Shown in pieces: positions 1-64,000 of a DNA stretch of 64,000 bases. A model generated the notes under the pieces. The model did not search any database, was not told the origin of the DNA, and was given only the letters and a program-made list of their open reading frames with translations. The stretch is from Rhodospirillales bacterium (lineage in GTDB: Bacteria; Pseudomonadota; Alphaproteobacteria; Rhodospirillales; Defluviicoccaceae), in the NCBI GenBank assembly GCA_007695045.1, contig REEP01000087.1, positions 1 through 64,000 on the forward strand. The letters are read 5' to 3'. The position numbers were made by a program, and so were the translations under genes. Each line of letters begins with the position of its first letter. Within the stretch, counting starts at the first letter, position 1.

Positions 1-463
1 GTGCGTCGAGAAGGGCGGGAAAACTGATGAACTCAGGCCGGGCGCCAAGCATCGAAAGGCCGGTCAGGGCAATCTCGCCGGCGGGGCCATAGGGATTGCT
101 GGTCGGCAGCGGAACCCCCTTCTCCTTCATCTCCAGAAGCTTGCCCATTGTCATGTTGAGCCAAGCTTCGATCGGCGTGGTCGCGGCAAAGGTGGTCCAC
201 AGGAAGTTCAGGCGTTCGATCGCCTTGTCGACGGCGCCACAGCCGGGATCGGCGGTGTTGGGAGCCAAGCCGTACCAGGTTGCGAGCGCGCACAAGGCAC
301 CGGCCGAGGTGCCGCTGATGGCGCTGATCTCGAACCGCGAGCCGTCGCCCGGCTCCGCATCCCAAGCCTTCTTCGTTTCCAGGATCTCGGTGAGCACGCC
401 CCACGTGAACGCAGCATGAGTGCCGCCGCCCTGACAGGCGATCGCGATCTTCTTGACAGGCAT
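1..463 (-). CDS. Patatin-like phospholipase family protein, partial
   Basis: Read leftward from the ATG at 461-463, 154 codons stay open to the window edge, so the C-terminal part is missing. The N-terminus (MPVKKIAIACQGGGTHAAFT) has the glycine-rich oxyanion-hole loop of patatins near residues 11-14. The nucleophile elbow GTSAG (Ser about residue 53) follows a hydrophobic strand. Patatin-family enzymes are serine-aspartate acyl hydrolases acting on phospholipids or other acyl esters; the catalytic Asp lies beyond the window. No signal peptide is visible, so a cytoplasmic enzyme is likely. The substrate cannot be inferred. Confidence 0.8.
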   Translation of the reverse strand, partial: MPVKKIAIACQGGGTHAAFTWGVLTEILETKKAWDAEPGDGSRFEISAISGTSAGALCALATWYGLAPNTADPGCGAVDKAIERLNFLWTTFAATTPIEAWLNMTMGKLLEMKEKGVPLPTSNPYGPAGEIALTGLSMLGARPEFISFPALLDA

Positions 464-640
464 GGCTTCCCCAACCCCTTCCTCAGGATCGTCCCGCCGG
501 CCTGAACGCCCGCGGCAGCTTTAGCGCCTCACCGCAGCCGCCCCCTTTCGCCGCAGTCAGGTGAAGTCCGGACGGGACGCTATCAGAACCGGGGCAAGAA
601 TGCTACCGATTACTTGGACGAGACTTATCCCGTCCTCTTG

Positions 641-757
641 CCCCGGATTCTCCCGGGGCATCCACGCCCTTGCTTTTCCTTCAGGAGCAAGCGTGGCCCT
701 GGTGTTGTTTTCCGTGTGTAGCCGGGCCGAGCCCGGCCAAGTCAGGGAAGGGCCGGG
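641..757. repeat. Intergenic palindromic element (copy 1)
   Basis: Three small inverted repeats follow one another in the gap between the patatin and mlaD genes: CCCCGG/CCGGGG (641-658), CCACGC..TTGCT/AGCAAGCGTGG (662-696) and GCCGGGC/GCCCGGC (721-737). The last is followed by AAGTC. The 13-mer GCCCGGCCAAGTC (731-743) recurs at 7608-7620. Seen on the minus strand, the CTTGGCCGGGC...CCCGGC pattern resembles the short dispersed palindromic repeats common between alphaproteobacterial genes. No coding function is seen. Confidence 0.5.
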
Positions 758-1251
758 GCGACCGCCGGAGCGTCCCCATCGTCGTCCTCGGCGCGGGCGC
801 GTGCCGCCTGCCCCTCCGAAATGATCAGTTCCAGGAGTTCGCTCACGATCAACGAATCCTGGGTAAACGTGATGGTATCGCCGTCGGCCAGGTCGGCTTC
901 CGCTCCTCCCGGTTCCATGATCACGAATTTGCTGCCGAACAGGCCGTCGGTATGGATCGCGGCCGAGGTGTCCGCGGGCAGGGCCACATCCCGGCGGATT
1001 GCCAGGATCACGCGTACCCGGCGTTCCCCTTCCAACGCCATGCCGTGCACGGTGCCGATATTGATCCCCGACAGCAGAACCGGCGCCCCTACGGAAAGGC
1101 CGTCGACGCGGTTGAACAGAGCATCGACGCGATAGGAATCGGAGCGCAACCGATCTTGACGGTTGTCCAGGTAGGACAAGAAGACCAGCACCACGAGCAC
1201 GGTCATGGCCACGCCCCCAATGACCATCTGCCGGGTTTCCGTGCGCTTCAT
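742..1251 (-). CDS. mlaD: MlaD-like outer membrane lipid asymmetry protein (MCE domain)
   Basis: The protein has 169 residues, with one N-terminal membrane segment (about residues 9-26) and then a single MCE domain: the pattern GLSVGAPVLLSGINIGTV is the typical MCE core. MlaD anchors in the inner membrane and forms the periplasmic ring of the MlaFEDB ABC importer, which moves phospholipids between outer and inner membrane. The length fits MlaD (about 150-180 residues). The C-terminus is a short acidic Ala/Asp-rich tail. It lies 57 bases downstream of the NDUFA12 homologue in the same direction. The other mla genes are not in the window. Confidence 0.9.
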   Translation of the reverse strand: MKRTETRQMVIGGVAMTVLVVLVFLSYLDNRQDRLRSDSYRVDALFNRVDGLSVGAPVLLSGINIGTVHGMALEGERRVRVILAIRRDVALPADTSAAIHTDGLFGSKFVIMEPGGAEADLADGDTITFTQDSLIVSELLELIISEGQAARARAEDDDGDAPAVAPALP

Positions 1252-1308
1252 GCCGGCCCCCTCAGTACCGCGCCGGAACCGCGCGGCAACGCCGCGGCGC
1301 GCACGGCA

Positions 1309-1662
1309 TCAACCGGGCGTCCACGGTTCGTAATCCCCGGTGGCATGCGGTCGGTGTCCACCGCGCAGTTCGTGCCCCTTGGGCCGGTATGCCTGCGGCG
1401 TGCCGGTCAGATTGGGCACATGGTCCTTCTGCCATGGGTGGCGTCTGGCCGGATCGGTAAGGGGCGCCTCGGCCATGTGGTGGAGCCAGGCATGCCATTC
1501 CGGCGGCACCCGGCTTGCCTCCACCTCGCCGTCGTAGACCACCCAGCGCCGTTCCCGACCGTACCGCCTGTTTCCAGGGCTCCGATAGTAGCGGTTGCCG
1601 AAGCTGTCCGTTCCCACCAGTTCTCCCCGCAACCAGGTCCACAGTCGGGTGCCCATCGTCAT
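1309..1662 (-). CDS. NDUFA12 family NADH:ubiquinone oxidoreductase subunit
   Basis: The protein has 117 residues with the family pattern LVGTDSFGNRYY, the segment RRWVVYDGEVEASRVPPEWH, and a basic, Pro/Gly-rich C-terminus (PNLTGTPQAYRPKG). NDUFA12 (B17.2) is an accessory subunit of respiratory complex I that alphaproteobacteria share with mitochondria. It sits on the peripheral arm at the inner membrane. The gene stands apart from the nuo operon and just upstream of mlaD, an arrangement I recall from other Rhodospirillales. The start is the ATG at 1660-1662. Confidence 0.9.
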   Translation of the reverse strand: MTMGTRLWTWLRGELVGTDSFGNRYYRSPGNRRYGRERRWVVYDGEVEASRVPPEWHAWLHHMAEAPLTDPARRHPWQKDHVPNLTGTPQAYRPKGHELRGGHRPHATGDYEPWTPG

Positions 1663-2173
1663 CGTCGTCGTGTCCGGGATCGTTGTGTGAAACGAGGCGG
1701 ATCAGACGGTGCCGACCAACCAGGCGGCAGCCTTCCGCTGCGGCACTATGGCACCGGGAGTCCCGGACGTCCAGCGGAAGGCGGGCCATCGCGCCCGCGC
1801 CGTCGCGCGGATTTCGCTGCGGAACGGGCGATCCCACCGGTGCCGTGCGCCCAAGCCGCGAACGGTTTCGGGCGGGCGGCTTCGGCCCGGTAAGACGCAA
1901 GATGTATGCCTCGACGCTAGCTGAGGTGTCATTTCGACTACGATGCCCAAAATCTTGTTGCAGGAGGCGAGCGGTCTAGATATCGTCTCCCCCGAAGAAC
2001 AGAGCCCGCCATGTTGTGGCGACAGCCAGTGTCCTGGGCGCGGTTCCGGTTCGGCGAGATTCGGGGTCACCCCCTCCAAGGCGTCTTTGGCACCGAGGAC
2101 CGGTGCCGTCGGCCAACCCAGACGAGAAATCCAGGCGACAAACCCAGGCGACAAAGGGGCAGCGGCAGCAACC
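1663..2173. other. Gene-free stretch between NDUFA12 and nrdJ
   Basis: These 511 bases separate two divergent genes and should hold both promoters. A compound inverted repeat lies at 1731-1781: CCTTCCGCTG pairs with CAGCGGAAGG (1772-1781), enclosing CCGGGAGTCCCGG. A 13-base tandem pair, CCAGGCGACAAA(C/G), lies at 2131-2156, just before nrdJ. The nrdJ reading frame is open upstream to 1943 but shows no family similarity there. I looked for a cobalamin riboswitch (B12 box) on both strands and did not find a convincing one. Confidence 0.5.
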
Positions 2174-5100
2174 ATGCGGATACCTCGGCACTTCACCGAA
2201 GCAGGCACCTCACCCTACGACGCTTTCGACTGGCGGACCACCAGCAGCGAGATCCGAAATCCGGACGGCTCCGTGGTGTTCCGCCAGGACGATATCGAGG
2301 TCCCGCAGCACTGGTCCCAGGTGGCCTGCGACGTGCTGGCTCAGAAGTATTTCCGCCGGGCCGGGATCGCGGCCCGCTTGGAAGCGGTGGACGAGCCCGG
2401 CATCCCGGACTGGCTGCAGCCGCGCCGGCCCGATGCGGAAGCGCTGGCCGACCTGCCGGAGGACGCGCGCATCGGGGGGGAACGGAGCGCCCGGCAGGTG
2501 TTCGACCGGCTGGCCGGCACCTGGACCTACTGGGGCTGGAAAGGCGGCTACTTCACCGCCGAGGAGGATGCCCAGACGTTCTTCGATGAACTGCGCCACA
2601 TGTTGTGTGCCCAGATGTGCGCTCCCAACTCGCCGCAGTGGTTCAACACCGGTCTGCACTGGGCCTACGGCATCGACGGTCCGGCCCAGGGGCACTTCCA
2701 CGTGGACGATGCCAGCGGCGCCGTGGTCGAATCGGATTCGGCGTACGAGCATCCGCAGCCCCATGCTTGCTTTATCCAAAGTATCCGGGACGACCTCGTC
2801 AACGACGGCGGGATCATGGACCTGTGGGTGCGGGAAGCGCGGCTGTTCAAGTACGGTTCGGGCACCGGCACCAACTTCTCCCGGCTGCGCGGCGAGAACG
2901 AGCCGCTCTCCGGCGGCGGTCGCTCGTCCGGCCTGATGAGCTTCCTCAAGATCGGTGACCGCGCCGCCGGCGCCATCAAGTCCGGCGGCACCACCCGGCG
3001 CGCCGCCAAGATGGTGGTGGTGGACATCGATCATCCGGACATCGAGGATTTCATCACCTGGAAGGTGCGGGAGGAACAGAAGGTGGCGGCGCTGGTCGCC
3101 GGCTCCCGCCTGGCCAGCCGGCACCTCCAGGAAGTGATGGCGGCGTGCCATGCGGCTGCCGAGGTCGCGACCGGCCCGGCCGAGGCCGAGGCGGCGTTCG
3201 AGCCCAAACGCAATCCCGCGCTGAAGCGCGCGATTGTCGGGGCCAGGCGGGCGATGATCCCGGAAAACTACATCCAGCGGGTGATCGCCCTGGCCCGCCA
3301 GGGGGAGACCCGCATCGATTTCCCGGTGTTCGACACCGACTGGGACTCGGAAGCCTACCTCACCGTGTCCGGCCAGAACGCCAACAACAGTGTCCGCATC
3401 ACCAACGAATTTCTGGACAGACTGCTGAACGACCAGGACTGGGCGCTGATCCGCCGCACCGACGGCGCCGTCGCCCGGCAGGTGCCGGCGCGGGCGCTGT
3501 GGGAGCAAATCGCCACCGCCGCCTGGGCTTCCGCCGATCCCGGCCTGCAGTTCGACACCACCATCAACGAGTGGCACACCTGCCCCGCGACCGGCCGGAT
3601 CGAGGCGTCCAACCCGTGTTCGGAATACATGTTCCTGGACGATACCGCCTGCAATCTCGCGTCCCTCAACCTGCTCGCCTTCCAGGAAGCGGACGGCACG
3701 CTGGCCATCCCCGCATTCACCCACGCGGTGCGCCTGTGGACTTTGGTCCTCGAGATCTCGGTGATGATGGCGCAGTTCCCGGCGCGGCGGATTGCCGAGC
3801 TGTCCTACGCCTTCCGCACCCTCGGGCTCGGATTCGCCAACATCGGCGGCTACCTGATGGCCGCGGGCGTGCCCTATGATTCCGAGGCCGGGCGCAGCAT
3901 CTGCGGCGCCGTCTCGGCGCTGATGACCGGCATCGCCTACGCCACCTCGGCGGAGATGGCGGAACGGCGCGGACCCTTCCCCGGCTTCGCCGAGAATCGG
4001 GAGGCGATGCTCCGGGTGATCCGCAACCACCGCCGGGCAGCACACGGCCGGTCCAGGGGTTATGAGGGGCTGACCGTGGCGCCGGTGGCGCTGGCCGCTT
4101 CCGCCAATCCGGATTCGGCGCTGGTGGCGGCGGCGCGGGAGGCCTGGGATCAGGCGCTGGCGCTGGGCGAGCAACACGGCTACCGCAATGCCCAGGCGAC
4201 CGTGATCGCCCCCACCGGCACCATCGGCTTGGTGATGGACTGCGATACCACCGGGATCGAGCCGGACTTCGCCCTGGTCAAGTTCAAGAAACTGGCGGGC
4301 GGCGGCTACTTCAAGATCATCAACCGCGCCGTGCCCCGGGCGCTGGCCCGGCTCGGCTACACCGCGGCGGAGATCGAGGCGATCGTCGACTATGCCGTCG
4401 GCCGCGGCACGCTTGCCGGCGCACCGGCGATCAACCCGGAGACGCTGGCCGCCAAGGGCTTCACGGCGGAGGCGCTGGAGCGGCTGGAGCGGGCGGTGAA
4501 CGATGCCTTCGACATCCGCTTCGCCTTCAACAGGTGGACGCTGGGGACCGACTTCTGCACCCAAGTGCTGGGCCTTGACGCCGCTTCCCTGGACGATCCG
4601 GCGTTCTGCCTGCTCACCGCTCTCGGCTTCTCCCCCAAGGCGATCGATGCCGCCAACACCTGGGTGTGTGGCGCCATGACCCTGGAAGGCGCGCCGCACC
4701 TGCGGGACGAGCACCTGCCGGTGTTCGACTGTGCCAGCCCGTGCGGGCGCACCGGCAAGCGCCACCTCTCCATCGAGAGCCACATCCGGATGATGGCGGC
4801 ATCGCAGCCGTTCATCAGCGGCGCCATTTCCAAGACCATCAACATGCCCAACGCGGCCACCATCGACGACTGCTCCCAGGCCTACCTCCTGGCCTGGCAG
4901 CTCGGGCTCAAGGCGACCGCGCTCTACCGCGACGGCTCCAAGCTGTCGCAGCCGCTGGCTGGTGCGTTGCTGGACGCCGCCGACCTGGCCGAGCTTGCCG
5001 AAGATCTGGCGGACCGGCCCGCCGCGGCGCGGGCGGAGATCGTCACCGAGCGGCTGGTGGAGAAGATCATCACCGTCAACCGCCCGGAGCGGGTGAGCCT

Positions 5101-5890
5101 GCCGGCCCGGCGCAAGGGTTATACCCAGAAGGCCACCGTGGGCGGCCACAAGATCTATCTGCGCACCGGCGAGTACGAGGACGGTCGGCTCGGCGAAATT
5201 TTCATCGACATGCACAAGGAGGGCGCGGCCTTCCGCAGCCTGATGAACAACTTCGCCATCGCCATCTCCATCGGCCTGCAGTACGGCGTGCCGCTGGAGG
5301 AGTTCGTGGAGGCGTTCACCTTCACCCGGTTTGAGCCCTCGGGCGTGGTCGAAGGCAACGAGACCATCAAGATGGCCACCTCCATCGTCGACTACCTGTT
5401 CCGCGAACTCGCCGTCTCCTACCTCGGCCGCTACGACCTCGCCCACGTCGAGCCCAAGGACCTGGAATCCGACGGCTTCGGCCGGACCGCCGGCGCCGGC
5501 GGTGCGGCGGTGCGGGACGGCGACGACGACCCGCTGCCCTTCGTCCGCCGGCTCGCCAGCAACGGCTACGTGCGCAACCGTTTCCGGGTCTATTCCGGGG
5601 CCCGCGCCACCGCAAGCGAGCCCCGGGCCGACGAGGCGATGCTGGCGCGGGCCGCCGGGGAAGCCCTGGTGGCGGCCGCAGGCGCGGAGTTCGCTCTGGA
5701 CGGAAGCCCGCTGGGCCTGGCCGCCCAACCGGCGCCGACGACGGGCGATGAGCGGAGCCGCCTGGCCCAGGCCGCGCTGATGCAGGGCTACGAGGGCGAT
5801 TCGTGCGGCGAATGCGGCAACTTCACCCTGGTGCGCAACGGCACCTGCCTGAAATGCGTGACGTGTGGTGCGACCACCGGATGCTCGTGA
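2174..5890 (+). CDS. nrdJ: Vitamin B12-dependent ribonucleotide reductase (class II)
   Basis: The protein has 1238 residues. It reduces ribonucleotides to deoxyribonucleotides with adenosylcobalamin as radical source, independently of oxygen. Visible signatures are [10 protein letters not shown] (about 400), the active-site NPCSE (about 480-484, one of the redox cysteines), APTGTIG (about 679), and a C-terminal cysteine-rich tail with CGECGNF and [14 protein letters not shown] (from about 1210), typical of the long NrdJ form. The ATG at 2174 is chosen because MRIPRHFT starts the family similarity; the frame is open further upstream to 1943 but that part is low-complexity. No class I nrdAB genes are in view. 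Confidence 0.96.
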
Positions 5891-6012
5891 CCATGCGCCA
5901 TCAGTTTGGCCGGTTTGCCGGTTTCCCTGCGTCACCTGCGGCCGCCTCCGGGGGTCTGTGCCTTCGGGGCGGCCGGCCTTGTCAACCGGGCGGGCATGCG
6001 CGAGGGTAGGCC

Positions 6013-7032
6013 ATGGGCGCGATGACGGAATGGAGCCGGGTCGGTCGGCGCTTTGGGCTGCTGCTGGATCGCCTGCCGGCGTCGGCGGCGGAGCGGGCAC
6101 AGGCCGGTGCGGTGGCACGGCTGGTGGCGCATGGCCTTCGCCGGGCGTTGCCGGGAGCGGCCGTGCGCGACGATGCCGGGCAGGCGGTGCTGCTGGGCGG
6201 CTACGCCAAGGCGACCGCGCCCGGCTTCTCCCGCACCGTGGACGTGCTGCTGGTGCTGCCCGAGTCCTTGCGCCCGGACTTTTCCGCCGTCGGCCTGGCG
6301 GCGGAGCGCGAGCGGCGGCGCGTGCTGACGCCCCTGGCGGCGGTGCTGGGCCGGCGCCACGGTGGCGTGCACGTGGGCGGCGACGGCTGGCTGACGGTCC
6401 GCCCCGGCCGCAGCAGCAGCGCCGGCGGCTCCCCCATACCCCGGGTGCGGCTCCGTCCAGGCTTTGCGTGCAGACGGGGCGGCTTCCTCACGCCGGCACC
6501 CGCAGGCCACGGCGGTCCCTGGCAGCCTATCGATCCGGCGGCGGAAATCGCGGCGCTGGATGCCGCCGATGCCGTGTCGTCGGGCAAGGCGACGCATCTG
6601 ATCCTGATGCTGAAGGCCTGGCGTCGGGCGCGGGCGGTGCCGATCGCACCGCTGGCGCTGGAGTTGTTGGCCACCGGCTTCGTCCACGCGTGGATCTACC
6701 GGGCCCAGAGCGCGCTGTTCTACGACTGGATGGTGCGGGATTTCTTCTTCTGGGCCGCGGCCCAGGCCGGCCGGCCGCTGCCCCTGCCGGGTACCGGCGA
6801 GGTGATCGACCCGGGCCTCGCCTGGCGCGCGGCGGCGGAATCGGCCCACACCACGGCCGCCCTGGCGTCCAGCCTGGAACGGGACAACCGCGAGGCCGAA
6901 GCGGCCGCCTGCTGGCGCCATCTGTTCGGGGCCGAGGGCGCAACCCGCTCTGCCGCCGCGTCGCCGATTCCGGTCCATCGCCAAGGTCTCCATCCAGGCG
7001 CCCGCCAAGCGGCGACACGCAGGGCGGAATAG
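6013..7032 (+). CDS. CD-NTase/OAS1-like nucleotidyltransferase fold protein, catalytic residues lost
   Basis: The protein has 339 residues. The segment VLLGGYAKATAPGFSRTVDV (about 64-83) matches the nucleotidyltransferase entry motif of CD-NTases (GS...DxD), followed by LLVLP. The segment IDPAAEIAALDAADAVSSGK (about 173-192) continues with HLILMLKAWRR and LALELLATGF, as in cGAS/DncV-like proteins, and the C-terminus has AACWRHLFGAEG. The usual Gly-Ser is Gly-Gly, the first metal-binding Asp is Thr, and the third Asp position reads VRLRPGF. It therefore probably cannot make a cyclic nucleotide. It lies 122 bases after nrdJ; no CBASS effector or Cap gene is adjacent. The role is unknown. Confidence 0.65.
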   Translation: MGAMTEWSRVGRRFGLLLDRLPASAAERAQAGAVARLVAHGLRRALPGAAVRDDAGQAVLLGGYAKATAPGFSRTVDVLLVLPESLRPDFSAVGLAAERERRRVLTPLAAVLGRRHGGVHVGGDGWLTVRPGRSSSAGGSPIPRVRLRPGFACRRGGFLTPAPAGHGGPWQPIDPAAEIAALDAADAVSSGKATHLILMLKAWRRARAVPIAPLALELLATGFVHAWIYRAQSALFYDWMVRDFFFWAAAQAGRPLPLPGTGEVIDPGLAWRAAAESAHTTAALASSLERDNREAEAAACWRHLFGAEGATRSAAASPIPVHRQGLHPGARQAATRRAE

Positions 7033-7280
7033 CCGAAGGCGTGTTTCGCCGGACGTCGTCGCGCACGATCCCAAACCATCCGTCGGAGTACGCGTCGCTT
7101 CGATCCGCCCAAAGGGGCTGCCGCCGCCGGCCGGTCATCGGCCGCGGCCGGCGTCGCAGTGGCACGCGCGGTGCAGTTTTGATCCGAAAAAGTGCGATTC
7201 GGTCGACTTAAAACCCGTTTTTTCTTCCTAACCTATTGATATAAAATAAAAACAGCGGGCCCGGCGCGCGCTGATGTATG

Positions 7281-7300
7281 CATTTGTTATCATTTGTTAT
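7281..7300. repeat. Two tandem copies of a 10-base AT-rich unit
   Basis: CATTTGTTAT occurs twice without a gap and is followed by the partial copy CATTTT. It sits inside the AT-rich island downstream of the CD-NTase-like gene. Confidence 0.6.
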
Positions 7301-7476
7301 CATTTTGAAGATTTTCCTGTTTTGAATCAGAGGGTTAGTGTTTTCGGGCCAGGGCCGTTCCGGGCTTGCGTCGAGGCAACCGGGAATAATAGCGTGGATT
7401 TCGGCGGCTGTCCAGGTATTTGATCCTACAACGGCATCGTCCTCGCGCCACCGCTTTCGTGGATGGCCGAGGTTAC

Positions 7477-7502
7477 CGGGCAGGCGCGGCGGGCAGGCGC
7501 GG
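7477..7502. repeat. Two tandem copies of a 13-base GC-rich unit
   Basis: CGGGCAGGCGCGG is repeated directly, and CGGG starts a third copy. No function is visible. Confidence 0.6.
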
Positions 7503-7590
7503 CGGGAAAGGCTCGGTTGAGGCGGGCGCCGCGCTGATGGTGTGAGGGCCGGGCGATGCCGTACCGGTGCTGAGGCCTTTCATGGATGGC

Positions 7591-7623
7591 GGGACAGGCC
7601 GGGACAGGCCCGGCCAAGTCGCG
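7591..7623. repeat. Intergenic palindromic element (copy 2) with tandem decamer
   Basis: GGGACAGGCC occurs twice in tandem and runs into GCCCGGCCAAGTC, the 13-mer shared with the element near 731-743. Read on the minus strand it gives CTTGGCCGGGC...CCCGGCC, a common pattern for dispersed repeats in this group. Confidence 0.45.
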
Positions 7624-7885
7624 GAACGGGGTGGTGGGGAAAATCCGGGTGGGCCGCTGCGGTTAAGCCGGTTCTCAGCCGTGCGGCGGCATCGTGATGG
7701 CGCATGGCGCGTGCCCGCCAGGGGACGCGAAGCGCCGAGAGGTCCGACCCCCGTCGCCCCCGAGGCTGTGTTTTGCACGCCGATCGACAGAACCATCGGA
7801 ACGGTCGGAGACCGGCTACGTTTCGTTAGAAGCGACGCCAACGCTGGGGGTGGCCGGCACGGTTAGACACTGATCGGAGAATGCC

Positions 7886-8521
7886 ATGATTCGGGAACAA
7901 CAGAGACGTTATCCGGCCATCGCCGCGGCCATGGTCGCAACTGTATTCCTTGCCGCCGCGTCCGGGAGCCATGCGGCCAGGGCCGAAAGCGGGGAGGCCA
8001 CCGACCTCAGCGGCAAGCACGTTGCCATCCTGGTCGGAGAAGGCTTCCAGGATGCAGAGACGTTCATGCCCATGGCGTACCTTCTCAACAGAGGCGCCAC
8101 GGCGACGGTAATCGGGGTCGAGCCCGGCATCGTCACCGCCTACAACAGCCAGATGACGGCAATCGTTGAGAAGTCCGTCACCGACGTCCAGGTCGATGAC
8201 TTCGATGCGCTGGTGATCCCGGGCGGTCAGGCGCCGGACCGGCTTCGGCAACACGAACAGGTTGTCACCTTTGCCAAGGAGTTCTTCGAGTCGGGCAAGC
8301 CGACGGCGGCTATTTGCCACGGTCCGCAGGTTCTGATTGAAGCAGGTGTTCTCGAGGGCCGAGACGTGACGTGTTACGCCGGCGTGGCCGATGAAGTGAC
8401 GGCGGCCGGTGGACGGTATCTCGATATGCCGGTGGTCCGAGACGGCAATCTCATCACCTCGCGCATTCCAGACGACATCCCGGAGTTTTCGGCCGCCATC
8501 GCCGAGGCCCTGATGGAATAG
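7886..8521 (+). CDS. Periplasmic DJ-1/PfpI family protein
   Basis: The protein has 211 residues. A signal peptide is likely (hydrophobic stretch about 11-32 ending GSHAARA). It is followed by one DJ-1/PfpI domain: KHVAILVGEGFQDAETFMPM, the LVIPGG strand, and the nucleophile elbow AAICHGPQ with Cys at about 144. Members include protease-, chaperone-, glyoxalase- and amidase-like proteins, so the chemistry is open. The export signal sets this one apart from the usual cytoplasmic family members. The gene is single, with non-coding DNA on both sides. Confidence 0.85.
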   Translation: MIREQQRRYPAIAAAMVATVFLAAASGSHAARAESGEATDLSGKHVAILVGEGFQDAETFMPMAYLLNRGATATVIGVEPGIVTAYNSQMTAIVEKSVTDVQVDDFDALVIPGGQAPDRLRQHEQVVTFAKEFFESGKPTAAICHGPQVLIEAGVLEGRDVTCYAGVADEVTAAGGRYLDMPVVRDGNLITSRIPDDIPEFSAAIAEALME

Positions 8522-8981
8522 GCACCCCTCCGCCGGATGCGGGAGAGCAAGGGGGCCGCTGGCGTCATCGCCCGCTGGCATTCGTCTGTCGGGCGACGGT
8601 CGCCGCCTTGATCGAGCCGGTCATGGCCCCGGTCATGGCAGGGGGCATGGCAGGGGTCATGGCAGGGGGCATGGCAGGGGTCATGGCAGATTGATCCCAG
8701 CGGCGCGGTGGGCCCGCGGCGCGGTTCGCGCAGGCGGAGCCCACCGGTTACCGCGTGCCCGGCCATTTCGTTTCGACATGGGGCCGAGGCGATGGACACC
8801 TATTATCGCCCGCTCGAGGTGCGGGTGGGGTGCTCTCGAAGGGCGCATGACCAGCGGCCGCGTCCTCGCAGACCTTCGCGCCGACCGCCGCGTATGGCGT
8901 GAGGGCGAAGGGCAGTTCAGCTTCGAGATGTTCGTCCTGCAATGGCCCCGAGAGAGGCCGGCACGACAAAGGTAAAGACCA
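8522..8981. other. Non-coding stretch with a 12-base minisatellite
   Basis: No gene is supported in these 460 bases. They contain the tandem array at 8619-8690. Open frames such as those around 8700-8970 have no recognisable domain or ribosome site and are treated as chance. Confidence 0.5.
8619..8690. repeat. Six tandem copies of a 12-base unit
   Basis: The unit is GGTCATGGCAGG alternating with GGGCATGGCAGG. The first copy ends CCCC and the last ends GA. The copies run without gaps for 72 bases. As the period is a multiple of three, the minus strand reads a Cys-His-Asp/Ala-Pro repeat, but no convincing gene frame surrounds it. Confidence 0.9.
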
Positions 8982-9521
8982 ATGGAATTGTCCACCGGGT
9001 TCATAGGACGGGAACAGGCGATCATCGACCTGTTCACCGCGACCTTCACCGCCTCCGAGGGCGCCGAGGAGGGCGCGCTGATCGGCGGGCTCGTGCGCAA
9101 CGAGATGGCCGATACGGCGCCGGAGGACATCCGAGTCTTCACCGCTTGGGACAACGGCACCTTGATCGGCGGGGCGGTATTCACCCGGCTGACCTATGCA
9201 GAAGACCCCCGCACAGTCTTCATCCTCGCGCCCATGGCGGTGACGACCGGCAGGCAGGGCGAAGGCATCGGCCAGGCACTCCTGCGTCACGCGCTGGCGG
9301 CGTTGTGTGCACAAGGCGTCGATGTCGCGATCACTTATGGCGATCCGTCTTTCTATGGCAGGGTCGGGTTCATGCCCATTTCCGAGACCGTCGCTCCCGC
9401 ACCGCTGCCGCTCAAATATCCCGAGGGCTGGATCGGACAATCCCTGACGGGTGCGAAGATGAGGCCGCTGCCGAGCCCCTGCGGGTGTGTCGAGGCGCTC
9501 AACGATCCCGCTTTCTGGTAG
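8982..9521 (+). CDS. GNAT family N-acetyltransferase
   Basis: The protein has 179 residues and resembles the YhbS-type GNATs. The acetyl-CoA-binding signature RQGEGIGQALLRHAL lies at about residues 85-100, preceded by the strand FILAPMAVT, and YGDPSFYGRVGFMP is the usual motif B/C region. GNAT enzymes move an acetyl group from acetyl-CoA to an amine; the substrate cannot be told from sequence. The start is the ATG at 8982, preceded by a weak AAAGG-like site. No operon partner is seen. Confidence 0.85.
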   Translation: MELSTGFIGREQAIIDLFTATFTASEGAEEGALIGGLVRNEMADTAPEDIRVFTAWDNGTLIGGAVFTRLTYAEDPRTVFILAPMAVTTGRQGEGIGQALLRHALAALCAQGVDVAITYGDPSFYGRVGFMPISETVAPAPLPLKYPEGWIGQSLTGAKMRPLPSPCGCVEALNDPAFW

Positions 9522-9930
9522 GACATAGGATGGGCCGGGTGGAACTGTCGCGACCACGCCAGACTGCGGGCACCCGGCCATAAGCCCGTCATGACACGCC
9601 TACCCGGCGTTCTCTGGGCGGCCACGCCAACCGGAACAACGCCCGCTGAAGACACCGCCCCGCAACCTGCGAAACCCGCTGAACACGCTTGTCTTCGCGA
9701 AGCCGAACCGGGCCAGACGAGGGTCGGACGCCTCGGCCAAACGCTTTTGAAACAAAAAGAAAAAGGGCCCCAACGAGAACCTCATCTCGGGTTCGCTACA
9801 GGATAATGGCGGAGGGTGACAGCCCAGCCACGAACTGTCCTGGCGGAGCGCTGCGTAATGGCGTGACGCCCGCATTAACTTCAGCAAATACGCCGATTTC
9901 CTGGAATTTCTTGGCTGCAGCGGCACTCCG
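9522..9930. other. Gene-free stretch downstream of parE
   Basis: No gene is supported. The stretch contains an A-rich tract at about 9751-9765 (T-rich on the minus strand, so possibly the end of the parDE transcript). It also holds a 12-base copy, AATGGCGGAGGG at 9805-9816, of the tRNA-Ser 3-prime end found at 10751-10762. Confidence 0.45.
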
Positions 9931-10251
9931 TCACAAGCCGAAGTCCTCTCGGAAGCGATCGATCTGATGCATTCGTTCGTGGAGGATCGTCACGATACCG
10001 ATGTCGCCATTGCTTAGCCTGCGCCAATAGACGAAATGCCTTTCGTATCGGAAGAAGTATCCGGTAACGCCGAACTCCGCTGGAACCGGACGCGACATCA
10101 CCTCGTGCGTTTCGATTTTACCGAAGGCGGCGAACAGGCCGGTGATATAGCGGTCAGCCTGCTCAGCACCCCATCGGTCGCGCGTATAGCGGTATATCTC
10201 GTCGACACGATGAGACGCCGCCTCTTGAATCCGGAGCGACGTCATCTTCAA
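9931..10251 (-). CDS. parE: Type II toxin, RelE/ParE superfamily
   Basis: The protein has 106 residues with the ParE fold pattern: AASHRVDEIYRYTRDRWG in the N-terminal helices, then GYFFRYERHFVYWRR and GIVTILHERMHQIDRF in the strand core. ParE toxins usually poison DNA gyrase; RelE relatives cut mRNA on the ribosome. The first codon is TTG at 10249-10251, directly after the antitoxin stop codon; the ATG at 10243-10245 is an alternative. The close spacing after the antitoxin gene fits translational coupling. Confidence 0.85.
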   Translation of the reverse strand: MKMTSLRIQEAASHRVDEIYRYTRDRWGAEQADRYITGLFAAFGKIETHEVMSRPVPAEFGVTGYFFRYERHFVYWRRLSNGDIGIVTILHERMHQIDRFREDFGL

Positions 10252-10506
10252 TCATGCCTTGTTGCGCGCGATGACCTCGGCTGCCGTCAGCGGACGGTAG
10301 GTGGATTCGGGAGCAGCGAACGCATGTGCCAGTTCCGCTTTCAGCCGGTCGAACGCCTCTCGTTCCACCCGTTCCTTGTCGCGGCGGATCAGATCGCGGA
10401 TGTACTCGCTGACGTTTTCATAGGAGCCGGTCTCGCCGACATTGGCAGCGACAAAGTCGCTGAGTGCGCCGCTGAGACGGACCGTCATTGTCGTGGTGCG
10501 GGACAT
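10252..10506 (-). CDS. parD: ParD-like antitoxin (ribbon-helix-helix)
   Basis: The protein has 84 residues. The N-terminal TMTVRLSGALSDFVAANV segment is a ribbon-helix-helix DNA-binding start, and the middle matches ParD (YENVSEYIRDLIRRDKERVE). The C-terminal part would wrap the toxin. It is expected to neutralise ParE and repress its own promoter. The stop codon (10252-10254) abuts the toxin start. The genes form a two-gene operon with the antitoxin first, the standard order. Confidence 0.9.
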   Translation of the reverse strand: MSRTTTMTVRLSGALSDFVAANVGETGSYENVSEYIRDLIRRDKERVEREAFDRLKAELAHAFAAPESTYRPLTAAEVIARNKA

Positions 10507-10752
10507 GGCGGGCCTCCATGAACGATACTGTCTTCGATATAATCAAAAATGCACACAGCGCAAGGTTTGGCGCATGTCATCGCTGCGCAACCACGCGGCG
10601 CACGAGCCACTTCACCGGCACCGCGTAGATCATGGCCGACCCGCACCGCACGGTCCGAGGCTCGCTCAACTGGGCGAACGGTTGCGCACCGCTGCGGTCG
10701 ATTCTCGCGCGAAACGGCGAAACGCGGCAAGGTGTCGCGAAATTGTGCGAAA

Positions 10753-10842
10753 TGGCGGAGGGAGTGGGATTCGAACCCACGACACGGTTCCCCGTGAACA
10801 CGCTCTCCAGGCGTGCGCCTTAAGCCACTCGGCCATCCCTCC
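10753..10842 (-). tRNA. tRNA-Ser (anticodon GGA)
   Basis: Read on the minus strand the RNA starts GGAGGGATGGCCGAGTGG. It has a CACGC/GCGTG anticodon stem with loop CTGGAGA (anticodon GGA), a long variable arm (ACGGGGAACCGT), the T-loop GGTTCGAATCC, and an acceptor stem closing with TCCCTCC, discriminator G and an encoded CCA. The 90-base length and long variable arm fit a class II serine tRNA reading UCC and UCU. Confidence 0.96.
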
Positions 10843-11102
10843 GGTGAAGCAGGGCACCGCGCCGGTTCCGGCACGCCGCACCCGGACGCGACGGTACCCA
10901 ACGCCGCCGCCGGCCGCAACGGCTTTGCCAGCCGGAGCCGTGCCGGAGCCGGGCCGGAGCCGTGCCCGCCGCGCCGAGGCCGCCGCCGAAGCGCACACCG
11001 CCGTGTCGCCGCCGTCGGTTTTCCATCGCCCCACGCCGACCCACCCTTCCCCCCATTGTCACAGGGTGTTATGAAGATCGCCTGATCGGGGGAGAAGTGC
11101 CC

Positions 11103-11816
11103 ATGGCCGTCGATGCCCAAGCCGTAATCAACGCAATGATCCGGGCGATGGAAGCGCCGCCGCAGGAGGCCCTCAGGGAGGTGAAGCCGGTCATCACCGT
11201 CTCCCGGACTCTCGGCAGCGGTGGCGACACCATCGCCCGGGCCCTGGCCGAGCGCCTCGGCCTCGCCTGCTATGACCGCGAGATCCTGGACGGCATCGCC
11301 GCCGAAGCCAACGTCAGCAAGTCGCTGATCGAGCGCCTGACCGAGAAGATGGATGCGGTGGATTCCTGGGTCTATTCGGTGGTGTTCGGCAAGCACGTCA
11401 GCCGCGACGAATATGCCCGTTTCCTCACCACCATCGTCCGCGGACTCTACCACACCGGCGGGGTCATCTGCGGGCGCGCCGGCCACGTGATCCTGGCCGG
11501 CCGCGATATCCTGCGGGTGCGGGTGGTCGGCTCGGTGGAAGCCTGCGCCTCCCGCCTGTCGGAGGAACGGGGGATCAGCTACAGCGAGGCGAAGCAGACG
11601 GTGGTGGACACCAACAAGCGCCGCGAACGGTTCATGTGGGAGGTGTTCCGCTCCCGCTACGACGATCCCATCAGCTTCGACCTGACCATCAACACCGACA
11701 ACTTCCGCAAGAGCGACGACGTGGTGGAGGTCATCCTCAGCGCGATCAAGGGGCGCGGGCTGGACAAGCCGCGCCGGGCGCCGACGCCGCCGCCCGGGAC
11801 CGTCCGCGCCACCTGA
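11103..11816 (+). CDS. Cytidylate kinase-like family protein
   Basis: The protein has 237 residues. The family (cytidylate kinase-like, AAA-type P-loop) is recognised from ITVSRTLGSGGDTIARALAE (modified P-loop, about 33-52) followed by YDREILDGIA and CGRAGHVILAG. It is a predicted nucleoside monophosphate kinase-like protein whose substrate is not established; the canonical CMP kinase (cmk) is a different, shorter-loop protein. The ATG at 11103 is chosen because GGGGAGAAG lies upstream and the open frame before it has tRNA-adjacent composition and no similarity. Confidence 0.8.
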   Translation: MAVDAQAVINAMIRAMEAPPQEALREVKPVITVSRTLGSGGDTIARALAERLGLACYDREILDGIAAEANVSKSLIERLTEKMDAVDSWVYSVVFGKHVSRDEYARFLTTIVRGLYHTGGVICGRAGHVILAGRDILRVRVVGSVEACASRLSEERGISYSEAKQTVVDTNKRRERFMWEVFRSRYDDPISFDLTINTDNFRKSDDVVEVILSAIKGRGLDKPRRAPTPPPGTVRAT

Positions 11817-11871
11817 ACCGGGGCCCCCGGCCCGACCGCTGTGGCAGGCCGGGTCGGCTCCCGCCAGCGCC

Positions 11872-13674
11872 TCAGCTGTCGTCCATGCGCAGCGCGGCGA
11901 TGAACGCCGACTGCGGGATCTCCACCTTGCCGAACTGGCGCATCCGCTTCTTGCCCGCCTTCTGCTTCTCAAGAAGCTTGCGCTTGCGCGTGATGTCGCC
12001 GCCGTAGCACTTGGCGGTGACGTCCTTGCGCAGCGCGCTGATGGTTTCGCGCGCGATCACGTTGCCGCCGATGGTGGCCTGCAGCGGGATCTTGAACAGC
12101 TGGCGCGGGATCAGGTCCTTGAGCCGGGCCAGAATCATGCGGCCGCGATTCTCCGCCTGGGCCCGGTGACAGATGAAGGACAGGGCATCCACCGGTTCGC
12201 CGTTGACCAGAATGCCGACCTTGACGAGCTGCCCCTCGCGAAAGCCGTCCATCTCGTAATCGAAGCTGGCATAGCCGCGGGAAATGGACTTGAGCCGGTC
12301 GTAGAAATCGAACACCACCTCGTTCAGCGGCAGACGGTACACCGCCATCGCCCGGTTGCCGGCATAGGTGAGCTCGATCTGCTCGCCGCGGCGGTCGGTA
12401 CAGAGCTGCAGCACAGCGCCGAGATAATCCTGGGGCACCAGGATGGTGGCGCGAATCCACGGCTCCTCCATGTGATCGATGCGGCCGGGATCGGGCATGT
12501 CCGCGGGGTTGTGCAACTCGGCCACCGTACCGTCCGGCAGATGCACCTTGTAGACCACGCTCGGCGCGGTCGCGATCAGATCCAGATCGAACTCCCGGTC
12601 CAGGCGCTCCAGGATCACTTCCATGTGCAACAGGCCGAGAAAGCCGCAGCGGAAGCCGGAGCCGAGTGCCGCGGAGGATTCGGGCTCGTAATGGAAGCTC
12701 GAGTCGTTGAGGTGGAGGCGGGCCAGGGATTCCCGCAGGTCTTCGAAATTGCCGGCGTCGGTGGGATAGAGGCCGCAGAAGACCACCGGGATCGACGGCT
12801 TGAAACCGGGCAATGCCGTGTCCGTCGGGCGCTTGTCTTCGGTGACGGTGTCGCCCACGTCGGTTTCCGCCACCGTCTTGATGCCGGCGGTGATATAGCC
12901 GATCTCGCCCGGCCCGAGGACGTCCGCGGCGACCGGCTTGGGGTTCATCGTGCCCACCCGGTCGACCACGTGCACGCTGCCGCTCGCCATCATGCGGATG
13001 CGCATGCCGCGACGGAGTTCGCCGTCGACGATGCGCACCAGGATCATCACCCCCAGGTACGGGTCATACCAGCTGTCCACCAGCAACGCCTTCAGCGGCA
13101 GGCTGCGGTCGCCGACGGGCGCCGGCACCCGTTGCACCAGGGCCTCAAGCACGTCGGCAACCCCCACACCGGTCTTGGCCGAGATCAGCAGGGCCTGCGA
13201 CGCATCCAGCCCCACCACCTCCTCGATCTGAGCGGTGACGCGTTCCACCTCCGCCGCCGGCAGGTCGATCTTGTTGAGGACCGGAATGATTTCGAGCCCG
13301 CCGTCGATGGCGAGGTAGGCATTGGCCAGGGTCTGCGCCTCCACGCCCTGGGTCGCGTCCACCACCAGCAGCGCCCCTTCGCAGGCGGCAAGGCTGCGGC
13401 TGACCTCGTACGAGAAATCCACGTGCCCCGGCGTATCCACCAGATTAAGCAGGTAGGTATGGCCATCCTTGGCCGGATAGAGCAGCCGGACGGTCTGCGC
13501 CTTGATGGTGATGCCCCGCTCCCGCTCGATCTCCATGGTGTCCAGCACCTGATCGCGCATCTCGCGCTCGGTGAGGGCACCACAGAGCTGAATCAGGCGG
13601 TCGGCCAGGGTCGACTTGCCGTGGTCGATGTGGGCGATGATCGCAAAGTTGCGGACGTGGCTGAGGTCGGTCAT
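11872..13674 (-). CDS. lepA: Elongation factor 4 (LepA), ribosome back-translocase
   Basis: The protein has 600 residues. The G domain has G1 [10 protein letters not shown]2 around [11 protein letters not shown]3 DTPGH and G4 NKID. EF-G-like domains II, III and V follow, then the LepA-specific C-terminal domain ending in [21 protein letters not shown], which is diagnostic. LepA is a ribosomal GTPase that acts on stalled or mis-translocated ribosomes and in initiation/biogenesis. The ATG at 13672-13674 gives the standard [10 protein letters not shown] start. The gene is 65 bases downstream of folD and probably co-transcribed with it. Confidence 0.98.
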
Positions 13675-13739
13675 GGCGCGCTTAATAGCACCGGCAGCAA
13701 TCGGGCGCCACGGCGACTCGCCTCTTGGGGGGCCGCGCG

Positions 13740-14630
13740 TTACAAACCCGGCGCCTCGAGCCTTCGCTGGCGGCAGGCGGCGATCAAGGTGTTGCGGAGC
13801 AAGCTGGCCACCGTCATCGGGCCGACTCCGCCCGGCACCGGTGTAATGGCGCCGGCGACCGTGCGGGCGGCCGCGAAATCCACGTCGCCGACCAGCCGGG
13901 TCTTGCCGTCGCTGCCGTCGATCCGGTTGATACCCACGTCCACCACGATCGCCCCGGGCTTGATCCAGTCGCCACCGATCATCTGCGGGCGCCCCACCGC
14001 GGCCACCAGGATGTCCGCCTGGCGGCACTGGTCCGCCAAGTCGCGGGTGCGGGAATGGGCGATGGTCACCGTGCAGTCCTGTTGCAACAGCAGCAGGGCC
14101 ATGGGCTTGCCGACGATGTTGGAGCGGCCGACGACCACGGCGCGCAGGCCAGCAAGTTCGGTCACGGCACTCTGGATCAGGAGCAGACACCCCACCGGCG
14201 TGCATGGTGTGAGGGCCCCCGGCACGCCGGTGAGCAGGCGTCCGGCATTGAGAACGTGGAAGCCGTCCACGTCCTTGTCCGGGTCGATCGCGTCCAGCAC
14301 CCGGTGTTCGGCGATGTGGTCCGGCAACGGCAGCTGCACCAGGATGCCATGCACATCGTCGTTCCGATTGAGGCCGCGAATCAGGGTGAGAAGATCCTGT
14401 TCGCGCACGTCGGCGGGAAGCCGGTGCACGAACGAGGCCATGCCGGCCTCGCGGCAGCGTGCGGACTTGGTGCGGACATAGACCTGACTGGCCGGGTGCT
14501 CCCCCACCAGCACCACCGCGAGACCCGGGGTCAGGTGGTGCTGGGATTTCACGACCTGGACCGCGTCGTGGACACGGGCATGCAGGGCGGAGGCCAGGGC
14601 CTTGCCATCGAGCAGGCGGGCTTCAGACAT
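13740..14630 (-). CDS. folD: Bifunctional methylenetetrahydrofolate dehydrogenase / cyclohydrolase
   Basis: The protein has 296 residues. FolD interconverts 5,10-methylene-THF and 10-formyl-THF in the cytoplasm, feeding purine and formyl-Met synthesis. Signatures are [15 protein letters not shown] (with the catalytic Lys), [21 protein letters not shown], the PCTPVG loop, the dinucleotide-binding [17 protein letters not shown], and the C-terminal [12 protein letters not shown]. The length is normal for the family. A YggT-type gene lies 48 bases upstream in the same direction. Confidence 0.97.
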
Positions 14631-14678
14631 CGCCGCCCCGGTACGCCGGCGGCCGGGCGCGGGCGGTAGCGGCAGGCA

Positions 14679-14981
14679 TCACAGAACGAAGGATGCGTAC
14701 AGGTTGGCCAGGAACTGCCGGGCCACGATCAGGAGCAGGATCAGGATCAGCGGTGCGATGTCGATGCCGCCGAGGTTGGGCAGCACATTGCGGATGGGCC
14801 GGAGCGCCGGCTCGGTCAGTCGATAGGTGAAGTCACCGACCATATAGACGAAACGGTTGCTGGTGTTGACCACGTTGAACGCCACCAGCCAGCTCAAAAC
14901 CACCTGAATGATGATGACCCAGACGTAGAGGTTGAGGAGGGTATCGACCAGCCAATAGAGGGGTCCGACGAATGCTTCCAT
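14679..14981 (-). CDS. YggT family membrane protein
   Basis: The protein has 100 residues with two hydrophobic segments (about 8-32 and 75-98) joined by the family core TYRLTEPALRPIRNVLPNLG. YggT proteins are small inner membrane proteins linked in some bacteria to osmotic-shock tolerance or cell division/cofactor partitioning; their biochemical role is unclear. The gene heads the run of minus-strand genes leading to folD and lepA. Confidence 0.92.
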   Translation of the reverse strand: MEAFVGPLYWLVDTLLNLYVWVIIIQVVLSWLVAFNVVNTSNRFVYMVGDFTYRLTEPALRPIRNVLPNLGGIDIAPLILILLLIVARQFLANLYASFVL

Positions 14982-15464
14982 GACCGCAAGTGCCCATAAC
15001 CGAAAGGAGGCGGTACCCTAACCAGCCACCCGGCCGCGCGCAAGCGCATCGCACGCGGCGTTTGCAGGAGCGACGGGTCAGGCCGGCCGCAGGCCGCGCC
15101 GGACGACGACAGCGCCGCCGTTGGCATTTTTTCGCCGGCGCCGGTGAAACCCGGTTGTCGCCGAGTGCCGCCTCATGTATTGGTTGAACCTAGAGCAAGT
15201 CGCGCCCGGCCGAAACGCCGGCGATAAACATAACCAAGCGACTTCGACGGGAGGTAACGTGTTTTGGGGTGTCCGTAAGGCACGCGCCGTTCGCGTTGTT
15301 GTTTGCCCTCAGCGATGGCCCGAGGCCGGATGCGCCGGCGTGATCCGGGCCCGAACCGTTTCCCCGCACCTCGTCCGTTTGCTCGATCCCGAGGTCCGAA
15401 GCGGGCTCGCGGCCGCTCGGGCCGTCCTGCCGCATCCCGATCCCTTGAAGGAGGTCACGAGACC
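14982..15464. other. Divergent intergenic region before the TRAP operon
   Basis: It separates the minus-strand YggT gene from the plus-strand TRAP operon. The only candidate coding content is a 69-codon leader frame (15259-15468), listed separately. No clear operator or consensus promoter was identified. Confidence 0.45.
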
Positions 15465-15468
15465 ATGA
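15259..15468 (+). CDS. Possible translated leader frame ahead of dctP
   Basis: A GGGAGGTAAC ribosome-site-like sequence directly precedes a GTG at 15259. The frame runs 69 codons and stops with TGA at 15466-15468, overlapping the dctP ATG as ATGA. Its last codons (Lys-Glu-Val) form the dctP ribosome-binding site. The product (starting VFWGVRKARAVRVVV) has no recognisable domain and is rich in Arg, Val and Pro. It could be a leader peptide coupling translation to dctP, or a chance frame. Confidence 0.25.
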   Translation: MFWGVRKARAVRVVVCPQRWPEAGCAGVIRARTVSPHLVRLLDPEVRSGLAAARAVLPHPDPLKEVTRP

Positions 15469-16568
15469 CTACGCCAAATCTCCGGCGCCGCATCTCGCTG
15501 GGCGCCATCGGGGCCGCTGTCGCCGCGGCCGTGCTCGGCAGCGCCATCGCCCCCGCCGAAGCTCAGGAGCGGGTCCGCTGGCGGGTGCCGATCGCGTTTC
15601 CATCGGCGCTGCCGGCGCTCGGCGACACCGCGCCATGGGTGTTCGAGCAACTCAACATCGTCAGTGGCGGCAACGTCCAGTTGCGGATTTCCGAACCGGG
15701 CCAGTTGGTGCCGCCGTTCCAGATCATGGAGGCCGTCAAGGACCGCAAGGTTCAGGCCGGGTTCACCTGGATCGGCTACGACGCCGGCAAGATCCCGGCC
15801 CTGCCGCTGATCTCCGCGGTGCCGTTCGGGATGGAGCCGTGGGCGTTCACGGCTTGGTGGTATCATGCCGGCGGCAAGGAACTGGGCCAGGAGTTGTACG
15901 AGCCGCACAACATCCACCCGTTGCTGTGCGGCATCATCAGCCCGGAGACCGCCGGGTGGTTCCGGTTCGAAATTACCAGTCTTGACGATGTGCGCGGTCT
16001 CAAGATCCGGTTTGCCGGCTTGGGCGGCAAGATCCTGCAAGAACTGGGCGCATCCGTGACGGAGATCCCGGGTGCCGAGATTTACCAGGCGCTGGAGCGG
16101 GGCGCGATCGATGCCGCCGAGTTCTCCCTGCCCGAGGTGGACCAGCAACTGGGCTTCGACCGGGTGGCTAAGTACAACTACTTCCCCGGCTGGCATCAGA
16201 CGTTCACGACCATGCATCTGCTTGTCAATAAAGGCCTGTGGGACGGCCTGGAGGAGCAGACACAAGCACTGATGAACATGGCCTGCATGGCCGGGACCAT
16301 GTACGGCCTCAGCAAGGCCGAAGCCAATCAGGGGCCGGTGATCGCCCAGTTCCCCGACAAGGGCGTGACGCCCGTCGTGCTTCCAGAGGAGATCCTGCTC
16401 GAACTCGAACAGGTTAGCACGCAGGTCCTCCGGGAAGAGGCCGAAAAGGATGAGATGTTCTCAAAAATCCTCGAGTCGCAAATCGCCTTCCGCAAAAACT
16501 ATGACCTGTGGAAGCAGTACGGTTACCTGCCGCGGGACTTCCCGACCACGCTTTACGACCGCGAGTGA
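15465..16568 (+). CDS. dctP: TRAP transporter substrate-binding protein, DctP family
   Basis: The protein has 367 residues with a signal peptide (hydrophobic about 10-28, cleavage after AEAQ) and a DctP fold. The stretches FTWIGYDAGKIPAL, KIRFAGLGGKILQELGA and ERGAIDAAEFSLPEVDQQLG, and the aromatic YNYFPGWHQ, resemble the 2-oxo acid (TakP-like) branch. It captures an organic acid in the periplasm and hands it to the DctQM permease encoded just downstream. The ATG at 15465 has an excellent GAAGGAGGT site 9 bases upstream. The substrate is inferred only from family resemblance. Confidence 0.92.
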   Translation: MTTPNLRRRISLGAIGAAVAAAVLGSAIAPAEAQERVRWRVPIAFPSALPALGDTAPWVFEQLNIVSGGNVQLRISEPGQLVPPFQIMEAVKDRKVQAGFTWIGYDAGKIPALPLISAVPFGMEPWAFTAWWYHAGGKELGQELYEPHNIHPLLCGIISPETAGWFRFEITSLDDVRGLKIRFAGLGGKILQELGASVTEIPGAEIYQALERGAIDAAEFSLPEVDQQLGFDRVAKYNYFPGWHQTFTTMHLLVNKGLWDGLEEQTQALMNMACMAGTMYGLSKAEANQGPVIAQFPDKGVTPVVLPEEILLELEQVSTQVLREEAEKDEMFSKILESQIAFRKNYDLWKQYGYLPRDFPTTLYDRE

Positions 16569-16607
16569 TTGACACCCTGACCGCCGCCGGCGGACTGGGA
16601 GCGACCG

Positions 16608-17213
16608 ATGACCGGCACCGGTTCCGACCCCGAGACCGGGCCACGCGTCGACATTGACCAGTTCTTCCATCCGGTCGAACTGCCCCGGACCCGTCTGTCC
16701 GATGCCCTGGACGACGTCGTCCGGGGCGTCGGCAACGCGGTGTCCTGGGTGTGGGTGGCCCTCATCGGGGTGATCGTTCTCAACGTCGTTCTGCGATACG
16801 TGTTCGGCCAAGGGCGCATCGAGTTCGAGGAATTGCAGTGGCACCTCTACGCGTTGGGCTTCCTGGTCGGGCTGTCGTACTGCATTCAGAACGACTCGCA
16901 TATCCGAATCGATATCTTCCATGAACGGTTCCGTTTGAAGACCAAGGCCTGGATCGAATTCTTCGGCATCCTGTTCTTCCTCATTCCTTATGTGGCTGTG
17001 ATCCTGATTTATGCCCCGCCGTTTATCGAGTACTCCATCATCACGAGGGAAGTCTCCACCGCGCCCGGCGGCCTGGGCTATCGCTGGGTCATCAAGTCGG
17101 CGATGCTATTCGCCTACATCCTGATCCTTGTGGCGGCCCTGTCCCGCTTGTCGCGGGTGATCGCCTACCTGTTCCTCAAGCCGCCGATGATCCGGGATCG
17201 CGAACGGGGCTGA
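16608..17213 (+). CDS. dctQ: TRAP transporter small permease, DctQ family
   Basis: The protein has 201 residues. After a hydrophilic N-terminal stretch it has four predicted membrane segments (about 40-62, 75-95, 118-140, 160-185). The DctQ pattern is YVFGQGRIEFEELQWHLYAL followed by NDSHIRIDIFHERF. It forms the inner membrane permease complex with DctM and drives solute uptake with a sodium or proton gradient. It lies 39 bases after dctP and 6 bases before dctM, so it belongs to one operon. Confidence 0.93.
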   Translation: MTGTGSDPETGPRVDIDQFFHPVELPRTRLSDALDDVVRGVGNAVSWVWVALIGVIVLNVVLRYVFGQGRIEFEELQWHLYALGFLVGLSYCIQNDSHIRIDIFHERFRLKTKAWIEFFGILFFLIPYVAVILIYAPPFIEYSIITREVSTAPGGLGYRWVIKSAMLFAYILILVAALSRLSRVIAYLFLKPPMIRDRERG

Positions 17214-17219
17214 TGCGCC

Positions 17220-18575
17220 ATGGAAATTAACGAAATCCTGGCGATCCTGATGTTCGTGACGTTCATCGGCACGTTGTTTCTGGGGTTTCCCGTCGCGTGG
17301 ACGCTGGGCGGCATCGCCATCGTGTTCGCGGCGATCTCCATGCTGGCCGACATGTATCTGGACACCTGGATCGGTATCGACTGGCTCTACGTCTCCCTGG
17401 TGGTGGACGACTTGTGGAACACCATGCAGAACTGGGTGCTGGTGGCGCTACCCATGTTCATTTTCATGGGCCTGATGCTCGACCGCTCCGGTATCGCCGA
17501 ACAGATGATGGAGAGCTTCAGCCAGCTGTTCGGGCGCTTGCGCGGCGGCCTCGCCATCACCGTCACCGTGATCGGTATCCTGCTGGCAGCATCCACCGGG
17601 ATCATCGGCGCTTCGGTGGTCTTGCTGACCTTGCTGAGCCTGCCGATCATGATCAAGAACCGCTACAATAAGGGTTTCGCGGTCGGCACCATCTGCGCTT
17701 CCGGAACGCTGGGAATCCTCATCCCGCCCAGCATCATGCTGGTCATCATGGCCGACCGGCTGGCCATGTCCGTGGGCGACCTGTTTCTCGGCGCCGTCTT
17801 CCCGGGGCTGCTGCTGGGCGGCCTGTATATCCTCTACATCATCGCCGTGGCGGCGCTGTATCCCAGTCAGGCACCGGCACCGCCGAACGTGGCCCGAATG
17901 TCGCTTGCCGTCTTGTGGGGGGTGGTCAAGGCCGCGCTGCCGCCGGCATTCCTCATCCTGGCGGTGCTCGGCACCATTTTCTTCGGCGTGGCGACCCCGA
18001 CCGAAGCATCCGGCGTCGGTGCGTTCGGAGCGATCCTGCTCGCCTGGGGGAACAGGCGCCTGAGCCTCACCGTGTGGCGCGAAGTCGTGCGCCAAACCAC
18101 CACCACCACCGCGTTCATCTTCGGCATCCTGGTGGGGGCCAGCGCCTTTGCCATCGTCCTGCGCGGCCTCGGTGGCGACGATCTCATCGCCGATGCCCTG
18201 CTCGGGCTCGACCTCGGCCGACACGGCACCATCATCGTGATCATGCTGATCGTGTTCCTGCTCGGCTTCGTGCTCGACTGGATCCAGATCGTTTTGATCC
18301 TGCTCACGCTGGTGGCGCCGGTGGTGAAGGCGCTCGGGTTCGATATCGTGTGGTTCACAATCCTGTTCGCGGTGGCGCTGCAGACGTCGTTTCTGACGCC
18401 GCCGGTGGGCCTCGCGCTGTTCTACCTCAAAGGGGTGGCGCCGCCCGAGGTGACGGTGCGCGACATCTACCGCGGCATCGCGCCCTTCATCGTGCTGCAG
18501 TTGATCGGCCTGACGGTCGTCTATCTGTGGCCGGAAATCGTCACCTGGCTGCCGCAGCAAGCCTACGGACGCTGA
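17220..18575 (+). CDS. dctM: TRAP transporter large permease, DctM family
   Basis: The protein has 451 residues and about twelve hydrophobic segments throughout. Family patterns include VALPMFIFMGLMLDRSGIAE (about 78-97), ICASGTLGILIPPSIMLVI, and, near the C-terminus, LTPPVGLALFYLKG. DctM is the ion-coupled transport subunit in the inner membrane. The start 6 bases after dctQ suggests coupled translation. An ABC-type binding protein gene follows 61 bases later. Confidence 0.95.
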   Translation: MEINEILAILMFVTFIGTLFLGFPVAWTLGGIAIVFAAISMLADMYLDTWIGIDWLYVSLVVDDLWNTMQNWVLVALPMFIFMGLMLDRSGIAEQMMESFSQLFGRLRGGLAITVTVIGILLAASTGIIGASVVLLTLLSLPIMIKNRYNKGFAVGTICASGTLGILIPPSIMLVIMADRLAMSVGDLFLGAVFPGLLLGGLYILYIIAVAALYPSQAPAPPNVARMSLAVLWGVVKAALPPAFLILAVLGTIFFGVATPTEASGVGAFGAILLAWGNRRLSLTVWREVVRQTTTTTAFIFGILVGASAFAIVLRGLGGDDLIADALLGLDLGRHGTIIVIMLIVFLLGFVLDWIQIVLILLTLVAPVVKALGFDIVWFTILFAVALQTSFLTPPVGLALFYLKGVAPPEVTVRDIYRGIAPFIVLQLIGLTVVYLWPEIVTWLPQQAYGR

Positions 18576-18636
18576 CCCTCCGCCGGCGGGGCCAGCCGAC
18601 GACGTCCCCTTCGCACCGCCGGTGAAGGAGGGTCCG

Positions 18637-19866
18637 ATGCGGCCGTTGCGATCCAGTCTCCTCTTCCTGGTCCTGGCGTTCGGGGCGTCAGGGCACGCGG
18701 CGGCGGACGAACCCTACCGGCTGGGCGTGGCCTTGGGCCTGACCGGGCCGGGCGCGCCCTACTCCCGCCAGGCTCTGGACGCGATCGAGCTCGCCGTTGA
18801 CGAGATCAACGAGGCGGGTGGCATGCTCGGCCGGCACCGCATCGAGATCCATTTGGCCAATACCCGGACGCGGCCGGATGTGGCCGAGGTGGTGGCACGG
18901 GAACTGATCGAACGTGACGGCGTACGCGCCATCATCGGCACCTACTCCAGCGACACCGCGCTCGCCATCAAGCCGATCTGCCGGGACGCCCGCGTGCTGC
19001 ACATCGCCACCATCAGCAATTCCGAGGACCTCACCCGCCTCGACCCCAGTCCCTATACCTTTTCCGTGGTGCCCAACACGTACATGATGGCGAAGGCGGT
19101 GGCGCTGGCGGTGGCCGACCTCGCCCAGGAGTACGAGTGGCGACGGTACGCCACCATCGCGTCGGACTACTCCTGGGGCCGCTCCAGTCAACAGGTGCTG
19201 GTCGAGCAACTCGCCCGCCTGGTGCCACACGTGGAGCTGATCGAGGAACTCTGGCCGCCGCTGGGCTACGTCGGGTTCAACGCGCTGGTGGTGGCGGTCG
19301 CCAACCTGCAACCGGATTTCGTGCTGGAGTCCCTCGCCGGCGTGGACAACGCGCTGTGGCATCGGGCCGTGTGGGACTATCGGCTGGCGGACCAGGTGGC
19401 GGTGCCGGGCGGGCTCGTCAGCGTATCGGAACTGATGTTCGAAGGCCGCTGGATCCGCCGGGGCACCTGGGCGCGGACCCGGGCACCATTCTTCGCGCAT
19501 TCGGACGAAGCGATGATGCAAGCCTTCATCGACCGCCACCTGGAACGCTACGGGCGCTATCCGTCTGACTGGGCCGTGATGGCCTATGACGGTGTCCATG
19601 CCTTGCGCCAGGGCATTGAAGCGGTGGACCGTCTCGACAGCGACCGGGTGAAGGATGGGCTGACCGGAGCCACGGTGGACACCACGCGAGGCCGCCTGAC
19701 CTTTCGGGACATCGACAACCAGCTCGGCGTGCCGGCCTACTTCGGACGCGTCGCCGATGATCCGGACTACGCGTTTCCGATCTTTCACGACCTCAAGGTA
19801 TTTCCGGCGGAAACCGTGTGGCGGCCGGAAGCGGAAATCGCCGCAGCCCGCGAGGGCCGGCCATAG
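18637..19866 (+). CDS. ABC-type substrate-binding protein (type 1 periplasmic binding fold, LivJ-like)
   Basis: The protein has 409 residues with a signal peptide (SSLLFLVLAFGASGHAAA). The type 1 periplasmic binding fold shows as LGVALGLTGPGAPYSRQALD, then AVDEINEAGGMLG and ATIASDYSWGRSS, typical of branched-chain amino acid/amide/urea receptors. No LivFGHM permease or ATPase genes are in the window. It sits directly behind the TRAP genes in the same direction. The GTG at 18622 lies inside the GAAGGAGGG ribosome site, so the ATG at 18637 is chosen. It could be an orphan receptor or an accessory to a distant ABC system. Confidence 0.85.
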   Translation: MRPLRSSLLFLVLAFGASGHAAADEPYRLGVALGLTGPGAPYSRQALDAIELAVDEINEAGGMLGRHRIEIHLANTRTRPDVAEVVARELIERDGVRAIIGTYSSDTALAIKPICRDARVLHIATISNSEDLTRLDPSPYTFSVVPNTYMMAKAVALAVADLAQEYEWRRYATIASDYSWGRSSQQVLVEQLARLVPHVELIEELWPPLGYVGFNALVVAVANLQPDFVLESLAGVDNALWHRAVWDYRLADQVAVPGGLVSVSELMFEGRWIRRGTWARTRAPFFAHSDEAMMQAFIDRHLERYGRYPSDWAVMAYDGVHALRQGIEAVDRLDSDRVKDGLTGATVDTTRGRLTFRDIDNQLGVPAYFGRVADDPDYAFPIFHDLKVFPAETVWRPEAEIAAAREGRP

Positions 19867-20903
19867 CGGACGGCGACGAGTTCGGCCAGGATGGAGAGCG
19901 CGATTTCGGCCGCTTTCCGGCCTCCGAGATCGAGGCCAACGGGCCCGTGGATACGGGCGAGTGCCGGTTCGGCCCAGCCGCGGGCGCGAAGCCGCTCAAG
20001 CCGCTTGGCGTGGGTCCGGCTGCTGCCGAGCGCGCCGATGTAGAAGGCCTCGGAACCGAGAGCGGCTTCCAGGGCCGGATCGTCCAGCTTGGGATCGTGG
20101 GTCAGGCTGACCACGGCCGTTCGCGAATCGGGTCGAAGAGCGGCAAGGGCATCGTCCGGCCAGTCGGTCCGGACATCAACCCCGGGGAAGCGGGCGGCAG
20201 ACGCAAAGCCGGTGCGCGGATCGACCACGCTCATGGCAAGGCCGAGCCCGGCGGCCAGTGGCGCCAAGGCCTGGGCGATATGCACCCCGCCCACGACGAC
20301 GAGCCGGAGCGGCGGATTGAACACGGTAGCGAACAGAACGCGGCCCTCGGTGTCGATGGGCCGGCTCCGGTCGTCGCGCAATGCCTCCCGGGCCGCCGCC
20401 ACAGCCTCCGCCGACAGCGGCAGAGGCCCCTCGATCGACTGCGGACCAACCAGAGCATGCGTGGCACTGGCGAGATCGGTGACCAGCGCGATCGGCGGAC
20501 GCACCATGATGGCGCTGAGAATAGAGGCGTCGGGCGCCGGTTCGACCAACACCGTCACGTCGCCGCCGCAGGCGAGCCCGTGCTGCCACGCCCGCTCGTC
20601 GGCCACACTGAACTCAAGGATTTCGGCGCGTCGGCGTGCCAGCACCCGGGCAGCAGCATCCAGCACCTGGGCCTCGACGCAGCCGCCGGAGACGGATCCG
20701 GCGAAATCCCCGTCGGCGGTCGCAGCCAGGAGGGAGCCGGCCGGACGCGGCGCTGACCCCCAGGTTCGCACCACAGTGGCCAGCGCCACCGTTCGTCCCG
20801 CTGCCAGCCAATCCAATGCCTGCCGGACCGGCGACTCCGCGTCGATCAGAGGAGTGGTGCCGGTCGGCGGTCGCTGCCCATCCGCCCTCAGCGTTGCACC
20901 CAA
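19785..20903 (-). CDS. XdhC/CoxI family molybdenum-enzyme maturation protein
   Basis: The protein has 372 residues. The N-terminal XdhC/CoxI domain includes TWGSAPRPAGSLLA and the SGGCVEA cysteine motif. The C-terminal Rossmann domain has VVVGGVHIAQALAPLA and GALGSSRTHAKRLERL. XdhC binds molybdenum cofactor and inserts the sulfurated form into xanthine dehydrogenase-type enzymes; no such enzyme is encoded here. Its start overlaps the ydbL end by 16 bases, so it looks like the last gene of the ydbH operon. Its 3-prime end overlaps the convergent binding-protein gene by 82 bases. Confidence 0.9.
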   Translation of the reverse strand: MGATLRADGQRPPTGTTPLIDAESPVRQALDWLAAGRTVALATVVRTWGSAPRPAGSLLAATADGDFAGSVSGGCVEAQVLDAAARVLARRRAEILEFSVADERAWQHGLACGGDVTVLVEPAPDASILSAIMVRPPIALVTDLASATHALVGPQSIEGPLPLSAEAVAAAREALRDDRSRPIDTEGRVLFATVFNPPLRLVVVGGVHIAQALAPLAAGLGLAMSVVDPRTGFASAARFPGVDVRTDWPDDALAALRPDSRTAVVSLTHDPKLDDPALEAALGSEAFYIGALGSSRTHAKRLERLRARGWAEPALARIHGPVGLDLGGRKAAEIALSILAELVAVRYGRPSRAAAISASGRHTVSAGNTLRS

Positions 20904-21268
20904 GTGCCCTGCGGCGTCATGACGTAGTGCCCACGCGGGGCATTGGCGACCAGTTTCTCGCCGGCAACGATGGCCACATCTCGGACACTGGCACCGGTCC
21001 GCCGGGCGATCTCGGCGTAGCGGGCCCGCCGCTCCGCATTGATCCGGGTGACCAGGTCGCGCGCCCAGTCCGGCGCATCGCCGCGAACCAAGCCGACGTA
21101 GCCGTCCGGCCGTTCACCGACGAAGCCGGCGTCCTTGGCTTGGTCGAGGCTCTGCGCCCACGCCGGGGCCATATCGATGCCAGCCATGGCGAGGCCGATG
21201 GCACCGGCCAGGACCGCGCGGGGAAGCAGGGTGAGCAGGCGTCGCCGCGGGACGGGGGTTGAGGTCAT
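20888..21268 (-). CDS. ydbL: YdbL family (DUF1318) periplasmic protein
   Basis: The protein has 126 residues with a long signal peptide, possibly Tat-like (RRRLLTLLPRAVLAGAIG...AWAQ). The mature part matches YdbL: LDQAKDAGFVGERPDGYVGL, then AERRARYAEIARRTGASVRDV and APRGHYVMTPQGTWVQR at the end. The start overlaps the ynbE stop as ATGA. In enterobacteria ydbH-ynbE-ydbL form one operon in which YdbL is proposed to act as a chaperone-like regulator of the YdbH-YnbE envelope lipid bridge. Confidence 0.92.
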   Translation of the reverse strand: MTSTPVPRRRLLTLLPRAVLAGAIGLAMAGIDMAPAWAQSLDQAKDAGFVGERPDGYVGLVRGDAPDWARDLVTRINAERRARYAEIARRTGASVRDVAIVAGEKLVANAPRGHYVMTPQGTWVQR

Positions 21269-21471
21269 TGCGCGAACAACTCCGGATTCTCGTCGAACAG
21301 GGTTTCAAGTTCGCGATCCACCTTGACCCGCACCTCGTGCTCGATACGGACGTTGAGGTCGATCACGATCGGATCCTTCGGGGCCTCGAGCGCCACCCGC
21401 GGCTGACAGCCGCCGGCAAGCGTGACGACCGCAAGAACAGCCGCCACCGCGGGTCCGGCGACGACGATCAT
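21265..21471 (-). CDS. ynbE: YnbE family outer membrane lipoprotein
   Basis: The chosen ATG at 21469-21471 gives 68 residues (MIVVAGPAVAAVLAV...) with a lipobox LAGGC, then a short mature part ending VRVKVDRELETLFDENPELF, the YnbE pattern. A longer frame starting at 21519 would overlap ydbH by 46 bases; the shorter start lies 2 bases after the ydbH stop and fits translational coupling. YnbE is thought to connect the YdbH bridge to the outer membrane. Confidence 0.88.
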   Translation of the reverse strand: MIVVAGPAVAAVLAVVTLAGGCQPRVALEAPKDPIVIDLNVRIEHEVRVKVDRELETLFDENPELFAQ

Positions 21472-21473
21472 GC

Positions 21474-23036
21474 TCAAGGTGCCGGGGGCGGCAATGCGCC
21501 CAGGGTATTGCCGAGCCATTCCAGGAACCTCACACCAAAAAGAGCATTATAGATGGGCAACGCGTCGCCCACAGCAAATGCTGTATCACCGACTTCCAAA
21601 ACCGATTGCCCCGGCACCACCTCCAGATTGACGTTGAGGATGAAGGGCTGCGCCGCCATGAAATAGGGATTGTGGCCGCTCAGACGCAAGCGGCTCCGCC
21701 ATACGGCCCCGGTGCGCCCATCCAGGCTGACGGTGAGGGCATCGTAGCGAAAGTCGTCCAGGGCACCGCGCAACAGTCGGATTCGCGGGTCGTCGCCGGG
21801 CAGGGCCGTCGGCGGTGCCGGCGGGCGATAGCGCAGCACGCCCGGCGCATCGGTTGCGAGCGACGCGCCACGGATGGCGATGCCGTCGGGCGAGAGCGTC
21901 ACCGGGATCACCCCGCTGATACGGCCCCAGGCACTGGCGCCGGCGACGTCCGCCCGCGCCAGAACCTCGCCGAGATCAAGGCCCTCGGCGACGATGCTCA
22001 CGTCGTGGTGTCCGGCGCGTGGATCGATGACCACGTTATCGACGCTGAGGCGCCCGCCGGAGAGGTTGATACCCGCCCGATCGACCCGCAGCCGGCCGGC
22101 CGGATCAAAGCGAAAACGAATGCTGCCGTCCGTTGCCGGCATCCCCGGATCGATCAGGGCCACGTCGAGACGCTGGCCGGGCGGCGTCCGCAGCGGCGAC
22201 AGCCGATCGACCGTGACATTGCCGGCCAAGCCGGCGACCCGGACGCCCGAGACGGTGAAGCCGACATCCCGGAGGGACACGCGAACCCGTATAGACGCCG
22301 GCCGTTCGTTCCAGTGCAGGCTGACGGTGGCGCCCGCCTGCCCGCTGACCCCGCTCAGATCGGCTTCGGCGGCAAGGCCCGGAGCGATATCGACCGGTTG
22401 CAACGCCCCGGGGCGGAAGCGAACCGGGGCCACGTCCAGCACCAGGTGACCCGAGCCCTCGGCCAGGTCGGCGGAACCGTCGATCCGGGCGCCGAGCCGG
22501 CCATCCAGGGCGGAGGTGGTGCCGGTGAGGCTCAGGCCGGAGCCCTCCCACATCAGGTCGGCGGTCACGCTCAAGGGCGGGACCCAGGCGAGGAGCGACG
22601 GTGCCACCAGGCGACGGATGCGCAGCCTCGCATTGGCGGGATCGGCGAGTTCGGCTTCGGCCTGCAGCCCCATGACCTCGATCAGTTCGCCGCCGGCGAA
22701 AGCCCGTGCAGAGGGAACGGTGACGCTGGCGTTGGCAGGCGCGTCGGGTTGTTGGTGCACCACCACGAGCGGTTCGGCCGCTGCTTCGATCTCGACGCTC
22801 AGCGGTTCGCCGTCATGGCGGCTGAACCGTACCGGCGACAGGGCGGTGATGCGGGTCGTGCCGTCGGCGCGGACGACGTGAAGGCGGGCGCGCAGTCCGA
22901 TCGGAGGCTCGGCGACCCCAGGTTCGGCCACTGGAAACGTCGGCGGCGGCACCGCGGCCGCCGCGGGCGGCGGGCCGATCAAACACAAGGCCAACAACAG
23001 GCCGATACCGGCAAGAGTGTGATGGCTCACGGCCAT
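21474..23036 (-). CDS. ydbH: YdbH-like AsmA-family intermembrane lipid transport protein
   Basis: The protein has 520 residues from the ATG at 23034-23036, which gives a clean signal peptide (HTLAGIGLLLALCLIGPPPA). The rest is a long beta-rich chain of repeated short strands typical of the AsmA/YdbH repeating-groove proteins. It ends in LEVVPGQSVLEVGDTAFAVG, as in the YdbH C-terminal domain next to YnbE. It probably forms a periplasm-spanning hydrophobic groove moving phospholipid to the outer membrane. It is clearly shorter than enterobacterial YdbH (about 880 residues). An upstream start at 23081 would add 15 residues. Confidence 0.82.
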   Translation of the reverse strand: MAVSHHTLAGIGLLLALCLIGPPPAAAAVPPPTFPVAEPGVAEPPIGLRARLHVVRADGTTRITALSPVRFSRHDGEPLSVEIEAAAEPLVVVHQQPDAPANASVTVPSARAFAGGELIEVMGLQAEAELADPANARLRIRRLVAPSLLAWVPPLSVTADLMWEGSGLSLTGTTSALDGRLGARIDGSADLAEGSGHLVLDVAPVRFRPGALQPVDIAPGLAAEADLSGVSGQAGATVSLHWNERPASIRVRVSLRDVGFTVSGVRVAGLAGNVTVDRLSPLRTPPGQRLDVALIDPGMPATDGSIRFRFDPAGRLRVDRAGINLSGGRLSVDNVVIDPRAGHHDVSIVAEGLDLGEVLARADVAGASAWGRISGVIPVTLSPDGIAIRGASLATDAPGVLRYRPPAPPTALPGDDPRIRLLRGALDDFRYDALTVSLDGRTGAVWRSRLRLSGHNPYFMAAQPFILNVNLEVVPGQSVLEVGDTAFAVGDALPIYNALFGVRFLEWLGNTLGALPPPAP

Positions 23037-23183
23037 GACGGAACCTTTGGGAGGCCCTCCCGCTGCTCGCGATGCACTCAAAGATGATGAGCCTACCGTT
23101 AACCGGCGGGTGAGGCCACCACCCTATGGTGACGTCTCATCGATGAGCTTGCACCGGGATCGTGACCTGCGGGAGCCCTGCCC

Positions 23184-23744
23184 ATGCCTGCCGCCTGCAA
23201 ATCCGCTTTCGACGTGGCGTTCTGGTTTCTCGATGCCGCTTTGAACGACAACGAGTACCTTCAGCCGCAGAAGCTCCAGCGGCTGATGTATTTTGCGCAG
23301 GCCTATTTCGGGGCACTCAATGGCGGGCGGAAGCTCATGCCGGCCGTGTTCGTGGCCGACGAATTGGGCCCGGTGGAACCCAACGTCCACTTGGCGCTGT
23401 CCCGCGGCCGCCCCGACCTGGACGTCGCCGCCTGCCTTTCAGAAGCGGCCGAGACGGTTCTCAAGGGGGTGTGGCGCCGCCTCGGAAATCTTTCCGCCGA
23501 TCGGCTCTCCCACCTAGCTTGCGAGTCGGCGGCGTACCGCGAGGCCCGCGCACGCGGCCTTGGCACCGAGATCGCCTTCGATGTCATGTGCCGATCTGTT
23601 GCCGGAGGCACGGCGACGCCGAGCCCATCGCGTGTTGCCGGCGCCCGGGTGCTGGTTTCACAGAGCGGCAAGCCGGTGGTAGCGGAGCGTTGGGCGCCCG
23701 GGCAGGCCGGCGATGCGCCCTCGGCTGCCCTGAGATCCCGTTAG
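23184..23744 (+). CDS. Panacea (DUF4065) domain protein
   Basis: The protein has 186 residues. The N-terminal part shows the Panacea/GepA/SocA-like core: FDVAFWFLDAALNDNEYLQP followed by QKLQRLMYFAQAYFGALNG and PAVFVADELGPVEPNV. Panacea domains occur as antitoxins in many toxin-antitoxin pairs (SocA in Caulobacter is an adaptor for ClpXP). No toxin-like gene is adjacent, and I recall close relatives as stand-alone genes in Rhodospirillales, so a housekeeping or adaptor role is possible. The C-terminal 50 residues look disordered. Confidence 0.75.
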   Translation: MPAACKSAFDVAFWFLDAALNDNEYLQPQKLQRLMYFAQAYFGALNGGRKLMPAVFVADELGPVEPNVHLALSRGRPDLDVAACLSEAAETVLKGVWRRLGNLSADRLSHLACESAAYREARARGLGTEIAFDVMCRSVAGGTATPSPSRVAGARVLVSQSGKPVVAERWAPGQAGDAPSAALRSR

Positions 23745-23809
23745 AACTGCGTGGTGCCGATCAGCCCGGACGACTCCGGCGGCTGACCGGGCGAGCGGGT
23801 CATTACAGG

Positions 23810-24988
23810 TCAGGAACCCGGCCTCGGGAGCAGAACCTTTCGTGCCACGACGGGGCCGACGAGTTCGAAGAACACCGTCGACAAAACGGCCGCAGCGACG
23901 ATGTCCTGTCCGACTGCGGGCAGCTTCTCGGCCGCCAGCAGTGCCATGCCCATGGCCACGCCGGCTTGCGGGGTCAAGGCAATGCCAAGATCGCGCGGTG
24001 CCATCCGGTCATCGGCTGATGCCAAGGATTTGCCGACCCATCCGCCCAGCCACCGCCCGGCCGTCCGCAGGACGATGTACACAACAGCGAGGGGCAGGAC
24101 ACTCAACACATTGTCGAATCGGATACTGGCGCCGGCCAGTACGAAAAAGAATACCAGGAACGGCCATTCGATGTTCTCGATCTCTCGGAATGTGCGGTTG
24201 TGATGGGGAGATCGGTTGGCAACGACCATGCCGGCCACGATAGCGGTGAGCAGCGGCGTCACTCCCAGCCACTCCGACAGCCCGGCGATCAGCAGCACGA
24301 TGGCGATGGCTTCGGCCTGGGTCGGTTCGCCCGGCTGCAAGCGGCCCGTCAGCCAAGCCGCGGGGAAGCCGATCGCAGCCCCCAGGATCACCGCGCCGCC
24401 CAGTTCCCAGGCGGCTGTCGTCAGTGCCGAAAGGCCGTCCCCGTTGGTCAGCAAGCCCACGGTTGCGAGGGCCAAGCCGAATGCCAGGATGCCCCAGGCG
24501 TCATCGATGGCAACGATGCCGAGAACGAGTCGGATCCGTGGCGACTTCTCGCCGGCTTGGCGGGCGACCTGCTGGACGGCGGCCGGATCGGTCGCCGTGG
24601 CGATCGCCGCGAGAAGGATCGCCACCGTGATCGGAAAACCCAGTCCGGCCAGCCCCGCCATCACGACCGCGGCCGTCACGATGGCGAGCACTGCGGATAT
24701 GATCATGATGGGGCGGCCCAAGGCACTCAGCTGCCGAAAGCCGAGGTCTCCGCCAAGGAGAAACGCCACCATGACCAGAGCGATGGTCACCAAAGGGTCG
24801 GTAAGCGCACCGAGCGTATCAGCACCGGGGGGCAGTCCAAAATACTGTTGGACCGCTGCGAAAGCGACACCAATCAAAACCAGACCGGATATGCGGGGAA
24901 GTCCGGTGCGCTGACATATACCATCGAGGCTTATGCTGATGATCAATAGTAACCCAAGAAATGTTATAATCAGAGCACTCGATTCCAT
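23810..24988 (-). CDS. Cation:proton antiporter (Na+/H+ exchanger family)
   Basis: The protein has 392 residues and about twelve hydrophobic segments. The family signatures are IATATDPAAVQQVARQAG (extended region with a conserved Asp) and VLGIVAIDDAWGILAFGLAL (the Asp-Asp ion-binding pair of CPA antiporters). It exchanges protons for Na+ or K+ at the inner membrane. No TrkA-N regulatory domain is fused. The DNA just upstream (about 24950-25090) is unusually AT-rich for this window and is the likely promoter area. Confidence 0.88.
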   Translation of the reverse strand: MESSALIITFLGLLLIISISLDGICQRTGLPRISGLVLIGVAFAAVQQYFGLPPGADTLGALTDPLVTIALVMVAFLLGGDLGFRQLSALGRPIMIISAVLAIVTAAVVMAGLAGLGFPITVAILLAAIATATDPAAVQQVARQAGEKSPRIRLVLGIVAIDDAWGILAFGLALATVGLLTNGDGLSALTTAAWELGGAVILGAAIGFPAAWLTGRLQPGEPTQAEAIAIVLLIAGLSEWLGVTPLLTAIVAGMVVANRSPHHNRTFREIENIEWPFLVFFFVLAGASIRFDNVLSVLPLAVVYIVLRTAGRWLGGWVGKSLASADDRMAPRDLGIALTPQAGVAMGMALLAAEKLPAVGQDIVAAAVLSTVFFELVGPVVARKVLLPRPGS

Positions 24989-25182
24989 CCCAACGAACCC
25001 TACGCCTACCCCCGAATTCTATTTTAACAATTCTCACGGATCCAAAATATGGGTATTTTATTTTATGAAATTCTGTGTCTTTTGGCCGTTGAATCGCCCA
25101 CGATCCGTTTTCCGTGTTGCGACAGGCGAGCACCAAACCCTTTCCTGCCGGTTGGGCGATCGGTTTCTCAGCCGGCCTCTGC

Positions 25183-26232
25183 TTACCGGGCGATGAGATG
25201 GTCAGGTACGGTCAGGCGCTGCTCGAGGTAATAACGCAACGCGCCGGGGTGAAGCGGAAACGGCAGCCCCGCCAAAGCGCGCTCCGGAGCCATATCGTTG
25301 GTGGCCGGATGGATCGCCTGCAGGAAAGAAAGGTTTTCGTAGATTGTCCTGGTGATCCAGTACACTGCGTCCTCGTCCACGTCGGCACGAACCCCGAGGA
25401 AGTTCGGTTGCGCGATGGTCCGGATCTCTGCCGACTGACCGGGGTAGGTTCCCTCCGGGATGACATAGCGGGTCCACAGATCGAGGCCGGCCCCGGCGTT
25501 GGCTGCGATCATCTGCGCGTCGGTGATGTCGAGGACGCGGATGGCATCGCCAAGCATGGCAGCCCCTCGCGTAACGGCGGCAACCGGGACACCGCCCGGC
25601 GTGTTCATCCCCGCGATGGTGCCGTCATGCAGAGCCTCGATGCTGGCGGCGTAGTCCTGATAAACAAGATCCAGGACGGCATCCGGATCGATACCGATGC
25701 TCGCCAGGATCGTGCGCCCCGAGCCCTCCGCGCCTGATCCACGCGCCCCGATGGCGAAGCGTTGCCCCGCCATTTCCGCAAGGTCAGCGATGGTGCCGTC
25801 GACCACATGCTCCGAGTGCACGGTAAAATGCTCGACATTCTGCCACAGCATGGAAATCGACCGGAGGTCGGTCTGCGGTCCGATGTCGTCAAGGGCTCCG
25901 GTTCCTGTCCATGCCCAGGCCCCGAACAGGCCCTGAAGAATGGCGAACTGCGCCCGGTCCTCGCGCAACAGCCGGACATTCTCATCCGAACCGGCGGAGG
26001 TCATGGCTGACATCGTTATGTGCCGCTCCGGCTCCAGCTTCACCTTGGTGAGGGTGGCCAGGGCCACACCCACCGGATAGTAGGTTCCGGCGGTAGTCGC
26101 GGTCGCCAGCGTGTAAGCGCGTTCCGCCTCGGCCCGCGTTTCGGCCGTGCCGGCAAGAACCGCCAAGACAGAGGCGACAAGTACGGCAATGAGACGGCAA
26201 CCGGGAGTGCGGCAGCGGGTGCGGCCAGACAT
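25183..26232 (-). CDS. TAXI family TRAP transporter solute-binding subunit
   Basis: The protein has 349 residues with an N-terminal signal peptide (hydrophobic about 13-31). The TAXI pattern is YTLATATTAGTYYPVGVALA followed by SAGSDENVRLLREDRAQFAI, and then GQRFAIGARGSGAEGSGRTI. TAXI proteins bind small carboxylates (glutamate, 2-oxo acids) for TRAP permeases that have fused small and large subunits. No such permease gene is next to it, so it is an orphan receptor here. Confidence 0.92.
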   Translation of the reverse strand: MSGRTRCRTPGCRLIAVLVASVLAVLAGTAETRAEAERAYTLATATTAGTYYPVGVALATLTKVKLEPERHITMSAMTSAGSDENVRLLREDRAQFAILQGLFGAWAWTGTGALDDIGPQTDLRSISMLWQNVEHFTVHSEHVVDGTIADLAEMAGQRFAIGARGSGAEGSGRTILASIGIDPDAVLDLVYQDYAASIEALHDGTIAGMNTPGGVPVAAVTRGAAMLGDAIRVLDITDAQMIAANAGAGLDLWTRYVIPEGTYPGQSAEIRTIAQPNFLGVRADVDEDAVYWITRTIYENLSFLQAIHPATNDMAPERALAGLPFPLHPGALRYYLEQRLTVPDHLIAR

Positions 26233-26384
26233 GAAGCTTCGTCCTCGCCATCGTTAGCGCTGAATCCGCCGGGCGCCGGCTTCGCGGTCACTAACGGCAA
26301 CGGCCCGACGAACATGCGCTTCGGTTTTATTCGCGAGGGTAACGCGCCTTGCACCACACCTGCAACCCGCCGGCGCCGCAGGCT

Positions 26385-27068
26385 TCACGACCCCTCGGTC
26401 CGAAGCAGGCTGCGCACGAGCGGCACGGTGATCCGGCGGCGGTCGTGAATGGCGGCACCTTCGATGGCGTTGACGATGCCCCGCGCGGCATCGAAAGTCC
26501 GTTCCAGGCGCGGGACCAGGTAGCTGATCACAGACTCATCCACCCGAAGCCCACAATCGGTGAACAGCTTGACCAGCACGGCGCGCAGCAGACCGTCGTC
26601 CGGGGGCGCGATGGCCACTGCCATCGATGCAGCCAGACGCGAATGCAGGTCGGGCAGCCCAACGGGCCATTGCGCCGGCGGCCTGAGCCCAGTCAGCAGA
26701 AGATGGCGGCCGGCTTCGCGCAGGGTGTTCAGGACGTGAAGAAGCGTTTCCTCGGTAGCAGGCGTGAGCGCAGCGTCCGCATCGTCCAGGAACAGGGAAC
26801 ACGAGGTATCGCTCGCATCGGTCCAGTCGACGTCACTCGCGCTTGACAGGACCAGGCTTCGAGCCCCGGTCTGTCCCTGGAAGATGCGGGTCAAGTGAGT
26901 CTTGCCGCAACCCGCCGGGCCATGAATCACCAGAACCGGGGCCGGCCAGGTGGGCCAGCTTTGGATCCAGGCAACGGCCTCGCGATTAGGCTCTGCCACC
27001 AGGAAATCCTCCGCGCCCAAGGCGGGCGGGTGAATCAGGTCCAGCACCAGCTGCCGTTCCGCGCTCAC
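26385..27068 (-). CDS. hda: Hda-like regulator of DnaA inactivation
   Basis: The protein has 227 residues: a DnaA-related AAA+ domain without the DNA-binding helix-turn-helix. The N-terminus RQLVLDLIHPPALGAEDFLV carries the QL-type clamp-binding motif. Walker A is GPAGCGKTHL and Walker B is CSLFLDDAD. Hda, with the DNA sliding clamp, stimulates ATP hydrolysis by DnaA and prevents re-initiation. The start is GTG at 27066-27068, overlapping the TGA of the upstream permease gene (GTGA). Confidence 0.93.
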   Translation of the reverse strand: MSAERQLVLDLIHPPALGAEDFLVAEPNREAVAWIQSWPTWPAPVLVIHGPAGCGKTHLTRIFQGQTGARSLVLSSASDVDWTDASDTSCSLFLDDADAALTPATEETLLHVLNTLREAGRHLLLTGLRPPAQWPVGLPDLHSRLAASMAVAIAPPDDGLLRAVLVKLFTDCGLRVDESVISYLVPRLERTFDAARGIVNAIEGAAIHDRRRITVPLVRSLLRTEGS

Positions 27069-28171
27069 GAACCGGCCTCTTCTCGCGGTACCTTGGCAGC
27101 CGAGACGCGGCCGCTGCTGGTGCCGAACAGCCCGCTGCTTCGATAGCGGCGAATGCCGTGGCGCGCCAGCACGCCGACCACGGCCGCCGCGGGAATGGAC
27201 AGCAGGACCCCGGTGAAGCCCAGCAGAGTGCCACCGGCGAACAGAGCGAACAGGACCCAGGCCGGGTGCAGGCCGATACGGTCCCCCAGGAACTTGGGAT
27301 ACAGGACGTAATCCTGGACAATTTGGCCCACCACGAAGACCGCCAGGACAGCGATAATCGGCCACCATTGTGCATACTGAGCAAACGCGATACCGAGTGC
27401 CGCGCCGATGCCCACGATCGTGCCGATGTAGGGAATGAACGAGATCAGGCCGGCGCCAATACCGACCACGAGCCCGAAATCCAGACCGATGACCGAGAGC
27501 ATGATGCCGTACCAGGCCGCCAGCAAGACGCACATCAGGCCCATCCCGCGCAGGTAGGCGGCAAGTCGCACATCGATCTCGGTCGCCTGCTCCCGAACGC
27601 TGGCGGCAAATCGCGGCGGAACCAGGGAGTCGACGTAGGCCACGATCCTGTCCCAGTCGCGCAGCATGAAGAATGCGATCAAGGGCATGATCACCAGGAC
27701 CGAGATGACCTGGAACAGCACGATTCCGCTGCCGAGGAGGCCGGCGATCAGCCGGCCCAGCCACGCCACCACCTCACCCGACTGCGCCCGGATGGCTTCC
27801 TGCACGCGCTCCATCTCGCTGTCGCCCACGCGTTCGCGCAAGGTGGCGACGAGGGGGCGGACGAAGTCCCAAAGCTGTTCGAAATAGCCCGGCACGCGGG
27901 ATATCAGGCCGGCAATCTGGCCTACCAGCAGCGGCCCCAGGATGACCAGGACGGCAATGATGGCGGCGACCACCATGATCACGATGATCCCGGCGGCGGC
28001 GCCGCGCGGCACGCCCAGGCGTTCCAGGCGGTCCGCAACCGGGTCGAACAGATAGGCGATGGCCATGCCGGCGAGGAACGGCCACAGGGCACCTCGCAGC
28101 AAATAGAGCAGCGCCGCGGCCACCACCGCGGCGAGGACCCAGGGCAGCATTGATCGCGGCTGGGTGGACAT
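27065..28171 (-). CDS. AI-2E family transporter (PerM-like permease)
   Basis: The protein has 368 residues with hydrophobic segments near the N-terminus (VLAAVVAAALLYLLRGALWP) and a block of five or so between about 155 and 335. A soluble middle part (about 75-150) is usual for the AI-2E/PerM family. Substrates of most members are unknown; some are proposed exporters of autoinducer-2 or Na+/H+ antiporters. Gene order with hda and the DUF2066 gene is conserved in this bacterial group, as I recall. Confidence 0.92.
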   Translation of the reverse strand: MSTQPRSMLPWVLAAVVAAALLYLLRGALWPFLAGMAIAYLFDPVADRLERLGVPRGAAAGIIVIMVVAAIIAVLVILGPLLVGQIAGLISRVPGYFEQLWDFVRPLVATLRERVGDSEMERVQEAIRAQSGEVVAWLGRLIAGLLGSGIVLFQVISVLVIMPLIAFFMLRDWDRIVAYVDSLVPPRFAASVREQATEIDVRLAAYLRGMGLMCVLLAAWYGIMLSVIGLDFGLVVGIGAGLISFIPYIGTIVGIGAALGIAFAQYAQWWPIIAVLAVFVVGQIVQDYVLYPKFLGDRIGLHPAWVLFALFAGGTLLGFTGVLLSIPAAAVVGVLARHGIRRYRSSGLFGTSSGRVSAAKVPREEAGS

Positions 28172-28186
28172 GGCCCGGCGCCCTAA

Positions 28187-29323
28187 TCAGCGGGGGGCGG
28201 CGTCAGACCAGGCGGAACGAAGGGTCCAGCCGGCGCCATCGGGATCATCCGCCAAGTCCAGGTCAGCCTGGCGAAGGCTTGCCACAAGCTGATCGATATC
28301 GCCCACGTAGCGAAGGTTGACACGCACTTCCTGACGGGTGAGGACCACCACGTCCAGATCCTGGATCGCGGCCGCGGCGGAAAGCCGCCGCCGGACGTTA
28401 ACCCAGTCGCGCAGTTGTTCGACCGGAATCCGCACCGCCAGCACCGAAGCCGGCCCCGACGCCACCAGACGATCCCCGGCCGACCACCAGCTCTTGAGAT
28501 CTTCCTTCACCGCGGCCACGGCACGCCCGAACAGAGCCTCCGCCGACTCGCCGGTGTCCCGCCGGAGCGTTCTTTCGGTGCGGAAGTCGGCCCCTCTGGC
28601 ACCAAATCGCGTGGCGCTGACCGTCACCGTCTCGCCTTCCGCCGGCGGATCGGCATCAGTGGTGGCTGTCACCACCAGCGAGGCGGCCGCCCCATAGCGC
28701 CCGGCCAGGGTGGTGAGCCGGGTCAGGTCGCCGGCCAGCGCTTCTTCCGGCGCAATGGTGGTGACATCGGCCAAGTCCCCCAGCGGCACCATCGTCGGAA
28801 CGAGGGCGCCGTCCGTTTGCGCGGCAGCCCAGGCGCGTCGCCATGGATTGGGCTCGTCCCAAAGGGTCATCACGTCCCCGGCGCGGTAGACGGGCACGAC
28901 GACCACCGGATCCGCCGGTGCCGCCACGGGCAGGTCATGCTGACCCAGCAGTCGGCGCACCGCTGCGGCGTCGAACCGGAACTCGAACGTACCGAGGTAG
29001 CGGACGGCCGATGATCGTTCCTGCACGATGGAAAAATCACGCACCAGGGAGGCGATGCGGTCATCGGAGACCTCGGGGACCGCAGTGCCCGGCGACAATT
29101 CCGCCACCACCTGACGGAACGCCTGCCGGTGCGCCTGGACAATGGCGGCATCCCGGGCGGCTGCGGCCGTCTCCGCCTGCACGTCCACGGCGATATCGGT
29201 CACCGCAATGGTTTCCGCCGCGGCGGTCGCGGCAAGGACCAGCGCCAGCAGCGACACCAGTAGCGACAGCGCGAGCGAAACCGGCATGGCGCGTGGGCGT
29301 CGCCTCTGCAGCGTCTCGGTCAT
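28187..29323 (-). CDS. DUF2066 domain-containing periplasmic protein
   Basis: The protein has 378 residues with a signal peptide ([20 protein letters not shown]). The mature N-terminus matches DUF2066 ([20 protein letters not shown], then [12 protein letters not shown]). The family is a periplasmic protein of unknown function commonly encoded with perM, hda and purM in proteobacteria. The ATG at 29321-29323 is close to the purM side, with only three bases between it and the first in-frame ATG of the purM frame on the other strand. Confidence 0.85.
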
Positions 29324-29404
29324 TGCATGCGGTTCCCGATCCAGTATCTTCGCGCTTTCTCGCAACCGGCGCCACTTTATCACGACGCGCAAAGGGAGGA
29401 AGCC

Positions 29405-30469
29405 ATTAGCGGCGAAACCTATCGGAATGCCGGGGTCGACATCGATGCCGGCCTTGCCCTGGTGGACGCGATCAAGCCCATGGCGGCGTCGACCCGCCGT
29501 CCCGGCGTGGCCTCCAACCTCGGCGGATTCGGTGCGCTGTTCGACCTGGCGGCAGCCGGCCATCGCGATTCGGTGCTGGTCGCGACGACGGATGGCGTGG
29601 GGACCAAGCTGCAACTCGCCCAGCGGCTGGATCGCCATGACACCATCGGGATCGATCTGGTTGCCATGTGCGTCAACGACCTGGTGGTCCAGGGGGCGGA
29701 ACCTCTATTTTTTCTGGATTATTTCGCCACCGGCCGGCTCGACGTGGGACGCGCCGGCGACGTGATCGCCGGCATGGCGGCGGGCTGCCGCATGGCCGGC
29801 TGCGCCCTGATCGGGGGCGAGACGGCGGAGATGCCGGGCATGTACGTCGGCGGGGAATATGACCTGGCCGGTTTCGCCGTGGGTGCGGTGGCGCGCGATG
29901 CGGTGCTGACCGGTGCCGACGTCGCCGCCGGAGATGTGATTCTGGGTCTTGCTTCCAGTGGCCTGCACGCCAACGGCTTCTCGCTGGTGCGGCACATTGT
30001 GGCCGAAACCGGCGCGGACCTGCGGGCTCCGGCCCCGTTCGATCCTACCGTGAAGCTCGGCGACGTGCTGCTGGAACCGACCCGGATCTATGTGAAGAGC
30101 GCCCTTGCGGCGATCCGGGCGGGGGGGATCAAGGCGCTGGCCCACATCACCGGCGGCGGTTTGATCGACAACCTGCCGAGGGTGCTGCCGTCGGGCCTCG
30201 CCGGCGTGCTCGACGCCGCCACGTGGTCGTTGCCGCCGGTCTTCCGGTGGCTGGCCGAAGCCGGTCCGGTCGCCGCACCGGAACTGGCCCGCACCTTCAA
30301 TTGCGGCCTCGGCATGCTGGCGGTGGTGGCGCCGTCGCGGGTTGGTCCGGTGCAAGCACAACTGGAGGCCGCCGGAGAGCGGGTCTTCGCCGTCGGGCAT
30401 GTGGTTGCGCGGGCGGACGGCGCGCCGGGGGTCACGCTTGCGGGGGCGGAGCGGACATGGCCAAGCTGA
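29405..30469 (+). CDS. purM: Phosphoribosylformylglycinamidine cyclo-ligase
   Basis: This is PurM (AIR synthetase), the fifth step of purine synthesis. Visible patterns are [20 protein letters not shown] at the N-terminus, [27 protein letters not shown] and [11 protein letters not shown]. The family start falls at SGETYR, where the DNA reads AAAGGGAGGA (29391-29400) and then ATT at 29405. An ATT-initiated protein has 354 residues, the normal length. The first upstream ATG (29327) would add 26 unrelated residues and lacks a ribosome site. I therefore place the start at the ATT. purN overlaps the end by 13 bases. Confidence 0.93.
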
Positions 30470-31161
30470 AGATCGGCGTCCTGATCTCCGGGCGGGGCAG
30501 CAATCTGAAGGCTCTGATCGACGCCTGCGCCGCGGAGGATTTTCCGGCGGAGATCGTCCGCGTGATCGCCAACGTGACCGGTGCGGGCGGCCTTGCCTAT
30601 GCCGAAGAAGCCGGCATTCCATGGCAGATGATCGATCATCGGGCCTTCCGCGACCGGGAAGGATTCGAGGACACCCTGCACCGGGCGCTGAAGGACGCGG
30701 GGGTGGAACTGATCTGTCTGGCCGGCTTCATGCGCCTGCTGACGGAAAGCTTCGTCAACCGCTGGTGGGACCGTCTGATCAACATCCACCCGTCGTTGCT
30801 GCCGGCTTTTCGCGGCTTGCACACGCACGAGCGTGTGCTCGAGTACGGCGCCCGGTTTACCGGGTGCACCGTGCACTTCGTCCGCCCGGCAATGGATGAC
30901 GGGCCGATCATCGTACAGGCGGTGGTCCCGGTGGCGGTGGATGATACTGCGGAAGCCTTGGCCGCCCGGGTCCTCCGGGAGGAGCACATCATCTACCCGC
31001 TGGCGGTGCGGATGGTCGCCGAGCAACGGGTGCGTGTGGTTCAGGACCGGGTGATCGTCCAGGGAGCCGGCACGCCTCGCGGTGCTCTCGTGAGCCCCAC
31101 CCTGCACCGGGTCGGGCCCAGCAAAACGCCGAACCATACGCAGAGTGCCCGGGCGCGCTGA
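30457..31161 (+). CDS. purN: Phosphoribosylglycinamide formyltransferase
   Basis: The protein has 234 residues. It transfers the formyl group of 10-formyl-THF to GAR in purine synthesis. Signatures are [13 protein letters not shown] (phosphate-binding loop), [16 protein letters not shown], and the catalytic [20 protein letters not shown] with the family His and the following [14 protein letters not shown] (Asp). It overlaps purM, so the two are co-translated. The C-terminal extension after residue about 205 is long and Pro/Ser/Thr-rich. Confidence 0.96.
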
Positions 31162-31212
31162 CCGGCGGCGCGGCTGGCCGCGCCGGTCCGGTGCCGCACG
31201 GTCGGCCGGGAT

Positions 31213-31635
31213 TCAGCCGACCACTTCGATCTCACTGAAAAAGAACCGGATTTCCTTGTCGGCATTCTCCGCCGAGTCGGAGCCGTGGACCGAGTTCTCC
31301 TGGACGTTCTGTCCGAACGCCTTGCGGATGGTCCCTTCGTCCGCGTTGGCGGGATTGGTCGCGCCCATGATCTGACGGTTGCGCTGGACGGCGTCTTCGC
31401 CCTCCAGGACCTGGACGACCACGGGGCCGGAAATCATGTACTCGCACAGTTCGTCGTAGAATGCGCGCTCCTGATGGACCGCGTAGAACGCCTGAGCCTG
31501 TTCCTTGGTCAGGCGGACCCGCTTCTGAGCGACGATGCGAAGCCCACCGTCTTCCAGCAGCGCGTTGATCTTGCCGGTGATGTTGCGCGCGGTGGCGTCC
31601 GGCTTGATGATGGATAAGGTTCTGGCGACAGCCAT
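31213..31635 (-). CDS. ndk: Nucleoside diphosphate kinase
   Basis: The protein has 140 residues, the standard length. It balances NTP pools by a phosphohistidine ping-pong. Signatures are [10 protein letters not shown] at the N-terminus, the [19 protein letters not shown] loop and the active-site ENSVHGSDS with the catalytic His. The ATG at 31633-31635 gives [10 protein letters not shown]. It is convergent with purN, with a GC-rich hairpin just after the purN stop codon (31161-31187). Confidence 0.97.
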
Positions 31636-32078
31636 GGTCGACGTTCTCCCCTTCTCATGGTCGCGATTGGCTAAAATCGTCGCGGGGCGATCCTTCGCGG
31701 ACATTCCGCCGAATACACCGCCACCCCATGCGGCGGTTCCCCCACTGTCTCGGCCGGCGCCTTATAGACCCTGCCGATCGCCACTGGCAAGATGAGGGGA
31801 GGATCGGCGGCACGGTTGCGATGACATCAACACCACCCCGGACCGTTCTCGGGCCGGTCTGCGCCGGTCTGCGCGGGTCTCGAGAAAAACGGGGCCGATG
31901 TCGCCATCGGCCCCGGAAGTTGTCAATCTTGAGGGAAGGGAGAACTCCGGATGGCATGCCATCCACCGTGGAGACTAGCGGGCGAGGGGGTGTGCGTCTG
32001 TAATCTGCGTCACACTCGGCACACTTTTGCCATGTTTGAGGCCGAGGCCCGATCGGGTCGGCGAGGCAGCGGAACGTG
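31636..32078. other. Intergenic region with palindrome and leftward terminator
   Basis: It separates the divergent ndk (minus) and cobalamin-binding-type (plus) genes. It holds a perfect 16-base palindrome GGATGGCATGCCATCC (31949-31964) and an intrinsic terminator facing left (31885-31914). As no minus-strand gene lies between the terminator and the next gene, a small minus-strand RNA from about 32040 to 31885 is possible. No consensus promoter was identified. Confidence 0.45.
31885..31914 (-). terminator. Intrinsic terminator, leftward
   Basis: GGGGCCGATG (31891-31900) pairs perfectly with CATCGGCCCC (31905-31914) around a 4-base loop. On the minus strand the hairpin is followed by CGTTTTTCTC. 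Stem, loop and T-run are all textbook, but no annotated gene is transcribed into it. Confidence 0.75.
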
Positions 32079-32933
32079 ATGCCCCCGGCCACAGGTCCTC
32101 ACTCGGCCGGCGCGGCAGCGCCCGCGCCCGCCCTGGTGGACGACGCCGGGGTCGCGCATGCGCCGGTCGCCGATGCACCCCGCATCGTCTCCCTGGTCCC
32201 CAGTATCACCGAGCTTCTGTTCGATCTGGGCCTGGGGCCGGCAGTGGTCGGTCGGACAGCCTTCTGCGTGCATCCGGCCGGCACCGTGCGGCGCGCCAAG
32301 AGCGTCGGCGGCACCAAGCAAGTGAACATGACCAAGCTGGAAGCCCTGGCACCGACCCACGCCATCGTCAACATCGACGAGACGCCGCGACATCTGGCCG
32401 ACGACCTCGCGGCCCTTGGCATCACCGTGGTGGTGACCCACCCCGTCGAGGTGCGCGACAACCTCAGGCTCTACCGCCTGATCGGCGCGGTGTTCCGGCG
32501 GGACCGGGAGGCCGAGGCGTTGTGTCAGCGGTTCGAGGCGGCCTACGAGGACCTGCTGCGCGCGCGCCGGATCTTGGACTTGCAGCGGCGGGTCCTGTAC
32601 CTGATCTGGCGGGACCCGTGGATGACGGTCTCACGCGAAACCTATATCGCCCGCATGCTGTCCCTGATCGGCTTGCACACCGAACCCGTGGTCGCGGCCA
32701 GCCGCTACCCCGCCGTGACCATGGACGAGGCGCTTTTGAGCCAGTGTGACCGGGTTCTGTTCGCCACCGAGCCGTTTCCATTCAAGGACAGTCACGTGGC
32801 GGCATTCCGCGAGGCGTTCCCGCGCCACGCCGCCAAGGCCCGTCTGATCGACGGGGAACTGGTGTCGTGGTACGGAAGCCGGGCGGTGGCCGGCCTCCGC
32901 TATCTGGGCGAGCTTGCCGGCGACCGGGAATAG
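32079..32933 (+). CDS. Cobalamin-binding-type protein (helical-backbone metal receptor, BtuF-like)
   Basis: The protein has 284 residues. The fold pattern is clear: PRIVSLVPSITELLFDLGLG (about 36-55), GRTAFCVHP, SVGGTKQVNMTKLEALAPTH and VNIDETP. This is the group containing vitamin B12- and iron-siderophore-binding receptors. No signal peptide is visible in the Ala/Pro-rich N-terminus, so the protein may stay in the cytoplasm. A GTG at 32076 directly precedes the chosen ATG at 32079. No BtuCD transporter is near. A link to the B12 need of NrdJ is possible but unproven. Confidence 0.78.
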   Translation: MPPATGPHSAGAAAPAPALVDDAGVAHAPVADAPRIVSLVPSITELLFDLGLGPAVVGRTAFCVHPAGTVRRAKSVGGTKQVNMTKLEALAPTHAIVNIDETPRHLADDLAALGITVVVTHPVEVRDNLRLYRLIGAVFRRDREAEALCQRFEAAYEDLLRARRILDLQRRVLYLIWRDPWMTVSRETYIARMLSLIGLHTEPVVAASRYPAVTMDEALLSQCDRVLFATEPFPFKDSHVAAFREAFPRHAAKARLIDGELVSWYGSRAVAGLRYLGELAGDRE

Positions 32934-33081
32934 CGGCCGCGTTCCGCCTGGTCGATTGCGCGCGCCGGCTTGATGCGACATGATGACTTGAGCTAAAAGC
33001 ACCCGCTCACAGGGGGGTCATTAATGTTTTGGCATCTTAAGCGGGGGGCGGGACCTGCCGCCTCCGGCATTGGGAGGAACC

Positions 33082-33537
33082 ATGCTGGTTGAACGCTATC
33101 TGGGGAAATACGGCGGGCCGGTGTTCACGGTCAGGCCCGAGACCACCATCGCCGAGTGCGCGCGCCGCTTTGGTCACATGACCGGGGGCAAGCGCTATTC
33201 CGTCGCCGTGGTCGTCAATGCCGAGGACGCGGTCCTGGGGATCGTCTCACTGGGAGACATCGTCTACGCCATCGGGCAGCATGAAGGCGCCGCCGCCAAG
33301 ATGACGGTTGCCGATATCATGACCCCGGACGTCTATACCTGCGGGCTCGATACCCTGCTCGAGGAGGTTCTGCGCAACATGGCCGAGCGCGGTGTGCGGC
33401 ACGCCCCGGTGGTTCAGGACGGCAAGCTGGCCGGGCTGGTGGCACGGCGCGAGGCGCTGGAATTCCTCTACCAGTGGTCACAGCTGGACGTGGATAATCT
33501 GACCGGCTGGCTGTTCAGTTCCCACGCCCGTTACTGA
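33082..33537 (+). CDS. CBS domain protein
   Basis: The protein has 151 residues made of a CBS pair: GPVFTVRPETTIAECARRFG ... VVVNAEDAVLGIVSLGDIVY, then ADIMTPDVYTCGLDTLLEEV ... HAPVVQDGKLAGLVARREAL. CBS pairs sense adenosyl nucleotides and similar ligands. It stands alone, so its partner is unknown. The ATG at 33082 follows a strong GGGAGGA site. The 3-prime end overlaps the convergent PfkB gene by 7 bases. Confidence 0.92.
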   Translation: MLVERYLGKYGGPVFTVRPETTIAECARRFGHMTGGKRYSVAVVVNAEDAVLGIVSLGDIVYAIGQHEGAAAKMTVADIMTPDVYTCGLDTLLEEVLRNMAERGVRHAPVVQDGKLAGLVARREALEFLYQWSQLDVDNLTGWLFSSHARY

Positions 33538-34376
33538 AGCAGCGCCGCCACCGCCGCCTGCGGCAGCACGGAGCTCTCCCACAGCGTCGCCTCGGCGCCC
33601 CAATCGACCGCGCAGGTCAGGGCGGCAGCCATCGGCGCGCCTCCGACCAAGGCGTGCACCAGACCGGCGGCGAAGGAATCGCCGGCGCCGGTGGTGTCGA
33701 CCGGTGACACCTTGCGCGTCGGCACCTCCAGCACGGTGCCGGCGCCGTGGGCGACCGCGCCGCGGGCACCATGCGTGACCACGATCCACTGCAGCACGTC
33801 ACCGGCGATGCGCCGGCCGGCAGCGAACGGGTCTTCCAGCAGCTCAGGACCAACGTCGGAGGCCGAGGCAATCAGGACATGTGCCGGCCGCATGCCGTCC
33901 GCCGACGGGGGCACATGGGCGATCACCTGCGCGGTCGCCGCCTGCTCTGCCAGGAGTGGCCCCAGGTCCAGGCGCCGGCTCCGCACATAGACGCAATCGG
34001 CATGCCACTCCAGAAGCCGGCGCGGGGGCTTTTCCTCATGCGTGCGCTGGACGTTGACGATGGTGCGTTCGCCGAAGTTGTCCAACAGGATCAGCGAACG
34101 GGTGGAAGGCTGGTTCAGACGGACAATCGGCGTGGTGATGACCCCGGTAGCCGCCAGTTCCGCCAGGAGTTCCGTGCCGACGTCATCATCGCCGATGGAC
34201 CCGAACACGGCGACCTCGTGCCCGGCATAGGCCAGCGGCACCGCGGTGCAGGCAGCACCACCGCCGAGGCGGGCGCCGGCGGGCGTACCGGAAAGATGAG
34301 TGCCTTCGCGCAGTGGTTCATCCAGTTTGATGACCTCGTCGCGGGCCACTGACCCCACCACCGCGATACGCGCCAT
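33531..34376 (-). CDS. PfkB family carbohydrate kinase
   Basis: The protein has 281 residues. Family signatures are GARLGGGAACTAVPLAYAGH in the N-terminal part, GSIGDDDVGTELLAELAATG, and the C-terminal signature VDTTGAGDSFAAGLVHALVG with the catalytic Asp. It phosphorylates a sugar or nucleoside; the substrate cannot be assigned. The Ala-Cys-Thr in place of the usual Asn-Xaa-Ala after the Gly-Gly pair is slightly unusual. It is the only minus-strand gene between two plus-strand genes. Confidence 0.88.
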   Translation of the reverse strand: MARIAVVGSVARDEVIKLDEPLREGTHLSGTPAGARLGGGAACTAVPLAYAGHEVAVFGSIGDDDVGTELLAELAATGVITTPIVRLNQPSTRSLILLDNFGERTIVNVQRTHEEKPPRRLLEWHADCVYVRSRRLDLGPLLAEQAATAQVIAHVPPSADGMRPAHVLIASASDVGPELLEDPFAAGRRIAGDVLQWIVVTHGARGAVAHGAGTVLEVPTRKVSPVDTTGAGDSFAAGLVHALVGGAPMAAALTCAVDWGAEATLWESSVLPQAAVAALLQ

Positions 34377-34531
34377 CGACTCCTCTCCCCTGATCAAGGG
34401 GGCCGACCCTACCCCCTGAACCGGTCGAGCGCCAACCCTAAGGCCGCGACCGCGGCAAAAACCATGCCGGCGCAAGCGCTCATGACCGGGCGGTGGCGAC
34501 ATCGATTGCGCTTCGGTATGGTCCGACCGGC

Positions 34532-35683
34532 ATGGCTGCCGAGGAACCGTCCCCCGCCCGACGACTGTCTTGGTTCTATGCCGCTTACTTCGTGGTGGTC
34601 GGCATCCTGTTGCCGTTCTGGCCGGTCTGGCTGCAAGCGCAAGGGCTGACCGCCGAACAGATCGCGTTCGTGCTGGCGGTCGGCGTGATCGCCAAGATCG
34701 TGGGCAACCCGGTGGCGGCCGGGATTGCCGACCGCGCCGGCGAGCGACGGCGGCCGATGCTGGCCTTCGCCCTGATCGCCGTGGCCGCGTTCGCCCTGTT
34801 CGCGCCCGTATCAGGGTTCTTTGCCATCGTCCTGGTCACGTTCCTCTTCTTCACCGCATGGCCGCCGGTGATGGCGCTGGGCGAGAGCCTGACCATGCTC
34901 GCAGTGCGGGCGCGCAACTTGGATTACGGCCGAATTCGGTTGTGGGGTTCGTGGACGTTCATTGCCGCCGCCGTCGGCACCGGTGCGGTACTGGAAGGGC
35001 GATCGCCGGAGATCGTGTTCTTCCTGGCCTTGGCCGCGGTCGGGGCCACCGCGGTGGTGACGGCGCTGCTGCCGGACGTGCGACCGGACACCCCGGCGCC
35101 GCAGGGGCGGATTCCGCTGCTGCAGGTCCTGAGCGTGCCGGGTTTTGTGCTGTTTCTGGCCGCCGCCGCCGCCGTTCAGGGCAGCCACGCGGTGTACTAT
35201 GCGTTCGGCACCCTCCACTGGCGGGCCGCCGGCTATTCCGATGCGGTGATCGGCGCGCTGTGGGCGGAAGGCGTCATTGCCGAGATTCTCCTGTTCGCCG
35301 CGGGGGAACGCCTGATCCGCCGCTTCGGGCCGGCCCGGCTGCTGGTGGCGGCGGGGCTCGCCGGGGTGGTGCGCTGGACCGTGACCGGGCTCACCGACGC
35401 CCTGCCGGCCCTCGTGCTGATGCAGGCGCTGCACGCCTTCACCTTCGGGGCCGCGCATCTGGCGGCGATCCACTTCATCACCCGGACCGTGCCGCCCGGC
35501 CTGTCGGCGACCGCACAGGGACTTTACGCGGCCGTGGTGATGGGGCTCGCGCTGGGCCTGATGATGGCGGCCTCGGGGCCGCTCTACGCCTCTTTCGGCG
35601 GCGCCGCGTTCCTGGCCATGGCGGTGGCGGCCGGGTGTGCAGCGCTCCTGGCTTGGCCTCTGGCACGGCGGGATCGGACTTGA
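34532..35683 (+). CDS. MFS transporter (LacY/HcaT-like)
   Basis: The protein has 383 residues from the ATG at 34532; a GTG at 34493 would add 13. It has twelve hydrophobic segments. The N-terminal WFYAAYFVVVGILLPFWPVW, then GNPVAAGIADRAGERRRPML (MFS loop 2-3 signature) and NLDYGRIRLWGSW, are typical of the 3-phenylpropionate/oligosaccharide:proton symporter branch. It is a proton-coupled importer with unknown substrate. Confidence 0.88.
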   Translation: MAAEEPSPARRLSWFYAAYFVVVGILLPFWPVWLQAQGLTAEQIAFVLAVGVIAKIVGNPVAAGIADRAGERRRPMLAFALIAVAAFALFAPVSGFFAIVLVTFLFFTAWPPVMALGESLTMLAVRARNLDYGRIRLWGSWTFIAAAVGTGAVLEGRSPEIVFFLALAAVGATAVVTALLPDVRPDTPAPQGRIPLLQVLSVPGFVLFLAAAAAVQGSHAVYYAFGTLHWRAAGYSDAVIGALWAEGVIAEILLFAAGERLIRRFGPARLLVAAGLAGVVRWTVTGLTDALPALVLMQALHAFTFGAAHLAAIHFITRTVPPGLSATAQGLYAAVVMGLALGLMMAASGPLYASFGGAAFLAMAVAAGCAALLAWPLARRDRT

Positions 35684-35763
35684 GGGGCCAGCGGTCGGCG
35701 GTCGCGAGTCCGTGGCACGAGACCTTTACCGAGCGTTAACGGTTTCCCAAAAGGGTAAAGCCT

Positions 35764-35781
35764 GCGTCATATGAGTGTAAC
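35764..35781 (+). promoter_or_regulatory. Possible Pho box upstream of the alkaline phosphatase
   Basis: GCGTCAT-ATGA-GTGTAAC has the 7-4-7 layout of a PhoB site (CTGTCAT-N4-CTGTCAC) and matches 10 of 14 half-site positions. It lies about 157 bases before the phosphatase ATG. Location and downstream gene support the idea, but the match is imperfect. Confidence 0.3.
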
Positions 35782-35937
35782 CTAAAAAGGCTACTCCTGC
35801 CCCGGCCGGACCAACCCAATCGAGTGCTCAGTACCTGGGTGGGCCGGCACGGGATCGGGCCCAAGGCCGTCATGCATGGGGATGCAGACCGGTCAGTCCG
35901 CTCCTCGTTCCACATCTTTTGGGCAGGAGGAACATCA

Positions 35938-37482
35938 ATGCACTTCAAGACCGTCGCTTCGGCGCTGGTGCTGAGCGGGTTCGTCGCCGGTTCGCTGGTG
36001 ATGCCCGCTCCCGCCAACGCCGACGAGCATCTGCCGCCGATCGCCAAGAACGTCATTATCATGGTGACCGACGGCGCGAGCTGGGGCACCTGGGACATGG
36101 CCAGCTATTGGGAGTATGGCGAGCTGGGGCACCAGCCCTACGACTCGTTCCCGGTCAAGCTCGGCATGACCACCACCCCCCTCAACACCGCACGCACTCC
36201 GCAGTTCAGCGGCGTGCCGCAGGTCGATTATGACTGGACGCAGGCTTGGGACGTGACGCCGGTCGATACCCTCGACTATCGCGGCAATCCCAACTACTTC
36301 GCCGGCTACGAGTACATCAAAAAGGATTACACGGACTCGGCCGCCGCCGGCACCGCGCTCGCAGCCGGCGAGAAGTCCTACAACAGCGCCATCAACTTCG
36401 ACGACTTCGCGCTGCCGCTGGATACGATCGTGCAGAAGGCGAAGGCGAAGGGCCGGGCCACCGGTTCCATCTCCAGCGTGCCGATCAGCCACGCCACCCC
36501 GGCGGCTCTGGGCGGCGCCCAGAACATCACCCGCGGCAATCTGCACGAAATCTCGAAGCAGATGTTGGACGACGGCATCCTCGACGTGTGGATGGGCGGC
36601 GGTCACCCGTTCTATGACGGCAACGGTCAGCTTCGCGACACACCGAACTACCGCTGGATCGCCGAGGAAGACCTCAACCGAGTGATCGACGGCGAGACGC
36701 CTTGGACCCTGATCTCGGCCAAGGAAGACTTTGAAAAACTGGCTGCCGGCATCGACCTGCCGACCGGTCCGTTGCTCGGCATTCCTGAGGTTGCCGCCAC
36801 GCTGCAATACAACCGTTCGCGTGACCCGGCGGTGATGGGGACGGACGACACCCTACCGAGCGGCATCGCGTATATCGACTCGGTGCCGACCCTGGCCACC
36901 ATGACCCAGGCGGCGCTCAACGTCCTCGGCCAGAATGAAAACGGGCTCTATCTCCACGTGGAGGGGGGCGCCGTCGACTGGGCGGCCCACGCCAACGACA
37001 CCGCCCGCATCATCGAAGAGCAGATGGACTTCAATCACTCGGTTAAGGCGGTGGTCGACTGGGTAGAGATGTACAGCGACTGGGATGAAACCATGTTGCT
37101 GGTCGTCACCGACCACGGCAATGCCATCCCCATGGGCCCGAACTCGGACACCATCCCGTTCGAGCCGGTGGAGAACCGGGGCAAGGGTGAACTCCCGGGC
37201 GTGCTGTGGCACTCCGGCACCCACACCAACGAGAACACCCTGCTGTTCGCCAAGGGTGCGGGCACGGAGATGCTGTACAACCACATCGTCGGCTACGACG
37301 CCGGCTTGGCCCTGTTCCTTCGCCACAACGACGGTGCGTTCATCGAAAATGACGCGATCGGCATGGTCATGATGGAGGCCCTGGAGCCGGTGCCGCTGCC
37401 GGCCAGCGTGATCTTCCTCGGCTCCGGCCTGGTGGCGCTGTTCGCCGTGGCCCGTCGCCGCATGAACAAGCTCGCCGCCTGA
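35938..37482 (+). CDS. Alkaline phosphatase (PhoA family) with VPLPA-type C-terminal sorting signal
   Basis: The protein has 514 residues. The signal peptide ends PAPANA (about 28). PhoA-type residues are visible: IIMVTDGAS (metal Asp), KDYTDSAAAGTALAAGEK (phosphorylated Ser), GGAVDWAAHAND, VVTDHGN and SGTHTNENTLLFAKG (zinc ligands). The C-terminus has VPLPASVIFLGSGL, a hydrophobic segment and RRRMNK, which is a VPLPA-CTERM exosortase-type sorting tail. The enzyme should release phosphate from organic monoesters at the cell surface. The ATG at 35938 has a CAGGAGGA site. The next gene is a glycerophosphodiesterase with the same tail. Confidence 0.93.
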   Translation: MHFKTVASALVLSGFVAGSLVMPAPANADEHLPPIAKNVIIMVTDGASWGTWDMASYWEYGELGHQPYDSFPVKLGMTTTPLNTARTPQFSGVPQVDYDWTQAWDVTPVDTLDYRGNPNYFAGYEYIKKDYTDSAAAGTALAAGEKSYNSAINFDDFALPLDTIVQKAKAKGRATGSISSVPISHATPAALGGAQNITRGNLHEISKQMLDDGILDVWMGGGHPFYDGNGQLRDTPNYRWIAEEDLNRVIDGETPWTLISAKEDFEKLAAGIDLPTGPLLGIPEVAATLQYNRSRDPAVMGTDDTLPSGIAYIDSVPTLATMTQAALNVLGQNENGLYLHVEGGAVDWAAHANDTARIIEEQMDFNHSVKAVVDWVEMYSDWDETMLLVVTDHGNAIPMGPNSDTIPFEPVENRGKGELPGVLWHSGTHTNENTLLFAKGAGTEMLYNHIVGYDAGLALFLRHNDGAFIENDAIGMVMMEALEPVPLPASVIFLGSGLVALFAVARRRMNKLAA

Positions 37483-37540
37483 CATCAGGACAGTGAGAGG
37501 CTGTCTTAGGATAGCCTCCCACCCAAGCATGTCACCTTCT

Positions 37541-37568
37541 GCGCCCGGGTACTCACGTGCCCGGGCGC
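37541..37568 (+). terminator. GC hairpin between the phosphatase and glycerophosphodiesterase genes
   Basis: GCGCCCGGG (37541-37549) pairs perfectly with CCCGGGCGC (37560-37568) around a 10-base loop. It is followed by TTCGTTGT, a weak T-run. It could be a terminator of the phosphatase transcript or an attenuating/stabilising structure in a shared transcript, as the next start is 48 bases away. Confidence 0.45.
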
Positions 37569-37616
37569 TTCGTTGTCCCGAATACGGTCACCCCACGGCA
37601 GACGAAGGACCTCACC

Positions 37617-38810
37617 GTGACAAACTCTGCTCAGGTTATGACAGCAGTATCTTTGCTGGCAGCCGTGGCGCTGGCCACACCCGCCGGCGCGGCCGGCTTC
37701 AACACCCTTTCCGGGACGCAACCGGACATCTGGTCCCATCGTGGGGCCAGTCTGTTCTCCCGCGAGAACACCATCGAGGCGTTCGAGCTGTCCGACCGTC
37801 TCGGCGCCGACGGTTTCGAGCTGGACTTGGTGCTGACCCGGGACAACCAGCTGGCGGTCTTTCACGACCAGACCCTGAACGTCCGGACCAACGTCGAGGA
37901 CCTCTTCGGCCCGGAACGGGCGCGCGATGACGGCAATTTCCACGTGGCCGACTTCACCATGGACGAGTTGCGCACACTCGCGGTGGACGCGCCCCGCGAC
38001 GAGTTCATCCGCAACCCGGCCGTCAATCCCTACGCGGTCGGCGCCGACACTGTGTTCCGCATCCCGACTTATGCGGAAGCGCTGGACGTTCTGGCCACCA
38101 CCCCGGCGGCTCAGGTGCTCACGGAAGTGAAGACATTGGGCGGTGAGCGGCCGGGTGAACGGGAGACCATGATCGACCTGCTGATCGACGAGTGGAAGGC
38201 TCGAGGCTACACCGGTCCGGGTGCCCCGGTGCGGGTGCAGTCCTTCGACCTCCCGTTCATGACCGACATGCAGGCGCGACTGGACGCGGAAGGGATGCGC
38301 ATCCCCACCTATCAACTCGATTGGCGGCTACTGCTCGATCTCGGGGCGACCACCGACGAGGAACTGAGCGTGGCGTTCGCCGACACCTACGGGATGTTCG
38401 ACGGGCTTGCCCTCAACATCAACGTGTTCCCGGTGGATGGTGCCGAGTTCTTCTCGGTCCTGAACCCCAACGCGCTGGACGTGGTCGGCGCCGCCCATGC
38501 CGCGGGGCTTGAGGTGCTGGTGTGGACGCTGGCACTCCCGCCAGGGGTTAATTTCGAAGCCGAGTACGTGCCGTGGGCGTTCGACCCCAGCCTGCCGATC
38601 GACTGGCAGAACCAGTACGCCCAGCTCTATGCCCTGGGGCTGGACGGCATCATCACCGACACCCCGGACATCGGCGTCGCCACCCGGGCCTTGTTCGCGG
38701 AGTCGGTGGATCCGATCCCGCTGCCGGCCAGTGTTGTGTTTCTCGGGACCGGCTTGGTGGCGTTGTTCGCCGCCGCCCGCCGCCGCGCGTCCAAGGTCGC
38801 AACCTCCTGA
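37617..38810 (+). CDS. Glycerophosphodiester phosphodiesterase with VPLPA-type sorting signal
   Basis: The protein has 397 residues. The signal peptide is VMTAVSLLAAVALATPAGA. The GDPD active site is present: DIWSHRGASLFSRENTIEAF, GFELDLVLTRDNQLAVFHD, TEVKTLGGERP and DGIITDTPD at the end of the barrel. It cleaves glycerophosphodiesters to glycerol-3-phosphate and an alcohol. The C-terminus reads PIPLPASVVFLGTGL, then a hydrophobic run and ARRR, matching the upstream phosphatase tail. The GTG at 37617 follows GAAGGA; an ATG at 37638 is the alternative start. Confidence 0.9.
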   Translation: MTNSAQVMTAVSLLAAVALATPAGAAGFNTLSGTQPDIWSHRGASLFSRENTIEAFELSDRLGADGFELDLVLTRDNQLAVFHDQTLNVRTNVEDLFGPERARDDGNFHVADFTMDELRTLAVDAPRDEFIRNPAVNPYAVGADTVFRIPTYAEALDVLATTPAAQVLTEVKTLGGERPGERETMIDLLIDEWKARGYTGPGAPVRVQSFDLPFMTDMQARLDAEGMRIPTYQLDWRLLLDLGATTDEELSVAFADTYGMFDGLALNINVFPVDGAEFFSVLNPNALDVVGAAHAAGLEVLVWTLALPPGVNFEAEYVPWAFDPSLPIDWQNQYAQLYALGLDGIITDTPDIGVATRALFAESVDPIPLPASVVFLGTGLVALFAAARRRASKVATS

Positions 38811-38850
38811 ACGTCGCCGTCGCCCGGCTGCCAGGTTCGGCACTCGGGCG

Positions 38851-39537
38851 CTACCTCCGTGGCCGCAGCAAGGCCGCCGCCGGCAAGGTATGGACGGTAT
38901 CCCGTCCCAGAAGATGAGCGCGGAAGTGCGGCGCCAGCAGCCCGGTCAGGGCGGGATCGAACACGTCCAACCCGCCGGTGAAGGCGCCGAACGCGGGCAG
39001 AATCAAGCGGCGGTCGTCCTCCACGAAGCAAGGTCGGCTGAGCCGACGCCGGTACAGCGCCACTGCCGCCTTGGGATGGAAATGGCCGGACAGCTCCGGG
39101 GTGTCCGCCGTGGCCTCGGCTTGGTGGCGGCAGGTCAGTGCGGCCAATGACCAGGACGTCACCACGCGGCCGCCCAGCGCGCCGGCTGCGTCCCGGTCGT
39201 GGTTGCCCGTGACCCAGATCCAGGTCCGCCCGGCCATCAGGTTTGTGAGTGCGTCCCGGTCGGCCGGGTCGAGACGGGCCTCGCCACCGCCGTCATGGAA
39301 GCTGTCGCCGAGGCAGACAACCACCTGCGGCTGCCACCGGTGGACGGCGGCGGCCAGCCTTTCCAGGGTGGCACGGGTGTCATAGGGCGGCAGCAGCCGA
39401 TTGCGGCGGGCCAGCGCCGAGCCCTTCTCCAGGTGCAGGTCGGCCACCACCAGGGCGGCATGGTCGGGCAGCACCAAGGCGCCCATTGGCGTGGCGATGA
39501 CCGGCTCCCCGCCGAACGAGAAGGCGGCAGCACTCAT
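38851..39537 (-). CDS. pdeM: Ligase-associated DNA damage response endonuclease PdeM
   Basis: The protein has 228 residues in the calcineurin-like metallophosphoesterase fold: VVADLHLEKG, VCLGDSFHDGGG, WVTGNHDRDA and ELSGHFHPKA supply the metal ligands. The Pseudomonas putida relative (MPE) is a manganese-dependent single-strand DNA endonuclease encoded with a helicase, exonuclease and ATP-dependent ligase. Here it overlaps the end of the helicase gene by 4 bases, in the same operon. Confidence 0.92.
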   Translation of the reverse strand: MSAAAFSFGGEPVIATPMGALVLPDHAALVVADLHLEKGSALARRNRLLPPYDTRATLERLAAAVHRWQPQVVVCLGDSFHDGGGEARLDPADRDALTNLMAGRTWIWVTGNHDRDAAGALGGRVVTSWSLAALTCRHQAEATADTPELSGHFHPKAAVALYRRRLSRPCFVEDDRRLILPAFGAFTGGLDVFDPALTGLLAPHFRAHLLGRDTVHTLPAAALLRPRR

Positions 39538-41993
39538 GCCGTCGCGGTGCCGGCGACGAGGCCATCCGATGGCGCGCGCATGGCCTCATCGATCAGGGCC
39601 TGGGCGGCATCGTCCAGCGCTTCCTCCCAGCCGCCGCCCTCCACCGTCTCCTTGCCGATCTCCAGCAGCACCGGCACCGCCAGCGGTGAAACCCGCTCCA
39701 GCCGGCGCACGTCGATATGCCCCTGCACCCGGGTGAGCAGGGCGGCCAACCGCCTGGCATCGACGAAGCCGCGCGCGGCATCGTCGCGGGTGGCGCGCAG
39801 CAGCACGTGACCGGGGTCATATTGGCGGAGCACGGTGTAGATCAGGTCGGTGTTGAAGGTCACCTGCCGGCCGGTCTTTTCGTGCCCCGGGTGGCGCCGT
39901 TCGATCAGCCCGGCGATCACCGCGACGTTGCGGAAGGTCCGGCGCAGCACCGCCGATTCCGCCATCCATTCCTCCAGGTCGTCCCCGAGCATGTCCAGCC
40001 CGAACAGGGCCGCGACGTCCGTGGCGGGGCGGAGGCTCCAGACCGCCAGCACGTAGTCGGTGGCGACGAACCCGAGCGGCCCGAGCCCGGCCCGCTCCAT
40101 CCGGCGGGTCAGCAGCAACCCCAGCGTCTGATGCGCGTTGCGGCCCTCGAAAGCGTAGGCGACCAGGAATTCGCGGCCACGGCGGGGAAACGTCTCCACC
40201 AGCAAGCGGTCGCCGGCCGGCAGGAGCGAGCGCCGGCGTTGCAGGTCGAGCCAACGGTGTACCGGTGGTGGCAACGCGTGCCAGTGCCCGGGCCGGTCCA
40301 GCATGGTCCGCACCCGCGACGCCAGGTTCGTGGACAGCGGAAGCCTTCCGCCGGCGTAGGCCGGCACCTTGGGCTCCGAGCCGTCGGCGCGGGTGACGAG
40401 GACGGTGGTGTCGCGCACGCCTTCGAACCGCAGCACCTCACCGGAAAACAGGAAGGTGTCGCCGGGCGACAGGCCCTGGATGAAATATTCCTCCACCTGA
40501 CCCAACACCGGGCCCTTCTTCAGCTTCACCCGCAGCATCACCGCCTCGACGATGGTGCCGACGTTCATGCGATAGAGCCGGGCGAACGCGGGCGCCGCCA
40601 GCCGATAGGACCCATCCTCGCCACGCGTGAGCCGGCAGTAGCGGTCATAGCCGGCGAGGGCGTAGCCGCCGTCGGTGACGAACCGAACAGTATCGTCGAA
40701 GTCGTTGCGGGCCAGGTGGGCATACGGGGCGGCGCGCCGGACCTCCGCGTACAGCGCATCGGCGGTAAACGGCCCGGCGCAAGCGGTGCCGAGGATATGC
40801 TGGGCCAGCACCTCGAGGCCGCCCGGCCCCGGCCGTTCGCCGTCCAGTTCGCCGTCGCGGATGGCGTCCAGGGCCGCTTGGCACTCCAGGACCTCGAAGC
40901 GGTTGCCGGGGACCAGGAGGGCACGGCTCGGCCGGTCGAGTTGGTGGCCGGCCCGGCCGATGCGCTGCACCAGCCGGCTCACGCCCTTGGGCGCCCCGAT
41001 CTGCACCACCAGATCCACCGCGGCCCAGTCCACGCCCAGGTCCAGCGACGATGTGGCCACCACCGCCCGCAGCCGGCCCGCCGCCATGGCCGCTTCCACC
41101 TTGCGCCGCTGCTCCGCCGCCAGGCTGCCGTGGTGCAAGGCGATGGGCAGCGCTGCGTCGTTCAGTCGCCATAGGCCCTGGAACACGATCTCCGCCTGGG
41201 CGCGGGTGTTGACGAACACGATGGTGGTGCCGGACTCGACGATGGCCTGATACACCTGCGGCAGCGCATAGTGAGCGGTGTGGCCGGACCACGGCAGGCT
41301 ATCGCTTTGGAGCAGGACGATCTTCGCCGCTGTGCCCTCGGTACAGGCCACGAGGTCTACCGATACCGCGTCCGCGTCCGGTGCCAACCACCGCTTCAGA
41401 TCGTCCGGCCAGGCCACCGTGGCCGACAGGCCGACACGGCGGGCGTCGGGTGCGAGCCGGGACAGCCGGGCGAGGCCCAATGCGAGAAGGTCGCCGCGCT
41501 TGCTGCCGGCCAGCGCGTGCACCTCGTCGATGACCACCGCCCGAAGGCCGCCGAACAGCGTTGCCGCGTCGGGGTAGGACAGCATCAGCGCCAGGGACTC
41601 CGGCGTGGTCATGAGGATGTGCGGCGGCTGCCGGCGCTGACGGCGCCGCTTGGCCTCCGGCGTGTCGCCGGTGCGGGTCTCGGCGCGGATCGGCAACGCC
41701 ATCTCGGCGATGGGCCGCTCCAGGTTGCGATGCACGTCCACGGTGAGCGCCTTGAGCGGCGACACGTACAGGGTATGCAGGCCGCGATGAGCGCCGTCGG
41801 CGAGGTCGAGTAGCGATGGCAGAAACCCGGCCAGCGTCTTGCCGCCGCCGGTGGGGGCGACCAACAGCGCATGCCGCCCCTCCCGCGCCGCCGCCAGCAT
41901 GGCCATCTGATGGTCATGAGGCGCCCAGCCGCGTGCCATGAACCAGCCGGCGAACGCAGCGGGCAGAGCCGTATCGGTGAGTGATCCTCGCAT
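39534..41993 (-). CDS. Ligase-associated DNA damage response DEXH-box helicase (Lhr-like)
   Basis: The protein has 819 residues. It is a superfamily 2 helicase: Q-like motif PHDHQMAMLAAAREGRHAL, Walker A APTGGGKTLAGFLPSL, motif II VVIDEVHALAGSKRGD, motif III LSATVAWP, and motif VI QRIGRAGHQLDRPSRALLVP. Lhr-specific C-terminal modules follow. It should unwind DNA or RNA:DNA 3-prime to 5-prime. The start ATG (41991-41993) lies 10 bases from the divergent exonuclease start. It forms an operon with pdeM. Confidence 0.93.
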   Translation of the reverse strand: MRGSLTDTALPAAFAGWFMARGWAPHDHQMAMLAAAREGRHALLVAPTGGGKTLAGFLPSLLDLADGAHRGLHTLYVSPLKALTVDVHRNLERPIAEMALPIRAETRTGDTPEAKRRRQRRQPPHILMTTPESLALMLSYPDAATLFGGLRAVVIDEVHALAGSKRGDLLALGLARLSRLAPDARRVGLSATVAWPDDLKRWLAPDADAVSVDLVACTEGTAAKIVLLQSDSLPWSGHTAHYALPQVYQAIVESGTTIVFVNTRAQAEIVFQGLWRLNDAALPIALHHGSLAAEQRRKVEAAMAAGRLRAVVATSSLDLGVDWAAVDLVVQIGAPKGVSRLVQRIGRAGHQLDRPSRALLVPGNRFEVLECQAALDAIRDGELDGERPGPGGLEVLAQHILGTACAGPFTADALYAEVRRAAPYAHLARNDFDDTVRFVTDGGYALAGYDRYCRLTRGEDGSYRLAAPAFARLYRMNVGTIVEAVMLRVKLKKGPVLGQVEEYFIQGLSPGDTFLFSGEVLRFEGVRDTTVLVTRADGSEPKVPAYAGGRLPLSTNLASRVRTMLDRPGHWHALPPPVHRWLDLQRRRSLLPAGDRLLVETFPRRGREFLVAYAFEGRNAHQTLGLLLTRRMERAGLGPLGFVATDYVLAVWSLRPATDVAALFGLDMLGDDLEEWMAESAVLRRTFRNVAVIAGLIERRHPGHEKTGRQVTFNTDLIYTVLRQYDPGHVLLRATRDDAARGFVDARRLAALLTRVQGHIDVRRLERVSPLAVPVLLEIGKETVEGGGWEEALDDAAQALIDEAMRAPSDGLVAGTATA

Positions 41994-42003
41994 GAGCCAA
42001 TAG

Positions 42004-43080
42004 ATGGAAGCCAACCGACCCGATCGGGATGATCCATTGCAGGTGACGGCTGACCGTCGGCAGGAGCCGCCCACCAGGCTGTTGCCGACATGGCTCAAGC
42101 TCACCGGACAAGGTCTGTGGTGCGAGCCGGGCGGGTTCTTTGTCGATCCCGGCCGGGCGGTGGCGCGCGCCGTGATCACCCACGGCCATGCCGATCATGC
42201 CCGCGCCGGCCACGACCACGTGCTGGCCACACCGGAAACCGTGGCGATCATGCAGGCCCGCTACGGCGACCGCGCCGGCCGCACGCTGGAAGCACTGCCC
42301 TGTGACCAAATCCGGCGGATCGACGGGGTGAGCGTCCGGTTCGTCCCGGCCGGCCACATTCTCGGCAGTGCCCAGGTGGTGCTGGAGCACGCCGGCACCC
42401 GCGTTGTCGTGTCGGGGGACTTCAAACGGCGGGCCGATCCCACCTGCGATCCGTTCGAGCCGGTCCCTTGCGACCTGTTCATCACCGAGGCCACGTTCGG
42501 GCTGCCCGTATTCCGCCATCCGCCCGACGCGGTGGCCGTGGATCGTCTCCTGACCTCACTCAATACCTTTCCCGACCGTGCCCACCTCGTCGGTGCCTAT
42601 GCCCTCGGCAAGGCGCAGCGGCTGATCGCGCTGCTGCGCCAGGCCGGCTGCGATCGCACCATCTGGCTGCACGGCGCCCTGGTCCGGCTGTGTGACCTGT
42701 ACCGCGACCGGGGCGTGCCCCTGGGCGACCTTGCCTTGTGCAGCGGCGGAAGGCGCAAGGATATGGCGGGAGAGATCGTTTTGTGCCCACCCTCGGCGCT
42801 GGCCGACCGCTGGAGCCGGGGATTTCCCGATCCGGTCATCGCCATGGCGTCCGGCTGGATGCAGGTGCGTCAGCGCGCCCGCCAGCGCGGGGTGGAACTG
42901 CCGCTGGTGATCTCCGACCACGCCGACTGGGATCAACTGACCGAAACCATCCGCGACGTCGGCGCCCCGCGCGTGCTCGTGACCCACGGCCAGGAGGATG
43001 CACTGGTGCACTGGGCGCGAGGGATTGGGGTGGAAGCCGATGCCCTGTCGCTCACCGGCTACGCCGACGAGGGCGAATGA
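42004..43080 (+). CDS. Ligase-associated DNA damage response exonuclease (metallo-beta-lactamase fold)
   Basis: The protein has 358 residues. The metal site VITHGHADHARAGHDHVLAT (about 57-76), GHILGSAQV, VVSGDFKRRADPTCDPFEP and the C-terminal VISDHADWDQL and VTHGQEDALV show the CPSF/SNM1-like nuclease branch of the fold. It is the exonuclease of the PdeM-helicase-ligase repair cluster. The ligase gene starts inside its stop codon (ATGA). The ATG at 42004 leaves only 10 bases to the divergent helicase gene; a GTG at 42043 is an alternative start. Confidence 0.93.
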   Translation: MEANRPDRDDPLQVTADRRQEPPTRLLPTWLKLTGQGLWCEPGGFFVDPGRAVARAVITHGHADHARAGHDHVLATPETVAIMQARYGDRAGRTLEALPCDQIRRIDGVSVRFVPAGHILGSAQVVLEHAGTRVVVSGDFKRRADPTCDPFEPVPCDLFITEATFGLPVFRHPPDAVAVDRLLTSLNTFPDRAHLVGAYALGKAQRLIALLRQAGCDRTIWLHGALVRLCDLYRDRGVPLGDLALCSGGRRKDMAGEIVLCPPSALADRWSRGFPDPVIAMASGWMQVRQRARQRGVELPLVISDHADWDQLTETIRDVGAPRVLVTHGQEDALVHWARGIGVEADALSLTGYADEGE

Positions 43081-44663
43081 AAGCCTTCGCCGCGTTGCTG
43101 GACGCCCTCGCCTTCGCGCCGCAGCGCAACGCCAAACTCCGACTGTTGCAGCGCTATTTCCGGGAGACACCGGACCCGGACCGGGGCTATGGCCTCGCCG
43201 CGCTGACGGGAACGCTCACGTTCCCCCATGCCAAGCCGGCGCTGATCCGGAGCCTGGTGGGCACGCGGACGGACCCGGTTCTGTTCGCGCTGTCCTATGA
43301 CTACGTGGGCGATCTGGCGGAGACGGCGGCGCTGCTCTGGCCGGCCGAGGGTGAGGCGAGCACGCCGCCACCGCTCGCCCGCGTGGTTGCGACGCTGGGT
43401 TGCGCCGACAAGGCGCAGTTGCCGGGCCAAGTGACGGCGTTCCTCGATGCCCTGGACGAGAGCGGGCGGTTCGCGCTGCTGAAGCTGATCACCGGCGGAC
43501 TCCGGGTGGGCGTGTCGGCCCGTCTGGCCAAGACCGCGCTGGCCGAACTGGGCAGCGTCGACGTGGCCGAGATCGAGGAACTGTGGCATGGCCTGAAGCC
43601 GCCCTACGGGGAGCTGTTCGCCTGGCTGGAAGGTCGTGGCGCCCGTCCGACCGGGCATCACGGGCTGGGTTTCCGGCCGATGATGCTGGCCACGTCCCTG
43701 GCCGAAGCGGAACTGGACGCGCTCGATCCGGCCGACTTCGCCGCCGAGTGGAAGTGGGACGGCATCAGGGTGCAGGTCACCGCCCGGGGCGGCGAGGCGC
43801 GGCTGTGGTCCCGCACCGGCGAGGACATCACCCGGGCATTTCCGGACGTTGTCGCCCGGATGACCTTCGACGCGGTCCTGGACGGCGAACTGCTGGTGGT
43901 GCGCGACGGCGTGGTCGCCCCGTTCAACCACCTTCAGCAGCGCCTGGGCCGCAAGACGGTGGGCGCGAAGCGGCTGAACGAGTATCCCGCCGCGATCATG
44001 GTCTATGACCTGTTGATGGAAAACGGGGAGGACCTGCGGCCGCGGCCGATGGAACAGCGTCGGCGCCGGCTGGAGGCGTGGACCCGCCAATTGAGCCTGC
44101 CGCAAGTGGCGCTGTCGCCGCTGGTCGCCTTCTCGACGTGGGACGATCTGGCCGGCATGCGCGCCGCGGCCCGCGACGACGGCATCGAGGGGCTGATGCT
44201 GAAGCGGTGGGACAGTGACTATGTGCCGGGCCGGCCGAAAGGGCCTTGGTTCAAGTGGAAGCGGGCCCCGCTCACGGTGGACTGTGTCCTGATGTATGCG
44301 CGGCGTGGCCATGGCCGGCGGTCGTCGTTCTACTCCGACTATACCTTCGGCTGCTGGCAGGAGGATAACGGGGTTGGCCGCGCCCTGGTGCCGGTGGGCA
44401 AGGCCTATTTCGGGTTCACCGATGCCGAACTGGCCGAACTCGACCGCTGGGTGCGCGCCCATACGATGGAGCGGTATGGGCCCGTCCGGGCGGTGCGCCC
44501 GGAACTCGTGCTGGAAATCGCCTGCGACAGCGTGCACCCTTCCGCCCGCCACAAGTCCGGTCTGGCCATGCGCTTTCCGCGGGTGCAGCGTATCCGCTGG
44601 GACAAACCGGCCGGAGAAGCCGACACCGTCGAGGCGTTACGGGCGCTGATCGCGCGGGTCTAA
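43077..44663 (+). CDS. ATP-dependent DNA ligase of the cisplatin/damage-response type
   Basis: The protein has 528 residues. The N-terminal DNA-binding domain (about 1-200) precedes the adenylation domain with the nucleotidyl-accepting Lys in EWKWDGIRVQV (Lys about 226). The other ligase motifs are TFDAVLDGELLV, IEGLMLKRW and WFKWKR. It seals nicks using ATP, beside the NAD-dependent LigA that bacteria normally use for replication. It is the last gene of the repair cluster and overlaps the exonuclease gene by 4 bases. Confidence 0.94.
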   Translation: MKAFAALLDALAFAPQRNAKLRLLQRYFRETPDPDRGYGLAALTGTLTFPHAKPALIRSLVGTRTDPVLFALSYDYVGDLAETAALLWPAEGEASTPPPLARVVATLGCADKAQLPGQVTAFLDALDESGRFALLKLITGGLRVGVSARLAKTALAELGSVDVAEIEELWHGLKPPYGELFAWLEGRGARPTGHHGLGFRPMMLATSLAEAELDALDPADFAAEWKWDGIRVQVTARGGEARLWSRTGEDITRAFPDVVARMTFDAVLDGELLVVRDGVVAPFNHLQQRLGRKTVGAKRLNEYPAAIMVYDLLMENGEDLRPRPMEQRRRRLEAWTRQLSLPQVALSPLVAFSTWDDLAGMRAAARDDGIEGLMLKRWDSDYVPGRPKGPWFKWKRAPLTVDCVLMYARRGHGRRSSFYSDYTFGCWQEDNGVGRALVPVGKAYFGFTDAELAELDRWVRAHTMERYGPVRAVRPELVLEIACDSVHPSARHKSGLAMRFPRVQRIRWDKPAGEADTVEALRALIARV

Positions 44664-44726
44664 TCCGTTATCCGTCCCGATACGTAAACGCCTTTGGTCG
44701 CTACATGTAAAATCATCCGGAAAACC

Positions 44727-46085
44727 ATGCCCTTCGATTCCGCTCCCCCCGCGCGTCCTCTCGACATTGCCGTCATCGGTACCGGCATTTCCGGCATGGC
44801 CGCGGCCTGGCTGCTCAGCGATCGCCATCGCGTGACCGTTTACGAACGCGAAGGCCGGATCGGCGGACACACGAATACGGTGGAGGCGCCGGGGCCCAAT
44901 GGGCCGATCCCGGTGGACACCGGTTTCATCGTCTACAACGAACGCAACTACCCCAACCTGGTGGCGCTGTTCGAGCATCTCGGGGTGCCGACCAAACCGA
45001 GCGACATGTCGTTCGCGGCTTCCATCGACGATGGCGACCTGGAGTATTCCGGCACCGGCATCGCCGGCATGCTCGCACAGAAACGCAACCTGTTGCGCCC
45101 GCGGTTCTGGCGCATGGTGCGGGACATCGTCCGCTTCTACCGTCACGGGCCCGGATTGCTGGAGCGGCCGGAGGCCGAGGCCATCACTCTTGGCGCCTAT
45201 CTGGATGATCAGCGCTACTCCCACAGTTTCGTTTACAATCACCTGTTGCCCATGGCGGCCGCGATCTGGTCCACCGCCGTCGTTGACATGCGCGCCCATC
45301 CGGCCAGTGCGTTCATCCGGTTCTGCACCAACCATGGCCTGATGCAGATGAACGGCCGGCCGCAATGGCGGACGGTGGCGGGCGGCAGCCGGGAATACGT
45401 GCGCCGGCTCACTGCCCGGTACGCCGATCGCGTGCGCCTCAACGCCCGGGTCCGGTCGGTCCGGCGCGTGGCTGGGCGGGTACTGGTCGTCGATGAAACC
45501 GGGCTCGAAGCGACGTACGATCACGTGGTGATCGCGGCCCACGCCGATCAGGCCCTTGCCATGCTGGCGGATGCCGGCGATCGTGAACGGTCGGTTCTGG
45601 GCGCCTTCAAATACGCCCGTAACAGCGCCGTACTGCACCGTGATGCGGCGCTGATGCCCAAACGGCGCAAGGTCTGGTCCAGTTGGAACTATCTCAGCCG
45701 ACGCTGCGACGATGGTTCTTCGGCCGTATGCGTCAGTTATTGGATGAACCGGTTGCAGGGGCTGGATCCGGCGACACCTTTGTTCGTAACGTTGAACGCT
45801 CATCGTCAGCCGCGACCGGACGCAGTGATTGCCACATTCGATTATGATCACCCCACCTTCGATCTCGCCGCCATGGCGGCGCAGCGCCGGTTGTGGAGCC
45901 TACAAGGGCAGCGCAACACGTGGTTTTGCGGCAGTTATTTCGGCGCCGGTTTTCACGAGGACGGCTTGCAGGCGGGCTTGGCCGTAGCGGAAGCTCTGGG
46001 CGGTGTTCGGCGGCCTTGGTCCGTGGACAACGAGTCTGGCCGGCTCCACCTGCCACCGGCAGCGGTGACGCCGGTCGCCGCATGA
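44727..46085 (+). CDS. FAD-dependent amine-oxidase-like oxidoreductase
   Basis: The protein has 452 residues. The FAD-binding signature IAVIGTGISGMAAAWLLSD lies near the N-terminus, followed by YEREGRIGGHTNT and VDTGFIVYNERNYP; the C-terminal FAD-contacting part has NTWFCGSYFGAGFHEDGLQA. Relatives are encoded with DUF1365 and cyclopropane synthase genes. I recall the Rhodobacter homologue being under RpoE/ChrR control and implicated in modified (furan-type) fatty acids. The ATG at 44727 is chosen over a TTG at 44694. Its stop overlaps the next start (ATGA). Confidence 0.88.
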   Translation: MPFDSAPPARPLDIAVIGTGISGMAAAWLLSDRHRVTVYEREGRIGGHTNTVEAPGPNGPIPVDTGFIVYNERNYPNLVALFEHLGVPTKPSDMSFAASIDDGDLEYSGTGIAGMLAQKRNLLRPRFWRMVRDIVRFYRHGPGLLERPEAEAITLGAYLDDQRYSHSFVYNHLLPMAAAIWSTAVVDMRAHPASAFIRFCTNHGLMQMNGRPQWRTVAGGSREYVRRLTARYADRVRLNARVRSVRRVAGRVLVVDETGLEATYDHVVIAAHADQALAMLADAGDRERSVLGAFKYARNSAVLHRDAALMPKRRKVWSSWNYLSRRCDDGSSAVCVSYWMNRLQGLDPATPLFVTLNAHRQPRPDAVIATFDYDHPTFDLAAMAAQRRLWSLQGQRNTWFCGSYFGAGFHEDGLQAGLAVAEALGGVRRPWSVDNESGRLHLPPAAVTPVAA

Positions 46086-46882
46086 CCGCGTTCGCATCCG
46101 CTCTGTATCGCGGTGTGGTGGTGCACCAGCGGGTTCGTCCGCGCCGGCATCGGCTGAGGTATCGCGTCTTCTCGATGCTGATCGACCTGGACGAACTGCC
46201 GCGCTTGCATCGCGCCCTCGGATTGTTCGCCCACAACCGCTTCGCGCTGTTCAGCTTCCGGGACCGTGACCACGGTCCGGGCAAAGAGCATCCGCTCCGT
46301 CCCTTCGTCGAGGACCATCTCAGGCGGGCCGGCATCGATCTCGCCGGGGGCGCCATTCGTGTGCTGTGCTACCCGCGCATTCTCGGCTATGTGTTCAATC
46401 CGCTCAGTGTATTTTTCTGCTACCATCGCAATGGCACGCTCGCGGCCATCCTTTACGAGGTGAACAACACCTTCGGTGAGCGTCATTCGTACCTGATCCC
46501 GGTCGTCGACGGGACCGATGGACCGATCCGTCAGACGTGTGCCAAGCGGTTCTACGTGTCGCCGTTCAACGCGGTGGCAGGGTCTTACCGGTTTAAGGTC
46601 GTCCCGCCGGAGGCGCAGGTTTCGGTCGTGATCAACCAGCACGATGAGGACGGGCCGATACTCTACGCCGCGTTCAACGCGAACCGCACGCCGCTCAGCG
46701 ATCGCGCGCTGCTGGCCGCGTTCATGCGCTATCCGCTGATGACGGTGAAGGTGATCGCCGGCATCCATTGGGAGGCGTTTCGCCTGTGGCGGAAAGGGTT
46801 GCGCCTGGTCGAACGGCCGACCCCGCCTGCGGAACCGGTCACCATCGTCGCCCCCGCCACCAGCCTTCCCCCGGGAGCCTGA
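46082..46882 (+). CDS. DUF1365 domain-containing protein
   Basis: The protein has 266 residues. Family patterns are ALYRGVVVHQRVRPRRHRLR at the N-terminus, then RILGYVFNPLSVFFCYH and YEVNNTFGERHSYL. No enzyme activity is established. It is consistently encoded between a flavin oxidoreductase and a cyclopropane-fatty-acid synthase, as here, so a role in fatty-acyl chain modification is inferred from context. It overlaps the FAD gene by 4 bases. Confidence 0.92.
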   Translation: MTAFASALYRGVVVHQRVRPRRHRLRYRVFSMLIDLDELPRLHRALGLFAHNRFALFSFRDRDHGPGKEHPLRPFVEDHLRRAGIDLAGGAIRVLCYPRILGYVFNPLSVFFCYHRNGTLAAILYEVNNTFGERHSYLIPVVDGTDGPIRQTCAKRFYVSPFNAVAGSYRFKVVPPEAQVSVVINQHDEDGPILYAAFNANRTPLSDRALLAAFMRYPLMTVKVIAGIHWEAFRLWRKGLRLVERPTPPAEPVTIVAPATSLPPGA

Positions 46883-46885
46883 TCC

Positions 46886-48121
46886 ATGCCAGGAACCAAT
46901 CCCAACGAACAGCCCCGGCGTTTCGACCTGCCGGCGGCGCGGGGCACCAGCCTGTGGGCTCGTCCCCTGCTGCGACTGGCACGGCGTCTCAAGTACGGCC
47001 GACTGCTGCTGGTGCTGCCCGACGGCAGCAGCCATACCATTGACGGTGAGAAGCCGTCGCCGCTGCGCGCCGTGCTGGAGATTTCCCGCCCGCGGGCGGT
47101 GCGTCGCCTTCTGTTCGGCGGGATCAACGGCTTTGCCGAAGCCTACATGGACGGCGACTGGCACACGCCGGACTTGGTGGCCCTGCTGCACCTGGCCCTC
47201 GCCAACGAAGACGCCCTGGGCGATGGGGTGGAGGGTTTGGCGGTCATGCGCTGGCTCGCTCATCTTCGCCACCGGCTCCGTCCGAACACGCGCCGCGGCA
47301 GCCGGCGCAATATCGCCTACCACTATGACCTCGGCAATGATTTCTATGCAGCGTGGCTGGACCCGAGTCTGACGTATTCATCGGCCCTGTTCGATCGGCC
47401 TGGTCTCAGCCTGGAGGCGGCTCAGGCACGCAAGTACCGCCGCTTGGCGCGCGCCCTGGAATTGCGCCCGGGTCATCGGGTTCTGGAGATCGGCTGCGGC
47501 TGGGGCGGCTTCGCCTTGTGCGTCGCCCGCGATGTCGGCTGCCACGTCACCGCCATCACCGTGTCCGAGGCTCAGGCGCGACTGGCGACGAAGCGGGTTC
47601 ACGAAGCCGGCCTGGATGGGCTGATCGATATCCGGCTCACGGATTATCGCGATGTGCGGGGCAGATTCGACCGCATCGCCTCGATCGAGATGTTCGAAGC
47701 GGTGGGAGAGGCGAATTGGCCCACGTACTTCGACGTCGTCCGCGACCGCCTGCGGCCGGACGGGATCGCCGGGCTGCAGGTGATCACCATCGAGGATTGG
47801 CGCTTTCCTGCGTATCGGCGCAACGCCGATTTCATTCAAACGCATATCTTCCCGGGCGGCATGCTGCCGTCTCCCTCGGCCATGACGGCGGCGGCGGAAC
47901 GGGTTGGGCTGCGGCCGGCGGGTGCGACCCGGTTCGGACGCGATTACGCGACCACGCTGGCGATGTGGCAGGACCGGTTCCAGCAGGCGTGGCAGGATGT
48001 CCGGGCCTGCGGCTTCGACCTTCGCTTCAAGCGCTTGTGGGAATTCTATCTGGCCTACTGCGAGGCCGGTTTCCGCCACGGTTCCATCGACGTCGGCCAG
48101 TACCTCTTCCGGCGAGCCTGA
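46886..48121 (+). CDS. Cyclopropane-fatty-acyl-phospholipid synthase family methyltransferase
   Basis: The protein has 411 residues. The N-terminal lipid-binding part includes FGGINGFAEAYMDGDWHTPD. The methyltransferase part has NIAYHYDLGNDFYAAWLDPS, LTYSSALF, the SAM site VLEIGCGWGGFALCVA and SIEMFEAVGEANW. It methylates unsaturated acyl chains of membrane phospholipids using S-adenosylmethionine, giving cyclopropane or methyl-branched products. It starts 3 bases after the DUF1365 stop. Confidence 0.93.
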   Translation: MPGTNPNEQPRRFDLPAARGTSLWARPLLRLARRLKYGRLLLVLPDGSSHTIDGEKPSPLRAVLEISRPRAVRRLLFGGINGFAEAYMDGDWHTPDLVALLHLALANEDALGDGVEGLAVMRWLAHLRHRLRPNTRRGSRRNIAYHYDLGNDFYAAWLDPSLTYSSALFDRPGLSLEAAQARKYRRLARALELRPGHRVLEIGCGWGGFALCVARDVGCHVTAITVSEAQARLATKRVHEAGLDGLIDIRLTDYRDVRGRFDRIASIEMFEAVGEANWPTYFDVVRDRLRPDGIAGLQVITIEDWRFPAYRRNADFIQTHIFPGGMLPSPSAMTAAAERVGLRPAGATRFGRDYATTLAMWQDRFQQAWQDVRACGFDLRFKRLWEFYLAYCEAGFRHGSIDVGQYLFRRA

Positions 48122-48141
48122 CCGGCGCCGGAGCGGCGGCT

Positions 48142-49500
48142 GTGGACACCACCCTCGACCGGCGCACCCTGGTCGCCTATGCGCTGCCGGCGTTGGCGTT
48201 GGCGATGCCGACCATACCGGTCTACGTCTTCCTGCCAACTTTCTACGCGGAGACTCTGGGCCTTGGCCTGACCGCCACGGGCGCGGCACTCCTGATGGCG
48301 CGGCTGTTCGATGTCATCACCGATCCCGCCGTCGGCTATGTCAGCGACCGGTGGCGCACGCCGTGGGGCCGGCGCAAACCCTGGATCGCCATTGGCGGCT
48401 TGATTGCCGCCTTTGCCCTGGTGCGCCTGCTCCAGCCGCCCGACGTCGTTGAGAGTGGATACCTCGTGCTGTGGGCGATCGTGCTCTACGTCGGTTGGAC
48501 CCTGGTCGCCGTGCCGTACACGGCCTGGGGGGCCGAGTTGTCCAGTGACTACGACGAGCGCTCGCGCATCACCGGCAGCCGCGAAGCGGCCATGATCCTC
48601 GGCATCCTGGCAGCCGGTTCGCTGCCGGCCGTCGTGACCGGGCTCGGCGGAGATGAAGCACTGGGACTAGCGGCCGTCGCCTGGCTTGCCGTGGGCATCG
48701 GCGGGCCCGCCATGGTGTGGATGCTGTGGCGCGTGCCCGAAGCCGCGGTGTCGACCGCGCCGGCGACCCCCATCCTGCGTCGGGATGGCTGGCGGGCCGC
48801 GGTGGAGAACCGCCCGTTCTTGCGCCTGCTCAGTGCCTGGTTCGTCAACGGCTTGGCCAACGGTGTGCCGGCGGTCGTGTTCCCGCTCTATCTGCAGCAC
48901 GCTCTGGGGGCGGGAACGGTCGCGAGCGGCGTGCTGATTTTCGTCTACTTTCTCTCGGGCGTGCTGGCGATCCCGCTGTGGCTGAAGGTGAGCCGGCGAT
49001 TCGGCAAGCATCGCGCCTGGTGCATTGCCATGGCTCTGGCCTGCGCCGCATTCATCTGGGTACCGTTCCTCGAATATGGCCAGATCGGTCCGTTCTTCGT
49101 CATTTGTGTGGTCACCGGCATGGCGCTCGGCGCCGATCTGGCTTTGCCGCCGGCGATGCAGGCCGACGTCATCGACCTGGACGAGTTGCGCACGGGTCAG
49201 CAGCGAGCCGGATTGTACTTCGCGCTGTGGAGCATGTCCTACAAGCTGGCCCTCGCCGCGGCCGTCGGCCTGGCTTTCCCGGCACTTGATCTTGTGGGCT
49301 TCCAGGCCGGAGCCAGCAATCCGCCGGGCGCCATTCTTGCCCTCACCCTGATCTATGCCGCCGCACCCACCGTACTGAAATTGGTGGCGATTGCCCTGGT
49401 GTGGCACCACCCGATCACGGCTCATCGTCAGAGGATCATACGCGAACGGCTGTCGCGCCGTGGTCGCGGTCGATCCAGGGCGCAGCAACGACATGCTTAA
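48142..49500 (+). CDS. MFS transporter of the GPH (glycoside-pentoside-hexuronide) type
   Basis: The protein has 452 residues and twelve hydrophobic segments. The pattern ARLFDVITDPAVGYVSDRWR (about 53-72), then TPWGRRKPWI and VPYTAWGAEL, is diagnostic of GPH cation symporters. The start is GTG at 48142 after GGAGCGG, 20 bases behind the cyclopropane synthase gene, so it lies in the same operon. The usual sugar role may not apply; the substrate in this lipid-linked operon is unknown. Confidence 0.9.
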   Translation: MDTTLDRRTLVAYALPALALAMPTIPVYVFLPTFYAETLGLGLTATGAALLMARLFDVITDPAVGYVSDRWRTPWGRRKPWIAIGGLIAAFALVRLLQPPDVVESGYLVLWAIVLYVGWTLVAVPYTAWGAELSSDYDERSRITGSREAAMILGILAAGSLPAVVTGLGGDEALGLAAVAWLAVGIGGPAMVWMLWRVPEAAVSTAPATPILRRDGWRAAVENRPFLRLLSAWFVNGLANGVPAVVFPLYLQHALGAGTVASGVLIFVYFLSGVLAIPLWLKVSRRFGKHRAWCIAMALACAAFIWVPFLEYGQIGPFFVICVVTGMALGADLALPPAMQADVIDLDELRTGQQRAGLYFALWSMSYKLALAAAVGLAFPALDLVGFQAGASNPPGAILALTLIYAAAPTVLKLVAIALVWHHPITAHRQRIIRERLSRRGRGRSRAQQRHA

Positions 49501-50071
49501 GCGAAGCCTGTTGATCGTCGCGTTGATGATTTCAGGGTGCACGAATATGAAGGTTGAAGACTTCTCCGGAGCGACACCACAGCTAAAACTGGAAGAATAT
49601 TTCCTTGGGAAGACGCAGGCCTGGGGTCTTTTCGAGGATCGATTCGGCACTGTCCGACGACAGTTTTCCGTCACGATCGATGGGTCATGGGACGGATCCG
49701 TTCTGACCCTGGACGAGCATTTCGTCTACGCGGATGGGGAGACGGATCGCCGTGTCTGGCGCATAACCAAGGTCGATGCGGAGACCTATCACGGACGTGC
49801 CGATGACATCGTCGGGATCGCCGTCGGACGTACTGCCGGCAACGCGCTGAACTGGCGCTACGACATGGATCTGAAAGTCGGGGACCGCACCTGGCGCGTG
49901 CACTTCGAAGATTGGATGTTCCTGCAAGAGGACGGCGTCTTGATCAATCGCGCGCGCGTCTCGAAGCTGGGGATAACACTGGGTGAGGTGACCCTGTTCT
50001 TCATGAAAGAGCAGCCAGACGCTGAAATGACACAGGGCGACCGGAACACCTTGGCTATGGCTGTTCGCTGA
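49493..50071 (+). CDS. DUF3833 family lipoprotein
   Basis: The protein has 192 residues with a lipoprotein signal (LLIVALMISGC, Cys about 16). The mature part matches DUF3833: LEEYFLGKTQAWGLFEDRFG and TLDEHFVYADGETDRRVWRI, and it resembles a lipocalin-like beta barrel. It probably sits in the envelope and may bind a lipid; no function is proven. It overlaps the permease gene by 8 bases and converges on the NTF2-like gene with a 17-base overlap. Confidence 0.88.
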   Translation: MLKRSLLIVALMISGCTNMKVEDFSGATPQLKLEEYFLGKTQAWGLFEDRFGTVRRQFSVTIDGSWDGSVLTLDEHFVYADGETDRRVWRITKVDAETYHGRADDIVGIAVGRTAGNALNWRYDMDLKVGDRTWRVHFEDWMFLQEDGVLINRARVSKLGITLGEVTLFFMKEQPDAEMTQGDRNTLAMAVR

Positions 50072-50507
50072 CCGCGAGCCTTCGCCGCACCCATCGCAGC
50101 GCCGGCCCGAGCAACGGGATCTGATCGTACACCACCTCCGATGGGTCCCAGTAATCGATGTGTTGCCTCACCCGCCCCTCCGCGTCGAACAACAGGTGGG
50201 CGACGCCGTCGATCTGCACCGGCCGGTTGCCCAGGCGCCTCAATCGGCCGGAGAACGTCCACAGTACCAGCCCCTGATCCCTCTGACACGCCGCGTGCGC
50301 GACCCGAAACCGAAGGTCGGCCACGTCATCGAACATGCGCGCGAAAACCCGGCGCATCCGTTCTTGGCCGCGCACGTCGTTGAAGGGATCGCGAAATCGC
50401 ACGTCCGACGTCGTCACCGACGCCAACGTATCCAGGCCGTCGGCCGTCAGCGCTTGCAGCACGTCCAGGTAGCCGGCACCCGGCGCTTCGCCGGCGGTCA
50501 TTGTCAT
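50055..50507 (-). CDS. NTF2-like (SnoaL-type) protein
   Basis: The protein has 150 residues with an alpha+beta cone fold: YLDVLQALTADGLDTLASVT, DVRFRDPFNDVRGQERMRRV and VAHLLFDAEGRVRQHIDYWD. NTF2-like proteins are ligand pockets or small enzymes (isomerases, cyclases). The ATG at 50505-50507 overlaps the SDR stop (ATGA), so it is the last gene of the sigma-factor-linked minus-strand operon. Substrate unknown. Confidence 0.85.
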   Translation of the reverse strand: MTMTAGEAPGAGYLDVLQALTADGLDTLASVTTSDVRFRDPFNDVRGQERMRRVFARMFDDVADLRFRVAHAACQRDQGLVLWTFSGRLRRLGNRPVQIDGVAHLLFDAEGRVRQHIDYWDPSEVVYDQIPLLGPALRWVRRRLAVSEQP

Positions 50508-51262
50508 TGCCGTTGCACCAGCCTGCGCGTGAGAGGGAAGTAGAGCGCGTAGGGCAGGCAGCGCAGCAGCTTCAATGTCCAGGTGAAGCGGCGGGGAAAC
50601 GTGATCTCGAACCGGCGGGAATCCAGGCCGCGCACGAGCCGCTGCGCCGCATCGTCGGGCTCCATCAGGAAGGGCATGGGGAAAGGATTGCGGTCGGTCA
50701 ACGGCGTACGGACGAAGCCGGGGTTGATGACTGAGATGCGCACGCCCGCGCGATCCAGCTCCGGCTTCAGCGCTTCGCACATGTTGATCAGCGCGGCCTT
50801 GGTGGCCCCGTAAGCCCCCGCCGTGGGCAGGCCCCGGTAGCCGGCCACGGACGCCACCACCGCCACATGGCCCCGGCGCTGTGCACAGAACCGGGGCAGA
50901 AGAGCGGCAAGGCCGTTCACGGTGCCCATCAGGTTCACCTCCACCAGGGTGCGAAACGGCTCGACGGAAAATTCCGTGGCGCGAACCGGCTGGTGGGTGC
51001 CTGCATTGAGAATGGCGAGATCGATGGGACCAAGGCGTTCCTCGATGGCGTCGACAACATCGAGCGTCGCGGCCGCATCGCCCACATCCAGCGGAAACGG
51101 ATGTATCTCTCCGGGGAGAGCCGACAACTCCTGGGCCAATGACTCGAGATCCGATTGAGTGCGAGCACTGGCAGCCACAGTATCGCCGCGCTGCGCCAGC
51201 GCGACGGCAACCGCACGCCCCAGCCCCTTGCTCGCGCCTGTCAGCCAGACAATGCGGCTCAT
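50504..51262 (-). CDS. Short-chain dehydrogenase/reductase
   Basis: The protein has 252 residues. The nucleotide-binding TGASKGLGRAVAVALAQRGD, LNAG, the active-site VASVAGYRGLPTAGAYGATK (Ser, Tyr and Lys) and INPGFVRTPLTD are all present. The C-terminal tail PFPMPFLMEPDDAAQRLVRG and the basic FPRRFTWTLKLLRCLP suggest membrane association. A similar SDR belongs to the RpoE/ChrR regulon of Rhodobacter, as I recall (RSP1087-type). The ATG at 51260-51262 overlaps the previous stop (ATGA). Confidence 0.9.
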   Translation of the reverse strand: MSRIVWLTGASKGLGRAVAVALAQRGDTVAASARTQSDLESLAQELSALPGEIHPFPLDVGDAAATLDVVDAIEERLGPIDLAILNAGTHQPVRATEFSVEPFRTLVEVNLMGTVNGLAALLPRFCAQRRGHVAVVASVAGYRGLPTAGAYGATKAALINMCEALKPELDRAGVRISVINPGFVRTPLTDRNPFPMPFLMEPDDAAQRLVRGLDSRRFEITFPRRFTWTLKLLRCLPYALYFPLTRRLVQRQ

Positions 51263-51987
51263 GCCGATCCGGGCGACGTTCCGTGCTCGGGACGACAGAC
51301 CTCGCACTCGTATTCGATGGTGGATCCGTCTTTGGCCTCGAACCGCATCTTCACCCAGCGCCCGTCCGGATCGTACCAGACCTCCGTGTGCAGGTCGCCG
51401 GAGTAGCGATAGTGACGTGCTGTCACCGGTTGTCCCGCCACCATCACCGTCGAGGGGCCGAGCGGCTCCACCGTCACACGGGCGACCCGGCCGTTGATCG
51501 TGTTCAGCACTCGGTCGCTGTCGACCACCGATGCGTTCCAGTGGGTGGTGGGAAAAATCGCCGGATCGGTGACGTAGCCCCCGGTCGGTCCCTGGACATG
51601 CAGCTCATCGCCGCGGCGCTCGGCGGTGACGCGGCTGAGGCTGCCGTTGTCATCGGTTTCCGCCGAGAGGGACACCAGGCAGCCATCCCGCCAGACATCC
51701 TGAGAGCGGTAGCTGTAACGATAGGCCGAGAAGAACAAGACCCGCACTTCCAGATCGAACCGGGTGTCTGCGATGACGCGATCCCCGTCGTTGCGAAAGT
51801 GCACCCGGTGCGCGCCAACCGGCCTTCCGTCGCGAAGGACGCGGAAGCGGAGTTCGTCACCGTACAGGCCGCGGGGATCAGACACAGCGTCGACGCAGCC
51901 TTCCTGAGGAGCGGCGGCACTGCCGCTGGACGGTGCCGTGGCGTTCATGGCGAGCGCCAACGCCCCGGTAGCTGCGACTAAGCGCAT
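51259..51987 (-). CDS. DUF6134-like secreted protein
   Basis: The protein has 242 residues with a signal peptide from MRLVAATGALALAMNATA. The mature part is beta-rich, with LRFRVLRDGRPVGAHRVHFR, DLEVRVLFFSAYRYSYRSQD and a C-terminal Cys pair CEVC. I believe this is the DUF6134 family, found beside chrR in related bacteria; its function is unknown. The start chosen is the ATG at 51985-51987. It lies 112 bases after chrR, so a separate promoter is possible. Confidence 0.72.
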   Translation of the reverse strand: MRLVAATGALALAMNATAPSSGSAAAPQEGCVDAVSDPRGLYGDELRFRVLRDGRPVGAHRVHFRNDGDRVIADTRFDLEVRVLFFSAYRYSYRSQDVWRDGCLVSLSAETDDNGSLSRVTAERRGDELHVQGPTGGYVTDPAIFPTTHWNASVVDSDRVLNTINGRVARVTVEPLGPSTVMVAGQPVTARHYRYSGDLHTEVWYDPDGRWVKMRFEAKDGSTIEYECEVCRPEHGTSPGSA

Positions 51988-52099
51988 CGACGACCCTGCC
52001 GGTCTGTCGGAACAGTATCCAGATGGGTGACGGATCCGCAATCGAACCTCCGTATCCGGGTTGTCGATGGTGCAGGGCCTTCAGACAGAGCAAAGGTTT

Positions 52100-52771
52100 T
52101 CACATCCGCAAAAACGGATTGACGAGCCGCCCGACCATGCCGGTCAACTTCACCGGCGCATCCAGAACCACGAGACTGATACACGGCTCATCGGTGTCGA
52201 CGACCGGGCGGTGAACATGCGACTGATCCTTGCAGGCGAAATCGCCGGGGAGATACTCCCCGGTCTCGTCGGAAAAGCCGCCCGACAAAACGAGAGTGTA
52301 CTCCACGCCACGGTGGGTATGCACCGGCACGGTAGCCCCCGGTGCCAGCCGCATCAGCGAGACCTTGAATCCCGGCATCCGGATCGGCAGCCGGATTTCC
52401 TCAAGGGCCCGGGTAATCCCTCGCCACGGCAACGAGTCCCAGCCGCCGGCGCGGACCGCCCCGAGATAGCGGCGCAGCGGCCCCGGGATCATGTGCGCCC
52501 CTTCCTCCGACGCCGCGATGGAATTGGCCGCCAACGTCTCCACCTCGGGTTCGTCCAGGCGCGCGAGAACCGCATCGAGTGCCCCCTCTTGCATCGGCAC
52601 GGGCGTGAGCGTGTCCAGCATCGCGCCGCCCAATGCCTCCGCCGCGTCGATGTCGTCCCGACACATGGGGCACAGTGCGGCGTGCGTGGCTACCGCCAGC
52701 GCCACCGGCTCGGGCAGAGTGCCGGCCGCATAGTCAAAGAGAAGTTCCAGAGGCGGGTGGTGATTGATCAT
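52100..52771 (-). CDS. chrR: ChrR family anti-sigma factor
   Basis: The protein has 223 residues. The N-terminal zinc-binding anti-sigma domain has His about 5, then HAALCPMC (His 30, Cys 34, Cys 37). The C-terminal cupin domain has PVHTHRGVEYTLVLSGGFSD (His 151, His 153, Glu 157) and HVHRP (His 187). In Rhodobacter sphaeroides ChrR holds the sigma factor inactive until singlet oxygen triggers its breakdown. All metal ligands look intact. The start overlaps the sigma-factor stop (ATGA). Confidence 0.95.
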   Translation of the reverse strand: MINHHPPLELLFDYAAGTLPEPVALAVATHAALCPMCRDDIDAAEALGGAMLDTLTPVPMQEGALDAVLARLDEPEVETLAANSIAASEEGAHMIPGPLRRYLGAVRAGGWDSLPWRGITRALEEIRLPIRMPGFKVSLMRLAPGATVPVHTHRGVEYTLVLSGGFSDETGEYLPGDFACKDQSHVHRPVVDTDEPCISLVVLDAPVKLTGMVGRLVNPFLRM

Positions 52772-53340
52772 AGCTGTTCCTCGGGGAGGGCCTGACGGAG
52801 TCGCGCGAGCCCAAGCCTGATCCGGGATTTGACGGTTCCAAGGGGTAAATTCAATTCTTCTGCGATCACGGAATGTGATTTGTCCTCGTAAAACGCCTTC
52901 TGCAGGACGACGATCTGATCCTGCGGCAGCGTCGCCAGAACGCGGCTCAGAAGATCGCCAGCCGTCGACCACTGCAATCGATCGTCCGGAGCGGCCTCCT
53001 CAGACGGCTGTTCGGCTGCTTCATCCAAGGCTACCTCCGGATGGCGCTGGCGGCGGAACATGTCGATCCGCTTGTTGCGTACAATCGTGAACACCCATGT
53101 GGTTGCCGACGCGCGGCTTCGGTCAAACGTCGCCGCCTTGCGCCACAGCGCCAGCATCGCCTCCTGAGCCAGTTCGTCCGCGGTCGCCGCATCGGATCCC
53201 TGCCGAATGCCGAACGCCTTCAGGCGCGGGGCAAAGTGTCGGAACAGTTCCGAAAATGCCCTCCGATCCTTATGCTGAGCCACCGCCTCGATGAGGTCGC
53301 ACAAACGATCGTTGTCCAAGCGAGCCCCCGCTTGCATCAT
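52768..53340 (-). CDS. rpoE: ECF sigma factor of the RpoE/ChrR group (ECF11)
   Basis: The protein has 190 residues from the ATG at 53338-53340. Region 2 is ATADELAQEAMLALWRKAAT followed by WVFTIVRNKRIDMFRRQ. Region 4 ends in LPLGTVKSRIRLGLARLRQA. The gene pair with chrR identifies it as the singlet-oxygen-type sigma. An in-frame ATG at 53427 would add 29 residues; a start at 53523 is excluded if the promoter at 53461-53486 is real. It is probably autoregulated. Confidence 0.92.
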   Translation of the reverse strand: MMQAGARLDNDRLCDLIEAVAQHKDRRAFSELFRHFAPRLKAFGIRQGSDAATADELAQEAMLALWRKAATFDRSRASATTWVFTIVRNKRIDMFRRQRHPEVALDEAAEQPSEEAAPDDRLQWSTAGDLLSRVLATLPQDQIVVLQKAFYEDKSHSVIAEELNLPLGTVKSRIRLGLARLRQALPEEQL

Positions 53341-53460
53341 CCGGGTCGCCGCATCCCGGTCCCGCGAACGGAACCGAACCCCAAGATTTAACTGCGGCAC
53401 CCCATCAATGACGAACGCTGTGCTCATGTCCAGCCCGACCGTCAACCGATAATGCAGAAC

Positions 53461-53486
53461 TACGCGCGGTCCACCCGGACGGATCA
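53461..53486 (-). promoter_or_regulatory. Candidate RpoE-type promoter of the sigma-chrR operon
   Basis: On the minus strand TGATCC (53481-53486) is followed after exactly 18 bases by TA (53461-53462). I recall TGATC...TA as the core of RpoE/ChrR-controlled promoters in Rhodobacter. The same spacing recurs before the glutathione peroxidase gene. Confidence 0.6.
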
Positions 53487-53547
53487 CACGAGAAGTGTCC
53501 CGAACGGTCGATCCATCTCGCATGGCGCCACGGAACCCCGGGTCTCG

Positions 53548-54108
53548 TCAGGATCGCGGTAAGTGAGATTCTACCGCTGACCTGAGCCGCGTGGAGGACG
53601 GCGGCGTCATGCTGGAGAACCAGTCGACCAGTCGCCCGTCTGGCGCGATCAGGTATTTGTGAAAGTTCCACCGGGGTTGCGCCACCACGCCCAACTCCGC
53701 CGCAGCCCACTGGTAAAAAGGATGCGCCTGGGTGCCCTTCACAGACACCTTGGTCGTCAGGGGGAAGTCGATGCCGAACGTGACCTCGCAGAACTCTCGG
53801 ATTTCGGCTTCGTCGCCCGGTTCCTGCGCACCGAAGTCGTTGGACGGGACGCCCAACACCACCAAGCCGCGATCGCGGTACCGCTGCCACAGGTCCTGCA
53901 ATCCTGCATACTGACTGGTAAAACCGCAAAAGGATGCCGTGTTGACGACCAGCACGGCCCTGCCCTGGAAACGGGACAGCGGCAGAGGCGACCCGTCGAT
54001 GGCGGTGAAGGCGAAATCATGAGCACTGCCTGCGGTCGCGCCGACCTGGCCGGCCTGCGCAGCCACCAACATGGCGGCCATGCCCAAAACGGTCCTTGCC
54101 AATCCCAT
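53548..54108 (-). CDS. Glutathione peroxidase family protein, exported
   Basis: The protein has 186 residues from the ATG at 54106-54108. The signal peptide is TVLGMAAMLVAAQAG. The GPx site is AVLVVNTASFCGFTSQYAGL (peroxidatic Cys, not selenocysteine), with VPSNDFGAQEPG (Gln) and WNFHKYLIAPDGRLV (Trp, Asn). It reduces peroxides, probably in the periplasm with thioredoxin-like donors. It lies behind rpoE-chrR in orientation and has its own promoter candidate at 54141-54166. Confidence 0.92.
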   Translation of the reverse strand: MGLARTVLGMAAMLVAAQAGQVGATAGSAHDFAFTAIDGSPLPLSRFQGRAVLVVNTASFCGFTSQYAGLQDLWQRYRDRGLVVLGVPSNDFGAQEPGDEAEIREFCEVTFGIDFPLTTKVSVKGTQAHPFYQWAAAELGVVAQPRWNFHKYLIAPDGRLVDWFSSMTPPSSTRLRSAVESHLPRS

Positions 54109-54140
54109 GGTATCCTCCGGCATCAGTGTGTCGGAAAAGA

Positions 54141-54166
54141 TACCCTGCCGGCGGTCCCTCGGATCA
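54141..54166 (-). promoter_or_regulatory. Candidate RpoE-type promoter of the glutathione peroxidase gene
   Basis: TGATCC (54161-54166 on the minus strand), 18 bases, then TA (54141-54142, in GTATCTT). This is the same geometry as the element before the sigma gene. It lies 33 bases before the chosen ATG. It touches the 3-prime end of the upstream hydrolase gene, so the promoter is intragenic at its left flank. Confidence 0.6.
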
Positions 54167-55081
54167 CCCGGCCGACGACCGCGGCTCCGAGATCACGTCG
54201 CCAGAACAGGCGTTGGCTGTCCGTTCGATGAACTGGACGGTGTCCGTGTAGACCGCGTCGCGACCCCGAAAGGGTGCGGCCAGCGACAGCACGATGCCGA
54301 TATGGCCGAGATCGGGATAACTGATGTAGTCAGCCTCGCCATCGGCCTCGCGGCGGCGCTCAGCGAGAGTCAGGCTGTTGACCGGCCTGACCGTGCCGTC
54401 ATCGGCGCCGTGCAGCAACAGCATGGGCGGGGCCGGGGTATCTGCGAACGTCACCGGCATGGTCTCGCGGCTGTCCGGTGCGGTTGCGAAAATGGGCCGC
54501 GTGCTGCGATAGCGGTCGGGATCAAAAGCGTACGGCCCGGCCAGTCCGACGAAGCCACACAGCGATTCCCGGTCTGCGCCGGCCCTCTCCAGGTAGCGGG
54601 GATCGAGCAGAAGCAGCGCGCCCAGATGCGCCCCGGCGGAGTGGCCCGCCACAATCAGTCGGCTGCGATCACCGCCGAACCCGGTGATCCGCTCCTGGAC
54701 CCAGTGCACCGCCGCGGCACCGTCGTCGACGAAGGCTGGGAACTGTACGGCAGGGTAGACTCGGTAATCCGGAATGACCACGACGTAGCCTGCCGCGGCG
54801 AACGCCTCGCCGACGAACCGATAGAGATCGCGCGTGCCGCTCTTCCAGCTCCCGCCGTAAAAAAACACGACCACGGGTCGCGGGTCCGCGGTTGCGCCCT
54901 GCGGCACGTAGACGTCCAGCCGCTGGCGGTCGTCGGTGCCATACTCCAGTCCGCGGTGCAGGTTGTATCCGTCGCTCGGGATGACCGCGTTCAGCAGGAC
55001 GGCGGGCGAGCAGCCGCCGACGCTGCCAAGCCCGGCCAGGGCCGCCGCCACGAGGGAAAGAGCGCGAACAACCCGGCTCAT
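54164..55081 (-). CDS. Alpha/beta hydrolase, lipoprotein
   Basis: The protein has 305 residues. The N-terminal signal has a lipobox (LGSVGGC, Cys about 24). The hydrolase domain shows VVVFFYGGSWKSGTRDLYRF (oxyanion loop), GHSAG with the nucleophile Ser, PPMLLLHGADDGTV (Asp) and a final His in YPDLGHIGI. It is an esterase-type enzyme anchored to a membrane facing the periplasm. The substrate is unknown. Confidence 0.88.
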   Translation of the reverse strand: MSRVVRALSLVAAALAGLGSVGGCSPAVLLNAVIPSDGYNLHRGLEYGTDDRQRLDVYVPQGATADPRPVVVFFYGGSWKSGTRDLYRFVGEAFAAAGYVVVIPDYRVYPAVQFPAFVDDGAAAVHWVQERITGFGGDRSRLIVAGHSAGAHLGALLLLDPRYLERAGADRESLCGFVGLAGPYAFDPDRYRSTRPIFATAPDSRETMPVTFADTPAPPMLLLHGADDGTVRPVNSLTLAERRREADGEADYISYPDLGHIGIVLSLAAPFRGRDAVYTDTVQFIERTANACSGDVISEPRSSAG

Positions 55082-55286
55082 CAGACGGGCGTGGGCCCCT
55101 CAACAGCGATGAACGGCGATGCGTACGCGCCGACACGGCGACGGCCACATCGCGCCGGGCCGCGTTGGCGCCGCCCCTTGAACCGGGACTGAACGCAGAT
55201 GGATCCGCCCCGCCCTGGCGGGGCCCGCAGGCCGCGCGTGCAGGACGGGGCGGGGTGGTGCTGCAACGGCACTTCTCATCCGCTGG

Positions 55287-55475
55287 CTAGAAACTCCACC
55301 GATCGCCAGGGGAGATGAGCGGCCGATCGACCTCATCGGGCCAGTCGCCGAAGCGGTGCGGCATCGGGAACGCCGGTTTCTTCCCGACCCCGCGCCGCAT
55401 GAACGAATCCGGGACTACGGGGTAAAAAATCGGGTCGACAGCGTCAGTTTCCATGTTATAGATGACCATTGCCAA
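55287..55475 (-). CDS. Possible small protein, 62 residues, unknown
   Basis: AAAGGAG lies 8 bases before a TTG at 55473-55475 (an ATG follows two codons later). The product starts MAMVIYNMETDAVDPIFYP and ends in DRPLISPGDRWSF. It is rich in Pro, Asp and aromatic residues, has no membrane segment or cysteine, and uses mostly G/C third bases as the neighbours do. I do not recognise it. A perfect hairpin lies about 45 bases upstream. It could be a real small gene or a chance frame. Confidence 0.45.
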   Translation of the reverse strand: MAMVIYNMETDAVDPIFYPVVPDSFMRRGVGKKPAFPMPHRFGDWPDEVDRPLISPGDRWSF

Positions 55476-55519
55476 TTTCGACTCTCCTTTCGTCAATCAA
55501 CCGTCGAGCATTGGTAGGA

Positions 55520-55546
55520 AGCCGGGGTGTGTGGGGCACCCCGGCT
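55520..55546 (+). terminator. Perfect GC hairpin, terminator-like on the plus strand
   Basis: AGCCGGGGTG (55520-55529) pairs with CACCCCGGCT (55537-55546) around TGTGGGG and is followed by TTCGGTT. No plus-strand gene runs into it. It may end a short RNA, or act as structure in the leader of the small minus-strand gene. Confidence 0.45.
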
Positions 55547-56038
55547 TTCGGTTCGCGAAGTGGACGCAAATGACCCGTGAGTCAATAGGGCTTCGCGGCA
55601 ACGCTTTGAGGCTCGGTTGCAGCGGCGTCGCTGAATGCTGCGCATTCGCCTGTGCAGCATCGCACGGTTAAGCCTGTTCTCTCTGCGGTTTGAGGGCCGG
55701 ATACGCAGGTCAGCTCATCCGGGCTTCAGTTCTGCTTTTGCGTCGCAATGACCCTTGTTTCCGGGAGCGTGTGACCAATTCAGCACAGCGGCCGAAGCCG
55801 GACGGACGCCTCGGCGGCACGGCAATTCGCATCCGAGATTCGCACCTGGTGCGAGAGTGTGCGCACCACCGGGCTCCGTGCCCGTCGCCGGCCGGTGCTT
55901 CACCCTGTGTTCGCCCGTGTCGCGCCCGTGTCGCAACAGACATGTTCGAGGGGCGCTGGTCGATGGCCTCAGCCTTGGCCGGTGTCGGAAACTGATCCAG
56001 AAGGCTCCTCAGCCCGTGGAGGTTCAGTGGCTCTCCAT

Positions 56039-56071
56039 CCGCAGTCCATCCGCAGTTCATCCGCAGTCCAT
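56039..56071. repeat. Three tandem 11-base units
   Basis: CCGCAGTCCAT, CCGCAGTTCAT and CCGCAGTCCAT follow without gaps. They lie in the gene-poor stretch before the YbfB-like permease. Confidence 0.8.
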
Positions 56072-56294
56072 TCCAGTGCGGTTCGGTTCCGGAGTCGGTG
56101 CTGATACGAACCGAGTTTGGGCTGATGAGAGACGATGGTTTTGCAATGGAGTGATTTGCCTGCAGTGACTCAAAGTGACTGGATACGATAAGGAAATGCT
56201 GATCTCCATTATCAACCAGCAGCAGGACGCCCAGGGCCCGGGCGATAGTGTGGCCGGCTGGATTCTCGAAAGCAGCGGGCACGGCTAACTGATT

Positions 56295-57449
56295 GTGCGT
56301 CAAGTTTCTACCCTCGGTATCGCCATTCTCGGGAGTGGCATTATCGCCATTACGTATGGTCTGGCCCGGTTCGTATTCGGTCTGTTCCTGCCGGCCATCC
56401 GCAATGATCTCGGGCTGGATGCCACCGGCGCCGGAATCATTGGTGCCCTGCCCTTCATCAGCTTCGTCGGCGCCATTCTGATTGGGCCGGCGGTGTGCCA
56501 CCGGCTGGGCCCGCGGCGGGCTGGCGGATTGGCGGCGGGCCTGGCGGCGGCGGGCCTGTTAGCCATCGCCAGTGCCCCCGGCGTGCTGGTGCTCGGCATC
56601 GGTGTGGCGGTGTGTGGGATCAGCACCGGGTTGTCGTCACCGATCATGGCGGCGGCCGTGCACCGGGCCGTGCGCCCTGCCCTGCGCGGGCGGGTCAATG
56701 CCATCCACAATGCGGGCACGAGCCTCGGGGTGGCCCTCGCCATGCCGGCCATGGCCTGGTGGCTGGGGGCTTGGCGCTCCGCCTACATGGCCTTTGCGCT
56801 GCTCGCCGCCGTTGGGGCAATGGCAGCTCTGGCCTACCTTCCGGGGCGCCCGGCCAAGGGGACCGCACCCGGCACCACCGAATCGCTGCCGGCGGTGAGC
56901 CGCGCGCAGTGGCGGGCCATCGCGCGGCTTAGTACGCTGTCCGGCGGCATGGGACTGGTCAGCAGCGTCTATTGGGTTTTCGCCCCCGATCTGGTCGTCC
57001 GCCAGGGCGGCCTGCCCAGCGGGCACAGCGGTTGGATGTGGCTGGCAGTCGGGCTGGCGGGCCTGATGGGCAGCACGGCCGGCGACCTGATCGACCGTCT
57101 GGGCCCAGGCCGGACCCACGCGCTGGCGCTGGCCTTGATGGCCTGTGCCCTTGGCTTGGCTGCCGCTACGCCCCATAATCTGGGTCTGGCACTGATCTCC
57201 GCCGCAGCTTTCGGGGCCTCCTACATGACCCTGACCGGATTCTATCTGGTCCAGGGCGTGCGGATCATGGCCGAGCGGCCGGCCCTCGGTCCCGTCGTGC
57301 CGCTCCTGGCCACCGCCATCGGCCAGGCGGTGGGCTCCCCGCTGTCCGGCTGGATGATCGACACCGTCGGCTACACTGCTGCCTTCACTGGTTTCGCCGC
57401 TTTTGGTCTGGCCGTGGCGATAACGTCGCGGGCCTTGGCGGAGGGATAA
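56295..57449 (+). CDS. YbfB/YjiJ family MFS transporter
   Basis: The protein has 384 residues and twelve hydrophobic segments. The N-terminal IIAITYGLARFVFGLFLPAI is the hallmark of the YbfB group, followed by GLDATGAGIIGALPFISFVG; HRAVRPALRGRVNAIHNAGT is the usual middle loop. The start is GTG at 56295. The family is an uncharacterised set of permeases. No partner gene is adjacent. Confidence 0.9.
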   Translation: MRQVSTLGIAILGSGIIAITYGLARFVFGLFLPAIRNDLGLDATGAGIIGALPFISFVGAILIGPAVCHRLGPRRAGGLAAGLAAAGLLAIASAPGVLVLGIGVAVCGISTGLSSPIMAAAVHRAVRPALRGRVNAIHNAGTSLGVALAMPAMAWWLGAWRSAYMAFALLAAVGAMAALAYLPGRPAKGTAPGTTESLPAVSRAQWRAIARLSTLSGGMGLVSSVYWVFAPDLVVRQGGLPSGHSGWMWLAVGLAGLMGSTAGDLIDRLGPGRTHALALALMACALGLAAATPHNLGLALISAAAFGASYMTLTGFYLVQGVRIMAERPALGPVVPLLATAIGQAVGSPLSGWMIDTVGYTAAFTGFAAFGLAVAITSRALAEG

Positions 57450-57471
57450 CCTGGGCCGATTAGTCCGCATT

Positions 57472-57501
57472 TTAGTAAAAAAAGGTTTAGTAAAAGAAGG
57501 T
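57472..57501. repeat. Two tandem copies of a 15-base A-rich unit
   Basis: TTTAGTAAAAAAAGG is followed directly by TTTAGTAAAAGAAGG (one difference). It lies just after the end of the MFS gene. Confidence 0.75.
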
Positions 57502-58037
57502 CGTCACAGCCGGAGTCGCCGAGGGGCGATGTTGCCTTGGGGCTTTCCGTCGCCATCCGCCGCGCAGTGCCGCGGAGAGGGACCGCTCGTATCCGTGGCA
57601 AGACAAGGAGATGCCTCATACCATCCATAACCATCGGGTGATGGCAACGCGCGACGTGGCGCACGCGCGGCGCGCTTTTCGTCACTTCGCTCATAGACGC
57701 CTCACAACCCGCCGCCTCACCTGATCCTGCGTCTCCTGCCGGACACTGTGTCTCATCAAAGGGCTGTCGAGGCAGGCTGCCGTGAGGCGGGCTTTTACAA
57801 ATACCCGGCCGATAGGCGTAAACTGATTGGATTTTCACCGGTCCAGCCCCTATTTGAGGCATGACCGAAAACCCCACGTGGGTTAACACTGAGGCCATGA
57901 CGTGCTGTCGGCGCCATAACGGGTCGAAAAACCATGCGCCCATCGGCACGTCGGAAGCAACAATCGACGCCGTCGGCGTGTTGGTTGATCGGTGCGATGG
58001 GGAGACATAGGTGGTCGAGACGAGCGGCAAGCGTACG

Positions 58038-58066
58038 TTGACTTTGGATGTACGTTCCCGTAATCC
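58038..58066 (+). promoter_or_regulatory. Candidate promoter with GTACGTT direct repeats
   Basis: TTGACT (58038-58043), a 17-base spacer and TAATCC (58061-58066) form a sigma-70-like promoter about 31 bases before the LuxR-type start. GTACGTT occurs at 58033-58039 and again at 58050-58056, overlapping the -35 box and lying in the spacer, 17 bases apart, which suits a repressor or activator site. Confidence 0.5.
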
Positions 58067-58096
58067 ACACGTAGTAGTTTAGCAGGAGAGTGCCCG

Positions 58097-59497
58097 TTGG
58101 CTGAAGGACGCGCTGCTGACCGCCGAGGCCAACTTGATCGCCGCGACATGGCCGACCGGCGCACGAACCAGGACCGGCGTTCGGGTGCGGAACGAAGGTC
58201 CGGATGGATCGATCCCAATCAGTGGCCCCCGGCCGTGGGCGTGGTCGAACGACGCAGCGGCATCGACCGCAGGTCCGGCGAGGACAAGCGGTTGGGGATC
58301 GATCGGCGCGCGGGGATCGACCGTCGGGTCGGCGTCGGCTGGATCCGGGCCGACTTCGGCGAACGGCTCTCGCCCGAACAGGCACTCAACCTGGTCGCCG
58401 ACTTCTACAGCGCCAGCATGGATCAACGCTTCTGGCCGGCGGCGCTGGCCAAGCTGAAGGAGACGCTGGGCGCCGATCTGTGCGCGCTGGCGTGCCATGA
58501 CTTCAATCGCGGCCGCGGTCGGCTGGAGCAGAGCGTGGGCGTCGACATCAACCTGATGAACAGCTACGGCGATCTCTATGCTGAAGGCAACCCGTGGTTG
58601 AGGCGGGATGACCTGTTCCGCGAACCGGGAACGGTGCTGATCGGCAGCGAGATGGTCAATGAGAAGGATGCCTGGGGGAGCGAATTCTTTCAGCGCTGGA
58701 TGGTACCGCAAAACCTGGAGCACCAATTGTTCGGCGTGCTCGAACGGAATTCCATGGAAACCCAATACCTGTTCGTGGCCCGCTCGGCGCAGGCGCGTCC
58801 GTTCGGCGATGCCGAAAAGGCGTTGCTCCGGCGCCTGCTGCCGTATCTGCAGCGCGGGCTGCGCGCGGGCCAGGTCCTCAGGCACAGCCAGAACGTTCGA
58901 CAGATTGCGCTGGACGCCCTCGACGTCATGCCGATGGGCGTGATCCTGGTGAGCTATGGCGGCGCCGTGCTCGCCACCAACCGGGTCGCCCGGGCGGTCA
59001 TGGCGGAACGGCAGGTCTTCAACGTCGGGCGGTCCGGGCTCGAAATCTCCCGCGATGGCAAGCTTTCCCGCCTGCGCGACCTCATCGCTGAAGCCCTGAA
59101 GGCGCACGGGCACAACCAGACTCCGGGCCCGTTCGGCTTCTCGGTGAACCGGCCCAGCGGCCAGCGACCCTTGTCCGTGCTGGTGACGCCGGTGCGTGTG
59201 CTGGAACGCCACAGCTGGGAGGACCCCGCGGCGGTGGTGTTCATCGGTGATCCCGATCATACCGGCGACATCGACGAGCAGCGCCTGCGGGACTTATACG
59301 GCCTCACCGCCGCAGAGGCCCGGGTGGCGGCGCTGCTGGCCTCCGGGTACCGGCTGGACGAGATTGCGGAAATGCTGGACGTCGCCTACGAGACCACGCG
59401 CAAGCACCTCAAGCGGGTGCTCTCCAAGGCGCAGACCGACCGTCAGGCCGAACTGGTGCGGATGATCGTGACCGGACCGGGCGGCCTCGCCGGTTGA
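58097..59497 (+). CDS. LuxR-type transcriptional regulator with N-terminal DRR hexad repeats
   Basis: The protein has 466 residues from TTG at 58097, preceded by AGGAG at the right distance. Residues 8-34 and 51-77 carry ten [D/E]-R/K-R units at exact 6-residue spacing, split by a Pro/Trp-containing linker. A sensory-type region follows (about 85-390), then the C-terminal LuxR helix-turn-helix: LTAAEARVAALLASGYRLDE ... YETTRKHLKRVLSK. It is likely a DNA-binding regulator; the signal is unknown. A later ATG (residue 18) would remove two repeats. Confidence 0.85.
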   Translation: MAEGRAADRRGQLDRRDMADRRTNQDRRSGAERRSGWIDPNQWPPAVGVVERRSGIDRRSGEDKRLGIDRRAGIDRRVGVGWIRADFGERLSPEQALNLVADFYSASMDQRFWPAALAKLKETLGADLCALACHDFNRGRGRLEQSVGVDINLMNSYGDLYAEGNPWLRRDDLFREPGTVLIGSEMVNEKDAWGSEFFQRWMVPQNLEHQLFGVLERNSMETQYLFVARSAQARPFGDAEKALLRRLLPYLQRGLRAGQVLRHSQNVRQIALDALDVMPMGVILVSYGGAVLATNRVARAVMAERQVFNVGRSGLEISRDGKLSRLRDLIAEALKAHGHNQTPGPFGFSVNRPSGQRPLSVLVTPVRVLERHSWEDPAAVVFIGDPDHTGDIDEQRLRDLYGLTAAEARVAALLASGYRLDEIAEMLDVAYETTRKHLKRVLSKAQTDRQAELVRMIVTGPGGLAG

Positions 59498-59591
59498 ACC
59501 CGCGCGGCCGGCGGTGGCCACTGCCCCCTACCGGCTGTTCCGTCGCGTCGTCGGCTGATGTAAACTCCTCGCGCTCCGGGGGATACCCGGC

Positions 59592-59918
59592 ATGAGCGTG
59601 GGAGAGGTGATTGTGAGCGAAGTCCGGACGATCATCGCGTTCGACGAAGGAGTGTTGCCGCCGGCCGGCACCTATGCGTTCGAACTCGATCTGTCAGGTC
59701 AGAACGGGTGCGACATCATTGAGCAGATTGCCTGGCTGGTGGGATCGCTGCGCGCCCCGTATGAAATTCGCGCCGACGACCAGACCATCACACCGGACGA
59801 GATCGGTCGTCACCACACCCGTTTGACGGTATGGACCAACGATCGCAGCAACGCCGATTTCCTGCTTCTGGTGCACGAACTCGGCGTCGATGTGGTGCGC
59901 TCCTACCCGGAACACTGA
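59592..59918 (+). CDS. Hypothetical protein, 108 residues
   Basis: The composition fits a soluble alpha/beta protein: SEVRTIIAFDEGVLPPAGTY, QNGCDIIEQIAWLVGSLRAP and the acidic EIRADDQTITPDEIG. I do not recognise a family. Codon use matches neighbouring genes. The ATG at 59592 is taken; a GTG at 59613 follows GGGAGAGG and could be the true start (101 residues). It lies between the LuxR-type gene and the convergent serA. Confidence 0.65.
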   Translation: MSVGEVIVSEVRTIIAFDEGVLPPAGTYAFELDLSGQNGCDIIEQIAWLVGSLRAPYEIRADDQTITPDEIGRHHTRLTVWTNDRSNADFLLLVHELGVDVVRSYPEH

Positions 59919-59948
59919 AGCGCGGACGAAGGCAGACCGAAGCGGGGC

Positions 59949-59973
59949 GCTCCGCCGTCACATGCGGCGGAGC
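59949..59973. terminator. Hairpin between the convergent hypothetical gene and serA
   Basis: GCTCCGCCG (59949-59957) pairs with CGGCGGAGC (59965-59973) around a 7-base loop. It sits between two convergent stop codons, so it could serve both strands, although neither side has a T-run. Confidence 0.45.
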
Positions 59974-59994
59974 ATGCCCGGTCCAGTCACGCGC

Positions 59995-61572
59995 TCAGAA
60001 CTTGAGTGCGCGCGCCCGCATCACATGCGGCAGGGCCCGCACACGATCCAGCACGCCTTCCGATGGCAGTTCATCCACGGCCACCAGGGCGATGGCATCC
60101 CCACCCGGCCGGTTGCGGCCTAGGTTGAAAGTGGCGATGTTGATGCCGGCGTCGCCCAGCGTCGTGCCCAAGGCGCCGATGAAGCCCGGCTTGTCCTGGT
60201 TGGTGACGAACAGCATGTGCGGATGCAGCGCCGCGTCCATCGGTATGCCCTTGATCTCGACGATGCGGGGCTGATCGCCGTTGAACAGGGTGCCGGAGAC
60301 CGAGCGGGTCTGCTTCTCGGTGGTCACCACCAGCCGCAGCAGGGTGCTGTAGCCGCTGCCGCGACCATGCTTGACCTCGCTCACGGCGATGTTGCGGGCC
60401 TTGGCCACCGACGGCGCGTTGACCATGTTGACGGTCTCCGTCAGCGGCCGCAGCAACCCTTCCAGTACCAGGGCGGTGAGCGGACGGGTATTCACTTCGG
60501 CCACGTCGCCCTCGTACTCGATGGTGGCGGCGCTGATCGCGGTCTCGGTCACCTGGCCGGCGAAGCTGCCGATCTGGTGCGCCAAGGTCATGTAGGGCTT
60601 GAGCCGCGGCATGTCCTCGGCGCTGACCGACGGCATGTTGAGGGCATTGACGACGCTGCCGTGGATCAGGAAGTCCGCCATCTGTTCCGCAACCTGCAGC
60701 GCCACCTTTTCCTGCGCTTCGGTGGTGGACGCGCCGAGATGCGGGGTGACGACCACCTGGTCCATGCCGAATAGAAGGTTCTCCCGCGCCGGTTCCTCGG
60801 CGAACACGTCGAGGGCGGCACCGGCGACGACACCGCTCTCCAGCCCAGCCTTGAGGTCCGCGTCCACCACCAGAGCACCGCGGGCGCAGTTGATGATGCG
60901 CACCCCCGGCTTCATTTTGGCGATGGTGCCGGCGTTGATGATGCCACGGGTGGCGTCGGTCGCCGGCGCATGCAGGCTGATGAAATCGGACCGCGCCAGC
61001 AGCGTGTCCAGGTCCACTTTCTCCACACCCAGATCGGCGGCGCGCTCCGGCGACAGATACGGGTCCTGCGCCAGCACCCGCATCTTCAGGCCCAGGGCGC
61101 GGTCGGCGACGATGCCGCCGATATTGCCGCAACCGATAATGCCAAGCGTCTTGCCGGACAACTCGACGCCGACGAAGCGGGACTTCTCCCACTTCCCGGC
61201 GTGGGTCGAGGCATTGGCCTGCGGGATCTGACGGGCCAGGGCCAGCATCAGGGCGATGGCGTGCTCGGCGGTGGTGATGGAATTGCCGAACGGCGTGTTC
61301 ATGACCACCACGCCGTGCGCCGTTGCGGCGGCGACGTCGACATTGTCGACGCCGATACCGGCCCGGCCGATCACCTTGAGGCGGCTGGCGGCCTTGATGA
61401 TATCGGCGGTGACCTTGGTGGCCGACCGCACGGCGAGGCCATCGTACTCGGCGATGCAGGCCTTCAGTTCGTCCGGGGCGAGGCCGGTCTTCACGTCGGC
61501 ATCGACACCGCGTTCCTGCAGAATAGCGGCGGCGCGCGGACTCATCTTGTCCGCGATCAGGACCTTGGGCAT
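59995..61572 (-). CDS. serA: D-3-phosphoglycerate dehydrogenase
   Basis: The protein has 525 residues, the long form. It oxidises 3-phosphoglycerate to 3-phosphohydroxypyruvate, the first step of serine synthesis. Signatures are KVIGRAGIGVDNVDVAAATA, the NAD-binding GKTLGIIGCGNIGGIVADRA, NCARGALVV and TPHLGASTTEAQEKVA with the catalytic His. The ASB and ACT domains at the C-terminus (HMLFVTNQDKPGFIGALGTT) usually mediate feedback control. The ATG at 61570-61572 starts MPKVLIADKM. It is co-directional with serC, 68 bases downstream. Confidence 0.97.
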   Translation of the reverse strand: MPKVLIADKMSPRAAAILQERGVDADVKTGLAPDELKACIAEYDGLAVRSATKVTADIIKAASRLKVIGRAGIGVDNVDVAAATAHGVVVMNTPFGNSITTAEHAIALMLALARQIPQANASTHAGKWEKSRFVGVELSGKTLGIIGCGNIGGIVADRALGLKMRVLAQDPYLSPERAADLGVEKVDLDTLLARSDFISLHAPATDATRGIINAGTIAKMKPGVRIINCARGALVVDADLKAGLESGVVAGAALDVFAEEPARENLLFGMDQVVVTPHLGASTTEAQEKVALQVAEQMADFLIHGSVVNALNMPSVSAEDMPRLKPYMTLAHQIGSFAGQVTETAISAATIEYEGDVAEVNTRPLTALVLEGLLRPLTETVNMVNAPSVAKARNIAVSEVKHGRGSGYSTLLRLVVTTEKQTRSVSGTLFNGDQPRIVEIKGIPMDAALHPHMLFVTNQDKPGFIGALGTTLGDAGINIATFNLGRNRPGGDAIALVAVDELPSEGVLDRVRALPHVMRARALKF

Positions 61573-61586
61573 GGGTTTTCCCCTGT

Positions 61587-61646
61587 GGTGGCGTTTCAGG
61601 CGGTGGTATTTCAGGCGGTGGTATTTCAGGCGGTGGCGTTTCAGGC
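61587..61646. repeat. Four tandem 15-base units across the serC stop codon
   Basis: The units are GGTGGCGTTTCAGGC, GGTGGTATTTCAGGC (twice) and GGTGGCGTTTCAGGC. The last overlaps the end of serC. As the unit is five codons long, each copy carries a TGA in the serC frame (minus strand), so the gene is followed by three more in-frame stops. Confidence 0.92.
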
Positions 61647-62816
61647 GGCGGTCGCGTTCTCGGCCTTGACCGTTTCCCAGGCCCAGTCGAGCCACGGCAA
61701 CAGCGCCTGCAGATCGCTGGTCTCGACCGTGGCGCCGGCCCAGATGCGCAGCCCCGGCGGAGCGTCGCGGTAGCCGGCGACGTCGTAGGCCGCCCCCTCC
61801 GTCTCCAGCGCGGCGGCCACGCGCTTGGCCACCGCGGCGCGGGTGGCAGCGTCCAGTCCGAGGAACCAGGGATCGACGATGGTCAGGCAGACCGAAGTGC
61901 AGGACCGCGAGGCCGGATCGGCGGCAAGGAAGTCGACCCAAGCCGTCTTGTCGACCCAGGCTTCAAGGGCGGCCAGATTGGCGCGGCTGCGGGCCATCAG
62001 GCCCGGCAGCCCGCCTGCCAGCTTGGCCCAGGCCAGGGCATCCAGCTGATCCTCCACGGCCAGCATGGAGGGGGTGTTGATGGTCTCGCCCCGGAAGATG
62101 CCTTCCTGCAGCTTGCCTCCCTTGGTGAGCCGGAAGAGCTTCGGCAGCGGCCATGGCGGGGTGTAGGATTCGAGCCGTTCGACGGCGCGCGGACTCAGGA
62201 TCAGCATGCCGTGCTGGGCCTCGCCGCCAAGCACCTTCTGCCAGGAGTAGGTGGTGACATCCAGCTTGTCCCACGGCAGGTCCATGGCGAAGGCGGCCGA
62301 GGTGGCGTCACAGATGGTCAGGCCCTCGCGGTCGGTGGCGATCCAGTCGCCGTTGGGGACACACACGCCCGAGGTGGTGCCGTTCCAGGTGAACACCGTA
62401 TCGCGGGCCGGGTCCACTTGGCCGAGGTCGGGGAGTTGGCCATAGTCGGCCTCCAGCACCCGCACGTCGGCGCACTTGAGTTGTTTGGTGATATCGGTGA
62501 CCCAGCCCTTGCCGAAGCTTTCCCAGGCCAGCACGTCGATGCCGCGCGCCCCCAGCAGCGACCAGAGCGCCAGTTCCACCGCCCCGGTATCGGAAGCGGG
62601 GACGATGCCGATGCGGTAGTCGGCCGGCACCTCCAGAATGGCGTGGCTCAGCTCGATCACCGCGGCAAGCTTGGCCTTGCCGGCCTTGGCGCGGTGGGAC
62701 CGGCCGAGACAGGCATCGGAGAGGACGTCGAGGTTCCAGCCGGGACGCTTGGCACAGGGGCCGGAAGAGAAGCGGGGATTGGCCGGGCGGGTGTCCGGCC
62801 GTCGGACATTAGTCAT
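61641..62816 (-). CDS. serC: Phosphoserine transaminase
   Basis: The protein has 391 residues and belongs to the class V aminotransferases. [20 protein letters not shown] at the N-terminus is the variant SerC form common in alphaproteobacteria. [20 protein letters not shown] followed by [14 protein letters not shown] contains the PLP lysine (about 195-200). It makes phosphoserine from phosphohydroxypyruvate and glutamate. The ATG at 62814-62816 is taken. serC precedes serA in a two-gene serine operon. Confidence 0.96.
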
Positions 62817-63226
62817 GATGTATCTCCCATCCTTGCAGATGGGTCGCGACCCGTCGGGAGGTCGTGGCCCGGCCCGCTTATAGGCATCCCTGCCGCCACG
62901 GTCAACAACAACCCCCGCCCGCCACCGCGCCTCGCAGCTTACACGATGACGCTCCGGTCAAGTTACAAGGGGTCGTAACATAAATCCCCCACGAGCCAGC
63001 ACGGCGCCCTCTCCTTGGAGTCCCCGTCACGAACCCTCACCCTCCCAGCCGGCCTGTCGGCCGGCCGGGCCCCTCCCTCTCCCGCTGCGCGGGCGAGGGG
63101 CTCCGCGGGCGAGGGGCTTTAAGGGCCCTCACCCTCCCGCGCAGCAGGCGAGGGCCTCAGGGGGCGCATCGTGGTGGCGAGACCCTCGGAAAATTAGGGC
63201 CCTTTCAGCCGGCACGCCGCCATCTG
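62817..63226. other. Intergenic region between rplI and serC
   Basis: No gene is seen in 410 bases. It should hold the serC promoter. It also contains GC-rich palindromic sequence of the CCCTC-CCCGC / GCGGG-GAGGG type (63073-63098, and a related copy at 63124-63153) that probably belongs to a dispersed element family. Confidence 0.5.
63073..63098. repeat. GC-rich palindrome, dispersed element type
   Basis: CCCTCTCCCGC pairs with GCGGGCGAGGG around a short centre. The same words (GCGGGCGAGGGG, CCCTCACCCTCCCGCG) recur within the next 60 bases. Such elements are common between genes in high-GC proteobacteria. Confidence 0.55.
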
Positions 63227-63892
63227 TTATTTCTGTTCCAACGCAGCGGTTACGTCTTCCGGCAGGGCCCGGTCGTCCACGCCGCCGGGTTCCGTGACCT
63301 CGTCCGCCGCCCCGCCCGCCGCCCCGAACGGTTCCGCCTCGCCCATCTCCGGCTCCGGCTCCAGCAACGGTGCCAGGGAGGCTTCCCGCTCCTCGCCCAC
63401 GCCGGTGATGGCACGACCACTCTTGGCCTGCAGAGCGGCCTCGTCCGGCGAGCGGGCCACATTCACCGTCACCTCCACCACCACTTCCGGGTGCAGGCTG
63501 ATCGGCACCGGGTAGAGCCCCAGGCTCTTGATCGGCTGGGACAGCAGCACCTGACGGCGGTGTACGGTGAGATCGCTCGCCGCCGTGACCGCTTCCGCGA
63601 TGTCGCGCGGCTGAACCGAGCCGTAGAGCTGCCCACTCTCCCCGGCTTGGCGGATCAACACCACGCTTATGCCCTCGAGCCCGCCGGCCACCGCTTCCGC
63701 CTGCGTTCGGCGTTCCTGATTGGCGGCCTCCAGCTGCCCCCGCTCCACCTCGAACCGCTTGCGATTCTCGTCCGTCGCCCGCACGGCCTTCCGCTGCGGA
63801 AGCAGATAGTTGCGCGCATAACCAGGCCGCACTTTGACCACATCACCCATCCGGCCGAGCTTGGCCACCCGTTCCAGCAGGATCACATCCAT
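63227..63892 (-). CDS. rplI: 50S ribosomal protein L9
   Basis: The protein has 221 residues. The N-terminal domain [36 protein letters not shown] is the L9 signature. A central helix (about 40-75) leads to the second RNA-binding domain ([15 protein letters not shown]...[16 protein letters not shown]). L9 binds 23S rRNA at the L1-stalk base and supports frame maintenance. An acidic, Ala/Gly/Pro-rich tail of about 55 residues extends beyond the usual C-terminus. rpsF/rpsR would lie upstream outside the window. Confidence 0.97.
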
Positions 63893-64000
63893 CTTTTCAG
63901 TCCCTCCATCCGACTCATCTTGCCGGCCTCATCCGGTGCACCCCTGGTGCCTGAGCCCCAAGCGCGCTGATGCGGCCTCACGCTGACGGTGGCGTCGGCA

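Follow-up and report, generated by a model that had tools for sequence, protein, structure and literature searches.

Among the closest described relatives of the locus analysed here is the sigmaE-ChrR regulon of R. sphaeroides. According to the excerpts of PMC7380195 used here, methylated furan fatty acids arise through ufaM, ufaD and ufaO, the R. palustris ufaD, ufaO and ufaM genes suffice for furan synthesis, and the fatty acid profile of R. sphaeroides is unchanged after deletion of RSP_1087, RSP_1088 or RSP_1089. The RSP_1087-1091 operon adjoins rpoE-chrR in this species, with ufaM (RSP_2144) and other genes elsewhere (PMC7074977, in excerpt). Furan fatty acids are believed to shield membranes and to act back on ChrR. 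The excerpted sources describe several further systems: the R. palustris genes RPA2571-2569 encode ufaD, ufaO and ufaM under consecutive locus numbers; Stenotrophomonas maltophilia combines rpoEc-chrR-chrA with smlt2375-2367, that is, rpoE-chrR plus a third gene and a divergent lipid cluster; and in R. capsulatus, which lacks homologues of RSP_1087-1091, the glutathione peroxidase BsaA1 adjoins rpoE-chrR.

The window, the whole stretch of 64,000 nucleotides analysed, carries an island whose core is the known sigmaE(RpoE)-ChrR regulon with ufaD, ufaO, ufaM, a GPH permease, DUF3833 and an SDR, corresponding to R. sphaeroides RSP_1091-1087 plus RSP_2144. The eleven ORFs all read through without interruption at the positions below and exceed the Pfam or NCBIfam cut-offs for the families named. 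Promoter sites were searched with the published sigmaE promoter TGATCC-N16-CGTA.

44661..44686, + strand: sigmaE-type site before ufaD, TAATCC-N16-CGTA, one mismatch, ending 40 bases before the ATG
44727..46085, + strand: ufaD-like FAD oxidoreductase, candidate methyl-fatty-acid desaturase (Amino_oxidase 83.7 bits, E 2.2e-23), adjoining ufaO as in R. sphaeroides
46082..46882, + strand: ufaO-like DUF1365 protein, candidate furan-forming oxygenase (DUF1365 283.8 bits)
46886..48121, + strand: ufaM-like SAM-dependent fatty acyl methylase of the CFA synthase family (CMAS 277.8 bits)
48118..49500, + strand: MFS_2/GPH-like permease in the position of RSP_1089 (MFS_2 283.4 bits), start uncertain
49493..50071, + strand: DUF3833 lipoprotein, lipobox ISGC (DUF3833 224.2 bits)
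50055..50507, - strand: SnoaL/NTF2-like protein (SnoaL_2 63.8 bits, E 2.4e-17)
50504..51262, - strand: short-chain dehydrogenase (SDR; compare RSP_1087; adh_short 162.1 bits), GxxxGxG and S-Y-K motifs
51259..51987, - strand: DUF6134 protein, signal-peptide-like start by eye (DUF6134 198.3 bits)
52100..52771, - strand: chrR, zinc anti-sigma factor with cupin-like domain (TIGR02451 203.7 bits, cut-off 124.5), HxxxCxxC and HxHxxxE
52768..53427, - strand: rpoE, ECF sigma factor (Sigma70_r2 62.9 bits, plus Sigma70_r4)
53461..53486, - strand: sigmaE-type site before rpoE, exact TGATCC-N16-CGTA
53548..54123, - strand: glutathione peroxidase (GPX), signal-like start by eye (GSHPx 113.7 bits), start possibly 54108
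54141..54166, - strand: sigmaE-type site before the peroxidase, TGATCC-N16-GGTA, one mismatch

The eleven genes are tightly packed, as the initial annotation had it. The 4-base overlaps that it described occur with ordinary start codons at four of the eight same-strand junctions, and at a fifth, ufaM-permease, only with the permease start CTG 48118; the first ordinary start, GTG 48142, lies 20 bases past ufaM. Of the remaining same-strand junctions, one is an overlap of 8 bases and one a gap of 3 bases, and chrR and DUF6134 are separated by 112 bases. The tail ends of the DUF3833 and SnoaL genes share 17 bases. The permease lies under the NCBIfam GPH cut-off (172.3 vs 231.35). The start of rpoE was set at ATG 53427, because starts 53487 and 53523 would fall upstream of the promoter.

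The window shares with R. sphaeroides the sigma and anti-sigma factors, UfaD, UfaO, UfaM, the GPH permease, the lipoprotein, the SDR and the promoter type. However, R. sphaeroides has ufaM elsewhere and the SDR inside the ufaD operon, whereas the window unites all of them and adds a second operon. The three furan-pathway enzyme families stand in one run, as in R. palustris, and the rpoE-chrR pair with a third gene resembles that of S. maltophilia, in which the third gene encodes a cytoplasmic NAD(P)-binding protein (in excerpt) instead of DUF6134. The Rhodobacter regulon had initially been taken as scattered, which is largely wrong because the RSP_1087-1091 operon sits beside rpoE-chrR; full scattering is ruled out on the same ground (PMC7074977, in excerpt). 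The product of ufaM, ufaD and ufaO, methylated furan fatty acids, was already known (PMC7380195, in excerpt). As to the three families proposed as new members, DUF3833 is very probably the core-regulon lipoprotein RSP_1088, judging by place and size, not from a sequence comparison. Neither DUF6134 nor the SnoaL-like gene turned up in the literature searched. The excerpted descriptions of the R. sphaeroides regulon likewise mention no DUF6134 or SnoaL gene, whereas the window has both. The operon DUF6134-SDR-SnoaL, as a companion of the furan regulon, appears to be the new part. The label “photooxidative” is not supported for this organism, whose genome (97.6% complete) has no match to the photosynthetic reaction centre family Photo_RC.

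By its rpoE-chrR pair and predicted promoter sites, the island is a sigmaE-ChrR (ECF11)-type locus. The initial interpretation holds in part. Its RpoE/ChrR-linked regulon for lipid modification is supported by the sigmaE-type sites that precede ufaD, rpoE and the peroxidase, together with the co-occurrence described below. Six exact motif sites are present in the genome, three with clear targets: rpoE, a fasciclin-domain gene and a peroxiredoxin. Chance may account for two others, of which one is close to a PadR gene (L105) and one falls in an Rrf2/MarR region (L108), and a site about 150 bases before an FAD/NAD reductase-like gene (L107) makes that gene a weak candidate for the reductant of UfaO. 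At one mismatch or fewer, at least 211 sites were found genome-wide, compared to 37 for a control pattern; this count was set aside because codon bias can explain the excess and the listing is partial. For the single photolyase match, its 3.5-kb locus shows no same-strand site with two mismatches or fewer; photolyase is a usual, non-defining member of the core set, which is conserved in 45 of 73 species (PMC5507510).

We surveyed 240 genomes of the window's class, read as Alphaproteobacteria from identical DUF6134 proteins across sets. Counts refer to the matches listed, with chrR taken down to E 1.5e-15, two split chrR genes joined and DUF6134 fragments included. Among these matches, ufaO and chrR occur together in 88 genomes, chrR only in six and ufaO only in 29 (Fisher p 6e-32, genomes counted as independent and kinship uncorrected). 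Within 15 kb of ufaO lie 48 of the 102 listed chrR and 56 of the 94 listed DUF3833 matches, and of the 125 listed DUF6134 matches, 51 have chrR, ufaO or DUF3833 no more than 15 kb away. All 26 pairs of DUF6134 and DUF3833 that are at most 3 kb apart converge, and in 18 of them the gap measures 1.18-1.47 kb. Of 50 other DUF6134 islands, 21 have the full set of ufaD, ufaO, ufaM, GPH, DUF3833, SnoaL, SDR and DUF6134, as do 13 loci of a second set, the best 80 ufaO loci, some of them short; the two sets are not fully independent because identical DUF6134 proteins occur in L201/L079 and L222/L049. Chance clustering of the island genes is ruled out by this survey. The initial annotation had staked its proposal on co-occurrence with chrR elsewhere, and the proposal passed this test because that co-occurrence is strong. 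The two other sampled genomes of the window's order gave no match to chrR, ufaO or DUF3833.

The DUF6134 family extends beyond the island. A chrR match without DUF6134 was seen in 24 genomes among the matches listed, and 74 of the 125 listed DUF6134 matches lie elsewhere, which rules out a purely island-specific family. Isolated loci were fetched for 40 of these 74, and for 20 of 41 isolated chrR matches (among the 88 strongest rows). Because of these 74, and because 35 of the 40 examined have no exact promoter, DUF6134 is not bound to the regulon. A single clade for all island DUF6134 was also rejected, as a quick tree with 49 of 109 inner branches left open needs 31 changes for the island label (shuffled mean 37.7); in this tree, near purity is confined to the subclade of the window. 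On a Paracoccus plasmid, DUF6134 sits in an unrelated gene neighbourhood.

In the survey loci, the exact promoter precedes rpoE in 20 of 34 and ufaD in 13 of 44. Where DUF6134 is not behind chrR, it has the exact promoter in 16 of 41 islands and a site at one mismatch or fewer in 23, the other 18 having none even at one mismatch; where it is behind chrR, the exact promoter occurs in 0 of 10. As controls, five internal gene families gave 0 of 210 and reversed sequences none, and DUF3833 gave 1 of 32. At the one-mismatch level the figures are 9 of 210 for internal genes, 9 of 32 for DUF3833 and 1 for reversed sequences. In the best 80 ufaO loci, sites at one mismatch or fewer precede rpoE in 40 of 44, ufaD in 37 of 65 outside SAR11 and DUF6134 in 10 of 23, with 0 of 146 in reversed sequences. 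Judging from these sites, the DUF6134-led operon is apparently activated by the sigma factor that also serves the furan genes.

A profile search of solved structures gave nothing significant for DUF6134 or DUF3833; the best DUF6134 match (E 0.054) is to an unrelated enzyme. The predicted structure of DUF6134 (pLDDT 89.5), which looks secreted from its signal-like start, has an EipB-like β-spiral or half-barrel. Its best solved fold is EipB (DUF1849) of Brucella, with a Z of 14.0 and an rmsd of 3.8 over 193 residues at ~10% identity, and an axonemal chain ties at Z 13.9. LmcA (Z 10.2), DUF1089 (9.7) and VioE (9.2) follow, and both RseB (8.2) and LolA (7.9) are near background. The DUF3833 model (pLDDT 89.8) is a calycin-like single 10-strand up-and-down barrel, for which a designed transmembrane barrel ranks first (Z 15.8), followed by nitrobindin (13.7 over 135 residues) and FABP3 (9.6). 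According to the excerpted source, S. maltophilia strongly induces a lipocalin family protein when chrR is mutated.

Altogether, we propose, with a probability of about 0.7, a sigmaE-ChrR stress locus that makes furan lipids and provides partners for their envelope handling and clean-up. The gene content, recurring layout, sigmaE-type sites and predicted folds were computed here. As known elsewhere, singlet oxygen or organic peroxides would release RpoE from ChrR. RpoE would then transcribe its own operon, rpoE-chrR-DUF6134-SDR-SnoaL, as well as the ufaDOM-permease-DUF3833 operon and the neighbouring peroxidase. By the chemistry described in other species, from which control by ChrR is also taken, UfaM, UfaD and UfaO would convert the 18:1 chains of phospholipids to a furan fatty acid; R. 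sphaeroides also requires this product for ChrR turnover. We infer all accessory roles: the SDR and the SnoaL-like protein most likely work further down the pathway, on the carbonyl compounds that oxidised furan lipids give rise to, GPX most likely acts on peroxides, and the modelled DUF3833 and DUF6134 are most likely periplasmic binders of such lipids. The unchanged profile after deletion of RSP_1087, RSP_1088 or RSP_1089 fits a downstream role but does not support any. A second recurring operon, putatively under the same sigma factor and with a lipid-binding-like protein, would offer named candidates for the fate of furan lipids after synthesis.

The UfaM-like enzyme belongs to the CMAS family, and UfaM and CFA synthases are homologous; an ordinary cyclopropane synthase, with an island making cyclopropane rather than furan fatty acids, is nevertheless highly unlikely. 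The CFA equivalog model, with a cut-off of 600, gives it 262.8 bits, compared to 604.4 for the other CMAS copy of the genome, to which it is 37% identical, and ufaD and ufaO adjoin it as in the furan-sufficient genes of R. palustris (PMC7380195, in excerpt). Since SDR and SnoaL share an operon that in many islands meets the synthesis operon tail to tail, they might instead add a synthetic step towards a further modified furan or branched lipid. In R. sphaeroides, however, a strain without RSP_1087, the SDR of that operon, has an unaltered fatty acid profile, which makes this rather improbable.

The DUF6134-SDR-SnoaL arm could alternatively serve general envelope maintenance, as an EipB-like chaperone or in lipoprotein trafficking, co-induced by sigmaE and with no furan link. 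The EipB fold, tied to envelope integrity in Brucella (PMC10787603, in excerpt), and the 74 matches outside the island point this way. Yet ufaO stands within 15 kb for 44 of the 125 listed DUF6134 matches, compared to 24 that are near chrR; DUF6134 is the fourth gene, directly after ufaM, in five of the best 80 ufaO loci; and 26 of 28 rows in the window's subclade of the quick tree, near-copies included, are ufa- or sigmaE-linked. We therefore regard this alternative as unlikely, though deserving some weight. The neighbourhood of Brucella EipB, with bamA and lpx genes, also differs from that of DUF6134 (same source). A far bolder idea seems very improbable, namely that the modelled DUF6134 is the RseB missing from the singlet-oxygen pathway: a secreted lipid sensor, made from the rpoE-chrR or the ufa operon, which would read envelope acyl chains that are oxidised or carry a furan, and would gate DegS/RseP-dependent ChrR proteolysis. 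In R. sphaeroides, DegS and RseP homologues are involved, RSP_1090/1091 are required and no RseB homologue was found, according to the excerpt of PMC3818230.

The peroxidase adjoins the island in one of 50 other islands and in none of the best 80 ufaO loci, so it is ruled out as a conserved island part. Its inclusion in the regulon holds in so far as a one-mismatch sigmaE-type site lies upstream, but as a local feature; the end coordinate of the initial annotation, 54166, is the upstream end of this site. The adjoining peroxidase resembles the arrangement in R. capsulatus, and in Shewanella the periplasmic peroxidase PgpD is likewise under the sigma factor.

The SAR11 loci contain ufaD-ufaO-ufaM-DUF3833 with no chrR nearby. 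The same synthesis genes would predict furan lipids in SAR11, a very abundant ocean group.

The island at 44727-54166 consists of two converging operons in addition to a separate glutathione peroxidase (GPX) gene upstream of rpoE, with all families matched, which bears out the compact island described in the initial annotation. The plus-strand operon runs in the order ufaD (FAD oxidoreductase), ufaO (DUF1365), ufaM (CFA-like methylase), GPH permease and DUF3833, and the minus-strand operon in the order rpoE, chrR, DUF6134, SDR and the NTF2-like SnoaL. Four-base overlaps are found at four of the eight co-directional junctions, and a CTG start of the permease would add a fifth. The chrR product has an HxxxCxxC zinc motif and a cupin-like HxHxxxE, both SDR and GPX possess their active-site motifs, and the DUF3833 protein has a lipobox. 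In the genome (3.35 Mb, 138 contigs), the ChrR model and DUF6134 have a single match apiece; Photo_RC has none.

The core sigmaE-ChrR regulon, attributed to Dufour 2008 by citing papers, comprises about eight genes, those of furan synthesis among them, and ChrR turnover under singlet oxygen is reported to require furan fatty acids (PMC6852236, PMC5507510). In R. sphaeroides, RSP_1087-1091 are described upstream of rpoE-chrR, whereas R. capsulatus is without them and has a glutathione peroxidase operon in that place (PMC7074977); Shewanella has a sigma-dependent periplasmic glutathione peroxidase with a TGATCC/CGTA promoter (PMC4336711). Thus both the island core and its peroxidase have precedents. 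The island itself is genuine and can be explained well as an unusually complete form of a known regulon. In the literature searched, the word DUF6134 is absent, none of the papers listed for SnoaL or lipocalin together with ChrR describes this operon, and the DUF6134-SDR-SnoaL arm appears undescribed as a sigmaE-ChrR unit.

Furan synthesis as reported for R. sphaeroides starts with UfaM, which methylates 18:1 chains; UfaD then desaturates the methylated product and UfaO forms the furan with O2. The R. palustris homologues of the three suffice for furan synthesis, for which RSP_1087, 1088 and 1089 are described as dispensable (PMC7380195). Against the CFA-synthase equivalog NF053839 (cut-off 600), the CMAS copy of the island, placed between ufaO and the permease, scored 262.8 bits, and the other copy in the genome, 37% identical to it, 604.4 bits; against NF008686 (cut-off 400) the island copy scored 263.5 bits. 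The NF053839 scores indicate a regular CFA synthase elsewhere in the genome and a diverged copy in the island. In 20 of the best 80 named ufaO loci (L185, L190, L193, L203, L207, L211, L220, L233, L252, L256 and ten more), a second CFA-family methylase with weaker scores (110-145 bits) shares the stretch with ufaD or ufaO, and is possibly the dimethyl-furan enzyme FufM.

The gene-neighbourhood survey proposed in the initial annotation, run on 240 genomes of the class including the window's own, supported an association of DUF6134 with chrR and the lipid genes. Matches were found to DUF6134 in 98 genomes, DUF1365 in 117, DUF3833 in 85 and the ChrR model in 124 with a threshold of E 0.001 (84 above the curated cut-off); 102 chrR matches from 94 genomes were kept for the neighbourhood count. 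Within 15 kb of the 125 DUF6134 matches lie these chrR genes (24 cases), ufaO (44) and DUF3833 (31), with at least one of the three near 51. DUF6134 is downstream of chrR on the same strand in 10 of 11 pairs within 3 kb, and converges with DUF3833 in all 26 such pairs, 18 of which are separated by 1.18-1.47 kb, enough to house SDR and SnoaL. The two other sampled genomes of the window's order gave no chrR, ufaO or DUF3833 match.

All eight genes ufaD, ufaO, ufaM, GPH, DUF3833, SnoaL, SDR and DUF6134 occur together in 21 of 50 other DUF6134 islands (singly: ufaD 43, ufaO 43, SDR 42, ufaM 40, SnoaL 39, GPH 36, DUF3833 30); chrR is present in 23 and the peroxidase in one. The best 80 named ufaO loci, a partly overlapping set, contain all eight in 13 cases (singly: SDR 38, DUF3833 32, DUF6134 23, SnoaL 20; chrR in 43), including Thalassospira, Nisaea, Oceanibaculum, Aestuariispira, Kordiimonas, SAR116 and the gammaproteobacterium Marinobacterium. 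DUF6134 lies directly behind ufaM on the same strand in five named loci, including a Sphingomonas MAG and a locus labelled Nitrosovibrio. On an Azospirillum thermophilum plasmid, public annotation gives DUF6134-SDR-NTF2 converging on DUF3833-MFS-methyltransferase-DUF1365-FAD, with the methyltransferase annotated short.

The pattern TGATCC-N16-CGTA, derived from rpoE upstream regions and scanned from -300 to +60 of the aligned start, agrees with the consensus printed for P. syringae (PMC5507510) and sites listed for Shewanella (PMC4336711). Within the window, rpoE is preceded by a perfect copy, and ufaD and GPX each by a copy with a single mismatch. Exact sites precede rpoE in 20/34 and ufaD in 13/44 cases. 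For island DUF6134, they occur in 16/41 genes not behind chrR (23/41 at one mismatch) and 0/10 behind it, and for isolated DUF6134 in 5/40. Upstream of SDR, SnoaL, GPH, ufaM and ufaO there were 0/210 exact sites and 9/210 at one mismatch; reversed sequences gave no exact site and a single one with one mismatch. Among named loci, a site with no more than one mismatch precedes 10/23 DUF6134 genes; those lacking one are the five behind ufaM, as expected, three from Variovorax/Mitsuaria and five others. Based on these counts, direct control of DUF6134 by sigmaE is very probable in many species, via the chrR operon or a promoter of its own. The DUF3833 upstream regions (stretches L034-L103), where the gene is mostly operon-internal, have 1/32 exact sites and 9/32 at one mismatch (reversed control, 1), which may stem from a secondary promoter or from matches driven by codon usage. 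Exact sites in the window's genome also precede a peroxiredoxin and a fasciclin-domain gene, whose family appears as RSP_1409 in an induced-gene table (PMC7074977), as well as the following gene.
L107 (stretch of the window's genome), 1501-2477: an exact sigmaE-type site and, about 150 bases on, a FAD/NAD reductase-like gene that is a weak candidate reductant for UfaO

The predicted DUF6134 structure (pLDDT 89.5) most resembles EipB/DUF1849 (Foldseek E 4.7e-6), with a Z of 14.0 and an rmsd of 3.8 over 193 residues, tied with an axonemal chain (13.9) and followed by LmcA (10.2) and the enzyme VioE (9.2); the role of EipB is itself described as unsettled (PMC10787603). ChrR proteolysis under singlet oxygen is reported to involve DegS and RseP homologues and to require RSP_1090 and RSP_1091, in a system where an RseB homologue was not found (PMC3818230). 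DUF6134 follows chrR in ten loci and its model is weakly RseB-like, yet the likeness to RseB does not rise above background (Z near 8, as for LolA, a range where chance matches are common) and 24 genomes have chrR without DUF6134; that it fills the RseB role is very unlikely. The DUF3833 model (pLDDT 89.8) is a calycin-like barrel, similar to nitrobindin (Z 13.7, rmsd 2.8 over 135 residues) and palmitate-bound FABP3 (9.6), with a designed transmembrane barrel ranking top (15.8). From these models, we infer that DUF6134 and DUF3833 may bind lipids.

As the most likely mechanism, we propose that UfaM, UfaD and UfaO would make a furan lipid that reacts with oxidants and exerts feedback on ChrR. 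Furan fatty acids are scavengers of singlet oxygen, and oxidised furans yield enediones. The arising carbonyls would be handled by SDR and the SnoaL-like protein and the peroxides by GPX, and DUF3833 and DUF6134 would serve as periplasmic binders or carriers of such lipids. The unchanged lipid profile on RSP_1087-1089 deletion fits such downstream roles, without proving them.

In addition, fourteen Pelagibacteraceae (SAR11) loci among the best 80 named have ufaD-ufaO-ufaM-DUF3833 with a convergent SDR:
L259, 8767-13250: example of the SAR11 layout
L221, L225, L226, L231, L239, L242, L246, L250, L254, L255, L257, L258 and L261: the other SAR11 loci
The retrieved stretches of all fourteen contain no rpoE or chrR, and a sigmaE site precedes ufaD in 0/14 at one mismatch. 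In the literature searched, the single paper listed for SAR11 together with furan fatty acids deals with dinoflagellate volatiles. The SAR11 ufa loci predict furan fatty acids in SAR11; in 12 of the 14 they are flanked by a presumed gcvP before and a presumed TspO after, both named by eye.
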